Part shown: positions 1 through 64,000 of the stretch, one piece after another
Numbering within the stretch: the first letter of the stretch is position 1
How the letters are laid out: every line of letters begins with the position of its first letter
DNA from: Polytrichum commune
Taxonomy: Eukaryota; Streptophyta; Polytrichopsida; Polytrichales; Polytrichaceae
Direction: 5' to 3'
Length of the DNA: 64,000 nucleotides
NCBI GenBank assembly: GCA_950295325.1
Contig: OX485805.1
Span: 11,840,501-11,904,500, forward strand
The notes under the pieces: generated by a model
The model's input: only the letters and a program-made list of their open reading frames with translations
What the model was told of the DNA's origin: nothing
Databases searched by the model: none
Translations under genes and position numbers: made by a program

Positions 1-290
1 AAGTATGAGCGGTGCGCACTGAGCACGGGACTTATTGTCCTTAAATGTTCCAATTAAAGAAACCTCTATCGGATCATGAAATATGTTCATCAGAGACCAT
101 TGCTTTTTTGGAATGAAAAGGAAAACGCAATCTATCCTAAACCCTAAACTTACTAAAACCCATGCACGAGGATTCAGAACAGAAAGACTACTGTGCTGAA
201 GTCATGTTCCCAAATATTGGAAGTATGCTTATGATTCCCTGCATTCAAGTCTGATCAGACACACATAGCTTTCATACAGAAATTACTTAC

Positions 291-2173
291 CATAAGTTCC
301 TTAACCTCGCTAAGAGTAAGTGCTCGTCCACGATGTGGTCCCAGCTCAATGGCTTTCTAGGGGCTGCAACTCCACTTCACCATGCACACATCCATATCAC
401 CATATCTTTAGATTTGCAACTGTCCACTAATTATACAAGTAATGTAATATCCAAAATCCCATGGCACCCAAAACAAAAATATAAATCTCTAATGTGAGCA
501 ATACAATCCCCCAGAGTGAAAGACTGAAAATGCTGAAAAGATCCCGTACTTCAGATAGGGGAGGTGGAACCTTACGAAAGAAGAAGATGCTGACAGCCTT
601 TCAACACACAAACTGGCACTCCAGAAGGCAGAAGCCCCTGCAAGCACAAGTTTCCAGTCATATTGTAGGTCTAACCAACCAAGCACTTCAGAAACCTTGT
701 CGATGTGGATAATTGTGAATCCTGGCTCAAGTACTTCTAGATTCCGCATATTGCCTAGCATCTTCAATGAATCATGGACATGCCAATGTCAATTAACAGA
801 GACCATCATGAACTATTAGATGTCAACATACACAAAGCACAAGCATGTGACCTCCGAGCCAACAGTTCAAAGAGCAGAAAGTATATTAAGGTTTTGAAAA
901 TAATGAACTTGTTTGAAGCAACCAAATGCAGTAAACTGGAGTGCCAATCACTTACGATTCCAATACAAAAGTCACTTGAACCTGAAGCTACGAATTTATT
1001 GCAATTACTCACTGCCAGGTCCGTTATGCCACCCTGTGACCATATACACTCAGTGACTTAAGTGTTCAATGAAAGCAGCACAACTTTACATGCACAGAAG
1101 AAGAATTCATCTGAGATTCCAAATCCAAATCTTAACAACACGTACTCCACAGCCCTAGATGGTCAAATAGGACCATAGTATGTCAATGACCCACGTATGA
1201 AAACTGGCTACAAAGCAGGGGACAGCATACCTCATGGCCCCGACAACTGCGCAAACAAAGTTCTGGGTCTGCTGCCCGTAACATTCCTAGTTGGTCATCG
1301 GAGCCCATGATCACAGACTGTCCCATGCCATCAAACACCGCTACACCACAAGTCAACCCACATAAATCAGTCTGACATTTTCATATCTATTCATCACAAA
1401 ATTTTGTACATGGTAACAGAACATTGTAATAAACAAACTATCCTTACAAAAAACTTCCTTGGAGAGTTGGCATTTTCTCTGGCAGTTACCAATACAATTT
1501 ACCATACTAGGCAAAATTATTCATTGGAATCCTTACAAGTCACTGCATATCCGACCAGAATTGAAGGCATTCAGACACATATCAAGGAGAAATTGGAATT
1601 CTTGTGCCCCTACACATTGTGCCAACTGGACACTAACTGCCCATGAATTAGCTCAGGGCATACCACAATATACAGCTTTACAATGGCCCCTGAGGTTTTT
1701 GATGATGTCTATTCCATCCGCCAGAAAAGGTGGCTTGAAAATCACATAACTTGGAGTGCGCACTGAACGGACTTGGTGGTGTTGAGCAAAACCTCTACCA
1801 AGGTGATGTAACATCAATCTGTGAGCCTGTCAACAGCCTATCTTTTGTTACAAAGTTGTAGCATGCAGACCCTTTGACAATGGCTAGCTTGAAGTGAAAA
1901 AATAATGAGTCTAGCTGACACCAAGGCAATACATCCACATGTCAGTCTGATCACAATATCAGAAAGTCCAACTTGGAGAAACCATTAAGTATCTGGGCAG
2001 TGCTCTAAAACACCACTGGAAATATTGTTCATCCAAAACTAAGAGTGTGATCTGCATTAAATAAAACTGCATAGAGTAAGATGGCCAACCACACACCTGT
2101 TCAGCATGCCAGTGCGACCACCCTAATTGTTGAGTCCACCTAGAAACATCCATGCACATATTGCTCCTTGCAG
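291..2173 (-). pseudogene. Partial duplicate of PHIP/BRWD WD40 exons, possibly part of a chimeric gene
   Basis: Six exon-like blocks match six exons of the PHIP/BRWD gene in the same order and strand: 2097-2166 (or to 2173), 1664-1826, 1231-1340, 956-1033, 576-637 and 291-374. Introns between them also match, so this is a DNA duplication and not a retrocopy. All blocks are open and all have GT-AG borders. The block at 576-637 has lost 45 bases, the one at 291-374 has gained 6, and three exons of the parent (G, H, I) are absent; all three changes keep the frame. In the 110-base block I count 17 differences, 13 changing an amino acid, including loss of the WD-repeat tryptophan, so constraint on protein sequence looks weak. 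The first two parental exons are absent. Similarity reaches at least position 250 and may continue off the left edge. Pseudogene or chimeric gene is undecided. Confidence 0.8.
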
Positions 2174-2336
2174 CTGAAGTAGAGGTTGACGTAAATCAGT
2201 TCTGAGGTGACAGAAATACTGGGACATATTCTATTTCCATAAATTACAACATTGAAGCATCTGAAAACCATCTAGGTAGCCAATAAATTATCCAAAAAAG
2301 ATATCACAAAGACAAACTTGGATTCTAGATATATGA

Positions 2337-4105
2337 CTAACCCTGCATGTCAATCTTTGCTTGTCGGTTGGCACTAAGTTCTCTTGATATGATAGACATA
2401 TCTTCTCTAGCTCCAGCTTGGGACGATGTTCCAGGAGGAGTCACTTCAAGTATGTCATTCCCTTGTTCCTCTTGATATGCTGGAGAAACATCTACCTCTA
2501 AATTTACAGCACTCCCCATCTTAAGTTCTTCGCTCCCAACATCCCGTTCAGATGGATTAACAATTTCTATTGACATGGATATTTTCATTCCATTGCAATC
2601 ACCTTGACTACCAACAACCGATTTTTTAATATCCCCAGGATCAGATTCTCGAGGAGCATTGGTTAGAAGGTTGTGTTCTCTTTTTTTGTATATGCAAGGT
2701 AATGAGGGTATGACATCCACCAGAGCCAGTTGCTTATCTTCTCTTATGATCTCCTCTACAGATAAACCACCATTTTGTGTTGATGTTGCCTCTTCTGCAA
2801 TTCCAGGGAAATAAATTTGCTCACATGATGATTGTCTATGGGACTCTATGGAGAAACTCGTGGTGGATAACTTTGTGCAACAAGTTGCCAGAATTGAAGT
2901 CTGGCACAAGTCCATTGCATTTCCAAGATCATGGGGAGCAGCTTCTACTTTTAGTTTAAGAACAGCTTCATTCCCATCTCCCAGGCTAGCAATATCGTCT
3001 CCTCTTGCAGATACATGTTCCTGTATTGTAGTTTCATGTTGTGAGTCTGCTCCATTTCCATCAACATTGCTTGTTTGTTCTTGTACACAAAGAGAGACAA
3101 CCTCACATCTTTCTCTGGAGGGGATTGATGATTTCTCTTCACCTGCTTCCGATTTTCCAGAAGCACTGGCTTTTGTAATTTCTTGGCCCTGTACCTCAAC
3201 ACTTGGGAACTGCTCGGGACTTGCTTCGTTTAATACAATTGACTCTTCGCCATCTTCAGCTTGTAACTGGGTTGATCCTTGAAAACCCTCTTGCAAGCCC
3301 AATTTTATGGATGCTTGAGTCCCCACAATAAGATTCTCCTGAATGACAGCATTATTTCACTGTGTAATGTTGCATTTGAGAGATCCAATACATACAGACT
3401 AATTCCTAAGAGCATCACAAATATTCCAAAATGAATTTCCAAATAACTGATGCAAACTTCCTAAGCAAATAGCTGCAGTCATTCTTTTCTAATGGAATTG
3501 CTAACAGTACAATTAACTAAGATTGTTCTTCATTTTGGTCCTTGAATTGATGGGTAAAGTGAAAACACACCACTAATGCAGATTGAAGGACCTCCGCCAT
3601 AACTCACCATAACATCATCACCCAGTACCAACTTGTTCGTGTAGATAAGTGGCAAGACCGTAGCAAGACCTGCAACCAATTGAACACTTTATGCTCCCAT
3701 TTCTGTTATACATACTCCTTTTTTACCTATAGAAAGAAAACATTCTAAAATCACTTTCTGCAATAAATACAACTAAGTCCTAAATTTGTACTTCCCTATA
3801 CATCTTGGTGCGAAAATTAAGGTGTAGATTTTCAATCACAACAACGCAAGAGATTTTGAAATAACTAAGTCGTAACCTGAATATTCATCTACAATGACCA
3901 TCAGGGTGCTCTTAATGTGCTGTCCTGGTGTTTGAAGACTCTTGTCTGAAGTGAACCATAGTTTATGTAGCCTACACGTAATCTTCTGGTTGGCACATAC
4001 AATTGCCCACCAACAATAGCCTAATGACTGACACATGCTAGATTTGCAATGTGAACCTTGTTTTGATTCGTTTCTGTCAACAACACCATTCATATTGAAT
4101 TTTAC
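2337..4105 (-). CDS. Unidentified acidic Ser/Glu-rich protein, 3' part of gene (three exons)
   Basis: I do not recognise this gene. Three exons fit with consistent phases: 3877-4105 (phase 0 in, 1 out), 3608-3669 (ends phase 0) and 2342-3338. The last is open for about 330 codons and starts after a good CAG acceptor. Its protein is rich in Glu, Ser and Gln, with no hydrophobic segment and no domain I can name, so it looks disordered. Translation either stops at TAG 2337-2339 or leaves through the overlapping donor GTTAGT at 2341, phase 1. The 5' end is not resolved; a possible leader exon with a CAG/GTATAG donor lies near 4892 and promoter-like sequence near 4950-5000. The duplicated WD40 exons begin immediately downstream on the same strand, and the phase-1 donor would join them in frame. 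Confidence 0.55.
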
Positions 4106-7014
4106 CTAAACTGATATTCAAATTATGTTTCACATATCGAACATGAACACGAAAGAAAAGGAACATGACAGCAGATGAGGATCCAGACATTCTTAGGTGA
4201 GAATTTCAAAAATATATATCAAAGACTTGGTTACATGACTCGCATGAAACTATGTTCTTTTTATCACATGTATAGACGTTTCTGTGAAATGAAATAAAGA
4301 CAGAGGACATTATCTCTTTTATTCATCAACTTGACAACTGACATCATAAGAAACATATATGTTTGAGGATTACCTTACCTCGAGCTTGCCACTTGAACCA
4401 AAAGAGAGAATATGTAGTGCCAATTGAAAAGCTTAGTCTGCAATGTACAACTTAGCAGCTGTCAGCTCTCAACTAACCAACTGCTACGAACAGAATTTCT
4501 TCAGGTCAAAAAGAAATGCAATAATATGGGAGCAAACATTTCCAGCTATTCCACAGCACGAGGATTCTAACGAAAAGATACAATCAACATAACAACCCAT
4601 TACACATACAATCGCTTCAGGTGCCCAACCAAATTTCTGCCATGACCTAACCCGAGTTGCAAACAGGGGTCTCCAAATTTGACTCACAATTTTGAAAACC
4701 CATATGAGGGCGCATAACACAAAATTCACATTATCCGGGGATCTTGTAAGAAACCCAACAATCACATCATATGAAAACCTAAACCCATGCTGACTCACCA
4801 GCTAAATGAACCGCCCACAAGTCAAGCGCCTGAAGCTAAGAAGGGAAGCGTGCGCCAGACGAGACCAGGCAAAATCTCCAAAACCCTATACCTGAATGCA
4901 AGTAAACTGTTTGGCACAGTGCGGAAGCCTGAAACCTCGTAAAGCAAAAGCGTGATGTATAGGTATTATATTGCGGTGGACTCAGGGGAAGGGAAGAGGA
5001 TGTACTTTTAAGTATGAGTCTCTGTCCTGCTGTGTTGTATTCCTTTGTGTGCGCTTGCCTTGATGGTAGACAAATGCGGAGGGAATAACAAAGTCAGTCT
5101 AAAACCGCAATTAAGTAAGCAGGCCTTAAACAGACACTTTTAGCTCTGGAACCACTTCTCGTAGGATATGAAACACACAATTAGTGCAAGATGATTTGGT
5201 AGCACTTCCAAATTTTGTCCATAGCCATTTTCCTCCTTTTTTTTGGAGCTCTTATGAATATCATTCTCATTGTCAAAATGAAAATTCCTTTTTTAATAAA
5301 TCATGATGTAGGTCACCCAATAATGTTGACTATTGAGTTTAGAATATTTAACAAATTTTGAGATCCTAGTCCAATCTCCTGTATACACGTCTTGTGTTGT
5401 CCATTTAGGATTTGTAGCCAAATTTAGCCCATTTACAATAGCTGCTTATTTATTCTATGCCCCATGTGTAAGTTTGAGCAAAACAAAAATTGTGAAGTTA
5501 ATGTCTGCGTTAGTAAACGTAAGTCATCAGCTTCCATGTACACATTTGTCATGTTTATGGTTGTTTAACACACATACCTGCACTGTATTGAAGATTTTTC
5601 TAAGACAAGGATGTGCATGTCAACATTGATCATGTTATATCAAAGTCAGGAAATCATCAAGAAGGTGGCTGGCACAGTGTTATCTAACACTATAAAGTCT
5701 TGTGATTTGATGAGTTGGTAATGCATGATCTTGGGTAGACACTCATGCTGTATGAAGACTGAATATATTTACAATAACCTTAAGCTCCAGGTCAAAAAAA
5801 GAGCATGATTTGTGGGCTTTGAAACCAGAATATTTTGATTGAGTGAACAGATGAAGCACACAAACAACCTAAATAGGAACAAAAGTGCACGACAGGAGAT
5901 ATGATCAATGTATCTTACAAAAAGTAGTAAGTGTAGAGTATGTGTAGAATAGCTCTTGATGATCAGGAATAGGAAAGCAAGTAACCCTAGAGAAAAGAGG
6001 AGTGCAGAGAGGTTCATTTCTTCCAAAAACCAAGAAATCTTCTGCAAGATCCCAATTTCGGCAAATAATGGATTAGATTCGGCCTTTTATTCCTTGGGAT
6101 GAAAGCATTTTCTTTTGCAATTTCAGAGACAAGCTTTACGATTGATGGTGTACCTCATCAACCCTAACTGTGTTCAGTGCCGGCTTGTCACACCAGGACA
6201 AATGTAAACAATCTTTCATTCAAATTGTGAATGTCACTGACACTGCATGCATGGTGTTCAGACCACTCCCACACTAACTTATGATCCATGTTGGAGACTT
6301 TACCAGCTCACAGGGTCTGCATTATTGTATCTCTTCCATGTCATATAAGGTTCTGTGGGAACACTTGTACCAAAACTGAAGAAATGGATACTACGGTGCT
6401 TTTGAGGGCACAAAAAGAATTTCCTGTGTCAGCCGTTGTTTTATCTATCAAAAAACTCAGGTAATCACTATCCTGATAGGGCTGTGCTCCAAAGCAATGT
6501 TAGAAGGGCACACAACCAAGCCAAATTTCAGAACTTCCACATTTGAAATAGTGTGTGCCTGGTTTATTGATGGCAGATTCCTTACTCAGAACCATGACAG
6601 CTATATTATGCTCTCCTATTTGAAATGACATCACATTAAGACCAAAAAACATCTCTTGGCGTAGTTGAGACTCCAAAATTGGAATAATTACCATGAGCAA
6701 CTTGACTTCATAAAATTTCGAAGAGGAAAAACCCGACACAACTACAGATTTTGCTTGTAAAATCATAACCCAGACATATGGCAAGGCCAGCTCTTAAAAC
6801 CAAAGCCTATCCAGTGCCATGCAGTGCATGGTAGAAAACAATTGTGATTAAATTTAAGTTACACATAAGATGGTCCTGATAGACCAGAACAATATGTAGC
6901 TGCCCCATCTGACCAAATGTTGTTTGGACCAGGGGCCTTCCACCTCATCAACTCCAAAGCTTCGTCATGTCAAGCGGTTGTCTAAACATTTCTGTCAGGA
7001 GCCTTGCTAAACTG
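4106..7014. other. Region between the acidic-protein gene and the PHIP/BRWD gene
   Basis: No convincing coding exon was found. About 4106-5000 should hold the upstream exons, leader and promoter of the minus-strand acidic-protein gene. About 6300-7014 probably holds the 3' untranslated region of the PHIP/BRWD gene, whose stop is at 7015. The middle is AT-rich with only short chance ORFs. Confidence 0.4.
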
Positions 7015-10000
7015 TTATTGCAAGGGTGCCAAGATGAAACCTACCAACCGTTCCATCTTGCTTACCAACTTATGATTTGGGCCACAAAATAGTTCAACAT
7101 TTGTGACCAGTAAGCGTACATCATGTTCTACAGCCTCATCACTCCGATAATAGTCCTTCTGCAACCTCTCTCGAATTCTATCCAATGTGAGTGGAACTGG
7201 TACTCTGCACATTCAGCAACAAACATGTCTCAACGCGAGTTGGACAATTCTATGATGATATTGGTTGCAGACTACCATACAAATTTAAAACAAACACAGA
7301 ATATTTGTAAGTTGTGAATCTTGGTCCATTGAACTCATAAGAACGGCAATATGAACAAAAGCCATAAATGTACACTATACCCTTGCTTTGACTCTCCAAG
7401 ACTTTTTGATCTATACCAGTTCTAAATAACTGTCACAAACTCTGCAAGTGATTCAGAAAAGTGCGCTTGTTGAACTCCTGGTTTGGAAGTGGTGACCTTT
7501 TGAAACAGTGTGTTAGTATAAAAACTAAACCTATGTATAAATTCAACATGGTGTCGAACAAATGAGTTGAGAGTGTACTCATTCAGAAAGTTGGGATCAT
7601 CAGTGACCAATGACATTAACTCCTTCACACCAAACTCATCCTGCATTTGAGAAACAAAAGGAATGTTGATCAATAATCAGAACATGCACTCCATCCTATC
7701 TGAAAGGAACATCAACCCAGATCATTTAAATCCCAATCTCTCCTTGCAATATTAGTGGGTGTCCAGTAGAGGGGGTTTCCCAGTAACTCAATTCTTGCGA
7801 CTCCTGACCAAAAAATGTTTCTCAAGACAGTGAATGAGCAATGAATCAGGACGACTCCAAAAACCAATGTCGCTTTGGTAACTGACTTTGGCATCAAAAT
7901 CCTCTAATGCAACTGAAACCCATAGTTCATACCTCATCATCGTAAAGAGTATCCTCAACGCTGCAAACAGCATTTAATAGATCTTCCTTCAGTTTTTCTT
8001 CAATTTGCGGCACACTCCATCCAGGTATTTGACAATATTTATCAAAAAGCTCCCAAGGACTGTGTGCAGTTGGTTCTGGGGCTCCTTTGTAGGAAACTAG
8101 ATATTTCTCCCAAGGGCTTCCAGGGAAACTATCAGACTTCAGCTTTATGGATTTGATTCGACCATCCCACCATTGGCCTTTGTAGTCCACACCATTTGCC
8201 CACCAGACTTTACAATGGTCACGAGGAACCCAACCTTTGGCCATAGAAGCATCGTACCTACTTTTCTCAACTATAAAGTCAGGATGATCAGTGAGCTCTG
8301 GCAAAGTCAATGCAAAGCTTTGGCGGTAGGCCTGTGAGGAGGCATCTGTGAACTCAAGCTGTATCATGCAACTTGTACTTCCCAATCCAGTATCAATACT
8401 GTAGTTGAGGCCTACAATGCGGCAAAATTCTACAGGACCAAGTCTGTACTTCGTCCATGGACCCCTTTCATTCCTCGACTTTTTCAGGAACTCTTTGTGA
8501 CCCTGCTTCACAGTATCCAAACATTAGATCTCCAAATAGAAGAATCAACTACATAAATTCAACATGTGAAAAATTGCTACACAAGTAGTATCTTGATCTA
8601 TCCAAACTCCAATATATAAGGGGCTTGAACCAGGTAGCCTACTTGCAGAACAGAGGAGAAATCGCATGATGAAAGAACACATATTTCAAAACAGAAAGGC
8701 TGGTGTGAAAGGCTTTCTTGATCGGCAGCACTGAATGTCTCTAAATGAGAACCAAGGAGGAGTTTCTCCTAGAAAAATTAAGGACTTCCTCACCTGTTGT
8801 AGGTAGGCAACCTCATCACCAAATTGAGGAGTATAGTGTGTGCCTGGCTCCACCTCTGACATTAGCAACCATGCATTATTAATAGCACGGGGCCTCTGCT
8901 TTGACGCACGCCATCCACCCCGAAGAGCTGAATGTGAGACGCCAACCTTTACCTCCACAACCTTTGTCTTCTGGGTGAGATCTTGCCTTTTCTGTTGCTG
9001 TTGTTGTGCAGCAATACTTGCTGACCGTGTCTGCTTTCCCCTGCCTCCCGAATGTCCATCCTGATGATACTCATCCTGATGCTTCACAGTGGTCTCTGGA
9101 CACTTCACAGTAATGCGCAAAGGCCTCTCAACTAAGCTTCCACTATTATGAGCACTATCAGATGGAATGCATCTCCGCATACGCACAGACCGATTCTTGG
9201 GAGAGTCACTCTCCTGTCGCTTGTGACTTTTCGGCTTCTTCCTACTTTTCTGTACTTGTCCTTTCAAGTGTGAAGCTGAGCGTGATGTCCCTGCCGTGTC
9301 TTCATCAGCAGTATGAACATCTGCCCATGGTTGTGCATCAACAGCAGAGTACACATGGCGTGCAGCTAAAGAATTCTCCATTAAATCTGAAGACACCTCA
9401 GCAGGTATTTTCTTCTCGTGCCTTTGCATTCTTACCTTTCCCCACTTTACTCTTTCATCACCACTCACCTCTGTGTACCCCTGTACGTCTTCAGATCCTT
9501 CACTGTGGCTCTTCTCATCCTCACACTGGATGTTTTCCAACAAGGTCACCAAGCCCAGAAAAACGTTCAGTACAATGCTACTACTAAGGAATGGAAATTA
9601 TTACAAATTGCATGTACTGGGAACAGTGACTGTTCCTCCATTCCTCAAAAGAACCAATGAATAATGGAATAAAATATATAAAAGCCTAGAATCATTGTCC
9701 AGGACTCTCATTGTAGTAACTAGAAAGCCAGAATACTCCAACAAGACAGTTGTTAAATTTACCTCTAAGAACTCACTGAATATTGAAGGACAGGGCTTCG
9801 GAAATCTTACATGGTCCCTATCTGTTTCTAAACCTTCCTTCTGCAGCATTTCTTGTTCGTCCTCTTCATGGTTGAGACCGTACTCATCTCCATGATCATC
9901 ATCATCATCATCGTGTGGGATATATTCCCTGGAAATCTTAACCTCTGCAGTTTGTTCCCGATCATTGAACAACGTACACTGGTGCTCAAGATCAAAAGAT

Positions 10001-13000
10001 GTATTATTCACTTCCTCACCCTTGAGAAACATTCTTGATTCAGGTTTTGGCTTGTGAGATGAATCACCATTAGTTGCTCGACCACTGGTGCTAGTAGATG
10101 TTATATGCCTCTCAGCCTCCTCCAAATGGCCAATATCTCTTCCTGCCTCTGCAGCAAGGAGTTTGTCACTACAATCAATATGCATGGATAAATGAGAAGA
10201 TGGTTCTCCTGTACAAGTTACTTGCCGATCCAACTGCTGAAGCCGATCAGCTTCTGGCTCAAGCTCAACCTTTTGCTTGTTATTTGCACACCGATGCAGA
10301 AAATTCTGGGATGTTCCCCCTTTCTCTGCCAGTCTAAGATGAGCAGGCTGTTGAGGTTCATCTTCTAAATTAAAATCAGACACAATCTCATGTTTAATAT
10401 TGGCACCCCCCTCAAAAAAATTATTTTTCTGTTCAGATTTGGACAAACTGCTGCCTCCAGCCCCTGCCACTGACACAGCCTTGCCTTTCTTTCCAACCCA
10501 TTGCTGCTTCTTCTCATCATGACTCAGCCCCTCTTCACCCGACTCAGACAATGCAGTGCTCAATTTTGCTGACCCCCTTGTCATGACTGGCAAGACTGAT
10601 TCGGAGTCTTCATCTTCTTCATCACCACTCCCCTGGTCAATACGCTTTGGAGGTTTGATAATTAATTTCCTGAAAGACTTTTGACTCTGCTCCAGTGCAT
10701 GTGGAGTCTCTGAGGTGGAAGCAACTAAAGGTGGTTCATCAGTTATTCCAACACTCAGTGCAGGCCTGTCAGCCTGGATAGTAGGACTGTTTGATGCACC
10801 TGAAGGATTTCGAAATTTGAAAACAATCTTCCGCGGACGCTGTGATCTTGGACGCCTGCAGTCTCCAACACTGTCTGCCTCAGGTTGGGAGGTTGAAGCC
10901 TTGTTTTGGAAATTAGGTCGGTCATCATCCTCCTCACCATCTTCCTGCAGACTTTTTCTCAGAGATCGAAGCTGTGGCCTAGGTTCTTCAATTGCAGCAG
11001 TGACTTCCCTCTCTGCTCGTCCAGAACGCCTATCCAATACTACTATTTTACGCTCCTCCTCAGAATCATCATCCTCTTCTTCATCAGGAGGTGGATTGCG
11101 GAAAGAATCAAATAAGGTGAGGGCATTGCGAGCAGCTTGTCGTTTCGGTCTGGATGAGGTGGGCTCTTGACTGCTGACCATGTTCACCCTGCCTGCCCTG
11201 CCTAACCCATTTCGTGACACCTTAGATTGGCGACCCCGTGGTGGTCGATGCTTGCTTGATTCATGGTCGTTACAGGTTCGTCCTCGTACTCGTCTCCTTG
11301 AGGCAGTCCGCCCAGCCTCCTGGAACATCACAGTTGAGGCTAAGTGGAGATTTATGTGAAGAATATACCTCAACCACAAACGACAAGAGGTTTCTAAATA
11401 AGAATACAAGTGGACTTTAAAATTGCAAACACCCATAAATAGATCTGGAATGACAAGGTCCACCAACAACTGACGGCTGGATAGCACTAAAACTACCCAG
11501 CTATCTGGCTAGCTGATTTTCTTACGAATAATCAGGACAACATCTGGTAAGACATGTATACCTTTTTACGTTTATTCCTTCCCGATCGTCGCAAGCGAAT
11601 TGTGGCTTCTACTCCCTCTTCTTCACTATTAGATTCCTCTTCACTTAGACTCTCATAACCATCCATTTCTTTTTCCTCGCTCAAGCTTTCGTCACTTGCA
11701 CTGTAATCAGATCCTGTGTCTTCACTAAGCCCTACAACTTCTTGTTCCCAATCCATAGCCTCTTCGACCTCTGGAGGCTGTTCCACCCATCTATTCCTGT
11801 CTCCATTCGCTGCACCTTGCCGGTCATGCCGCTCAGGTGAAGGGGGGACGGGTGGCAGAAATGCTGTAGGTTGCTCAGGAGGAAAATATGTGACATCATC
11901 ATGGGTTCCAATAGAAAGCATCTGAGTGGGTGGCTGCCACTCAAATCCCAGATATGCCAATCGACGCTGCTGGTATATAGTCTGATATGGCTCAGGATAA
12001 GGAATCATGCCTGCAGTATGGGTGAGAGTGTTATAAGCAGAAGTGGCTTGAGAGAATCAACTATCACTTGGCAATTGGCTACAGGTAAACAATGAAGATA
12101 TCAAATCAGAGATAAGAATGTAACTCAAGTAACTCTTGATGATGTAACAATCTAGAGCTACAGGGAGCCCACCCACCAGCATCACAAAGCAGATCCCGCA
12201 GATTACGGTTGTGAGGAGTGAGCTGAGTTTCCTGCAATAAAGATTAAAGGTTGGTGCATTCCTCAGTAATTATCCAACCCAGATGGGCACAGGTAAATAG
12301 ATTTGACAATGTTCCATACTTGAATACATCTGCTAATGTGAACCCTCATAAACTCACTCCTAAATGAACCTTGTAGAGGTCTTTTGTGGAACTTCTTCAA
12401 CAATTCCAAGTAGAAATATATTGTGGTTAAATAAAAAGTCTTCCAAATATGAAGGTGACACCTGAGTGCTTACCACATCCAACACATTGCCATGTGTATC
12501 TCGTGCTAAAGGTCGAAAATCCCCCAGAAAAAACTGCACAATCCAAGGATCCATAAGAAGGCATCTCAATCCAGCTTTTTTGCTATAAAACATGATCAGG
12601 AGAAGTCCTGATAATGTATTCAATGACATGTAAAACGATATCTTTACATGTTGTAAAATTGTAGGTCTAAATTTTGCAGTGGCAACTCCATAAATAGATA
12701 CTATAATCAACAAAATGCAAATCTCTATCAATCATCCAGTCCAAATGTCAGATGTAATCTATATACACCCCTCTATAAGTTCCATGAGACAAGTGCAATT
12801 ATTGGTTTGTATTAACCTCACCTGGTCATACTTTACGTCCTTTTCAGACATTTTAGAGCCTGTGCCAAATATATAAACTTGCCCAACTTCATCAGACACC
12901 ACAAGAGAGGTACCATCACTGCCAAGCCCACTTAAAGAGGTGAGAAACTGCAGAGTTCCAAACATAGACTCTAGACCGACATCAAACAACAATTGTACAA

Positions 13001-16000
13001 AATCAATCATTCTGTAGACTCCTCTTTCACACAACCAAATTCTTCCACTAGATTAATTGATTACAAACAAGCGCAACATCCAAATAGGTAAATTGATTGA
13101 CAACATACATACAAAACACTGGGAAATATCCAACTTACGGAGAGAAGTTGCCATCCACCAATGTATATTCCCCTGTTTCATATACCTTGATGGGACATCC
13201 CTCCCATATCTGCACAAGATAAGACGTAATTAGACACTGAAGGATGTTGTGAAGTTTCCAAATGAATAGCTAATGGGTTTTGAGGTGACCAAAAGACTCA
13301 CATCCCAGATGATAACACGACCATCATAACCTGCACTCATGGCTATCCTTGGATTCAGAGGATGCACATCCAGTACATAGGTCTGCACATTACCAATCTC
13401 AACACAGGTCAGGAAAAAATGCTCAAGCCGGTTCAGGTGGCATTTAAATTGACATGTACACAATAGAGCTTTCACCTTGGACTTAAAAGGAAAGATACAC
13501 ACATAGCTGAGAACTCAGGTGCAAAGAATTTCCATACCGGCTTGTCATGGCCTGTGAGAGAATGAACTAGACTCCCATCAGCAGCATTCCAAACACAAAT
13601 CCTGTGATCTGACCACATGCAGAATAGACCTCTATGTAAGCATTGAGAACCAGGAAATTTGAGTGATGTACCCAGCCACTTGGTGGAATAAGAGTGGAAA
13701 ATTTGAAGTTGATGATAGCATTGTCGAGATTCAGATAATTAGTGGTTACAAGGTTCTCTATTACATGCACATTTCCTTGCAGCATCTGCAATTTAAAGAA
13801 CAGACTTGCCAAAATAAAAAGACAATTACCAGGAAAAGGCAACAAGATTTCAATAAAAACAAAGAGACTATTCTCACAGCTTTTACCATGAGAAAATGTC
13901 ACTTGACTACACAACCTTGAATTCTCTATAGGTTAGCTTATATTGCTAAGAATCAAAATTATATGACATGGCCTGGGCACCCCATTCCTGAAAACTAAGT
14001 TGATAGATCTAATTCAAAATTTCATCTTTTCACTTTTCAATTTCAGCAGGGAAAACAATGGAGGAATAAAAGAGTGAGATAATGTCAACCGAGCACAAAC
14101 AGAAAAACAACTTAAGCTTTTTGCGCAGAAATACAGCACACAGCAGAGACACATGAAATATCAGTCTCATTATACAAAAGCCATACAAACAGTGCCAGGA
14201 GAGTACACATTGCAACACGCACCCATAATTGCTGCAAGGACAAAGCGATTGTCAAGGCTCCACACAATCATATTTACTCCTCGAGGGGTTGGAAGCAGGC
14301 GCTGTCTTGGACCATTTCCTCTAGGAGGCAGAGGTGGCATTGGAGGAGGTGGGACACGCAGATGATATGCTTTCTGCCATCGACCCACTTTTACCTGCCA
14401 AATATAGCAAGCTTCTTACTTCTTGCAACATATATGACTTTCTTGAGTAAATCATTCAGAATGAAAAACAATTCTCTCTGTACATATAATCCAGTGCATT
14501 TGAAGGTAATTAAACACTCATACTTTTTATCCATCTTACTGCATTCTATTGTTACATTCTCTTCTGAAATAATGAAATAGAATAACATCAATTGTGCAGC
14601 ATTGAAGACATCAAAACAAGTGAAGTTCAGAAGTTTGTTTGTATTTACATTTGGTTTCAAAGATTGGAGCATCCAAATGATGGCCGTGCCGTCTCTTGAA
14701 CAAGTAACAATGCTATCATGTGAGAACCTGCACATTGAGCTCAAAATTGTCAGCATCACAACAAGATCACCATCCTGAGAAGACTTCCTCAGAAATACGG
14801 TAATCATGAGAAGTCTTTGCCATAGATATCTGAAGTTCAATCCCCTCTCTGTGCACAGTACAAAGTGCCATTAATTCTGTCTCTTCAATCCATGATTTCA
14901 ATCCAATCGCCCTTTCATACAATTATATGAAACATCTTGAGTGTTGCAGAGCATTTCAAAACATAGCTTCCAGAAAGTGCTGTAACTTGTATACCAGAGA
15001 CTAATATATGTTCTTCAAGCTGAAGCCAACAATGTTAAGCCAAGCCGACTGGATACAAAAAGAAGACAACAGAGTAGACATATAGAAACAAGTAGGCTGG
15101 TATTATTAAAAAGAACACTTGGTTCGGATCCACCACCTACAAACAACCTGATCATCATACTAACTACCACATGGAAATTACTAACCATGAGTTCCTAAAC
15201 CGAGCTGAGTGCTCATCCTTGATGATGTCACTGCTCAATGGCTTCCTAGGAGCTGCACAGCCACTTCACAATGCACACATCCAAACCACATTAAACTTTA
15301 GATCTGCAAATCTCCGTCAATCATAATATCCACCACTTATACAAGGAATGTGATTACAAGTTTTCTTGCAAAAATATGACTTGGAAAGACTGCTCCTTAT
15401 CAGTATAATTGAGGATGTCACTATGAAAAATGGTGGTTCACCTGAACTGGACATAGTTCACATCATTTTCATGACCTTTCAGCGTGTCCATCTCATAGTT
15501 GGGTCTCCCAGTGACATCATCATTCCATTTGCATGCGTCCCATACCTGCCCAACACAAGGAGCAATTTAATGGTAACTGGGGAATACCTCACAACCCAAA
15601 GACTTCAGAATGTCCCTTATTTTGAAGTTCTCCTAATAAGAGCAATTATACAAATATACAGCCATGAGGCCAAAAATTATACACCACTCTGTACCAGCCT
15701 CTTGTGATGCACTGAAGTCATAACTAGTAAGAGAGACAACTAGTATGATAATCTTCTAGCTAAGTATTTCTGAATCACAAGCAAGGTAAGCATAATCACC
15801 CTCGCAATTTTGTCTGAGCTTCCTGTCACAAAAATGCTTCCATCAGCATTAAAAGCACAGCAAAAAATCTGATTGCATCCAGGAACAGTCGATGGCGCAG
15901 CAGGAGCTGTAGGCTTTGGAGCTAAGACAAATACACCAAGGAATTCAGCATAATTAATAGCCAGAAAACAATTCACAGCAAGCACAGAGGGACAGTAAAT

Positions 16001-19000
16001 TTTGTAATATTGTTCCAACAGAAACAATGAACCAACTCACTACAATCCTACATAATAGAAAAGAGATTGAACCAGATTACAATATCAAATAAAATCACAT
16101 AGAAGCCAAGGACATGTGTGTGGGAGTAAACAAACAAGAAACTGCCTCCTGCTGCTGTGCAGAAGCATATGAAGTTACTTAGAGCATTCATCTCCTTACC
16201 TGGGTTAACATCTTTTGGATTGGGCATATAAACTCTCGAATGAAGAGTTGAGTCCGAAGCATCCCAAATGCGGCATGTCCCATCATCAGAGGAACTATCA
16301 AACAAACACACAGAATGAACAACCTGTCTACTCTTAAGTGAACACTAGTCGGTATAATTACAATCTTTTCAGATTATATCCTAATCCCACGGCACCCAAA
16401 ATAAGAATATAAATAATCTGTATTGAAAACAATAGAATCCTCCAAACCCGATGCCTAACTATGCTGCCAAGAATACTAACTTAGCAAAGGAAGGTGGGAT
16501 CTTACGAAAGAAGAAGATGCTCACAGCCTTGCCGAGGACTGAAGGCAATCGCAGTAACTGAAGCTGTATGACCTCGTAACACAGAGACTGGCACTCCAGA
16601 AGGTAGAAGCCACTGCAAGGAAAAATATTCCAATCATACGTTAGGTCTAGAAACAACCAATCTAAAAATCTTATCCATGTGGAATATTAATGCAATACTT
16701 ATTCACGTACTAGAAATACTGGTTCGCATATACTGGACAGGCCAATCTCAATAAACAACCATCATGACCTATTTAGATATTCAGGTACACAAAGCACAAG
16801 TATGTGACCTCCAATCCATGGACTTTAAAAAAAAATCAGGACACAGCAGTCTAGAGAGCAGAAAATATTAAAAAACACTTGAAACCAATGAACTTGATTG
16901 AAGCAACCAACTCTCATAAAACTGGAGTGTGCATCACTTACAATTCGAATACAGAAGTCATTTGAAGCCGAAGCTACATATTTATTGCGATTACTGACTG
17001 CCAGGTCCGTTATGTCGCCCTGTGACCACAATTGCTCAGACACTTAAAATGTTCAATGAAAGCAGTAAATCATTACAATCATAGAACAAAAATTCATCAA
17101 CGACTCCAAAACAAAATCTACAAAACACATACTCCACAGCCCTAGATGATCACATAGGACAATAGTATGGCTTGGAAGCAGCAGACACCATACCTCATGC
17201 CCCCGACAACTGCGCAAACAAAGCCCTGTTTCTGCTGACCAGAACTTTACTAGTCGATCGTCGGAGCCCGTGATCACATACTGTCCCGTGCCATCAAATA
17301 CCGCTATACCACAAGTCAAAGAATACAAGTCAGTCTGGCATTTTCCTATTGATTGATCACAGCCTTCCATAACCTCGACTAAACATCACAATATAGTAAT
17401 AAACAAAGTATTCACACACAAAATTCTCTTGCAGAGTAAATGTATTCTCTGTCAGGACTAATATTGCTTGACAACAAGGCGAACTTACTCGGTCAGATCC
17501 CTACAAGACCAGTCGTCAGATTGTTTGAGAATGGAAGCCTCTCCAGAACAGACCAGACACAAAGATATTCAGACAGATATCAAAGATAAATTGGAACTTT
17601 ACGCCTTGAGTCAGCTCAGACCATACCACAATATACGGCATTGCGATGACCCCTGAGTTTCTTGATGATCTGTATACGATCTACCAGAACAGCTGGCTTT
17701 ACAATCACATAACTCGGAGTGCGTACTGAAGGGGCTTGATGGTGTCGAGCAAAGCCTCCACCAAGCTGACGTAGCATCAATCCGTGAACCTGTTGACAGC
17801 CCTTCTTTGGTTACAAACGTGAACTCGGTCTTGCAGGAAGACTTCTGACAACAAGCTGGGAAAGGTGGGGTCTGTACATCCCTCTGCCCTTCCTTCTCTG
17901 GGGTAGGACATGACATACCTTGCAATCCTTTCACCTTGGTATCATCTATCCTTGCAGTCTGTGACTGGAGAAAATTTGAACAATACAAATCTTTGAAGTG
18001 AAAGATAATGAGCCTAGCTGATGCCAAAGGCAATACATCTCCTATATAATTGTCACAATGTCGTAACATCAAACTCATATGAACCACCAGATCTTCTAGT
18101 CAATTCTCTAGAAACTATTGTTCATCCAAAGCCGAGAGTGTAAACTCCATAAAACAACATGGATGGAGCAAGATGGTCAACAACACACCTGGTCCGCATG
18201 CCAGTGAGGCCACCGCAATTGTTTAGTGAACCCAGAAACATCCTTGCACACATTGCTCCTTGCAGCTGAACCAAAGGTTGAAAAAATTAGTTCAGAGGTG
18301 ACAGCAATATTGGGACATACTCTGATTAAAAATCAGATTCTAGATAGATGGAACAACATTTCCACTAGAAGGAAAGCAATGTGTCGTGACAGAAGTGCCA
18401 TACTCATCAACAATCCATTGCAGAAACTTCTTCACCTAAAAATAACCAATGATGAGCCTTGTACTTAACAAGAATCAGAAAAAAGCAGACTGGTAACTAC
18501 CAAAGTCCCAAGGAAATATGATCCACTGCCACTTGATCATGAATTTGAGAGGGAAACTTGAAGTGCTTACAGTCAATAAGAGAAAAATTTCCAGTTCCCA
18601 GAAGTGTAGGAACATCAGCTGCGGTGGGTAGTCTGGCATGGGGCAATTCCAACCCTCCTAGCAACACTCGATTTTGCAAAAGAAGTTGCTGTAAGAGTTT
18701 CACCAGATGATCTTGTTCTAGTGTTGGATTTCTGGAGACAATGCAATTGGAATGCTCAGAGACAGTCACATGCAAACAAACCTGGCCAGGCTAATTTATA
18801 AGTATTAAAGAAGATCAAAACTATCATGTCATTGAATTGAAAGCATGCATAATCAGTTCAAACACCATGCCAGGTGAGATGTCTTTGCAAATAAATTCAA
18901 TCAGGGTCCACAGTCAATGGGTGTTTATGGTACAAGTCGCATGTTTCAAACAGCGTCTCACATAGAAAACCGATCCACATATCTTTCGGATACAATATAT

Positions 19001-19972
19001 CACACAATCCATGATTCATTTTCTTAGAAATATGCGAACTATGTTGCCCAATTAGCTCAGTCCGTTGCTTTCACATTTGCCAGTGACCACATTTGTAGAA
19101 TACATAACTGTGAACAGTTCATGGCCCAACTTCTAGTTTATCCAAGATAAACATCCTCTACACTGCTTAAAAAAAGGAGCCTCTAAAAGGAAAGATGGAC
19201 AGTCTAAGTCATAGATTTCATGTTTAGCTCAGGTAAAAGAAAACTTGTAAACAGGACATGAGTGTAGAACACTGAAGAGAAAGGTATGCCACAAATCCAA
19301 AATTGTAAAGCCCTATGAATATTATCAAGATAAAATACAAGAGCAGGACTCTTCAAGAGTTTTGCTGCAATAAGGGGTCATAATATCAGAACTTTTACCA
19401 GATTTCCCATGTTCTTCTTACATCAAGTTTAAGCATGACGCAGGACTGTTCAACCTATATCCTGTTACTAGTGGACAAATGTGAAACAAAACAGAAACAG
19501 AACAGCCTTCAGTATCTTGTCACCACAAAGACACCTACATTCTTAGAGGCAAAATTCCTGTTCCTGCAAAACATGTAACAACCAATCAGATGAGAGATTA
19601 TAAAATGTACCTTGACAATATATCTTGATAGGTCAAAGGGAAGGACATGCCATCCTCTTTTTTGTCAACACCTTCTCGGGAGAACACTGCATGGTATCGT
19701 CGAGGAAGGAGTTTGTGCTGCAAGATTTCGTTTGAAAGATGCACAAATGCTCGTTGGCACGGCCCACTTGATAGAAAGTGCATAATCAGAAAGTAGACCT
19801 CGGAAATGTCCACATCGACATTAAACTCAGGAAGGGCACCGGTCCTCCATGGCGCTCTGGAAGGCTCCCCAGCTGCACTTGCATTCATGTGACGTAACTT
19901 GTCCGGTGGTTCTTGCAATACAGCCATTGTCATCGTGGTGGGAGCTGATGAGTCGACCATACAGATCACCAT
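7015..19972 (-). CDS. PHIP/BRWD-type WD40-repeat and bromodomain protein
   Basis: Plant orthologue of the PHIP/BRWD/WDR9 family, nuclear chromatin proteins that join a WD40 propeller to a Tudor-like region and a bromodomain. Coding exons: 19611-19972, 18501-18731, 18189-18258, 17627-17789, 17194-17303, 16942-17019, 16506-16612, 16200-16294, 15800-15921, 15442-15545, 15186-15263, 14649-14727, 14223-14394, 13538-13608, 13302-13382, 13139-13209, 12822-12918, 12474-12533, 12177-12231, 11562-12010, 9811-11319, 8794-9525, 7933-8502, 7579-7640, 7015-7204. All phases agree, giving 5,718 bases and about 1,905 residues; Arabidopsis relatives are about 1,700. Residues 1-200 hold the N-terminal motif EVYFLIMHFLSSGPC; WD repeats span about 255-700 (GSDDRLVKFW, SSDDGTCRIWDA, SAGYDGRVIIWD); 740-1630 is acidic, basic and disordered; 1633-1822 carries the VWWANG...WWDGRI block; 1840-1905 is a short divergent bromodomain. 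An in-frame stop precedes the first ATG. Confidence 0.95.
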
Positions 19973-21300
19973 TCCTCCGCTATGAACTCAAAGCGTCACC
20001 ATACCTGAAGAAGATGACACCCCACCCAAAAAGTCACAAAAAAAAAACCTACATTGTCTGCTCCTTTCTTGCCTATTCTCAAATTGACGGATACGGTGAC
20101 GGTCTTGAAGGAAGAATTAGGGTTTCTTGTCCTGTCCGTGACAACATCACATCGGCAACTGGGAACCTACATTCAGTTTTAGGTGGGGACACCATAATGA
20201 GCAAACTAAATTAGCCTCAAGAGATGGCTAATTATGATGCCCAGCCCATCCACCGAAAAAAAGAAGAAGAAAAAAGTGAATTAAAAAAAACTAAGGAAAA
20301 AAAGCTCCAAAGCATCACCATACTGTACGAAATCCCTAAACCCAATATCATCATGAAGACACTCTTAAGCATGCCCTAACCATTTCTACCTGCAGGAAAC
20401 CTCAGCTCCGTCACTGTCTCCGCCGAATCAGCATTCTGTATAAAATTCCGGTCCATGTACCACCGCTCCTTGGAATTCACGATCAACTAGCCATGTCCCG
20501 GGTTAAGGCTGCCCTCGGTCGGTCCAGGTTATTTACAACCCCACCACCAATTGCAGTTGATAAAAGCGAAACCGGTAGCCCTCTCGACACACAGCAGCCA
20601 ATTTCCTGATGCAGATGGATCCTGTCACATTTATCAGCTCACAACAGCGTGAAGAACAGAAATAAAACAAACCCCTGAATAATCATCTCCGATTCCCAAC
20701 CAGATCACCGATTGAGAAACCACCATACCGTCATGCATCAGCATATTCGACTCCTCGACCATTTGCATGGGAGGAGGGGGCGAAGTCTCCCACTCGACCA
20801 AACCATTTTCCAAACCCTAATCATCCAAACATCCGAATTGAACTCCAAAAAATTCTCTCCGCTCGATTCGTCACCATAAGAACCGTCCCAAACCTTCAAA
20901 TCACAATCTCCACCCAAACTTCCCCCTCCCTCCGCACAAATCCATGCAGCTACACTACTCCTCCATCCCTTCACCAAAATCCTCCGACCCACAAACACCG
21001 ACACCTCGAGTGAAAAAATCCACCCCCTTCCAATTCCCTCCAAGATTCCAAAATCCTTCGGGTATGTTGGCCCCACAGAGCTTTTTGGCAGCCGAGTCTA
21101 AAGTCTTTGCCACCACAGTCTCGGCGCTTGTACCCGCAGGAACCTGGCCTCCTACGGCCCGAAAATTGGTTCAAAAATTTACAAAAAAATCCAGTGCAAT
21201 CCAGAGCATGATTCGCGAGATGGCGAGCATGGATACATGATTTCAAAGGGTTCCCTCGGATCCTTGTGGCCTCCTTAGAGAGCACGAGGCAGGAGCGGAA
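19973..21300 (-). promoter_or_regulatory. 5' leader, leader intron and promoter of the PHIP/BRWD gene
   Basis: The exon carrying the start codon opens at 20004 after the acceptor TTCTTCAG, so a 5' untranslated exon should lie upstream. A matching donor (GACG/GTATGG read on the minus strand) sits near 20727. The GC-richer stretch 20730-21300 beyond it fits a leader exon plus core promoter. The antisense and sense ORFs here look like chance openings. The position of the transcription start is not visible. Confidence 0.5.
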
Positions 21301-21365
21301 GCGCAAGAGGGCGTTGCTACCCTCTCTCTCCTCTCGCACTCCAAGCTCAGCTGTCGAGATGCCCC

Positions 21366-21470
21366 GATCTACCATGGCATGGTATGAAAGGGTATCTATG
21401 AATCTACCATGGCATGGTATACAAGCGCTACATGCGTGTCGAATATGGACATGGCATGGTATACCGTGCT
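21366..21470. repeat. Three imperfect near-palindromic repeats of CCATGGCATGGTAT
   Basis: The block CCATGGCATGGTAT occurs near 21371 and 21409, and a variant (ACATGGCATGGTAT) occurs near 21449. The sequence TACCATGGCATGGTA is palindromic except for its centre. It lies just outside the PHIP/BRWD promoter region. No function can be assigned. Confidence 0.6.
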
Positions 21471-21527
21471 ACATACATGTCAAGACATGGACATGGAAGG
21501 AGGAGGGAAAATATTTTAATGAACAAG

Positions 21528-21726
21528 TACATTGATTATCCCAATTAGCAACTATTCAGATTTATTTCATCAAAATATCATATTTTACCAAGCAAAGTCA
21601 TTTATGTTCTATAATGTCCACACAATCTATTGAACATTCGTTACCAAAAACTAAACTTTCGGGTCATACGTTATTGCACTACGTGACTCCAAACAATAAC
21701 AAACACTAATTGGGATAATCAATGTA
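21528..21726. mobile_element. MITE with perfect 21-bp terminal inverted repeats
   Basis: Bases 21528-21548 are the exact reverse complement of 21706-21726. The 199-bp interval between the outer ends is AT-rich and non-coding. If the outermost TA on each side is the target duplication, the element is 195 bp with 19-bp inverted repeats starting CATTGATTATCCC, which would fit a Tc1/mariner-type TA insertion. That superfamily call is inference from the TA alone. Perfect ends in otherwise decayed sequence suggest a recent insertion. Confidence 0.85.
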
Positions 21727-24700
21727 GAGATTCGAGATGCATGTGCCTTATGTGGTCAATTTCATGAATCTAAAAACTACGAAAGATTGGAATTTGAAGG
21801 CATGATTTGGAGTTGGCTTCCAAAAGAGAGTCAAGGAGGGTGAATTTGAAAAATGGTATGCATGGTCGAGAAGAAGCAATACCATCATTTTGTGTCACAA
21901 ACAAATATATCTAAAAATATATAAATTGTCATTATTTCATTAAAATGTCTCTTAACTTTGTCAATTTTTCAATATAATAAATTCTAAAGGCTTTGTGATG
22001 CTCCACCCAATTATTGAGGATGACATATGATTTATGTAGTGGGAAACGAAAACCAAATAATATTGGCATATTTATTTGGAATTTGGCATATATAAACTTT
22101 ATGGAGTCATTTTTGGGGATTTTTTGCTTCAATGAGAAAACAATGTGACGATAGGTTAAAACAAACTAGAAATTTAATTAACATGTGCCAAAATTTAGGC
22201 CATGGCCTAGGAGATAACGAAAGGAAGATTTTGAAAGACTATGGTTTGATAGGAATGGTTATAGCCCTAAGAAACATACAAAGCAATATGAACGAAAATA
22301 GTAAGTGTGTGTGTGTGTGTGTGTTTTTTCCTGTCTTGAGAGGGATCCATAAACAATATTCTTTTACCTTTGGCCGAGAGGGCAATTATCTTACAATGTA
22401 ATAAGTATCAAGAAGTGATCCTCATTTATATCAATTTACCCTAGTTGAGAAGACTATTGTAGTGATCATGTTTCTTTGTAACGAGGAGTGATTCGTTAGC
22501 TAATCATCCACATATAGGACTTTGTATCAGTTTATGACACTACTTGAAAGCAAAGTGATGTTGATTAATCTCTATGGTTGAGACCGTGGTATGTGTGACA
22601 ATTAGTGAAAGTTTGTAAGTGGTATCATAGAGACAAAATACATTATCAATCATGTCTATGCAAATTGTTTGTGATTCGTCAGAAGTTACTCGATCAATGG
22701 TCTGAGAGAGATTCAATTCAAATAAGAATGATCTATTACGTTGTTAGGGTGAGACTATTGCCTCCCTGACAATATGAATGATTCACATAACCAAGTATTG
22801 TATGCTACCTCATAAAACTCTATGATTGAGTTATGTGGATAAAAGGTTCATTTGTGAAAGAATTACTTTGTTGGAGAGAAATTTTAGTTAATAATTTGTG
22901 TCAAGATGAAATCATTCCAAGAAAAGAGATGTGATTGCTTGAAACTAATAAACTTTTGAGGATTACTGAATTTGTTTGGGATAGACAATGGCCTACTAAA
23001 TCAAGTAAGGGAAATTCTTCCTAGCAAAATGATTGTCAAAAGGAAAGAGATCATGTAATCTAAGAGAACCCATTGACGACTACAATGAGTTACGGAGAAT
23101 AACTCGAATATTAATTGTTTGAAAGAAGCATAAATAATTGATTACAAGTTGTAAGATTGTTTCAAGTATTTAACTCTGAATGATCTCACAATATTATGTG
23201 ATTGATGAGATTAATCCAAGTCCCTCGTTCATATCCTAAAAGACAAGCATTCAATGCTTAGGGATGAGATCTCGAGAAAGACTATTGTCTAAGTGTGTTG
23301 ATGCATTTCCAAGAGAGCTAACTTTCATTATGTGTCATAGTAGTATAATTGCATATTATAAGTGTTTGTTACATATGGAACTCCTTCAAGATACTAATGA
23401 AAGGTCAATAATCTTTGGAAGGCCAAGAGGTACCCAAGAGAGACTATGGACTATAAAAGGTTATTGTGATGTCCAAGAGGCAGAGAGGATTGTATCAAAG
23501 TAAATCATGAAATTGACCAAGTGATTTTGATATGCGGGGTTAATTTAATCCACTAGGCCGTAGTCTATGGATTCAATTATTGAGAGGAAATTATAAATGA
23601 AAAACAAACTCAAAATCATTGTTTGACAATATAATTAAATAAAAATTAATCAAAGAAGATTGAGAATCCTATAAGAATGATTGCACTGCCATTTCAACTT
23701 ACTCTAGAAGTATTTAATTAACATGAGACTATCGACCACATCAAAGTGCCCCTGGCTTTGGTGAAGAGAATTGAATACGATACTTTATGCAAGATTATTA
23801 TTGATGGCTATGCCTATGATTGAGCACCGCACTTGGTTCAATTAAAGTGTGCTCGTTGTTAGATTATTTTTCAAGAAAATAGTGTGAGGTTGAGTGACCG
23901 TCACAAAATGCATGTATTGTGATTGAGCGATTTTGAAATCTATGTGTTGAATTGAATGAATTAAGACTCAAGCACCCAAAATAACATGACATAATCTCAT
24001 GCTTGTCCTAACAAGAAAACGGTAGAACCGTGAGGCTCTGTTCTTTATTATGAAAGACTATAATTGTAGTTGTCCACTTTGCTCATGCCAATCCATGGCT
24101 ATTCACTATACCAAACCTTTTTTGGATTTTGTGCACCTTCTTCTCAAATACGGGTCAAGGATTGAAGCTACTCATTTATCACCAGAAAATTTTAAAATAA
24201 ATAATCAAGAACTACCGAAATAACTATAGTTAACTAGATTTCTTTCAATGCATTTTAGGGAGCACTTATATAGAAACTATAGTTAACATCCACATTAAAT
24301 AGATAAAGTGGACCAAAAATAACAAGAGCAAGTAACGTCCAAGCGTGAACACAAAGTGGTTAGGAAATTTGCTCTTGAAACGAAGAAGTTGATGCATAGT
24401 CTTTGTCTTACAGACAGAGCCAATAAAACTATTATGAGACACTTACACTTACATGATACAAGGATCACCTTTTAAGTCTTCCCTCAATGTTTCCAAGGTT
24501 TTTGTCTTATCTAATTTCCTAATTACATTATACACTTAAATATGGAAAATTTATACCAATTTTAATTTTTTTTATTTAACTACTAACATGTACCATGGGG
24601 AGAGAGGTTGTGAAAATCATTTCCCACATGTTCACTTTAAAGCATCATTTCCATAATAATAATAATAATAATAAGCTATCATCTTACTTGATATCACCCT

Positions 24701-25027
24701 ATGTTAACTCAAATGACAAACTTTGGGGTCTTTTTTGTTTGAAAATGCTAGGGGTTTCAAGTCAAATCGAAAATGTATTATATAATTTAATATAATCATT
24801 ATAAATTATACGTGTATAGAACGTTCCCAAAAATGATGGTTCAAACTTTGATGGTAAAGCATTGTGGAGCTACAAAGTACACGAGCCATGTGCAGACAAG
24901 CACTTTATCTCCTCTTTTTCACTTTAACTACTTCTTATACACCAAGTTTTTTATTGGTTAGGATAACTAGATAAGCACGTCCAATATTAATTGATAATAA
25001 TTACATACGATATACACACACACACAT

Positions 25028-25067
<40 letters not shown>

Positions 25068-26853
25068 ACATTGGAAAATACTAAATAAATTTAGGGCTCC
25101 TATGATTTAAAAAAGGAGGCCTAATTTTTTCTTTTTTTTCACATGTTTAGCTAATCACCTATTGATCACCACATCAATATTGCAAACCAGCAATTACAAC
25201 AATCTAGCTAAAGTTATTGGAATTAATCCTCATTCAATTCCAAAAAGCAACGCTTCAACTTTTTAAAATAAAAGCAAATGTTTAAGTCATAAACTTACTA
25301 ACTTTTTTTATTAATATTAAGAATGTTCTTCAAATTGAGAAATACAATGAAATTTTTAGGACCTTATAAGCTAGAGTGTATTTTCTAAATAAGTCAAATT
25401 TCACTGGAACCAATAAAAAGAGCCAAAGATGGAAAAAAAGCATTCAAATAAAAACATGAAATAACTTAACATAAAAAGCATAAAATGCAATCCTAATAGC
25501 TACATAACAAATTTTGTATACACCCTTAGGAAAAGAAAACCCAAAGTATGTATTTAATAATAATAATTTATTTTGAATTAATATTTTAATATTATCATTG
25601 AAATTATATAATATTCATAATAATGAATCTTTTATTATATTTTATTACAATATGAGTAATTAGCATAAAATTATGAGATCCATGGTAGTTCTAAATTTAA
25701 CATAATTTCTAAATGATTACATTTACTATCAATAATATTCAAATTTTAATTTTAAATATACCTTAAAATACTAAAATGAAATTTAATCAATTTTTTTACT
25801 AATATAAGATTTAATATTCATTTTTATAGTAACTTTTTATGCTAAACTTATGGTATAATATGTGAAGTCTTTAACATATTATTTATATTTATTATTTATT
25901 TGTCTCAATATGTGGAAAGAACCCTAGATATACGAATCTAGTATGCTTCAAAGATACTTTTGATAATTCTTCTAATTAGCAGTTTGTTAATTGATACACT
26001 CAATGAATCTAACAGAATTGTGGTTTTAAATAATATGCTCATTTAAGAATTAAGCTAATTTAAAAGTATCTTTTAGTAAACGCTTTCCACCAATCATACT
26101 GTATCGGCTAAACTATTGAAATGTAAAAGTATTAATTACTTTGTAGATCATGACAAGTGTTATGGGAGAACATACATGCTAGTTAATATTTAATGTTTAT
26201 ATGGACACCCCATTTCATTTAGATCCTATTTATTAGTGATATTCGGAGATTAGATTTGGAAATAAATTACACATGTTATTCCACATAGGAACCGTGTGGC
26301 ACGACCCCGGTGCCTTGCACAAACTCCATCTCGAAATGTAATTATTTATTATTGGGTTGGCTTAATTTGCGCTTGCACGATTTGGTGGGATATCGTGCGT
26401 CTGAGGATTGGAAGAGCAAGTCCATCAGCAATCTCACATTGCTCATTCAAATTATCACTCTTTGATTCAAATGTTGCCCGTGTAACTCTCAGCAGTAGCA
26501 GTTGTTTGCCGCCTTCCTTGACTGAATCGGACTTATATTGACGTTGCTACAACCTTTGTGCAAGAGACAGGGTCGTGTGGGACCCCAGGGTCCCGTCACA
26601 GGGTTCATGTGTGACAATTGCCTTAGGAAGACTCGCTTTTAGGACGGCTCCACTAATTGAGTCACTGCCTATAAGTTGTCGGCTCATTCTTCAATATGCA
26701 CAAGGTTAGACATTTGGCCCAACAAAGTGCTTTTGCCATTGGCATTCTTTCCAATGTCCAAGCATCTCATCGCTCCCCTAGAAACTCCCTCTATCCCTAC
26801 CGCATTTTAACTAGGCAGTTCCCACTAATGTTGGATTGGTATTGTTATATATA
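21727..26853. other. AT-rich intergenic DNA with simple repeats
   Basis: No gene, RNA gene or intact transposon was recognised. The stretch contains a GT dinucleotide run (22305-22324), an AAT trinucleotide run (24653-24673) and a mixed CA then TA run (25014-25066). A motif ACTATAGTTAACTAG near 24225-24290 resembles sequence near 38100-38530, so it may be part of a decayed dispersed repeat. Confidence 0.5.
25014..25066. repeat. Compound CA/TA microsatellite
   Basis: A run of CA dinucleotides with one interruption passes into an uninterrupted TA run of about 24 bases. Confidence 0.95.
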
Positions 26854-27483
26854 TGGGTGCAAGCACAATAATGTGGACAACTCCTCATCCCTGCCTAGTG
26901 TTCAATGAAAGTGATTTAATTTTTAATACTAACTTTGAACTTTGTGAAGAAAAAACTCATAGACATTTAAAAAACATACCGATCTACAAAGCCAAGCAAT
27001 TTATCATGACAAAAAAATTTCCAAGAAAAGCCTACATATTTTAGAAGATGGTGCAAGTGGTGTGGAAGTAGGTGATATTGAACAAGTGATTGTCTAAAAT
27101 TTGTTTAGAATATGATAGAACTACATTAAATTAATGGTTTTCTACAAAGTTTTATGATGATGCCCTCAAATACATAATGAATTTAAGGAATATGAAAAAA
27201 AAATCCAACTTTAAAATAGTCAAGGTCATGAAATCCACGTTCAAAACCAAACTCAACCATTTTCTTTTGAGCATCACTTCAATTATAAGAATGAAAGATC
27301 TCAACTTGATATTCTACATTTGAATATTCATCACAATAGTAAAGGTCATCATGAAAAAAACAAAAACAAAACAAAAACAATTTAAACAACAATTTGCTAC
27401 TACTTTTAGGCCTTTGACCAAAAAAATGATGGTTTTAGTATACCGGAGCACTATTTCGGTCCACTGTACCATACTTGCACCCA
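26854..27483. mobile_element. Non-autonomous element with TGGGTGCAAG inverted ends, copy 1
   Basis: This 630-bp stretch aligns along its length with 43555-44168. Shared landmarks include AAGCACAATAATGTGG at the left end and the block around TTTTAGAAGATGGTG. The ends are inverted: TGGGTGCAAG on the left and CTTGCACCCA on the right. The interior has no coding potential and is strongly diverged from the second copy, so both are old. Flanking TATATA on each side hides any target duplication. Confidence 0.75.
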
Positions 27484-30410
27484 TATATACCATTTGGGTA
27501 TCTATGATGAGGATTTCACACTTTTTGATATCAGTAAGGCATGGGTATTTGATGGGAATTCAATTTTCGTACCATCCAGGTCTATATACCATGAACCAAC
27601 TTTCGTACCTAGGTATAGTCACCCCAACTAACATGGTTCATAATGGTATTGACCCGAATCATAGCTCATGTATACCAAAGATTCTCTCACCTTGACATGA
27701 CCACAAAATATCAATATTTTACTAATATTACAATTTTGATACCCACAGATAGGTACTTTGATACCATCGCTGATGTTGATTATTGATACCATGGCATTCA
27801 CCTATATAACAATCCAACATTGGTTTCCACCACATGCCCAAGCTCGAGCCTTTGGGGTTTAACAACGGACTCTAAAAGCCACCCTTTGATGTTTCACGCT
27901 ATACTGCACTTGGAGAAACATTAGCGAAAATAATAATTCTATGAATTTGATTATAATGCAGTGTCGTCGGAAAAGTTAATTAGAGAAAGAGATACAAATT
28001 TGAAATTTGATTTATAGTGCAATAAAAAAACAACTATTTAATCATTTTGACAAAACTTAGAGATTGATGTGAAAGATGAATTTATCATAGTTCATAATTT
28101 GGTACTTTCTTTGTGATATATTCCGTTATTTTCCTCTCTTTTGGCAAGACTTTGTTTTCCTTTGACTTGTAAAAACATGCTTCAAATTTGTCAATTATGT
28201 TATGGCTGGAGTTTGACTCACAATGATTCAATGTAAATGGGAGAAGTTGTAGCTAGGTATTATTGTAGGTCAATCTATTAGAGAACTATCACGCTCCCCT
28301 TTTTCACAAAAATATGGCATCCAAGAATGCACAATAAACACTAATTTGTGAACTTCCAACTTTGTACATTACAAAAGCTTTGCAAGTTTACCACAAGATC
28401 GTAATTTCCTATGAGCTTGAACCACCTAACCATAGGAGAAGGACGAAAGATCCTCTCTCATTCCCCGAACTCCGTTCTAAGCCAAAAGCATTACTTTTAC
28501 TTTTTGTTTATCATATAGTAAAGTTTTTTATTCATAGCTCCATCTTTGGACCTGTTGTGAGTCTTCTATCTTCTGGTTCAAGCACAATCCCACTGGTAGG
28601 AACTGTCAAATTCCAACTTGATTCGTTCATCGATTCTTCTAGTTGGAATTGTCGAATTTTTTTAAGGCCACAAGGTTTTGCAAAATACACACAATGTCCT
28701 TTGAATCCACTCGTTTCCTCAAAGCATGTTACATAACATATATGGTGCTAAACTATCAATAGTTGGCCATGTGGTTTTTGGTTTAGTTTGAAGAACCTCG
28801 AAGAATGAGAAAGGTTTTGAAGTTACATTGTGCAATGCGTGAGACGTCACAACGCGCATCATTGAGTTGTAAACAATTTGGGTAGGCCAATAGACCCATT
28901 GTTACGATTTGAACATGGCAATTTTTATGTTCATTGTTTTTTATTGGAATGCTTTCATGTCTAATGTATATCATCAAATTTCATCGCACTAAGTTCAGGT
29001 TGTATATCCTACCCCATAACAAATTCTTATCTTGCTTTCACAATTTTCAAAAAATATGCTCATGCACATGAATGAAAAGCATGGAGCATCTTCAACTAGT
29101 GAGATAGTTATAGGAAAGGGGATTGCATACCACCTAATTTAAAACTATGTTGGTATGGTACCATCTTCTTCTTAAACCATTCATGTATCTATGTATGCGA
29201 TTTACTTCATAATCCCTTTTATTTGTAGGTGATTCATATCTCTATAAGAAATTGACCACCCCCCTCCCCTCAATGTGCTCGTGACACATGAACTTTAGAG
29301 AATGAGATAAAGGTGAATATAGGACATGGTCTAGATTAAGAATAGTTACCACATAAAATGTATATACTTTAGGTGCTATGCTAGATGACTAAATGTCCAT
29401 ACCTCATAACATCTAGAGAGTCCGATGATCCAAGAGATCATTGTAAAAGTGACATGTTTGCATGTCTAAGCTTATACCTTGAAGGGAGTGCTATGAGTGA
29501 CATGTTTGGAGGTCTAATTAGATTAATATATGTCATTGTTGGATCCATCACTTCTTCTTCTTTCTTTGGAACAAAGTTACGAATCAATTTCTGACAATCT
29601 ATGTACAATGGACAACGCAGTGATGGTGATGGTGAGGTCATCATCATGTTCTTCCCCACTATTCTTGACTGAAAAAATAAAAATAAAAATTCAAAGAAAA
29701 ATGGATGCATGCCAAAGACTTTTCCTCAAGCACATGTGTGACAAAACAAAGAAGATTCAAATGTGAGAAGGCAAGGGGATTACAAGTGCAAAATATGAAT
29801 ATGGTTGGGACATACGGGGGATATCACATGCATGGAGCCAAAGTGGCGACATGACATGGCATGGGAGGGGCATGAGAGGCTTATGAGCATGGACATGGAC
29901 ATATATGCATATGGCATGTACACACATGTAGAGTGGGGGGGGGGGCATATGAACATGGACATATAGTTTCATGGGTGTATAGGGTTGGGTTGATCCATTA
30001 TTTTAAGGGTGTATTTCCATGCAGGCCACTTGCTCACTAGATTTTAGTGTGAATAAGGACAAACCCACCCAAGTGTAGATGGAATCTAGTGGGGGTAGTG
30101 TTCATATGTGCCAATTAGTAACTCCCATCTTCTCATATACATGACCACTACTAACCTCCTTTTCCAGATTAAAACGTCCTCCACCTTCTAAAACTAGTCT
30201 TCAATCCTTTAGTAATTGATACTTGTAGGTTTAAGATTCTTTTGTTGATGCATGAAAGTCTAGTGGACCGCCTAAATTTGATTGCATGACAACTTGAGCT
30301 TAACTACATGTGAACACCTCCGACCCACTATTTTCTAGAATCTAGTGAGCGAGTGGCCTACATGGAAACTTGCCTTAGATCATATCTCGGGACAACACAA
30401 GTGAAACTAA
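27484..30410. other. AT-rich intergenic DNA, no feature recognised
   Basis: Only short ORFs without domain character occur. A poly-G run of ten or more bases lies near 29936-29945. I see no other structure that I can support. Confidence 0.4.
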
Positions 30411-30899
30411 GGGCCACTTCACACACGAGACTGAGAGCACATGACCATTACAATTCAAGCACTCTCATTGGTGGAAAAAGGCAAAGCTGGTCCAAGTTCA
30501 GTTCACACTACCCTTGAGGGACCAACAAAGTATGCGAAGGCAAGATGAATGTAAATTCTACATGGCATCAAATGGATCATGTGTTCATGGTCACGTAGAC
30601 TATTTTAGAAAACCACCTCTTGGAGGTAGGCCTAACACAAAACCGAGAGACCATGACACTCCGATCGCTCACAACCGTTGATTTATTCTATTCTACCATG
30701 TGTGAGAACCCACATGAATAGAAATTCATTGAAATAGCATTTGGTTGAGAGCATGGTCACATATGACTTCACACTGCACTTGAAGATCCGTGACCACACT
30801 ACATGATTTTGGAGGTGTCTTGGGATGGCCTTTGGACAATTTCTTTTGGGCTCTCACTACTTCATGGTCACGGCTCTTGGCTCTCATGTGAAGTGGCCC
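30411..30899. mobile_element. Tourist-like MITE (PIF/Harbinger type), copy 1
   Basis: The left end reads GGGCCACTTCACACACGAGA and the right end is the inverted GTGAAGTGGCCC. The target duplication is TAA on both sides (30408-30410 and 30900-30902). A three-base TAA/TTA duplication with ends starting GGG is typical of PIF/Harbinger MITEs. An internal remnant near 30605 (ACCTCTTGGAGGT) corresponds to the hairpin core of the copy at 40417-40994. The length of 489 bp is long for a Tourist MITE, and there is no coding capacity. Confidence 0.85.
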
Positions 30900-30902
30900 T
30901 AA

Positions 30903-31110
30903 AGCATTACAACGAAGGACATACATCGACTTCACAAGCTTTTGTTCTAAAAATAGCATTACAACAAAGAATAGGTACACATTGACTTCACAAGCCTTTG
31001 TTCTAAAAATAGAATTTCAACAAATAATAGGTACACATTGACTTCACAAGCCTTTGTTCTAAAAATAGCATTACAACCAAGGATACAGATTGACTTCAGA
31101 AGCTTTTGTG
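30903..31110. repeat. 56-bp tandem repeat, about 3.7 copies
   Basis: The block TTCACAAGC recurs at 30931, 30987 and 31043, a period of 56 bases. A diverged fourth copy, TTCAGAAGC, lies at 31095. Each unit contains a motif like TTTGTTCTAAAAATAG. The array starts immediately after the TAA duplication of the Tourist-like MITE. Confidence 0.85.
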
Positions 31111-32681
31111 CTCATCTGATGGTGTGAGGGACATTCTCAGTTACTAAACTTTCATACTGTTCTTCCTCTTTAGTATGACATGTTTGGGAAACACAAAAAA
31201 GTCACATTATCGAGGTGTCGTCTTCTCATTAATATGACAAATGGCGTAAAGTTGTTGTATTATTGAGGGAATATGAAAACATAAGGAATACGAGCTTAAA
31301 AATCTATACAATTAGTTCAAGCAATATAAAAAGTTCTCTAATAAGAAACTAAACAACAATGATGCATGACGTTTAGCATCATTGAGTTTTACTGTAGGTG
31401 GAGCAACATCATCCACACCTACTAACTCTATATCAACATTAATTAAGACAAAACGGAATTGGCGACTGCAAGAATGCAAGAGAGTGCACAAGATGTTGGT
31501 GATACTATATCACCATGAGAACAAGGCAACCTACTAGGCAGGAGGCCACTCTAACCCTAACCATGTTCATTCTACACTAGTAACCCTAATTCTCATTAAG
31601 TTCACAATGATAAGTGAAGCTCCCAAGTAGTTCCCAAGTGAAAATGGATGTATTCTAAATGTATATAATATGAATGAAAACAATTTTAATATTAACTACC
31701 TCTTAAATACGACAAAATGGAGATTCTAAATATCGCATTATCGAGTGTCGTAGTCGTATTAAAGAGGGAGTTTTGGACTAAAAAGTTTGGTCATGCAAAA
31801 ATGTGTCGTAATATTGGGGGTGTTGTATAAATGAGGTTAGACTGTAGTTAGGTAAAGGGATCCCAATATGTGTAAGGTTATCCAACTTCGAATTATAGGT
31901 CTTTCTCTAAAAGCACGAGTGGACAAGGGATTGATGACACCAATCATCACTTAACCCCTAACTGCCCGAGCGACCATATATGGTCGACCAAAAATTTCGG
32001 CTCGTTTGGGTGTGGGCAGTTAAATTCCTTTGACCGTGGAAATTTTTTTTACGGGCAGTATAGGGAGGTAACTTGTGAGTTGAGGCTTTTTTGACAGAAA
32101 AAAATAAATATTTGATTTTAGAGAGGGCCTCAAAGGCATATATGTCATACTAGTAGAAGCGGGCAGCATTGGAGAACCAATAAGAAAATCCCTATCTCCA
32201 AGCGGGCAAGGAGAAAAAATAAATGTGGGTGCAATGGGTGTGGCTCTTGACAGAGTGAAAGATAATGGGCCCTTCATTGTAGGCAGCGGTACGTAGTTTG
32301 GCGCGGTAAAACATGAAATCGTAACCAATGGAATCACTCCATGCTTGCAACCTCCCAAATACAAGAATAGTGCACTGTAGCCACTGTGGCGGAGGGTAAC
32401 GACCACCTCATCAATTCCAACCGCCTCTATTACTTTCACGCCGTGAAAGTAACAATTTGACGGTGGTCACAACGTCTTCAAATGAAAAAACCCACAAATT
32501 TTTTTGCCAATAGAACGTTGCAAAGTGGTCCACCTAACTAATCGGTAAGAATTTTCATAACATACACAGACATTGTGCAAGATAACGGGTAGTAATGTGT
32601 TGAATGCAAAAGACGTGTATATATGTTTGATGAATTCGAATTTGAATTCACAAATCTCTATTGCCATACAAATTTGTCACA

Positions 32682-35079
32682 ATGGACGAAACTCCTAATC
32701 CTCCTATGTCTCTTTGCTACTTGGGAGGACCAGTAGACATAATCCGAAATTGGGTGAAGTTGCAAGGTGCAAGTGCACAACAAGAGAGAATCATACTAGC
32801 TGCATTGGATTCTAACTATCTTACAAAGTTGCCCAAGCCAAGGAAGTGGCGAAATCTCGGCACTATCCCAAGGAATAGAGCGTTTAGATCTAGGTACTAT
32901 CAACAAGTAGCTCACATTTTGGGGTGGAAGGAGAGACATGTCCGAGGATTTTCGGATGCTGTGAGAGACACATTGAGAACAGTGGTCTGGCCAGATGGTG
33001 GAGAGGCACAAGGAGACATGGCAACAGATTGTCCTCACGGAGTTGGAGGAAAGAGGAGCTTTGACATTGATGTTGCAAGTGAGCGATCTGGGATGGCCAA
33101 AGGATGTGAGTGCAAGAAGGAAGCTGCCCAAGTTAGCAATCAAGAGGGGCACATCCAAGACAACAACAAAGCCAGGAGTCACTTACACAAAAGGTTGGTC
33201 GGAGGGAAGGAAGCGTGCGGGAGAGAGATTGAGGATTGCTGCAAAGAAGGCGAGCATAGCGATGGCGGAGAAGGCATCAACAACAACAAACGAGCAAGGA
33301 CACAAGTGGAAGGCCCTGGAAGCAATAGGGCTGCCACCAACACGAAAGGGAGAACGGGACGTGTGCTCCCAAAGTGGTTCCATACATGATAGATTCACAG
33401 AGCTTATGGTAGAAGACCATGGAGTAGCAGTGAGGGTACCAAAGTACGTTTTGAATGACTTACAGCAATCGCAAAAGGATGAACAAGATTTAGATTGGAT
33501 GTTAGGTGTTGTGCAAAGGAGCTACATTGATTTGCAGTCAAATGTTAGTATGTATGATGTTCTATTTGCTGATGGAACTAGCAAATGTATTCCAAGTGGC
33601 TTCACGGAGCACATTTTGAGGCATGAAAACAATTCAATACAACCCATGAAAAATGTTGAGGCAACTTGTAATATTTCGAGTGATGATGAGTCTGAAGATG
33701 AAGAGGGCATTAGAGATGGAGACGACTGTTGGCCATGTGAATCACCTGATGACATTCATGAGCAAGCAGCAGAATGGGCGGGCTGGGCAGAAAGGCTAGA
33801 AAATCACGATGATTTGCAGCAACAAAATGGAACTAACTTGCAGCACATCAAACCAGCAAGGATGGTTGGAAGCGGGAGAATACCTTCTGTCACAGAGAAT
33901 TCCGAAGCACCGAGGAAGAATACTGCAGTAGCCTCACTGCATAGAAAATCTGTGGGAGGCGGCAATGGCTATCAGAAGGCAGGGCAGAAAAAAAAAAAAC
34001 CAAAATTGAGGCAGATCGGAGACGTACCTGGTCGAACAATGAGGCTCAGGTCGGCGACGATGAATGCTACAGTGAAATCGGAATGTGCGAAGACATTCAC
34101 GAACGGCGACAATCAGCCAAAAAATCCAGCAATACCACATGGGTGCGGAGACGTACCTGTTGCGTCGGAATGTGATGTCGCCGCTGGGTTCACTGCGAGT
34201 TTGATGTCTCCGCTGGGATCTGCGGCGACAGATTGTGACCCACCCTGTCAGCAAGATAACCCAACAATTGAGGGAGAGTGCGGGGACGTACCTGCTGCCG
34301 CGGGATTCCTCGGATGTTCCTCGGACGTACCTGCTGCAGCTCCGGTGAAGACGCTCGGATTTGCGGCAACAGCCAAACGCCTTCACAGTCAGCCAAAAAA
34401 ACCAGTAAGAAGGGGTGGGTGCGGGGACGCACCTGCTGCTGTTGCTGCTGCTGCAATCCTCCACAATCCTCCGCAGGTGGCCACAGGTGCCTTCTTCACC
34501 GCGAACAATCCTCCGCAGTTTGCCACAGGGGCAAGCTGCAATCCTCCACAAAGGCCACAGGGTGAAGCAATCACAGCAAAAAAAATAAAAATCTGCAGAC
34601 AGAAGGTGAATCGACCTTGTGAAGAGGGGTGCGTTCACTTACAGCAGCAAGGGGGGATCGACGACGTCCTCGGCCTGACTCCCGTAGTTGCGCCTCCGCT
34701 GCAATCCGACGTTCCAATCCGACGCATCTGCAATCCACCAAGGAGGGGTGAGATCGGCCGGCCAAGGGGGAAGCGCCCGGCAGGAGCTAGCGCTGGAGCT
34801 TGCAAGAAACTGAAGTCAACAAGGCAGGCAGGCATCGGGGAGAGTGATGGAAGGGAGACTACTGGAGGGAAGACTACTGGAGGGAAGAGCGATGGCGCGT
34901 ACAGCAGGGAGAGGGCGGGGATTGTGCTGCTCGGCGAAGCCAGCAGAGCACCAGTGCAGACAGCAGGGCACCACCCAGCAAGACATGCTGGTAACATGTT
35001 TTTTTTGGTTTTTTTTGGAGCTATATTCATCTGTTTCTGTTTCTGGTGGAATATGAAGCACCATGTGAGAATGCAGTGA
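32682..35079 (+). CDS. Upstream ORF of the piggyBac element, AT-hook protein of unknown role
   Basis: I do not recognise the family. A first frame opens at ATG 32682 (Kozak-like ACAATGG) and stays open to 33389. A second frame opens at 32977 and runs to 35079, so the product needs a frame switch in the shared stretch 32977-33389 through an indel, a small intron or frameshifting. The second frame encodes a Lys/Arg-rich part, an acidic SDDESEDEE stretch (about 33680-33710), a KKKKPK run, five imperfect repeats around GDVPA (34021-34440) and an AT-hook-like GRPRGKRP near 34756-34779. The hydrophobic tail after 34990 is encoded by T-runs and looks like intron. A donor GTAACA at 34991 and an acceptor TTGGCAG ending at 35198 would join this ORF in phase to the transposase. 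Confidence 0.6.
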
Positions 35080-35161
35080 GCTTTGGGGCCAAGGTGTGCA
35101 TTTTTTTGTTATTTTCTCTTTTCTAAATAAATGACTTGTTCACAGCAGAGACTGAAACCAT

Positions 35162-36850
35162 ATGCTTATCAAAGTTTATGCTTTTGTGGTGTTGGCAGCA
35201 TGTGCAAAAAAGGGTGAATTGTTGGATAATGAAGTTGTGGGTAGACAGAAGATGGGGCGTATAAAATTACCAACCTTGAAAGAAATTTACTGTGATGCAT
35301 CGTGGCAAAAGACAGTCTCCACATTTGATCCGGCACCTGCTAAATTTAGGGGTCCGTCACCAGGCTTGCCAATCCCTTCTAATAAAATGCCCACGTTGTA
35401 TACCTTGTTCCATAAGTTCTGGACTCCTCACACATTACGTAAAATATGTGCGGAGACAAATAGGTATGCATCGGAGATAAACCCACGTTCTAAATGCACT
35501 CCCAAAAAGTTACGGGGTGGGGATATGTGGTTTGCCTTACACCCACCGGAGTTGAGGGCCTTTTTAGCAATTTCTTTATATATGGGGATAAAAATTGAGC
35601 CCAATGTAAGGTCTTATTGGAAAAAATCCTGTGATTTTTTGTGGTGCCCGGTTATATCCTCAATTATGACCCGGAATCGCTATGAACACATTATTCGTTG
35701 CTTACATGTGCATAATGACCATACCGCAACTACGGATCGGTCAAGCGGGGACTTTGACAAATTGGTAAAATTACGGTGGCTATTGGATGAGATTAGGGAT
35801 CGTTGTAAGGGCATGTGGAATTTAGGGGATAAGGTTACCGTAGACGAGATGATGGTACAATACAAGGGCAAGTATTGTCTCATCCGTCAATATATGCCTA
35901 AAAAGCCCACTAAGTGGGGAATCAAGGTATGGTGTCTTACGGACTCTACATCGAGGTACGTATGGACCTTCGACGTATATTGTGGGGCCAATAAGGGGGT
36001 TCCCGGAATCAAAGGGTCTAAGAAAGGGGAGGCTAAGCAAGGGGCAAATGTGGTACACGCATTATTGAAGGGGTTGGAGAATAGGGGCCACATAGTAGTT
36101 ATGGATAACTTTTTTTCTTCAGTGCCCTTGTTCATGGAACTTTTGGGGAAGGGCACCTATGCGACGGGCACGGTTAGGGCCGACCGTATTGGCCTTCCAA
36201 CCGCCCTCACTAAAAAATCACTTTATGCAAAGTCCCCTCAAGGACATTTAGAGTGGAGGATGCATGCATCCAAAAAACTTAGTGCTATTGTATGGGTGGA
36301 TAAAAAACCTGTCTTTGTGATGTCCACCGTGGCCCCACCAATCCATGGGGTAGGGGAAGAATGTCCGGTGGTCTCACGGCGAGTGGGTTCCGTGCGTAAG
36401 GATGTTGAGACCTCCCCTATGCATTACCAATACACAACCTATATGCGGGGGGTAGATGTGGCGGACCAACTAAGGGGAGAATATTCCTCTCAAGTTCGGA
36501 CTCATAAGTGGTGGCACAGGCTTTTTTTCTTTCTTTTGGACACTACCGTGGTAAACATGTGGAAACTACATTGTGCACAGTCTTTGACTCTAGGAAACCG
36601 ACCTTTGAGTCACAAATCTTTTCAATTACGCTTGGCCAAAGTTTTGGCCTCACACCACCTCCGGTCCCGCAAGTGCACTTCTCGGTACAATCGGCATGTT
36701 GGACTTCTTCATATGCCCATGTGGAGCCCACACCGCAAAGTTTGTTGTGAATGCCGCATACGGTGCCAAACTTATTGTCCTTGTTGCCTTGGGCATCATA
36801 TGCATATTGGAGAATGTTGGGCGGCGGTGCACCGGCCCATTTTCGATTGA
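35162..36850 (+). CDS. PiggyBac transposase (DDE_Tnp_1_7 type)
   Basis: This encodes an open 562-residue transposase, close to the roughly 600 residues usual for the family. PiggyBac transposases cut and paste DNA at TTAA sites. The three catalytic aspartates are visible in TVDEMM (D228), VMDNFFSS (D315) and YMRGVDVADQ (D432, with D435). The segment 526-553 is rich in cysteine and histidine (C528, C529, C531, C535, C539, C541, C542, H545, H548, C552) and fits the C-terminal zinc-binding domain that reads the transposon ends. The block GTYATGTVRADR typical of the family is present. No stop or frameshift breaks it. The first twelve codons may be intronic if the splice to the upstream ORF is real; the exon would then start at 35199. 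It lies inside the TTAA-bounded element. Confidence 0.93.
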   Translation: MLIKVYAFVVLAACAKKGELLDNEVVGRQKMGRIKLPTLKEIYCDASWQKTVSTFDPAPAKFRGPSPGLPIPSNKMPTLYTLFHKFWTPHTLRKICAETNRYASEINPRSKCTPKKLRGGDMWFALHPPELRAFLAISLYMGIKIEPNVRSYWKKSCDFLWCPVISSIMTRNRYEHIIRCLHVHNDHTATTDRSSGDFDKLVKLRWLLDEIRDRCKGMWNLGDKVTVDEMMVQYKGKYCLIRQYMPKKPTKWGIKVWCLTDSTSRYVWTFDVYCGANKGVPGIKGSKKGEAKQGANVVHALLKGLENRGHIVVMDNFFSSVPLFMELLGKGTYATGTVRADRIGLPTALTKKSLYAKSPQGHLEWRMHASKKLSAIVWVDKKPVFVMSTVAPPIHGVGEECPVVSRRVGSVRKDVETSPMHYQYTTYMRGVDVADQLRGEYSSQVRTHKWWHRLFFFLLDTTVVNMWKLHCAQSLTLGNRPLSHKSFQLRLAKVLASHHLRSRKCTSRYNRHVGLLHMPMWSPHRKVCCECRIRCQTYCPCCLGHHMHIGECWAAVHRPIFD

Positions 36851-37264
36851 AGGTAATGCTCATCAATAAGTTTTATTTTTTTTACATTTGTACCCTCAAT
36901 ATGCAAAAGGCAGCTAAAATGCCATTAGAAACAATGTTCATATGTAAAAGTTAGGCATGTTTGAAAATATATGTAAAAACCACGAGGTGAAAGTGATTTT
37001 AGTGACATTCTAGGGGGCTGTGATTCCTTTTTGTTGGATTGTACAACTGAGAACATGCACAAACATTGTAGCTACCGGTCAAAAAAAGTTGCACGCTAAA
37101 ATAGTTCATTATGTAGAAGTTATGACCTATTGACTAATGTTGATTATTGGGGCAGCACCTTGTATGGCGGGACCGGGAGCGGCGGGCTAAATTTTAGAAT
37201 AGATAAGTACTTCATTTAGTGGATAGGCTCAATTGAGGTGGCAAGTAGGTGGCAATTAGGTGAC

Positions 37265-37400
37265 GACTAGGTGGTAGGTTGCAGGAAGTACCTTGTTAGC
37301 GGGAAAAGGGAACCACCCATGATGTAGGCAATAGGAGGTAGGTTGGACAAGGTACCTTGTAGGCGGAGAGGGGTCCCACCCATGATGTTGGGAATGGGCG
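37265..37400. repeat. Two 65-bp units in the 3' region of the piggyBac element
   Basis: The units share GGTAGGTTG, TACCTTGT, AGCGG or GGCGG, and CCACCCATGATGT in the same order, with a spacing of about 65 bases. A weaker related block (ACCTTGTATGGCGGG) lies near 37159. Repeats near transposon ends can be transposase-binding sites, but these lie about 600 bases inside the right end, so that role is uncertain. Confidence 0.65.
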
Positions 37401-38018
37401 GTGGTAGTTCTTCACTATTTCCCAAATGTTTTTGCTAATTGGACCAATTTACTTATTTTTGACATCCACGGGGTTCCCGTATGTCATTTCTTTTGAGAAT
37501 TGTTGCACTGGAAAGAGTAAAAAAATCCTGTTCTTCTCACCGTCAAATATTACTAATCACGACCATTGATGTGAAGCAATTTTCCATATGAAATTGTCAA
37601 GTGTTAAAAAAAAACAAATGCGTTTCACCAATTGCAAGGAGGAGTGCGAATTAGATTTGGGTAGGTCTACATGCACACATAGGGTCATTGGATTCACATT
37701 TTTGTTCTCTTCAACATGATGGGGTTGTTCGTGTCAACTCTAACTACCAAAAATACTTATGACCAATTTTAGCCAACATTGTGAGGAGGGGCAGCATACT
37801 AAAAAAAGATTACACACATTTATCTACATTGAATTTCACAACTATTATGCAATCAAGGACTCAAAATTGGTGTACTTACTAATATACAAGTTCTAATCAC
37901 ATCTATACGGTTAGATTTTGGATCAAAGATCAATTCATGGCTTGGGGATTGTAGTAAAGACATGCACTATTTTATTAGAAAAAACGTCCATGGAGGGACT
38001 CGGGCATTTAGGGGTTAA

Positions 38019-38088
38019 GGGCCACTTCACACACGAGACTGAGAGCCCATGACCATTACACTTCAAGCACTCTCATTGGTGGAAGGGT
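38019..38088. repeat. Truncated left end of the Tourist-like MITE family
   Basis: This copies the first 70 bases of the element at 30411 almost exactly (GGGCCACTTCACACACGAGA, then CACTCTCATTGGTGGAA), then similarity stops. It begins right after the TTAA that borders the piggyBac element, so the TAA of the MITE lies inside the piggyBac target site. Confidence 0.85.
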
Positions 38089-39165
38089 TTTAGACCTTGG
38101 ACAACTGCCAAAATAGTTGTAGTTAATTAGAATTTTTTCAAGTACACTTTAGGGGACACCTGTAGTTAATTAGAAAAAATTAAGACCAAATTCGAGAACA
38201 ATTTTAGTTGACTAGAAAAATTTCAAGTATTATTATATATTTGAAGACGTGCGCTTCTTGATTTGCTTCAGTTGAAGGTGTTTAACATGCTTGAGTTATT
38301 GAGGATCATCGAGAAACGTCTTTATACGATCACTCACAATGTCGGGCTCCGGAACAACCTTCATGTACACCACGGACACAAATAACACACTAGTGACACT
38401 ACAACACTATAACAAAAACTTGTGAACAAGTTGCGCTCAACTTAAATTAACTAGATATAACTATAGTTAACTATATTTTTTGCAACTACAAACCGAATTT
38501 AGATCAACTATAGTTAACTACATTTTTTGACATGCCAAATTGCAGACAACTATAACTACGAAAGGCAACTAGTTAACTAACAGTGGAATTAGTTGGTTAG
38601 TTGTCCAAGGTTAGGGTATAATTGAAGTGACCATTGGCACACAATCATAGTCCAATATAGGCCCCAAATGAGAGCCCATTGGGATCTTCCAAGACACAAA
38701 GGGATTTGATGCGAACCCGAGGAGTTTATATAGCTACCTTCGTTGTTGTGACCTTCCTCCCCGTAATGGAAATTGTTGTTGAGGCCATCGGCTAAGGCCA
38801 CAAGAACGACACATGCCAACATGTAAACGTGGTCAAACCCCAAACCCCGCTATACCACATAATCAACCCCTATAAACAACCTCCCCTTCATGGCAATCTA
38901 TCAAATATTTATGGCCATGACATTAAGTCTAGCCCTCTCCTTGCCCCTCCCCCGAACATGGCCCATATATTGATAAGACGTCATATAGCGATAACATGAA
39001 ACGTGGTCCTCACAAGCATGTTCTACCAACAACAATAACAACCAGTCCCTTCACCTTGCATGTCGAGCAATCAACTTTCTTTTCTTCCATCCTTTCCTCC
39101 ACATAAATGAAAGGTGGTTGATCTTAGAGTTAAGTTAGGTTGTTGTTGCATGCTGTCACATCTAA
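38089..39165. other. AT-rich intergenic DNA with GTTAACTA-type motifs
   Basis: Variants of TAGTTAACTA and TAGTTAATTAGAA recur between 38110 and 38580, resembling sequence near 24225. It is probably a decayed dispersed repeat. No gene was recognised. Confidence 0.4.
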
Positions 39166-39547
39166 GAGCAAGCCTGTCGTTCATGGATCTGCATTTGCAT
39201 CCGGGAATGAAAAGTGGCCTCCATCCAGAATGCAGATGCAGACCCAAGCAAAACTGCCACTCATTATGCATTGCTTTCATCAGAATTTCCTCTAAAATGA
39301 TTTGTAGTTTTCTGCGGCCCTACCATGTTGAGTTGTCTTTAGTTAAAAGCCGCCATGAAGTTGTTTGTCCTTCGCTTATAGCAGGCTCCCTGCATATCCC
39401 GCCGAAATGCAGGGAGTTATGCACTTCCTGTATTATTTTACATCCAATTTTAGGGTATAGCAGGGTGACCGGGCCAGTATCCTGCATGTGCATCCGCATC
39501 GCGGATGAGAAAGCGCAAATGCATATGCAGGGTCATTGGGCTTGCCC
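39166..39547. mobile_element. Tourist-like MITE with TAA target duplication, second family
   Basis: The ends are GAGCAAGCC on the left and the inverted GGCTTGCCC on the right, with TAA on both sides (39163-39165, 39548-39550). Inverted similarity extends inward through TGCATTTGCAT-like sequence (left near 39192, right near 39511). The interior is non-coding. The three-base TAA duplication again suggests the PIF/Harbinger superfamily. Confidence 0.75.
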
Positions 39548-40416
39548 TAAGGGCACAACTACACATGTGAATGAAGACATTGGTTAAGGTAACTTTATGC
39601 CTATCTTGAGTAATTATGACATGCACCCAAATATTTACTAAATTCAGTCATATAGTTAAATGTCATGTAACTTTCTAGAAAGCGGGGTTAACAAAGGAAC
39701 TTTAAGTCCTTGTGCATACCAATGCCTTAAGCTTAGTTCTAGCCTCACAAACTTACACCATTTATTGTCTCCTCCAAGTCTCCTCCCTTTGTTTCCAACT
39801 TGTTTCTCTCAGTCCCATCAGGGGTCAACGTTTCTTCTCTCTCTCTCTGTTTCTCTCTCTTGCAGTGGACCCACCCCCCCCTCTTGATTTGTTTGTTGCT
39901 ACGGTTAACAAATAGGGTTGGATTTGCGAATAATAAGTATACACTTGGCCAACAATTCCAATGTTGGCGATTGCTTGAGCATTGGAGCATGAAATTGTTA
40001 GAACTTCCTGGTATCCAAAGTCGGTCATATCTGATAAGCAATTGTGAATCACAAAGATGATCGTTTCAAGTTCCAAAGTGGGAGTTGGGAAGCAAAGGTT
40101 ACAGGAAACCATATTGCGGATCCTCTTTCTCTTTAAACGCTTACAACGGCCTTCCCGATTCTCTTACCAATCGAGTGTAGTCTAATGTTGTCTATATATT
40201 TTGAGCACATAGTCAAATCCCTCATTCTTTTGCGTTTTGGCCATACATAGATACAATCTGTAGAGGCTACAAAAGAAGGATGTATGAACTAAAGTATCCG
40301 GTAATGCGTCGTTTGCTTGCAGCTTGCAAGCTATGTCTAGAGTTGCATTCCAATTTACTATACAATGTATGCAAATAAAGTGTGCGAGTTTGGGGTTTGT
40401 GTCACCATATCTCTAA

Positions 40417-40994
40417 AGGCCACTTCACACATGAGCCAAGAGCCGTGACCTTGTAATGGTGAGGACCCTTGACTCTCATCCAAAGGCCGTTCCATGGGTG
40501 TTGGGAAAGCCATTTTATGTAGTCTTTGGCCCCCAAGCATAGTGTGAAGTGAGAACGAACCATGTTGCGGGACCATTGCATATTTTGTTGGTGGAAAAAG
40601 AGGGGAGGATTTGGTTTAATATAATATGTCTCCAAGTTTATCAATTTAAGATAACTACTTGGTGGTGTTTGTCTGTCTTGGAATCTGCCATGCAGTCTGT
40701 CCTGAAATCTGTCCTGCTCGAAAAAATATTAAAAAAGTCATGGTCTCCCGGAATTTGCGTCAAGCCCACCTCTTGGAGGTGGGTCTGACGCAAATCCCGG
40801 TAGACCATGCACCCTTATCCACAACTAACCATGTAGGACTCCATGTAGACTTTCCATCCACGAACTTTTCTTTGGGCCTTTAGGCCTTCACCTCCTAGTG
40901 TGAAGTGAACTTGGATGGTCTCCGCCTTTTCGACCAATGAGAGCTCTTACATTGCCATGGTCAAGGGCCTTCAGCCTTGTGTGTGAAGTGGCCC
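40417..40994. mobile_element. Tourist-like MITE, copy 2, with internal hairpin
   Basis: The left end AGGCCACTTCACACATGAGC and the right end GTGTGAAGTGGCCC are inverted repeats, and TAA flanks both (40414-40416, 40995-40997). Near the middle, 40741-40772 pairs with 40775-40806 as an imperfect 32-bp stem with a two-base loop around CACCTCTTGGAGGTG. A decayed version of the same hairpin occurs inside the copy at 30411-30899, so this is one family. Confidence 0.85.
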
Positions 40995-41184
40995 TAAGGT
41001 GCAACTTTTGTGCATATCTATGTGACATAGATGTACCATAAAAATTTAAATATTGTCAACTAAATCTCTAGACCATCATTTCTTTTTCCTTTGTGTTCAA
41101 ACGCAAATGTAATGCAAGCCTTGCAGTAACCTTTTCACATGTGCTTATGATGACAGTCAAACTACACTGACTAATGGCACTGCT

Positions 41185-41406
41185 CGGGGGAGAACCGGTG
41201 GTTTGTTGCCGATGAACCGGTGGAGTTTGAGAAATAACCGGTTGAAGTTTGAGACTTAAGGAGAATTACTGATCATTGTAAAGGAATCTATACAAGAATA
41301 TACCTTAAATGAATAAAGCAACACCGGAAGATGTCAACATGTAACTGGTTGGATTTAAAATCGCATGGGTCTTGACTGACTATATATGCCCAAGAACTTC
41401 TGGGGC
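41185..41406. repeat. Dispersed AACCGGTT-rich element, copy 1
   Basis: It shares ordered blocks (GTTTGAGAAATAACCGG, GATGTCAACATGTAAC, GGTTGGA) with the sequences at 53332-53557 and 56474-56693. The ends here have decayed (GGGGAGA on the left, CTTCTGGGG on the right). Confidence 0.7.
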
Positions 41407-41586
41407 ATTGGCTAATAGTACATGTGGGAAATTAGTGAAGGTGGTACTAAATTTTTGTATGCTATGAAATCAATGCCACCATAAGATCTAGGGTTTCGGG
41501 AGCCTAAAGCTTTGGAGAACCCCTCAATGCAAGTTCTCCTCGATTTCCTAGTCTTAGGAGATGCCTCAAAAGTAAGTGGCACTAAT

Positions 41587-41614
41587 GAAGAAGAAGAAGA
41601 AGAAGAAGAAGAAG
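41587..41614. repeat. GAA trinucleotide repeat
   Basis: Nine uninterrupted AAG/GAA units. Confidence 0.95.
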
Positions 41615-43554
41615 CCGCTTCGAGCTCACCAAATTATCTTGTGAACTCTACAACGACCTTGGAACACGCGCTATTTTTTTGAAATGTATGGTAAGTGAGC
41701 ATATATTTATGAATTGCGTATCACTCAGGGCCGGTTCATAGTATGGACCATGAAGTTGGACCATGGAAGGTGGCCTTTTTTCATGGTCCGACTTGATGGT
41801 CCAATTTCCATGGTCCGGTTTCTTAAGAAAAAATTACAAAGCCTTTGGGCCCCTCGCTAGGTGTAAACCAAATGTGGACCAAGAAGAATGACCATGCACC
41901 AAAAAGTGAATGTGCTGATTTTTTTTAATACATGCCTAAAAAAGGAAAATTTGAAAAAATAAATCAAGTTTGACCATTCTCTTGTCTTCTCTTGGGCTTC
42001 ACTTGTCTTCACTTCTTGTCAAATGTATGGAAGATGTGGCTTGCAAATCTTCTCACAACATACTTTCCCAAATAAAATGAGCAATTTAATTTGTATATGT
42101 TCAATGTAACTTACATATGACATATACCTTGTGTGGTACATTGAGCATTATTTGCAATCCGCTTCACCATGTGTACTTGAATTCTAGATGTCCCACATTG
42201 TTTGGTGAAACATGTGGGAGCCGGATTAAGGGGTAGTGTAGGGAAGAAATGGTATGTGTCATGGGCTATGGTATGATCAAGGCATATAGAAGGCATACTT
42301 GCTCCTCAAGATTCATTATAGCACATAGATGTTGAAAAGTGTGCCTTGTGAACCTTACCTAGTGGGTAGAGTTGTATATGTACCCCCCCCTCAAGTTATA
42401 TATATATATAATCACTATAACGGCATTTCTTTGCCATGGTCCTTTGCCTTTTCCTACCTTTGCCTCTCTCACCGCAAAACCCGGAGGACCATGTCCGTGG
42501 CTAAGTTATTGTGCTCTTGTCTTTGTTTGTACGATGCATCATTGAGTTACATGCTATGGATGAAAAGATGTTCAATGAATTTTTCATTAGAATATGAACA
42601 TGGATTTCACATGTAATAAAGGCACGTTTAATTCATGATATACATTATGTATATGTAGTGAAGGCATTAGTCACATTAAATTGGAAAGCATAGTATACAT
42701 ACATGAGTCCATTTTCTAGGATGACATTACTACGTACACATTTGTTTTTCTCTATAAGCTTCTCATAGATAAGGGACTTAATTTCCCGTTATGCCTCTTC
42801 TTAAAGTTAATAGCTATCATCTATTGAGTCAAGCTAGGATTTGATCGACGATAAAGGTGCACCAACTCTCTATTCTCATCTAGAGTAAGATATGTCCTCT
42901 TTGTCTTCCCATCTAAGGTAGAGGGGCACATTCCCGCTCGGGTCCTTAAACCGCTCACTAGACCTATCCAAACAAGAGGTACATTATAGCTTCCAACCTC
43001 AAATTTCTATGTAATCATGATGTACATTTTTGGGGTGAGTGGTTTTGGGTACCCCTATGAGTTCTCCTTCCAAAATTCATAACTAATTCAATATTAATCC
43101 AAAATTAATTATTCCAATTGGTCCAATTTCCAATGTACTTTGCACATCTTCCAAGATTGATTCCCCCTTAATAACTCCCCAATGAACATGCCAATCTGAA
43201 ATTCGAGCGGGAATGTGCCCCGCTACCTTAGTCCCATGCCAACAATAACAACCCCCAACCACAATAAAGCCATCAGAGTATAATTGTACTTCACCAATTA
43301 CTGTCATACATGTGTCAAAACAACTCAAAATTGAGCAAAACTTAACCAACGATATGTTATTTCAATAGCTTTCCAACAACATGCATATCATAAATATCGA
43401 ATTTTAACTAACATCTAAATGTGGAAAAATAGATCAATGTCTTAAAATCAACTTCTAAACATCAACTACAAGTTGACTAAAGTGTATAATAGTGACACTT
43501 GGTATTTGTATGCTTGGCATTTATCTTCCTCTTGCATACAAAAATGTAAACACG
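41615..43554. other. Intergenic DNA without a recognised gene
   Basis: A stretch near 41726-41835 starts AGGGCCGGTTCATAG and repeats the words GGACCATG and ATGGTCC in both orientations. It looks like a decayed MITE whose right end I could not place. The rest is AT-rich with short chance ORFs. Confidence 0.35.
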
Positions 43555-44168
43555 TGGGTGCAAGCACGGTAAGTGGTCAACTCTTGATCTTTGTGCATGT
43601 TTAAGTAAAAAATAGTTCAAAACAATATACTAACTTTGAGTTTTGTGAACAAAAAAAATCATAAACATATAAAAACATGTTGATCTATGAAGCCTAGCAA
43701 TTTAGGTTGACAAAAACCATCTCAAAAAAACTCTCCATATTCTAGAAGATGGTGGAAGAGGGTGTGCAAGTAGTGATGTTGAACAAGTATTTGTCACACT
43801 GTTATTTTAAATATGATAAAAGTACATTGCATTGATAATTTCCTCCAAAAGGAGTTGATGATGACCTCGAGTGTATAATGACCTCAAGGAACATGAAAAA
43901 ATATAATAAACTTCAAAATAGGTAAGGTCATGATATTTACGATCACAACTAGACCTAGCCATTTGCTTTTACTTCAAATGATAAGTTTTGAAGACCTCAA
44001 CTTGGTACAATATTCTACACTTGAGTACTTAACAAACCCATAAAGCTCACCACGAAAAAATTCAATTCAAACAACATTTTGCGACTACTTTTAGGCGTTT
44101 GACCCAAAAAACTATAGTTTCAAAATACTAGAACACTTTTTTGGTTCACTTTACAATGCTTGCACCCA
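43555..44168. mobile_element. Non-autonomous element with TGGGTGCAAGCA inverted ends, copy 2
   Basis: The ends are TGGGTGCAAGCA on the left and the inverted TGCTTGCACCCA on the right, a perfect 12-base match. The 614-bp interior aligns with the element at 26854-27483 in the same orientation, with many differences. No coding potential and no clear target duplication were seen. Confidence 0.78.
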
Positions 44169-45790
44169 CATGATACTTGCCATTAGTGTGCTTAATAATA
44201 TATTCCCCTTAGATAGTGAAATGCAAAACTATCATCTCAAGTATACCAGCGTGTTATGCTAATTGTTCTAATGATAAACAAAAAACTAGAAAATCACTGT
44301 GAAAAGGTTAATCATGTTGAAGAATAATATCAAATTGGCAATTAGTGACACTTTGAAACCTCTAGTCATCAAGTGTAGGCCCTTTGCAAATAGTGTACAT
44401 GACATTAAATGCCATAAACAATGTAGTTAATTACTATGTGCCTTTGTCTTCTACGCTTTAAAGCGTTGACCATTCGTGTGGGAACACGCGAACACCAACA
44501 TATCCGGATTGGCGGTTTTAAGTGCCTAATCCGGGTTGTCCGGATGACCCTAGTATCGTCCAGGGATTCTGTGAAGTGTAGGAGGTCTAGAACTGTCCGT
44601 ACCTGCTTATTTCCTCTTCTTTAACCAAATTTCCGGAAACCCTAGTTTTCGGACTTTTGGTATTTGGGGACACTCTTAACCTTTTTCCGGAGTGTGTCTT
44701 TCCGGATTGTACCCCTAGGTCCTAATTGTAATGCTTACTCTCCCCTCTACGTCTACCCTCTAGAATAGGTGGTTTCTTCCGGTGAAGACGTCCTTGATAA
44801 GATTGGAATCCGGCGCTCCCTCACAACTAATCCGGATTGATCAGATCCGTTTTGGCAGGTCACACAGAGAGATCCGGATTGTTTCTTGGGACCGTAGTGA
44901 CCAAAGGAGTCCGGATTCCGATCGGGGATCTAACTCGACGGGATGAGTGGATGACCCGTACCACTCTCCGGATTGTCCCATCCACCGGTGATGAGGCTTT
45001 CTCGGAAGATCGGATAAGTCCGGATCCCTTCCGAACCTTTGCCTAATCTTCCCCGCAGTTGTCTCACCGGGACGTTACCCTGACGTCCGGAACAATGAGG
45101 ATCTCTTCCTACTATACTCCGGAGGTGGCCTCCAACCCGGGACCCGTATTGATCCGGTCCTTCCCTTCACCTCCCGACGGATCGGTCCGGCTACCTCTAC
45201 CTTGGATTCTACTCAATTTGAGCTAACTGGGCGATCCGTACCACCATCCGGATGGGTTCGCCTAAGGGCAGTGGGACCTCTTCAGAAGATCAGATTGGCG
45301 TAAGCCCGAATCCCTTCCGGATCTCACCCAATCTTCCCAGCGGCTATCCCACCTAGACGTTACTCAATCCACCGGATTAGTGAGGTTTCCCTCCCACTAC
45401 ACCCAGAGATGATGTACAAGGCGATAACCGGATCTAATCCGGGTCTCCTCTCTCATGTCCTATCCGGAACTCCTACCCCTCATGCTCTCCCTCTTCCTCC
45501 AGTAACGTTCTCCGGATCATTCACACAAACAATAATAAAGGAAAATCAAGGAGTGAGAAACCAAGGCATTTATTAGAGTAGGAGTAACCATAATACAACA
45601 ACGGAGAAGGAACCCTTCCCCAACTCCTTATTCAGCCTTAAGTAGAGGCCCTAAAATCCCTAAACTGAGGGCGGCGGCCCAAGTGGCCGCCGCTAAGGAA
45701 AACCCTAACTACACCCGGTCTCCCGGGTTTCCTGGATCCAAATCCGGATTTCCCGCTGACACTCCCAAGGGAAAATTTTATTACTCATCT

Positions 45791-46258
45791 TCAAAAACTC
45801 CTAAGTCCTACTTGCCTACCTCTATTCTGCCTAACTAAACTAGTTATTCTCCTCAAGTAAGAAGAGCGGTGCTTCTTCGGAGCCGATCCCTCCTTTGAGT
45901 GACTGCCTAATCCACTGACTGCGGATGAGCCCCCTCCCGGTGACGCCTTCTGCAACCGCGTGAGCATCCTCCTCATGTTCGAAAACGGGGCAACCTCGTC
46001 CTCCGAATCCGTTGCTCTTTCGGTCCGCGGTGTCCCGGTCCCTGGTGTTCCAGAGACTGTCCCTGGGGTTCCGGAAACTGTCCCCATCCGGAGGCTCCGG
46101 ATCGGAGAAGGATCGCTTCCGGTGCCCTGCTCCGGATTCCGTCTGCCCGAGATCGAAGCCGTCCGCGGATCCCTGTTGGAGGCCGCCCTTGAGGGTGGCG
46201 GAGGAAAGGGACTGACCATTTGGCAGTCTGGAGGAGACGATGCCGAGGCGTGAGTCAT
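45791..46258 (-). CDS. Open frame downstream of the coiled-coil ORF, possible frameshifted C-terminus
   Basis: 155 residues, rich in Ser, Pro and Gly, with two adjacent copies of the word TVSGTPG and a basic tail. Codon composition matches the ORF just upstream on the same strand, but the frame differs. It could be a separate small exon, a frameshifted continuation or a chance opening in GC-rich DNA. Confidence 0.35.
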   Translation of the reverse strand: MTHASASSPPDCQMVSPFPPPPSRAASNRDPRTASISGRRNPEQGTGSDPSPIRSLRMGTVSGTPGTVSGTPGTGTPRTERATDSEDEVAPFSNMRRMLTRLQKASPGGGSSAVSGLGSHSKEGSAPKKHRSSYLRRITSLVRQNRGRQVGLRSF

Positions 46259-46319
46259 AGGGGCCTTGCCCCTACTCGGAGTTGCCTCCCGATCAGAAGT
46301 CTGGTGCCGGATCGGCGTC

Positions 46320-47924
46320 CTAGCCCTGTCCGGAGTCCGGGATCGATCCGAGTTTCACGGAACCGGGGACTGGCCTCTCCCAGATTGGACCGACCCGATA
46401 CTCCTCCTCCTCACCTGGGGAACGGGCCTGTTCCGGAGCCCTCCCGGAACTAGCCGGCTGCGAGCCGCCTCCCTGCTGGCTGGGTCCTGCAGACGCCGAC
46501 GGATTCTGCACCAGGGCCACTTCACCAACTACCTCATAGAGGGTTCCGGTTGGTGACCCAGGCGGACCCGGATAGAGTACCCGCCGGGGTGTTCCGCTTG
46601 GCGGAACCACCCTCTGGATTTCCGCCAGGAGGTCCTTCATCGTCCGTGAGTACTTCACGAGGATGGGAAGGGTCTGCCTGGCGGAAGCGGGCTCTCCGGA
46701 CTCCATCATCCGGTCGTAGAGGTGCGCCTTGTTGACGATCTTTGCTGGATGCCCCACCAGCTTCCGGATCCGGCTGAAGAGCACTGCTTGCTCTGCGTGG
46801 TACTTCCGGATCTCTTCGCTCTTCTGACTCAGCTCCTGAGTCATGGCCGCTACCTGCGCGGTGAGATGGGCGTTCTCCGTCTTGGCCTGCTCCAGCTCCC
46901 TGTCCGCCCTCTTTGCCAATTCTCGAAGAATATTTCCGGGCCCGCAGTCGTCCAGAGCCTGGTTCGCCCCTCGGACGATGTGTTCCATCCGGTAGTACTG
47001 GTTCTGCAGGTCCTCCATCCCTTCCTGGACCCGTTTGAAGGGATTCTCCGGAAAGTCCCAAGCGGATAGATCCACATTCCGCCATGTGGTCTCCCGGCTG
47101 GGTCCGGGTTCCGGATGATGATGAGGAAGAGGAGGAGAGAGTGGCCTCGAGATGGTGGGCGGTGGGCTCCCGGGTGAGGAGGGAGGTGCTTCCGGGATGA
47201 TTGGGTCGCTGGAAGTCTCCGTCTCGAGGTCTCCGGGTTCCGGGAGCAGCTTGTAGGTGACCTCGTCCGCCGCTATCGTTAGCAGGTCCTCCTCCTCCGC
47301 TAAGATGCAATCGAAATGCTGGTAGAGGTGCAAAATGAAGGGGGAGAGAAAGGAGGGTTTCCGGCCGATGTGGGGGAGGGCCCGTCCGACTATCTCCTGG
47401 ATGATCAGGCCCCAGTTCACCGGCCGGACTCCGGACATTGCTCCAAACAGCGTGTTAGCCATGGTGAGGCTAATCCGCTTCGGCTTGTCCGGATTGAGAA
47501 TGGGCAGGAGAAACTCTAACACTCTCCGCTCCCTAAGATTCCGGCAGTTCCCAGGGTGGAATCCGTCCTTTGGATCCGCGTCCCCTTTGAACTTTCCGGC
47601 GAACAGGCCGTCGCGGCGGCCGGCCCACCCTTCTGCAATCCCCCTGGGAAACCCGTAGACCCTGTTCCAGGTATCCGGAGTCCAATGTTCCGGATCCCTC
47701 TTCTTTGTGCCTAGCCACTGATTGCCTCTCTTGAACTTAAACTCATGGAGGGTATCTTCCGCTCTGAGGTTCCAGGGTTTAGAGAGCAGCCCCGCGCAGC
47801 CCATGACCCGGAGATCCTCCGCGAGCTCCTGCAGCTCCCTATCATCCCTCGGAATTGCAGGGGTGAGGGCTTTGAGCGGAATCGGGATGGGGTCCCTCTG
47901 ATCCTCTTCCCGCGCTTCCGGCAT
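46320..47924 (-). CDS. Putative plant transposon-associated protein with coiled coil
   Basis: This is a 534-codon ORF from ATG 47924 (MPEAREEDQ); the frame is open further upstream but that part looks like leader. Residues about 30-230 resemble the N-terminal protein found in plant retroelements and the putative plant transposon protein group: a tract around ISLTMANTLFGAMSG, then VNWGLI and PFILHLYQHF. After a Pro-rich linker, residues about 310-430 form a predicted coiled coil (ELEQAKTENAHLTAQVAAM). The C-terminus is Ser/Gly/Pro-rich and stops at 46320. A second open frame at 45791-46258 (Ser/Pro/Gly-rich, then RMLTRLQKA and a basic end) follows 62 bases downstream in another frame and may be its lost C-terminus. 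No polymerase, integrase or transposase domain is present. The family assignment is from memory of sequence character and is moderate. Confidence 0.55.
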   Translation of the reverse strand: MPEAREEDQRDPIPIPLKALTPAIPRDDRELQELAEDLRVMGCAGLLSKPWNLRAEDTLHEFKFKRGNQWLGTKKRDPEHWTPDTWNRVYGFPRGIAEGWAGRRDGLFAGKFKGDADPKDGFHPGNCRNLRERRVLEFLLPILNPDKPKRISLTMANTLFGAMSGVRPVNWGLIIQEIVGRALPHIGRKPSFLSPFILHLYQHFDCILAEEEDLLTIAADEVTYKLLPEPGDLETETSSDPIIPEAPPSSPGSPPPTISRPLSPPLPHHHPEPGPSRETTWRNVDLSAWDFPENPFKRVQEGMEDLQNQYYRMEHIVRGANQALDDCGPGNILRELAKRADRELEQAKTENAHLTAQVAAMTQELSQKSEEIRKYHAEQAVLFSRIRKLVGHPAKIVNKAHLYDRMMESGEPASARQTLPILVKYSRTMKDLLAEIQRVVPPSGTPRRVLYPGPPGSPTGTLYEVVGEVALVQNPSASAGPSQQGGGSQPASSGRAPEQARSPGEEEEYRVGPIWERPVPGSVKLGSIPDSGQG

Positions 47925-48400
47925 TTTCCCTTCCTTTCTAACTTTCCGGTTTGCACACTCCCTCTCTCTCTTCCGGATTCCCTCTCTTCCGTCAGAGTCC
48001 CGGCAAGCCAACTGCCGGTGACTAAAAAATGCTGAGTCCCAGCAATCCAACTGCTGGCGGCTCGAAATGACAACAACCTCACCACTCGTTCTCTCAGCAA
48101 TTTTGTCTTTCGTGAATCAGGAAAAAGTGGGAAGGAGAAGGAAGGGACCCTTAAATATCCCTCCTCCCTGTTACCGTTTGGTTTAACAGAAAAACGGTTA
48201 CAACCATTTTCCGACGGTCTTCCCCCAACCGTCATAAACCCGTTGTAACCGCCACTTCCGGTCCGTTGGGTAATCTTGGCGCATCCGTTACTTGGTCCGG
48301 ACCAATGGTTCGGATCATGATTACACGGTCCATCCATCCAATTTGACGGACCGGTCATAGTACTTATTTTGAGTCGTTTTATCACACAAGGCGGAGTTAG

Positions 48401-50200
48401 AATACCCTATTTCCTAGTACAAGATATTTTAACCTAAGAGACCCTATTATCTTTAGATAAGCAAGGAAAAATATAGAAATGGAATCCGTATTTCCGTATT
48501 TCCGTCTTTCCGTCGAATTTGGACTCCCACAATTCTCTTCCTTCTTAGGCCAGTTTTGGAAGACTGGCTGGCACTCATTGGACTTCTTAATTGCGTGCCT
48601 TAAAGAAGTAAGTTTAGGTATTTTTGAACAAACGTCAAATTGCATCCATCAATTTGCGTCTACATCTACTTAACCCTTTGCAAGTGACTCATCTTGGGTT
48701 GATGGATGATTTTTCCCTTGCATTAACCCTGCCTAATTCATTCATCCTCAATCAATACAACTATGTATAAACATTAAGTAAACGTGCATATTCTATTCAT
48801 AGACGTATGAGCTGTGCAATTTGGAGATGATTAAAACGAGGAGAAAAAAAAATCAAAGTGATCGTTGTTTTTCGTGTGTTGGGAGCTCGGGTGAGGGCGT
48901 CGACTCCAATCAATGATTGTCACTGCAATGCTAAAATTACATGGACATCAACGATGTGTGTGTGTGTGTTTTCTTATAGAAAAATGAAATAATATTTGAC
49001 ATTCATGTATAAACGGCCTTTGTGCTCACGCCAACAATTTATCTTTTACAATTCAATACTCTTTGGTATTTTAAGGAATTCTTTGCATGTATGTGGTGAA
49101 GTATGAGACAATTACATACTCCAAACGCAAGGTGGGTAGTGTGTTGTGATTTCCACATTTTTGCATGAGAATTTGTGGAGGTGCTCATTTATCGAGTTGT
49201 TCTCATCTAGTGGATCACATAAGCATTATGCTCGTTTCTTAGATGTTCTTGTTTGAAGGTCTTTTATGTCTGATTAAACAATCAATGCTTTTGCAATATT
49301 TTAATTTTTGATTTGTTTTAATCAACGATTCATAGCCTATAGGCGAGAAATAATGTCTAAGCATGATACATTTATTGAAAAAGATAATGCAATTTAGGGC
49401 CGATTCACATGGGGTCCCAAGTCCCAAGTCCCACTCATATTAGGAAGTCCCAACATGGAGGCAAAGTCCCAACTTTTGAGCCTCAAGAAACCATTAAAAT
49501 ATGGTTGATTATAATTAAGTCGGATCTTGATTATTCAACGCAAAGAATCATGGGACTTGTGTTGAGAGTTGGGTCTAGCTTTTTGCTTGACCCAACTCTC
49601 AAGACAAGTCCCAAGCCTCACCTCCAAAAAGTGTTGCCATGTAGGCATCCATGTCATACTTGGACTTAAGACTTGGGATCCGTGTGAACAAACTCTATTG
49701 AACACGGAATATGGAAACATATCCTCAAAAATTCCCATGAATATTTACTTCAACATTTTGGGAGGGTGACTAGGCTATCTATAATTTATTTCCGAGTACG
49801 CATCAATGTGTATGTTTGACAAAATTTCATTTGACATTCAACATCAAATCCAAAGTGTCAAGTGAAATTTTTTATATTAAAAAAGATCAACAAAATTGAC
49901 ATCCACATTTTCTTCTAAAATGTCACCTCAATGTCACATGCTTAGCAGTACATGTTATTTCAATTTATAACGTGTCAATTGATTTGTGGTTTTTTTCTTC
50001 ACAAGCCACTCTACATGCCAATTTCTAGATTGTGTGTGTGTTAATTGATGTGCGAATTACTTTTGTGCAAGTTTTGGCGTGTCAAATGTCAAAAACTTTG
50101 TCAAAAAGACACACTAGTGTGCATGTATTTAGTTAGTTTGGACTATCCAGGCTGGCAAATAAAGTCTAGACACGATACGCGTAGGCAAGCTGGTCCCCTA
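48401..50200. other. AT-rich intergenic DNA holding one MITE
   Basis: Apart from the element at 49397-49695 and a short GTGT run near 48955-48968, no gene or structure is supported. Confidence 0.4.
49397..49695. mobile_element. Probable MITE with imperfect inverted ends
   Basis: The left part GATTCACATGGGGTCCCAAG is matched by the inverted right part CTTGGGATCCGTGTGAAC. The left end begins AGGGCCGATTCAC, similar to the Tourist-like ends elsewhere in the window. The flanking bases TTA and TAT do not form a clean duplication, so the outer limits are approximate. Confidence 0.6.
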
Positions 50201-50990
50201 AACCCTAAACCTAAAGTGGACCTCAAGGTTACGACGGGCCCCACGGCTATGGCGGAAGGGAGCTATGGAAGCTTCCGGCCATGGCGAACGATCCTCCACA
50301 GTAGGTGGGCAACGTGTGCACGCCCAACGTCACCCGTCTTAGTTGCCAAATTCATTCCACACGTGCACAATTTGAGCCAAAGATCCCACAGGTGCATCTG
50401 ACAACCTCTATGGTAGAGCAGGGGATCTAGGGATTCTGGAAACCTTATTGGTGCAGAGGAGCGAACTCCCGGGAAGAAATTAGATGACCAAGGATTTCAA
50501 TGTACCCTTGCGAACAAAGGGAAAGTTACAGTATTCTGGAAGGAAGGTAGGAACTTGGAAGACTCCGGGGAACACAGGAGCTGCCAGCGTGTTTGAGACT
50601 GGCTGGCGGCTTATCCCCTGCCGGCTGAAGTTCGTTGTAGGCCCCGCCACAATTTCCCGTCCAGTTTCGTTTTTCAAGCGTGTTGCCCAAGATTTTCGTC
50701 GTTGTGTTTTGAGTATGCACTTTCTCGAGTGATCGAGTCTTTGCACCCGTCGGGATTGTGAGGTACATAAGAACGAGTAAGCCGCCCTCGGTTGCATTCA
50801 GTTCATTGCAGCCTCCGTTTCTCTCCTCAAGGAATAAGTTAGCTGAGATATTTTAGCGGATTACGGTTCTCTGCAGACTTCAGTCTTTCCCGCTCTGGTT
50901 GGGGTTTGTGTGATCGCGCGGAGTGTTGACGGTGTAGAGTGTTTGGTCGCATTTTGAATCCTGCTGTGTGCGAGGTTGTTATTCTTTCCA

Positions 50991-51269
50991 ATGGCGTTTT
51001 TGGGTGATCATTCGGCAGGGAAGTACACTCTGTTCCATTCTAGGCCGCATAGCGGCAGCAGGGGAAGCTCTGGAATGTTACGATCCAGAAGTCCTGTTCG
51101 TGCTCCGTTGGAGTGGCTCCACCGTGCTTTTTCAAGCTCAGCTGTTGTTCCTCTGTCGGAGAGTCCAAGTCGGGAGCTGAGGATGAGGTCGGCTGCGAAA
51201 GCCAGAAGGGGCAGCGAAGCTTCCAAGAAGCACAAAAAATCACATCATGTGTCGAAGAAATGGTGGTGA
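50991..51269 (+). CDS. Possible small basic protein, 92 aa
   Basis: I do not recognise this protein. The start CCAATGGCG fits the plant translation context better than the ATG fifteen bases upstream in the same frame. It begins MAFLGDHSAGKY, is rich in Ser and Arg, contains the non-polar stretch LEWLHRAF and ends with a Lys/His-rich tail. The sequence upstream (50200-50990) is richer in GC than its surroundings and could be promoter and leader, which supports a transcription unit. No introns or known motif were seen. It could also be a chance ORF. Confidence 0.4.
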   Translation: MAFLGDHSAGKYTLFHSRPHSGSRGSSGMLRSRSPVRAPLEWLHRAFSSSAVVPLSESPSRELRMRSAAKARRGSEASKKHKKSHHVSKKWW

Positions 51270-52323
51270 TGGTTTTGTTGCATTCGCATCACTATTGCGG
51301 GTCGACAATGGATCATTCCTGGCGACTTACTGGATTATTCATAAGTCTGATGTTCTTGGTGAAGGCAACAGGCACTTCCTATGATGTCATTGAATGCGAA
51401 TCTTGCAGGCAATACAGGAATGCTTGCAAGGGTTGAAACTTGGAAGGTGATTGTCACGTATCTTAGACACCTGTTTTGACCATCTCCTAAAAGTATGCCA
51501 TGCATTACAAGCGGGGCGGTTCGTTTCGTTACGTCATGGACAGAAATGCAAGAACGCATTTATTGATTGGGATGAGCGGACGAGCAAGCGCAAGGAATCA
51601 TCAGCATGGGTTCTCCTGAAGTGCATCTGCTAGCTGAAGCTGTGGAGGGAGATTCATACCTCGACTGGTCTATGTGATTCAAGTGCAACATGTATATCAT
51701 GTATCTTGCGAGCGGGGGCAGAGTGACCGGAGAGTAGATGGAATTGGCAAAACTCGTGCCGAATCACATCCATCGGTTCAACTAATCTTTAGCAATTAGA
51801 GTTGAAAAGTATAAGCTAGTGCACTACTTTGCAACTTGTATATAAGCTAGTGATGTGTGGAACTAATTCCATGCAAAGTAGACTAAACCTCATTCTTTTA
51901 CAAATACGGATTCTTGATACGGTTGAAACCCAACCACTCTGAATGTGCTACAATTATATCTCATAAAAATGATACTTTTCCTTGCACAAGCTGGGGTGTG
52001 AACTTTTCTGTTGCCTTGACATGGCGTGTGGAAGCTGAACTGACTAATGTTTTTCCTTTTGCACAATGTGCGCCATCAAGCATGTATTGAGTTTATGGTT
52101 TGTACTTGGATTTTTCTATCTAGTTCGTTCTGGCGACGCTTGTTTGTAATGTCTACGTGTTGAATGGTACGTAACCCATAACTTTCTGCCCATGTTGGTG
52201 AATTGATCGTGGGCAGAAAATTATGATACACATGGTTATTTGTTTATTCGTCGTATGATGTGGATGCAGCTTCCCCAACTATGTGTATGTAATTAGATAT
52301 CTATCAGTTTATTTGAGGTTCGT

Positions 52324-52650
52324 GTTGTTCTGCTTGAAGTGTGGAGCGCAGTAAAGGTTCACGTGAGTTTTGGTTGTTGAAGTTTCTCCTGTTCAGCATG
52401 CTCTGGAATTTCTGGTGTTGGACAGCTTCAATTTTTCAAATCGTTTCTTGCAATCTTGGCAATCCACCCCAACATGTTGAACATCATGTTGTTCGGCTTG
52501 AAGTGTGAAGCACAGTAAAACTTCACGTGAGTTTTGGTTGTTGAAGTTTCTTTTGTTCAGCATGATCTGGAATTTCTGGTGTTGCACAGCTTCAATTTTA
52601 CAATCATTTCTTGCACTCTTGACAATCCACCTAACTCTAAGTTGTTGCAC
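52324..52650. repeat. 164-bp tandem duplication, two copies
   Basis: The blocks GTTGTTCTGCTTGAAGTG (52324) and GTTGTTCGGCTTGAAGTG (52488) start two copies that stay alignable for about 160 bases, including GAGTTTTGGTTGTTGAAG and CTGGAATTTCTGGTGTTG. They may lie in the 3' region of whatever is transcribed from about 51 kb. Confidence 0.85.
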
Positions 52651-53331
52651 ACGAAAGTTGTCAACCGATCGACACAGTGAAATCTTCGTCCCCCCAGTGT
52701 GGACTTCTGGCCTCTCAAATTTCAAAAGGTTGTGTCAAGACAAAAGTGAAAATTTTCTTCTCGAACAGCATGGTTCCTTTCACTTTCTAAAGTGAAAATG
52801 GAGTCTAAAGTTTGGACCGAGTTGAAGACCATCACCTTTTCATAGACAAATTATGTGGCACATGTCAATGATAAATTTTGGGAGTTTAGGGTGATCTTGC
52901 TGCTTGGACGGCTTTTGTACTTGCAACAATCTAGACTCTCAGATTGTAACACAATAGACTTTCAACTTGTCGACTTGCTGGGTCCTGAGCATCTGGAATC
53001 CTCTTTATGAATCTAGAATATGAAGTTAGACTTAGATGATTACTCCACAATTTTAGATTGAACTGGACAATTATCTTTGGTTGCAGTCGGATAGGAGCTC
53101 GATCTACATGTTATGCAATATGTGACTAATATGCCTTTTACTCTAATACTATATTCTAGCTTTTAGGAAAATCTCCAAAGCCTCATAGTAACTTTGTTGA
53201 GAACATCAAGGAATACTTAGTCAAGAATTTTAAGACTTTTTATCCTTACGATGCTAACTTTTAGGATGCTCACACATACTAGTGGTGGGCAGCAATGAAC
53301 AGGCGAACTCCGTTCACTACTGCCAGTAAGT

Positions 53332-53557
53332 GTGGGCAAGAACCAATGGTTAGTTACAAATGAACTGGTTGAGTTTGAGAAACAACCCGGTTGAAGTTCG
53401 AGACTTAGGGATAATTTTGTATCTTAAGTTACAAAGATGAACTCGTGAATTTTATACCTCAAATTATTAAAGAAAAACCCAAAAGTTCACGCAACATGTA
53501 ACCAATCGGACTTAGAAAGAATAGAATTTTAACCGACCATGGCAAGAAAATCTCCAT
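53332..53557. repeat. Dispersed AACCGGTT-rich element, copy 2
   Basis: Shares GAGTTTGAGAAACAAC, GGTTGAAGTTCGAGACTTA and CATGTAACCAATCGGACTT-like blocks, in order, with the copies at 41185 and 56474. The ends are decayed. Confidence 0.7.
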
Positions 53558-56473
53558 GGAAACCTACTTATAGAGGGATATGAATTCGTGGCCTATATGT
53601 AAACTTGCTCATTGCAAAGGTTAAAATGTAGTGAATTATCTCGTGCGAAAGTACCTCGCGCATTAGCGAATGAGCGAGTGGCATGACTGATGTGCCCAAT
53701 CGATGCCACTGTTGTAAAGTGAGTTGTTCGACCCTACTAGTGGGAGTCACCAATTGGCCTCACCACCGGCAGGTATGGGGAGGCTATTAGGCAATCTCAA
53801 TTTCTTTGCAGTCATTTCGCTGGTTCTTTGTCCTCTCCCAATTTGCCTCGAATGGTTCTTAAGGATGTGTTTCCATTGATGAGTAGAAACAAAAAGTTGA
53901 TGTCACCTTGATACGACCTTCACTCTAGTAGGTAAATAAACAATTGATTTTGTGTAGTTGGTCTCCCATGCTAACTAGAGTGGTTTTTTGACTTGTCATG
54001 GGCACCCTCTCAATTCATCACCAAGTGATTGCAAGACGATTAATGTGGATCGGTGGTGAATAATGCCAACTACACTAAATCATTTTAACTTGTAAGTGTG
54101 AATTTTTAAAGCCATAAGTGAACCTTCAACTTTTCTCTTTGTAATATTCCTATTACAAGGTGAAAGGGGTTGAAGTCTTATCCATAATTGCTATTCATAT
54201 GGAAAATGTAACGTGTGGCATAGATTATGGACGACATCAACAATCCGCTTCACAATGAAGATTCGCCCTAAAAAGTACCAAACTTCTCAATTTGTCCCTA
54301 GCCTTTGCCCCCATGGTGTAAAAGCTTATTGAACCATATACTACAAGCACATGAGTCCAAAGAAACACATCATGTGTTGATGAAAATTGTCCTACGTCAC
54401 ATATTTTTTGTTGTTGTTATATATCTACAATTGTGGTAGATTCATATATTTCTTTCACTGATGCAAGACGATCGTCTAGGACTCATATGTCAATGGTGGC
54501 AACTCGCTTTTTAGACCGCTTGGTTGTGGTTTCCTCTTGACCACACAAACACTAGGACCTTGTAATATATGGATGGAGGCTTTTAGAAATTTAAATTATC
54601 ATATGATTGATGATGGTGACATCAACACCCTAACATATTGCCCAATATTAACCATGAGAATGTCCACCTTTTGAACACCATGTTTTCATGTTGGTTTTGG
54701 ATCACCTACCAATAACAAATTTTGAATTGTTATAACTTAAATCATATGGAACTCAAGTAAGACACACTTTGGTGTGTTAGAACCCCCTTTCCATTGCTAC
54801 TTAACACTGCTTAAGGTTTTTTTGAACATAACAAGAATATCTATCCCAAGCACTTACAGTAACAGTTTTATCACCTCCACCTCGCATTCAACATGACACT
54901 TCAATGAAACAAACACATGAAACAGGACACACAACCCTTATTTGATTGCTTTTCTTAACCAAACACTTATACTCAAATGGTACGTGGTTAGGTGTGACTC
55001 CAAGAACGGACACCAAACAAACATGTGTTTAAGAAGAATCGGAATACGTGCTTAAGATATAAAAACTATTATAGGCTTAATTGTAAACATAAACGTGATT
55101 ACCTATACGACCATTTCATGAGCACACAAATCTTCACTTTGATAAATGAATAGTTTACTCATATGAGCTCCAAAAATGATAGAAAAAGTGGCTATGACCT
55201 TGGCTCGGTTTTGCGAATGATCTTGTACTAATTGCACGCTTCATGTTGTAAGAAAGTGGGCTAGCCCAAAAATAGTAACCGTTTAAAGACCCATCCTACC
55301 TGATTTAGTATCCGGAGTTTGTAAGTATAGTGCCTTACAATACATACAAGCCTTTGGTTTACAGTTGGCAACTTGGCTGTGTACGTGACCTCCTCACTGT
55401 CTTTGATAGTTGGAGGTGAGCTGGGCTGATGGGATATAACATAAGGCAAGTAGCTGTAGTATTCATCCAGCAAGTCCTCCACTGGCTGGCCAGGTCATGT
55501 TCCGAGTACCATATACCTCTATTTTTACAAACAATATACATATTTGTAAAGTCCCTCAACGAGAGACAAAGCCGTGCGTTGGACCCTTCTTTGAGAAACG
55601 TTTACATTTCTATTTTAGAGCTTGTTAGCTTGTCTGTACATGAGCTTATTTGTGAAAGTTGGGTGAAATTTTTGGGACCGTCTCTTTTCATTTTCAAAAT
55701 TTGAGAGGATTTTAGGTCTAAACTAGGTTATGTGCATACGACTTGTTATTCTAAATATTAGATCGGCATTATGCAAGGTTACCTTGGTCCACCCATCCTA
55801 GTAGGACAAGTTAGAAAGTTGGTTTTTAACAGCCCGCCATGAGTCTTTGTGCATGGTATTTGAAGCATTAAGAAAATTTTAAGCGATTTTATGTTAGCTC
55901 TCTTGAACGCATGGTTTGGGACTAAATCCATGGTTGCATATGCTAAACTCTACAAATAATGATAATGATACCATGGTGGGTGTATTATTGAGGAGGAGGC
56001 TCATACCCCGGGCACACTAGGTGGACCCCTTGCAGCCAACCAACCCTCCCTCCACTTTGGGACCTTGTCCCATGCTCCCTAGTTGGTTGCCCCCAGTTGC
56101 GGAGGGCTCCAAATTGGGCGGACTAGCTGGGGGGGGGGGCGTTGGTCTGCCTGGTGTCGCTGGACTATCAATATTTGGACGTGGAGGGAGAACGTGAATT
56201 TGTGTGTACAACCATACTTGTTATCCATCCAACATAAAAATCTTGACCTCCTATAGGTTTGTTGGGTTGGGGTGAACCAAAGGTTCAGACATCCAACAAG
56301 GAACGAGCGTATGGTTGGTTCGCCCAAATCGGTTTGTTGCTGCTTCATCTCAATCGACCTTGAATAAACTAATTCGGGATCTCCGATGTCAAATCAACAC
56401 AAAAAGTAACCTCCAGGCTCCATACTATCTCAAAGCTTTTATGTTGGATGAATGAGAGGTCGTTTGCATCAAT

Positions 56474-56693
56474 GATCGGGGAGAACTGGAAGTCAGTTAC
56501 AAATGAACCGGTTGAGTTTGAAAAATAACCAGTCGAAGGTCAAGACTGCAGGAAAAATGCCGATCATTTAGGAAGAATCTATAGAATAATATACCCACTT
56601 TAATAAAGGAAGGCCGGAGGATGTCAACATGTAACCGGTTGGACTTGCAAACACTAGGATCTCAACCGATTATGCCCAAAAATCTCCCCGATC
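56474..56693. mobile_element. Dispersed AACCGGTT-rich element, copy 3, with intact inverted ends
   Basis: This copy starts GATCGGGGAGA and ends TCTCCCCGATC, a perfect 11-base inverted repeat around 220 bp. The two related copies at 41185 and 53332 have lost clear ends. It is non-coding and probably a MITE; the superfamily is not determined. Confidence 0.75.
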
Positions 56694-56877
56694 ACTTGCT
56701 TGCATAAGATGGTTCCTCTCTCCCTGTGACGTGCATGATTCATGTTCAATGTAGCTATTCATGCACGGAATATCTACCATATTAGCATGTGTTGCACCGC
56801 TAATCAATGCGTTCTTTAATTACACTCATGCACTTCTTTGAATAGTAGGCAGTGATAATAGAACCCAGTTAAATAAC

Positions 56878-57342
56878 CATTGTGCCCTTGAGGTGATTCT
56901 CAATGACACTCTGGTTGTTGCCTGGCCGATATGTTACTTGACCGAGGTAGTACTCTTAACGTCGCCACAGTGGATGCCACCTGTCAAATTTGCACCTATC
57001 ACACTGGCCAAGCAAACTATTTATATCGAGGATCCATGGATGTGGCTAAAACCAACTATCAACGGGCCACTGTTTGGTTAAACCTTTAGGGCCGCTTGGT
57101 TAAACTAAGGTAGAAATACCATAACCCATGAAAATAAGGTGATTCACATTGAAGATGTGGTCTTACAATCATGAGATAGTTTTCCAAGATAGACGAGAAG
57201 GATTCATGGAGAATGCAAGTTGTTTCATATTATTTTGTCTTGTACAAAAAATTCTACGATTTTTCAAAGTGGAAAGTTGTCAAACCCCCTACTCGTTCAC
57301 TAGATTCTCCTTACACCGAACATGGTAATTTGCATTTCCATA
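56878..57342. repeat. 465-bp direct repeat, left copy
   Basis: Nearly identical to 58222-58686 with a constant offset of 1,344 bases, so there is little or no net indel. The shared part starts CATTGTGCCCTTGAGGTGAT. An inner TG...CA pair could mark LTR ends, but the flanks show no target duplication and no primer-binding site follows, so a local segmental duplication is equally possible. Confidence 0.88.
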
Positions 57343-58221
57343 CATTATATCACAAAGAATGATTCCATGTGATCATGCCCCATAAATCTCTACAAGTCTT
57401 ATCTCCCCATTCAATGGTGGCTTGCAGTTTGAAAGCTAGAAATTCACGCTCACAAGCCATCACATCAACGAAGAAGGGAAATTTTGAACTTTCTTGGTAG
57501 CGATCATGCCCATAGTGTGCCCATAGTGTCTCCAAATCGTTGTGAGAGATTCAAGAGATCCAGGAGATGAACATTGGTTCTGCACAAGTTTGTTTCCTAC
57601 TCTTCAAGACTTATCTACAAGATTTCAAGAGATTCACGACCTCTGAAATAGATGTCTCCAACTGTATCGCAGTGGATCGCCGCACCGAACTGGAGCTCCG
57701 AAACAAATGTCTCCAACTAGATCGCAGGTGGATCGCCGCAGGTGGATGCAGAAACAAACACAAGCGAAAGAGCACAAAGAGAAATCCCAGTAGAGGAGTG
57801 AGAGGAGTGATATACTTTGCACAAGGGACTCAAACTCCTTATACTTGTGAGAGAGGGTATTTGGGTGCTTAGAGCCTCAAAACCCTAATAAGCCCAGTGA
57901 ACGGAACCAACCCTAAATTAATTAGCCTCCATGGTTCTTGACCTTATGAGTCATGACTCTAGTATTACCCTAGTAGAAATTTCCGCCCTATCCCTAGTCC
58001 CTTCGGCTACTTGCCTAAAATTTAAAAATTGGTTCGGTAAACATCCTAAAATATGATGCCTCAACCGGCTATATTACCGATCTTTTCTCATTTGAACCGG
58101 CCAATTTTTGACCTTCACAATTTTAAGTCAGTACCTCGTCCGAATCATTGCGAACTCATTCGGAAATCTCCAAAAAAATTCAGCTAGCTCGTAACTAAAG
58201 TTCGGTACTCCCCGTTCATTG

Positions 58222-58686
58222 CATTGTGCCCTTGAGGTGATTCTCAAGGACACTCTGGTTGTTGCCTGGCCGATATGTTACTTGACCGAGGTAGTACTCT
58301 TAACGTCGCCACAGTGGATGCCACCTGTCAAATTTGCACCTATCACACTGGCCAAGCAAACTATTTGTATCGAGGATCCATGGATGTGGCTAAAACCAAC
58401 TATCAACGGGCCACTGCTTGGTTAAACCTTTAGGGCCGCTTCGTTAAACTAACGTAGAAATACCATAACCCGTGAAAATAAGGTGATTCGCATTGAAGAT
58501 GTGGTCTTATGATCATGAGATAGTTTTCCAAGATAGACGAGAATAATTCATGAAGAATGCAAGATGTTTCATATTATTTTGTCGTGTACAAAAAAAATTA
58601 CAATTTTTCAAAGTGGAAAGTTATCAAACCCCCTACTTGTTCACTAGATTCTCCCTACACCGAACATGGTAATCTGCATTTCCATA
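58222..58686. repeat. 465-bp direct repeat, right copy
   Basis: Second copy of the sequence at 56878-57342 in the same orientation. The 879 bases between the copies (57343-58221) contain no recognisable coding region. Confidence 0.88.
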
Positions 58687-58761
58687 TAGAACATCACCTA
58701 TATAAACTGGTTAGTTCATGAGTACATCAAACTTGACTCCCATTGGTTATAGTAAGTGTAC

Positions 58762-59130
58762 TTGGCACCACGGGCCTTGGCTTGGTGGTTAGGGCTCATG
58801 ACCCCCAATGAGGAGGTTGTGGGTTCTACTCCCCATGCCGGCGTGGTGCTCACCACCTTAGTCCACCCAACTATGGTGGGGGGTCCTTGGACCTTGTTGT
58901 ATGGGTACCTCAAAGCCCTTTGGGGGGATACCATGTCCGGTATCTTCAAGGCACTAGTGACTAGCTAGGAACTTGTATAGTGTGTCACTATAGTGTCCAT
59001 CCTCGAAAGGGGAGAGTAGTATTTGTCCCAATGTCCCCTTGCCAAGTGGGCACCGGGTCATTGGCATTATGAACATGCACTTTATTCACGCCGGCCCCTT
59101 GCTTGAAAGGGGTTGGAGTTTCTATCTATC
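58762..59130 (+). mobile_element. tRNA-derived SINE with 12-bp target duplications
   Basis: The 369-bp element is flanked by perfect copies of TAGTAAGTGTAC at 58750-58761 and 59131-59142. Its head has RNA polymerase III promoter boxes: an A-box-like TTGGCTTGGTGGTT (58777-58790) and a B-box-like GGTTCTACTCC (58822-58832, consensus GGTTCGANTCC), spaced as in a tRNA. The 3' end is TTTCTATCTATC, a short simple repeat and not poly-A. Perfect duplications suggest fairly recent insertion. Confidence 0.85.
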
Positions 59131-59595
59131 TAGTAAGTGTACGCGCATTGACCTGGTGGCCTCGCCATGATCGGTTTTAGAAATGGCACTTCTGTCATGG
59201 GCTAAGCCCAGTTAGAAGCTCGGATGTACACTCGCTAGTCTAAGATAACTTCAGTTCAAAGATAGAAGTAGTCTAAGATAGATAGCTTCAGTTCAAAGAT
59301 AGAACTTGAAGTTAGAGCTAGACAGAGATTGATATATAAGTAAACACTTATTCATTGTAAACTTAATTTCTGGATCAATGTTAAATTTTACTCAGTAGTA
59401 TATGTTTGTTTTGACATCTATACTCTTACATAATCCAAAAATTCTCTCTTTGAAGGGGCTTAATCCACCCTTGTTTTTCAAACGGCAAAACTTGGACGAG
59501 TTGATTGAGGACTTTATCCACCCTCGTAGTAACGATAGGAGACGACTACAGAACTAGGACGCAAAGGAAAGCTTTGCGAAGCTTCAAGACGTTGG

Positions 59596-60506
59596 TTGAG
59601 GCATGTCTACTTTTTGGAGATGGGGGACAATGCGATTTTCAACGAGGAGATTTTGCAGCAGCAACAAGAAGAATATATGGAGGAGGACTATCGACGGGAA
59701 ATTATGAGGTTGCGTTCAGAACTTGCTGCTTCACAACAAGTTGAAAAGCAATTGGGAGGTCCATCTTCGTCACAGATGATGCCGCAATCTTTGCAACAAC
59801 AGCAGTATGGAGTTACTGCTCCTGCGTTGCGTAAACGATTACCGGACATCTCGAAGCTGATAACAAACTTCGAATTGATGGGGCAGTACTTGGGACACCC
59901 CAAGACCAAGCGGCGTATTTGTTCTCTAGGATGGAGGCAAAAACGCAATTGATGGTAGTATCATTCTACCAAAACCAACCGGGTTGTGATGCAAGAACTT
60001 TTGTTCAGCATCTTGACAACGTTTTCATCGACCCAAATGCAGCGGCGCGGGCGTTGAATAGGCTTCAGGCGATGAAGCAAGGCAGAGAACCGTTTGCAAC
60101 GTTTTTGTCCAAGTTTGAGAAAGAGCTTGGTGAAAGTCAACTTACCATGGTTCTTGACATGGTGAAAATTGGATATCTTCGAGGAGCTTTCAACGTGGAG
60201 ATGCAACGCGCGATGATCGGGCCCGTCACGTATGATTACTACGACACTTTTGTGCAGGCTTTGTTGGCAGTTGGTTCTCAACTCGATTGCCTTCAGTATC
60301 ATAAAGGTCGTGCATCTCCGATGGCAACAACAAATCGCGTGTGGCCCGATGGAGATGAGATGGATTGGACGTCTACCGTTCAAGTAGGAAAGCTTCGAAG
60401 ACGCCTGACGCCAGATGAACAAGAGAAGTGCCGACAAGAAGGTCGATGTTTTTTATGTTTGAAGCTTGGCCACGAGGAATGCTATTTTGTGAGCAGTGAG
60501 CGATAA
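59596..60506 (+). pseudogene. Ty3-type retrotransposon gag remnant, frameshifted
   Basis: The N-terminal part (59596-59952) starts MGDNAIFNEE, has Gln-rich and coiled-coil character and ends in the conserved run up to LPDISKLITNFELMGQYLG. The sequence then continues naturally in another frame (GTPQDQAAYLFSRMEAKTQL, 59891 onward) to 60506, so one base has been lost or gained near 59890. The second part has the gag core (LSKFEKELGE) and a zinc knuckle CFLCLKLGHEEC that is two residues short before the last Cys. No protease, reverse transcriptase or integrase follows; the next gene is on the other strand. This is a dead fragment of a Ty3/gypsy-like element. Confidence 0.75.
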
Positions 60507-60714
60507 CTTCTACAGTTTTTAGAAATTTTGTATTGAAAATAAAGCCCTATAATCAGGACTAGAGCAAGAATTTGAGAACTTTTGAGCTCTATGACCGCGG
60601 TTTTCACTGAAAACTTGAAAGTTTTAGAACACAATTTTTATTAAAGGGGCCTATATCCATGATAATTCCTGGGAGCTCAAGATAATTTGCATGATAAAAA
60701 AGGTCGCCATTACT

Positions 60715-63700
60715 TCAATCACTGCTACATAGAGGGCTTGACACTGCTTCTAAATCAAAGTAGCGTAGAACTCGAGGGTCAACATGATTCTTAGGAGTGA
60801 AGAAGGATGTCGAATTCCCAGAGCTACCATGGGCATATGCCAAGGCCATGGCTTCAGCATATACTGGTAAGCCACGAGGACTTGGGGGCGGCGATGGAAA
60901 GTACCAAGTTGAAGGTGGAGTTCGTAGCAGTCTCCCTGAATTTGTTAAACTGCCATGTTCAGAGCAAGATTTAGGGATGGACAAAGGATGGATTACAAGT
61001 AAGAGATAAATAGAAAACAATATCAACCAACGAAGGCGTGGACTTACTCACATATATCGTGCAAAGGGGCATTTGGAATGGCCTTGTCATCATCACTCAG
61101 GTCGCCCACAGTAGAGAAAGTCGAAGCATTTGGAGGTGGAACTGCCAGGGGTTCAAGGACTTCAGAAAAGAACATAGAGTCGCTCTCTAAAGCTAGAATG
61201 TGGCGATTACATGCACGGGCTGCGCGAATAGTAGCTCCTGGAGAAATGGGAAAAATTAGGACATGAAACATGGTATGAAAATTAAAAGTAAAAAGGAAGG
61301 AGAAGTGGGTATGAGGTACCTGTGGAAGCGGTTAGGCCGGCGACAATACCATCTGGAGGAGATAATCCATGCACAAAGAGCTTCATGAGAACATCCGATT
61401 TCTCCTTCGGGCCTCGCCATGGCGAACCATCGCTTTTACGAATCAACTGGGTCTCGGATGTGACAGGATTGAAGAGAACATCATCACACGCTAAGTCCAC
61501 ATGAGGGACTGAAGGGTCTGGAGTGATCGTGAGGATCTTTGGCTGCCTAGCCTCAGAAGTAGGGACAGATCTGACTATAAGAATAGCCTTGAACTTCAAA
61601 GTCTGCTAAGGTAAATCAAATAATCAGCTAAGTCTTAAGAAGAAAAATCGGAAGAGAAGAAAAAACTTAGTTAAAATAGTAGGAAAGAGAGAAGGACAAG
61701 AAACAAACATTTTTGGCTGGCACGAGGGGATTGGCAAGGTGCAAATAATTGATGATGGTCCACTCGTCAAGAACCTTCATCTTGTAATTCTTGAAAAATG
61801 ATGAAATCTCCTTGCGAACCATGAGACTGTCGGGGTAGAAAAGAATGAAGGCTCCATCGTCATGCAAGTAGGAATATGCAAATCTCATGGTCACTTTAAG
61901 AAAAGTATCGGAGTACTCATTCCAAGGTGGGATCTGAGATGGGGGATTAGAAACTCCAGGAACTCTCTGCCCGTCAGGGTACTCAGCAATAAGCAAGTCC
62001 ACTGCAGGTTTCTAAATGAGTTTGCCATCAAAGTAGAAGTGGCGTCCAGTGCCAACCTAAACCGGAGAGGAATGTAAGTCCTGGGAATTCCGAGCTAGAA
62101 CTTGACATTGAAAAAATACCACAAAAATCCAACTACCAACCTACAACATGACATTGAAAAAATGAAAGCAATACTGTAGTGAATTGGAAAATTAGGGGGA
62201 GACCTTGTTAAGAAAGTAAACAATGTCTTCGTAGTTGGTGCTGAACTTTCCAGTGATTGTCTTTTCCTCCACAATACGAACAAAAGAATCATTCACAAGA
62301 AGTTGCTGAGAAGTATATGCGGTTGACAATGCAACAACCTTCACCTTTATGGGATGACGCTTAGGGGGAGACAAGAACATGGTGGCAGTACTGGACTCCG
62401 GGACATCAACTTTCTGGCGCTTCGTAATTGGCTTTGCTAGAAGTACTGAAGGACTCGGTGGTGATGCAGGAAGTCTAGATGCACTTGAAGCAAGTGCAGC
62501 ATCTGCTGCAGAGAAGAGGGGCGGCGTCCCAACTGGGGAAGTGGCCCTCTGAACCTGATCAGAAATGGGAGCCTTCTTCTGCCTCGGTTGCCTCTTGGAT
62601 TTTGAGGCCGGCCGTTGACTGGCAAACACCTCAAGCGGAGTGTCGACGGTATCCGAGGGAATCCCAGTTCGAAGGGAAGGTGGTTGGATGGAGTCTCGAA
62701 GAACAATCTCAAACGAAAGGGCCTTCGAAGCTGGGCAGTCAAGATACCACCCACATCGCTCCCAGTGCACAGAATCCCATGATTTTATGATCCCCTCAGT
62801 GAGCATGAAATCCTCACTATCTCTCTCCAAGAAATTAACAAAGAAGGGAGGGGATCTAGAGATAGCCTTGGAGGGGAAGAGGACATATTTGAAGTACCGG
62901 TACAGGACACGGTGTAATGCTGGCTTGAACAAGTACTACTTGTCGATAGTGTTGTTCTTGTTCACTTCTTTCTCTACTGCGAATTCGCGGAAGAATGCCG
63001 TGTCCCATAATGATATGCGAATCTGCTCAATATAATAAAAAAAGGTTGGAATTGGATCCCGGCCATCAGGTTGATAGTTGATGGTGGTCTTTTGATCACG
63101 CAGGACACCATCGAGAAGCTTTTGTGCTTCCACTGCCAACTACATAGCACGACAGAGGAGTTATGAACAACGAAGATAACAAATTTGCAATGGCCTAGCA
63201 ATGAAAGTTCAAAAGCAAAAAAACAATTTTTGAGAACTCAACAAAGAGGGCAGGTGGAGAATCACATACTTGAGCCCACCATGTTGCCTTATTCAACCAA
63301 GTGTAAAAGGCGTCATCGTTGAAACCTTGCTTGGGGAATTTCAATTGCACCCGAAGACTTGGAGGCTGATTCCAGCGCTCAAGCCAAAGTACCTTCATGG
63401 AAGGATCCATGGCAGACACAGCCAACATCCACAACTTCTCTAACTTCATCTCAACACCGTCATCACGACACTCATAATGAGTCTTCACTTCGGCAAGAAA
63501 AGCATGAGTGTTCTGAAGATCAGCAATTGGTAAGATCTTCTTCAACTCACTATTGAAATGCACCTTGGCACGTGTAACCGCCTTGTCAACGATGTCATCA
63601 ACGCGTTGAGATGTCCAGTCCTTAGGATTTGGATATCGATCATAAAATTTCCGCTCTGCAGATGCAACAACCACTCCAATTTCTTGCTGAGACATTTGAA

Positions 63701-64000
63701 AAGCAAAGAATTAGTATATTAGCAATGCGAAAATATAGAGGAAGTTAAAAGTGGGAATGAAACCATAGGAAGAGTATGAAAACAATTGAACCTGGTAAAG
63801 TATGGAGGTGAGCGATGCAGTTGTAAGGGTGAACCAAGTCTTGGTTTTAGGATTCTTCTGTTTTGTCTCCGCAGCTTGAACATCATCTTGAGACACCAAA
63901 GACTTGAAGAACTCCAATGGCTGTTTGGCAAGACTCTGAGTGCGGTAGAGCCGATGCACAAGGTTTGCAACCACATGTGAATTTTCATTTATCTTGGATG
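60715..64000 (-). pseudogene. Beta-class DNA methyltransferase-like gene with two in-frame TAG codons, 5' end outside window
   Basis: Seven exons fit with consistent phases: 63792-64000 and beyond, 63270-63686, 62204-63139, 61709-62056, 61320-61605, 61052-61237, 60715-60935, about 867 codons. The N-terminal half is unfamiliar (YPNPKDW, LWMLAVSAMDPSMK) with a Ser/Pro/Lys-rich linker. The C-terminal half has the motif order of beta-class N4-cytosine/N6-adenine methyltransferases: a motif-IV position VDLLIAEYPDG (61973-61984 covers EYPD, where active enzymes have D/N/S-PP-Y/F), then YLHDDGAFILFYPDS, then the spacer with WRGPKEK, and last a motif-I-like PDGIVAGLTASTGATIRAA with ILALESD. The catalytic motif is therefore degenerate. 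TAG codons at 62936-62938 and 62012-62014 interrupt otherwise open exons. It may be a transposon-associated or captured methyltransferase. The fold assignment is by pattern only. Confidence 0.65.

Follow-up and report, generated by a model that had tools for sequence, protein, structure and literature searches.

The question raised by this locus of Polytrichum commune is whether a partial copy of a PHIP/BRWD gene, lying in frame with the exons of a neighbouring gene, has made a new gene or is a passenger in its host. The window (the whole stretch of DNA analysed, 64,000 nucleotides) corresponds to C3:11840501-11904500; positions are window coordinates (w), negative values lie to the left of position 1, and the genome searched comprised 408 Mb in 64 contigs. 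The BRWD parent, the acidic exon, the inserted exons and the MBD gene are all read on the - strand (Table 1).

Table 1. Features of the locus in window coordinates, with copy B in contig coordinates.
Feature	Position	Strand	Basis or remark
Parental PHIP/BRWD gene	7015..19987 (extent approximate)	-	Pfam, exon model, end of frame
BRWD gene stop	7015-7017	-	end of frame
Parental homologue of Ea	18265-18189	-	exon alignment
Parental homologue of Eb	17789-17627	-	exon alignment
Parental homologue of Ec	17303-17194	-	exon alignment
Parental homologue of Ed	17019-16942	-	exon alignment
Parental homologue of Ee	16612-16506	-	exon alignment
Parental homologue of Eh2	15263-15186	-	exon alignment
Parental exons without counterpart in the insert	16294-16200, 15921-15800, 15545-15442	-	95+122+104 = 321 nt
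Possible exon upstream of acidic exon	3609..3670	-	splice-like borders; B has 19 nt extra inside
Acidic exon, 332 codons, phase 0 in, phase 1 out	2342..3338	-	open 339-codon frame
Acidic exon 3' end, diverged repeat of M1 stretch w-1126 to w-1417	2340..2619	-	local DNA alignment
Donor GTTAGT, phase 1, enclosing in-frame TAG 2337-2339	2336..2341	-	identical six bases in copy B
BRWD-derived segment, in-window part	279..2232	-	homologous to parts of 15174-18323
Exon Ea, phase 1 in, phase 0 out	2097..2173	-	match to parent
Exon Eb	1664..1826	-	match to parent
Exon Ec	1231..1340	-	match to parent
Exon Ed; donor GT in copy A, TT in copy B	956..1033	-	match to parent
Exon Ee, 45 nt shorter than parent	576..637	-	match to parent
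Exon Eh2, 6 nt longer than parent; last in-window exon	291..374	-	match to parent
Non-BRWD insert of ~460 nt within BRWD-derived intron	w-181 to 278 (in-window 1..278)	-	no BRWD homology found
Seventh BRWD exon, intact	w-583 to w-661	-	left of position 1
Eighth BRWD exon, partial	from w-911; BRWD homology stops at w-954	-	then in frame into non-BRWD coding sequence
MBD-gene exon M1	in frame from eighth BRWD exon, to w-1846	-	331-codon ORF; can be entered in phase 1
MBD-gene exon M2	w-2104 to w-2662	-	large ORF, modelled
MBD-gene exon M3	w-2944 to stop at w-4080	-	large ORF, modelled
Arm A	w-4158 to w6998 (C3:11836342-11847498; in-window 1..6998)		inverted duplication
Arm B, partner	C3:11772221-11783345	inverted	inverted duplication

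The PHIP/BRWD parent and its partial copy

The exon model of the parental gene had 11 WD40 exons. Its N-terminal WD40 repeats scored 94.7 bits with Pfam WD40 when the same exons as those copied were spliced, and a bromodomain was found near the C-terminus of a peptide spliced by eye (E = 1.5e-8, 34.9 bits against a cut-off of 21.7). For the Tudor-like/ARF_AD-related region, matches with ARF_AD (17.5 bits) and BRWD_AD (14.1 bits) were both sub-threshold. PMC11685440 describes PHIP/BRWD proteins in which WD40 repeats are N-terminal, a bromodomain is C-terminal and a region resembling Auxin_resp scores below the cut-off, and reports that the ARF_AD annotation in PHIPs scores under the cut-off. 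The parent resembles the plant PHIP/BRWD proteins in its WD40 repeats and C-terminal bromodomain, and its weak ARF_AD match agrees with PMC11685440. A second BRWD gene was found on contig C7 (stretch used 23727001-23733000).

The preliminary description had named a PHIP/BRWD gene as the source of the duplicated exons, and the source was found to be such a gene on the same strand, the copied exons lying 15-16 kb off. Homology between parent and insert was 69-77%, introns included; since the introns were copied too, the copy was genomic and an RNA-mediated copy of BRWD is ruled out. Exon borders of the inserted exons were picked by matching the parent. An acceptor ending at 2174 was present as described, with Ea as the first exon entered in phase 1, and from this phase the six duplicated exons run in the parental frame with zero stops and with AG/GT at all borders. 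The described loss of three exons (321 nt), by which two phase-2 borders are joined, and the description of both exon indels as multiples of three (-45 and +6 nt) were also borne out. Extension to the left of position 1, which had been suggested for finding later exons, showed that the frame goes on through a seventh exon and part of an eighth; canonical borders were found at 14/14 positions of the seven complete BRWD exons of the copy in and beside the window (copy A). Two features outside the view of the preliminary description, the seventh exon and the in-frame join to M1, are also intact.

The Pfam WD40 score was about halved relative to the parent, at 49.2 bits in copy A and 44.8 bits in copy B (the second copy, below). 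WD40-coding loss in the insert amounted to 321 + 45 nt, and conserved residues were altered. PHIP/BRWD proteins are defined here by a complete WD40 propeller plus a bromodomain, and the inserted fragment differs from them as a part-propeller that ends inside exon Ej and has neither the Tudor-like region nor the bromodomain.

The acidic exon, the MBD gene and their inverted duplication

The acidic ORF (2337-3356) ends in ATG CAG G followed by GTTAGT, with the last exon base at 2342, which is the phase-1 donor at 2341 of the preliminary description; with this donor and the stop-free exons, an in-frame join of the acidic exon to the duplicated ones is possible, as had been proposed. At its 3' end the acidic exon repeats part of M1: the DNA alignment scored 108 against a maximum of 55 in 200 codon shuffles, and the repeat was weaker as protein (score 65, equalled in 6/1000 shuffles). 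The acidic exon is most plausibly a 5' coding exon belonging to the MBD gene, because its phase-1 exit fits the phase-1 entry of M1 and its 3' end repeats M1. In the genome, the acidic exon matched itself, copy B, where the sequence has stops, and a fragment of 231 nt on contig C2. Import of the exon from elsewhere is unsupported, B and the C2 fragment being the only other matches found.

The preliminary description had placed the BRWD fragment at a neighbour's 3' end. This did not hold: the neighbour is the MBD gene, which continues to its stop in M3, and the fragment is therefore internal. The M1+M2 spliced peptide matched Pfam MBD with E = 1.2e-9 (2e-9 with the first-guess junction), and M1+M2 peptides of A and B scored 38.1 and 30.5 bits against a family cut-off of 21; no Pfam match was found for M3. 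The gene resembles MBD proteins in its MBD, which lies over two exons and scores above the Pfam cut-off once spliced, and differs from them by a long acidic N-terminal region (if this belongs to it) and by the BRWD-derived insert before the MBD. The Pfam MBD genome search gave three further loci, of which two lie on C1 and one on C4; A and B, in which the MBD is divided between two exons, were not among its matches. M1 matched A and B and had a weak match (E 0.0013) in B's acidic exon, M3 matched A and B only, and the genome search found no third MBD-gene copy without the insert.

Copies A and B form an inverted repeat with 11 kb arms 53 kb apart, and the duplicated unit reaches from just past the BRWD stop to just past the MBD-gene stop. 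Divergence between the copies in 250-nt bins was 11-19% from w5000 to w1250, 2-11% and mostly near 5% from w1250 to w-2750, and 10-21% onward to w-4000; from this pattern we infer gene conversion between the arms in the central stretch. The BRWD insertion is older than the inverted duplication, because Ea-Ec and their introns are present in both copies at the outer divergence level. The lost exons and exon indels are common to A and B but lie inside the conversion-like stretch, so their sharing alone does not date them.

These data bear on whether the locus consists of unrelated neighbours, with the acidic ORF as a gene of its own ending at the TAG enclosed in the donor, and with the BRWD fragment and the MBD gene separate. 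Such an arrangement would account for an in-frame stop within a splice donor; it is nevertheless highly improbable given the repeat of M1 in the acidic 3' end, the fit of phase 1 with phase 1, and an inverted duplication that took the stretch from the BRWD stop to the MBD stop as one unit.

Open frames and substitution in the inserted exons

Two conceptual products are open. Joining the acidic exon, the seven BRWD exons, the eighth exon with M1, M2 and M3 gave 1,427 open codons in 11 exons, for which a start codon was not found, and skipping the whole insert gave 1,182 open codons. The latter product requires a weak acceptor: the eight in-frame acceptors available for full skipping have 2-6 T ahead of their AG. 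T occupies 8/16 positions at the BRWD-derived acceptor at w-911, and a jump from the acidic exon to this acceptor breaks the frame.

Simulation of neutral drift at 0.142 substitutions per site gave a probability of 0.039 for no stop and 0.020 for keeping all 28 splice bases, with a joint probability of 0.0008 (0.0048 at a rate of 0.10 and 0.0004 at 0.16); frameshifts in A numbered 0 against 1.9-5.5 expected (P = 0.004, 0.011 or 0.147 by control rate), 3.9 stops were expected in the acidic exon of A (P of none 0.019), and the probability of the seven inserted exons being open in both copies was 0.013, these retention probabilities being post hoc and sensitive to the choice of neutral rate and of indel control. 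A frame control, likewise post hoc, over the five exons of unchanged length, parent against A, showed new stops at 0/167 in frame, 8/312 in the other sense frames and 7/475 in antisense, parent-branch changes included, while 4 and 7 off-frame parental stops were absent in A. Overall, the retention of frame and splice sites in A is beyond neutral expectation. Copy B has lost 1/14 inserted borders (the Ed donor) and its seven exons are still stop-free.

The inserted exons of A and B (216 codons) had a dN of 0.092 and a dS of 0.083, giving an omega of 1.12 (bootstrap 0.57-2.55), and changes at codon positions 1/2/3 were 18/19/18. M3 is under constraint, with an omega of 0.48 (0.35-0.64), and its detection shows that the A-B omega test has power. 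Five of the six A-B indels in M3 are multiples of three (3, 3, 12, 36 and 3 nt), the sixth being a 16-nt indel at the end of the exon, where B has three stops. Omega was below 1, not significantly, for M2 (0.42, 0.16-1.11) and M1 (0.73, 0.37-1.6). The acidic exon, compared in two parts, gave omegas of 1.28 and 0.73 with both intervals including 1; its A-B differences were flat over codon positions (58/59/54), its divergence of 0.173 was similar to that of flanking non-coding DNA (0.166-0.195), and in copy B it carries three single-base gaps plus stops, the final part being open. Polarising its changes with the C2 fragment gave 8 A-only against 15 C2-only changes, which are few. Constraint is not detectable in the inserted and acidic exons, and M3 is constrained.

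Insertion may have split the MBD gene, leaving the acidic and BRWD exons dead and a shorter MBD protein made from an internal start. This is the closest rival to the passenger reading, under which the insert is tolerated within a working MBD gene, and we regard it as possible, if on balance doubtful. The flat, non-coding-like divergence of the acidic exon, its breakage in B while M3 is constrained with mostly in-frame indels, and an omega of about 1 in the inserted exons all point to it, and an acidic exon that looks unconstrained agrees no less with a dead 5' half than with a passenger. The start would lie in or just before M1, perhaps in the ~460 nt insert, for which a repeat origin was sought by genome matches, with A and B alone matching. 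This insert contains TTAGGGTTT at 147-139, which we take to be a possible start or promoter motif, plus a pyrimidine-rich stretch. Such a split needs luck, however, for the acidic exon to be intact and for the seven BRWD exons with their borders to survive at the probabilities given above, and its putative promoter depends on a short motif.

A branch model was fitted to four sequences, with the C7 outgroup saturated (branch length about 5). Over 215 codons, the BRWD genes had an omega of 0.10 and the duplicate lineages one of 1.39; a single omega was rejected (2dlnL 60.8), and omega = 1 for all three duplicate branches was not rejected (2dlnL 5.57, 3 df, compared with the free model). A 207-codon run, which leaves out the last C7 BRWD codons of less sure homology, gave 0.09 and 1.53, again with omega = 1 not rejected (2dlnL 1.6, 1 df) and a single omega rejected (60.8). 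Ea-Ec alone, outside the conversion-like tract, gave an omega of 1.97 with omega = 1 not rejected (2dlnL 2.8, 1 df). Purifying or positive selection on the inserted part was thus not found for the duplicate branches jointly, and substitution there is near-neutral. Residues common to both BRWD genes were changed in A at about the same rate (42/157) as other residues (15/50). The free-model omegas, which are imprecise, were 0.66 for A, 6.5 for B and 2.8 for the pre-split branch. An omega of 1 was not rejected on branch A (2dlnL 0.8) and was marginally rejected upward on branch B (2dlnL 4.8); on the pre-split branch 0.3 was rejected (2dlnL 9.5).

These results allow a functional acidic-WD40-MBD chimera to be weighed, in which the BRWD part would have been remodelled under positive or relaxed selection and then kept. 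Its 1,427 open codons in 11 exons and the retained frame and splice sites would suit such a gene, as would the high pre-split omega followed by the lower value on A, where a parent-like omega of 0.1 was rejected (2dlnL 17), and the lean of A-only changes to third positions (10/22 against 4/24 for B-only changes, Fisher p = 0.054). However, omega is not significantly above 1 on the stem or below 1 on the A branch, the WD40 repeats are eroded, and B lacks the acidic frame and one donor; we consider a selected chimera improbable. The preliminary description had read so many frame-neutral changes as the mark of a living gene. Retention does exceed neutral expectation, but an omega of about 1, the flat acidic exon, the WD40 loss and the breakage of B weaken that reading. 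Its proposal of a new gene made by partial BRWD duplication into a neighbour likewise stands for the partial duplication and for a chimera that is open at the DNA level, but not for a selected gene, with omega at about 1.

A proposed tolerated insert and its meaning

We tentatively favour, over a selected new gene, the reading of the insert as a tolerated, frame-compatible passenger within the MBD gene, and give it close to an even chance. On this reading a genomic BRWD segment with its introns was copied into the adjacent MBD gene on the same strand, between the acidic and the MBD-coding exons; seven of its exons are complete today, and of the eighth the first part is present. The right breakpoint falls within this eighth exon, at a point where its frame agrees with that of the MBD-gene exon, and the MBD gene plus insert was later duplicated and inverted. 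The inserted exons of copy A, no longer a complete WD40 propeller, would lie within a transcription unit in which splicing in or skipping both preserve the frame. Transcription of A would run through the insert, and the frame may have been kept open because frame-breaking products would harm the MBD protein. The omegas of M1 and M2, not significantly below 1, count against this passenger reading. It is unlikely, though conceivable, that the degraded WD40 piece is translated in the MBD protein as a frame-locked, sequence-free spacer, with selection acting on splicing and frame and not on the amino acids.

Chimeric genes formed by partial duplication or exon shuffling are the topic of PMC3395120, and this locus is like the known partial-duplication chimeras in having a partial, intron-containing copy fused in frame to another gene. 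It differs from them in that no amino-acid constraint is seen in the inserted exons and the host frame is open with or without the insert. No paper on a BRWD-MBD chimera was found in the literature searches made. The locus is an internally controlled would-be chimera: M3 is constrained, the BRWD exons are open without detectable constraint, and the second copy is starting to break up. Openness of the frame and selection at the protein level, two signals frequently conflated, can be told apart here, and the union of two chromatin-reader genes would be interesting if it is translated.

Inverted duplication of the gene

The whole MBD gene was duplicated in inverted orientation on contig C3, giving arms A and B. 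The divergence between the arms was a mosaic, with mostly near 5% in the 4 kb centre and 11-19% outside it, a pattern that resembles gene conversion from one arm to the other. The acidic exon is probably a 5' coding exon of the MBD gene; its 3' portion was doubled in tandem in copy B, and the two copies were 78% alike. A unit related to this tandem part was found again in M1, an MBD-gene exon left of the window.

Repeats and retroelement-like ORFs

A few kb past the MBD gene, ORFs judged by eye as Copia-like retroelement in type were observed. Direct and tandem repeats are listed in the table.

Positions of the features (negative, left of window position 1)
Feature	Sequence	Position
Arm A	window	-4158 to 6998
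Arm B	C3	11772221-11783345
Tandem acidic-exon copies	L002 (copy B)	4406-4582; 4694-4867
Copia-like ORFs	L001	66-2204
Direct repeat, 300 nt, 97% identical, 1344 apart	window	56878-57177; 58222-58521
56-nt unit, three tandem copies	window	30923-31090
Short tandem array, ~91 nt spacing, close to copy B	L004	C3:11763399-11764157
Acidic-exon piece, 231 nt	L003:3756-3986	C2:14353756-14353986
Pfam MBD matches	genome	C1:69304739; C1:10183837; C4:22422424

Related sequences elsewhere in the genome

Pfam MBD matches were present at three further genome loci. On a separate contig, C2, a piece of the acidic exon showed 89% identity to A and 79% to B; it has the look of a gene fragment that was captured.
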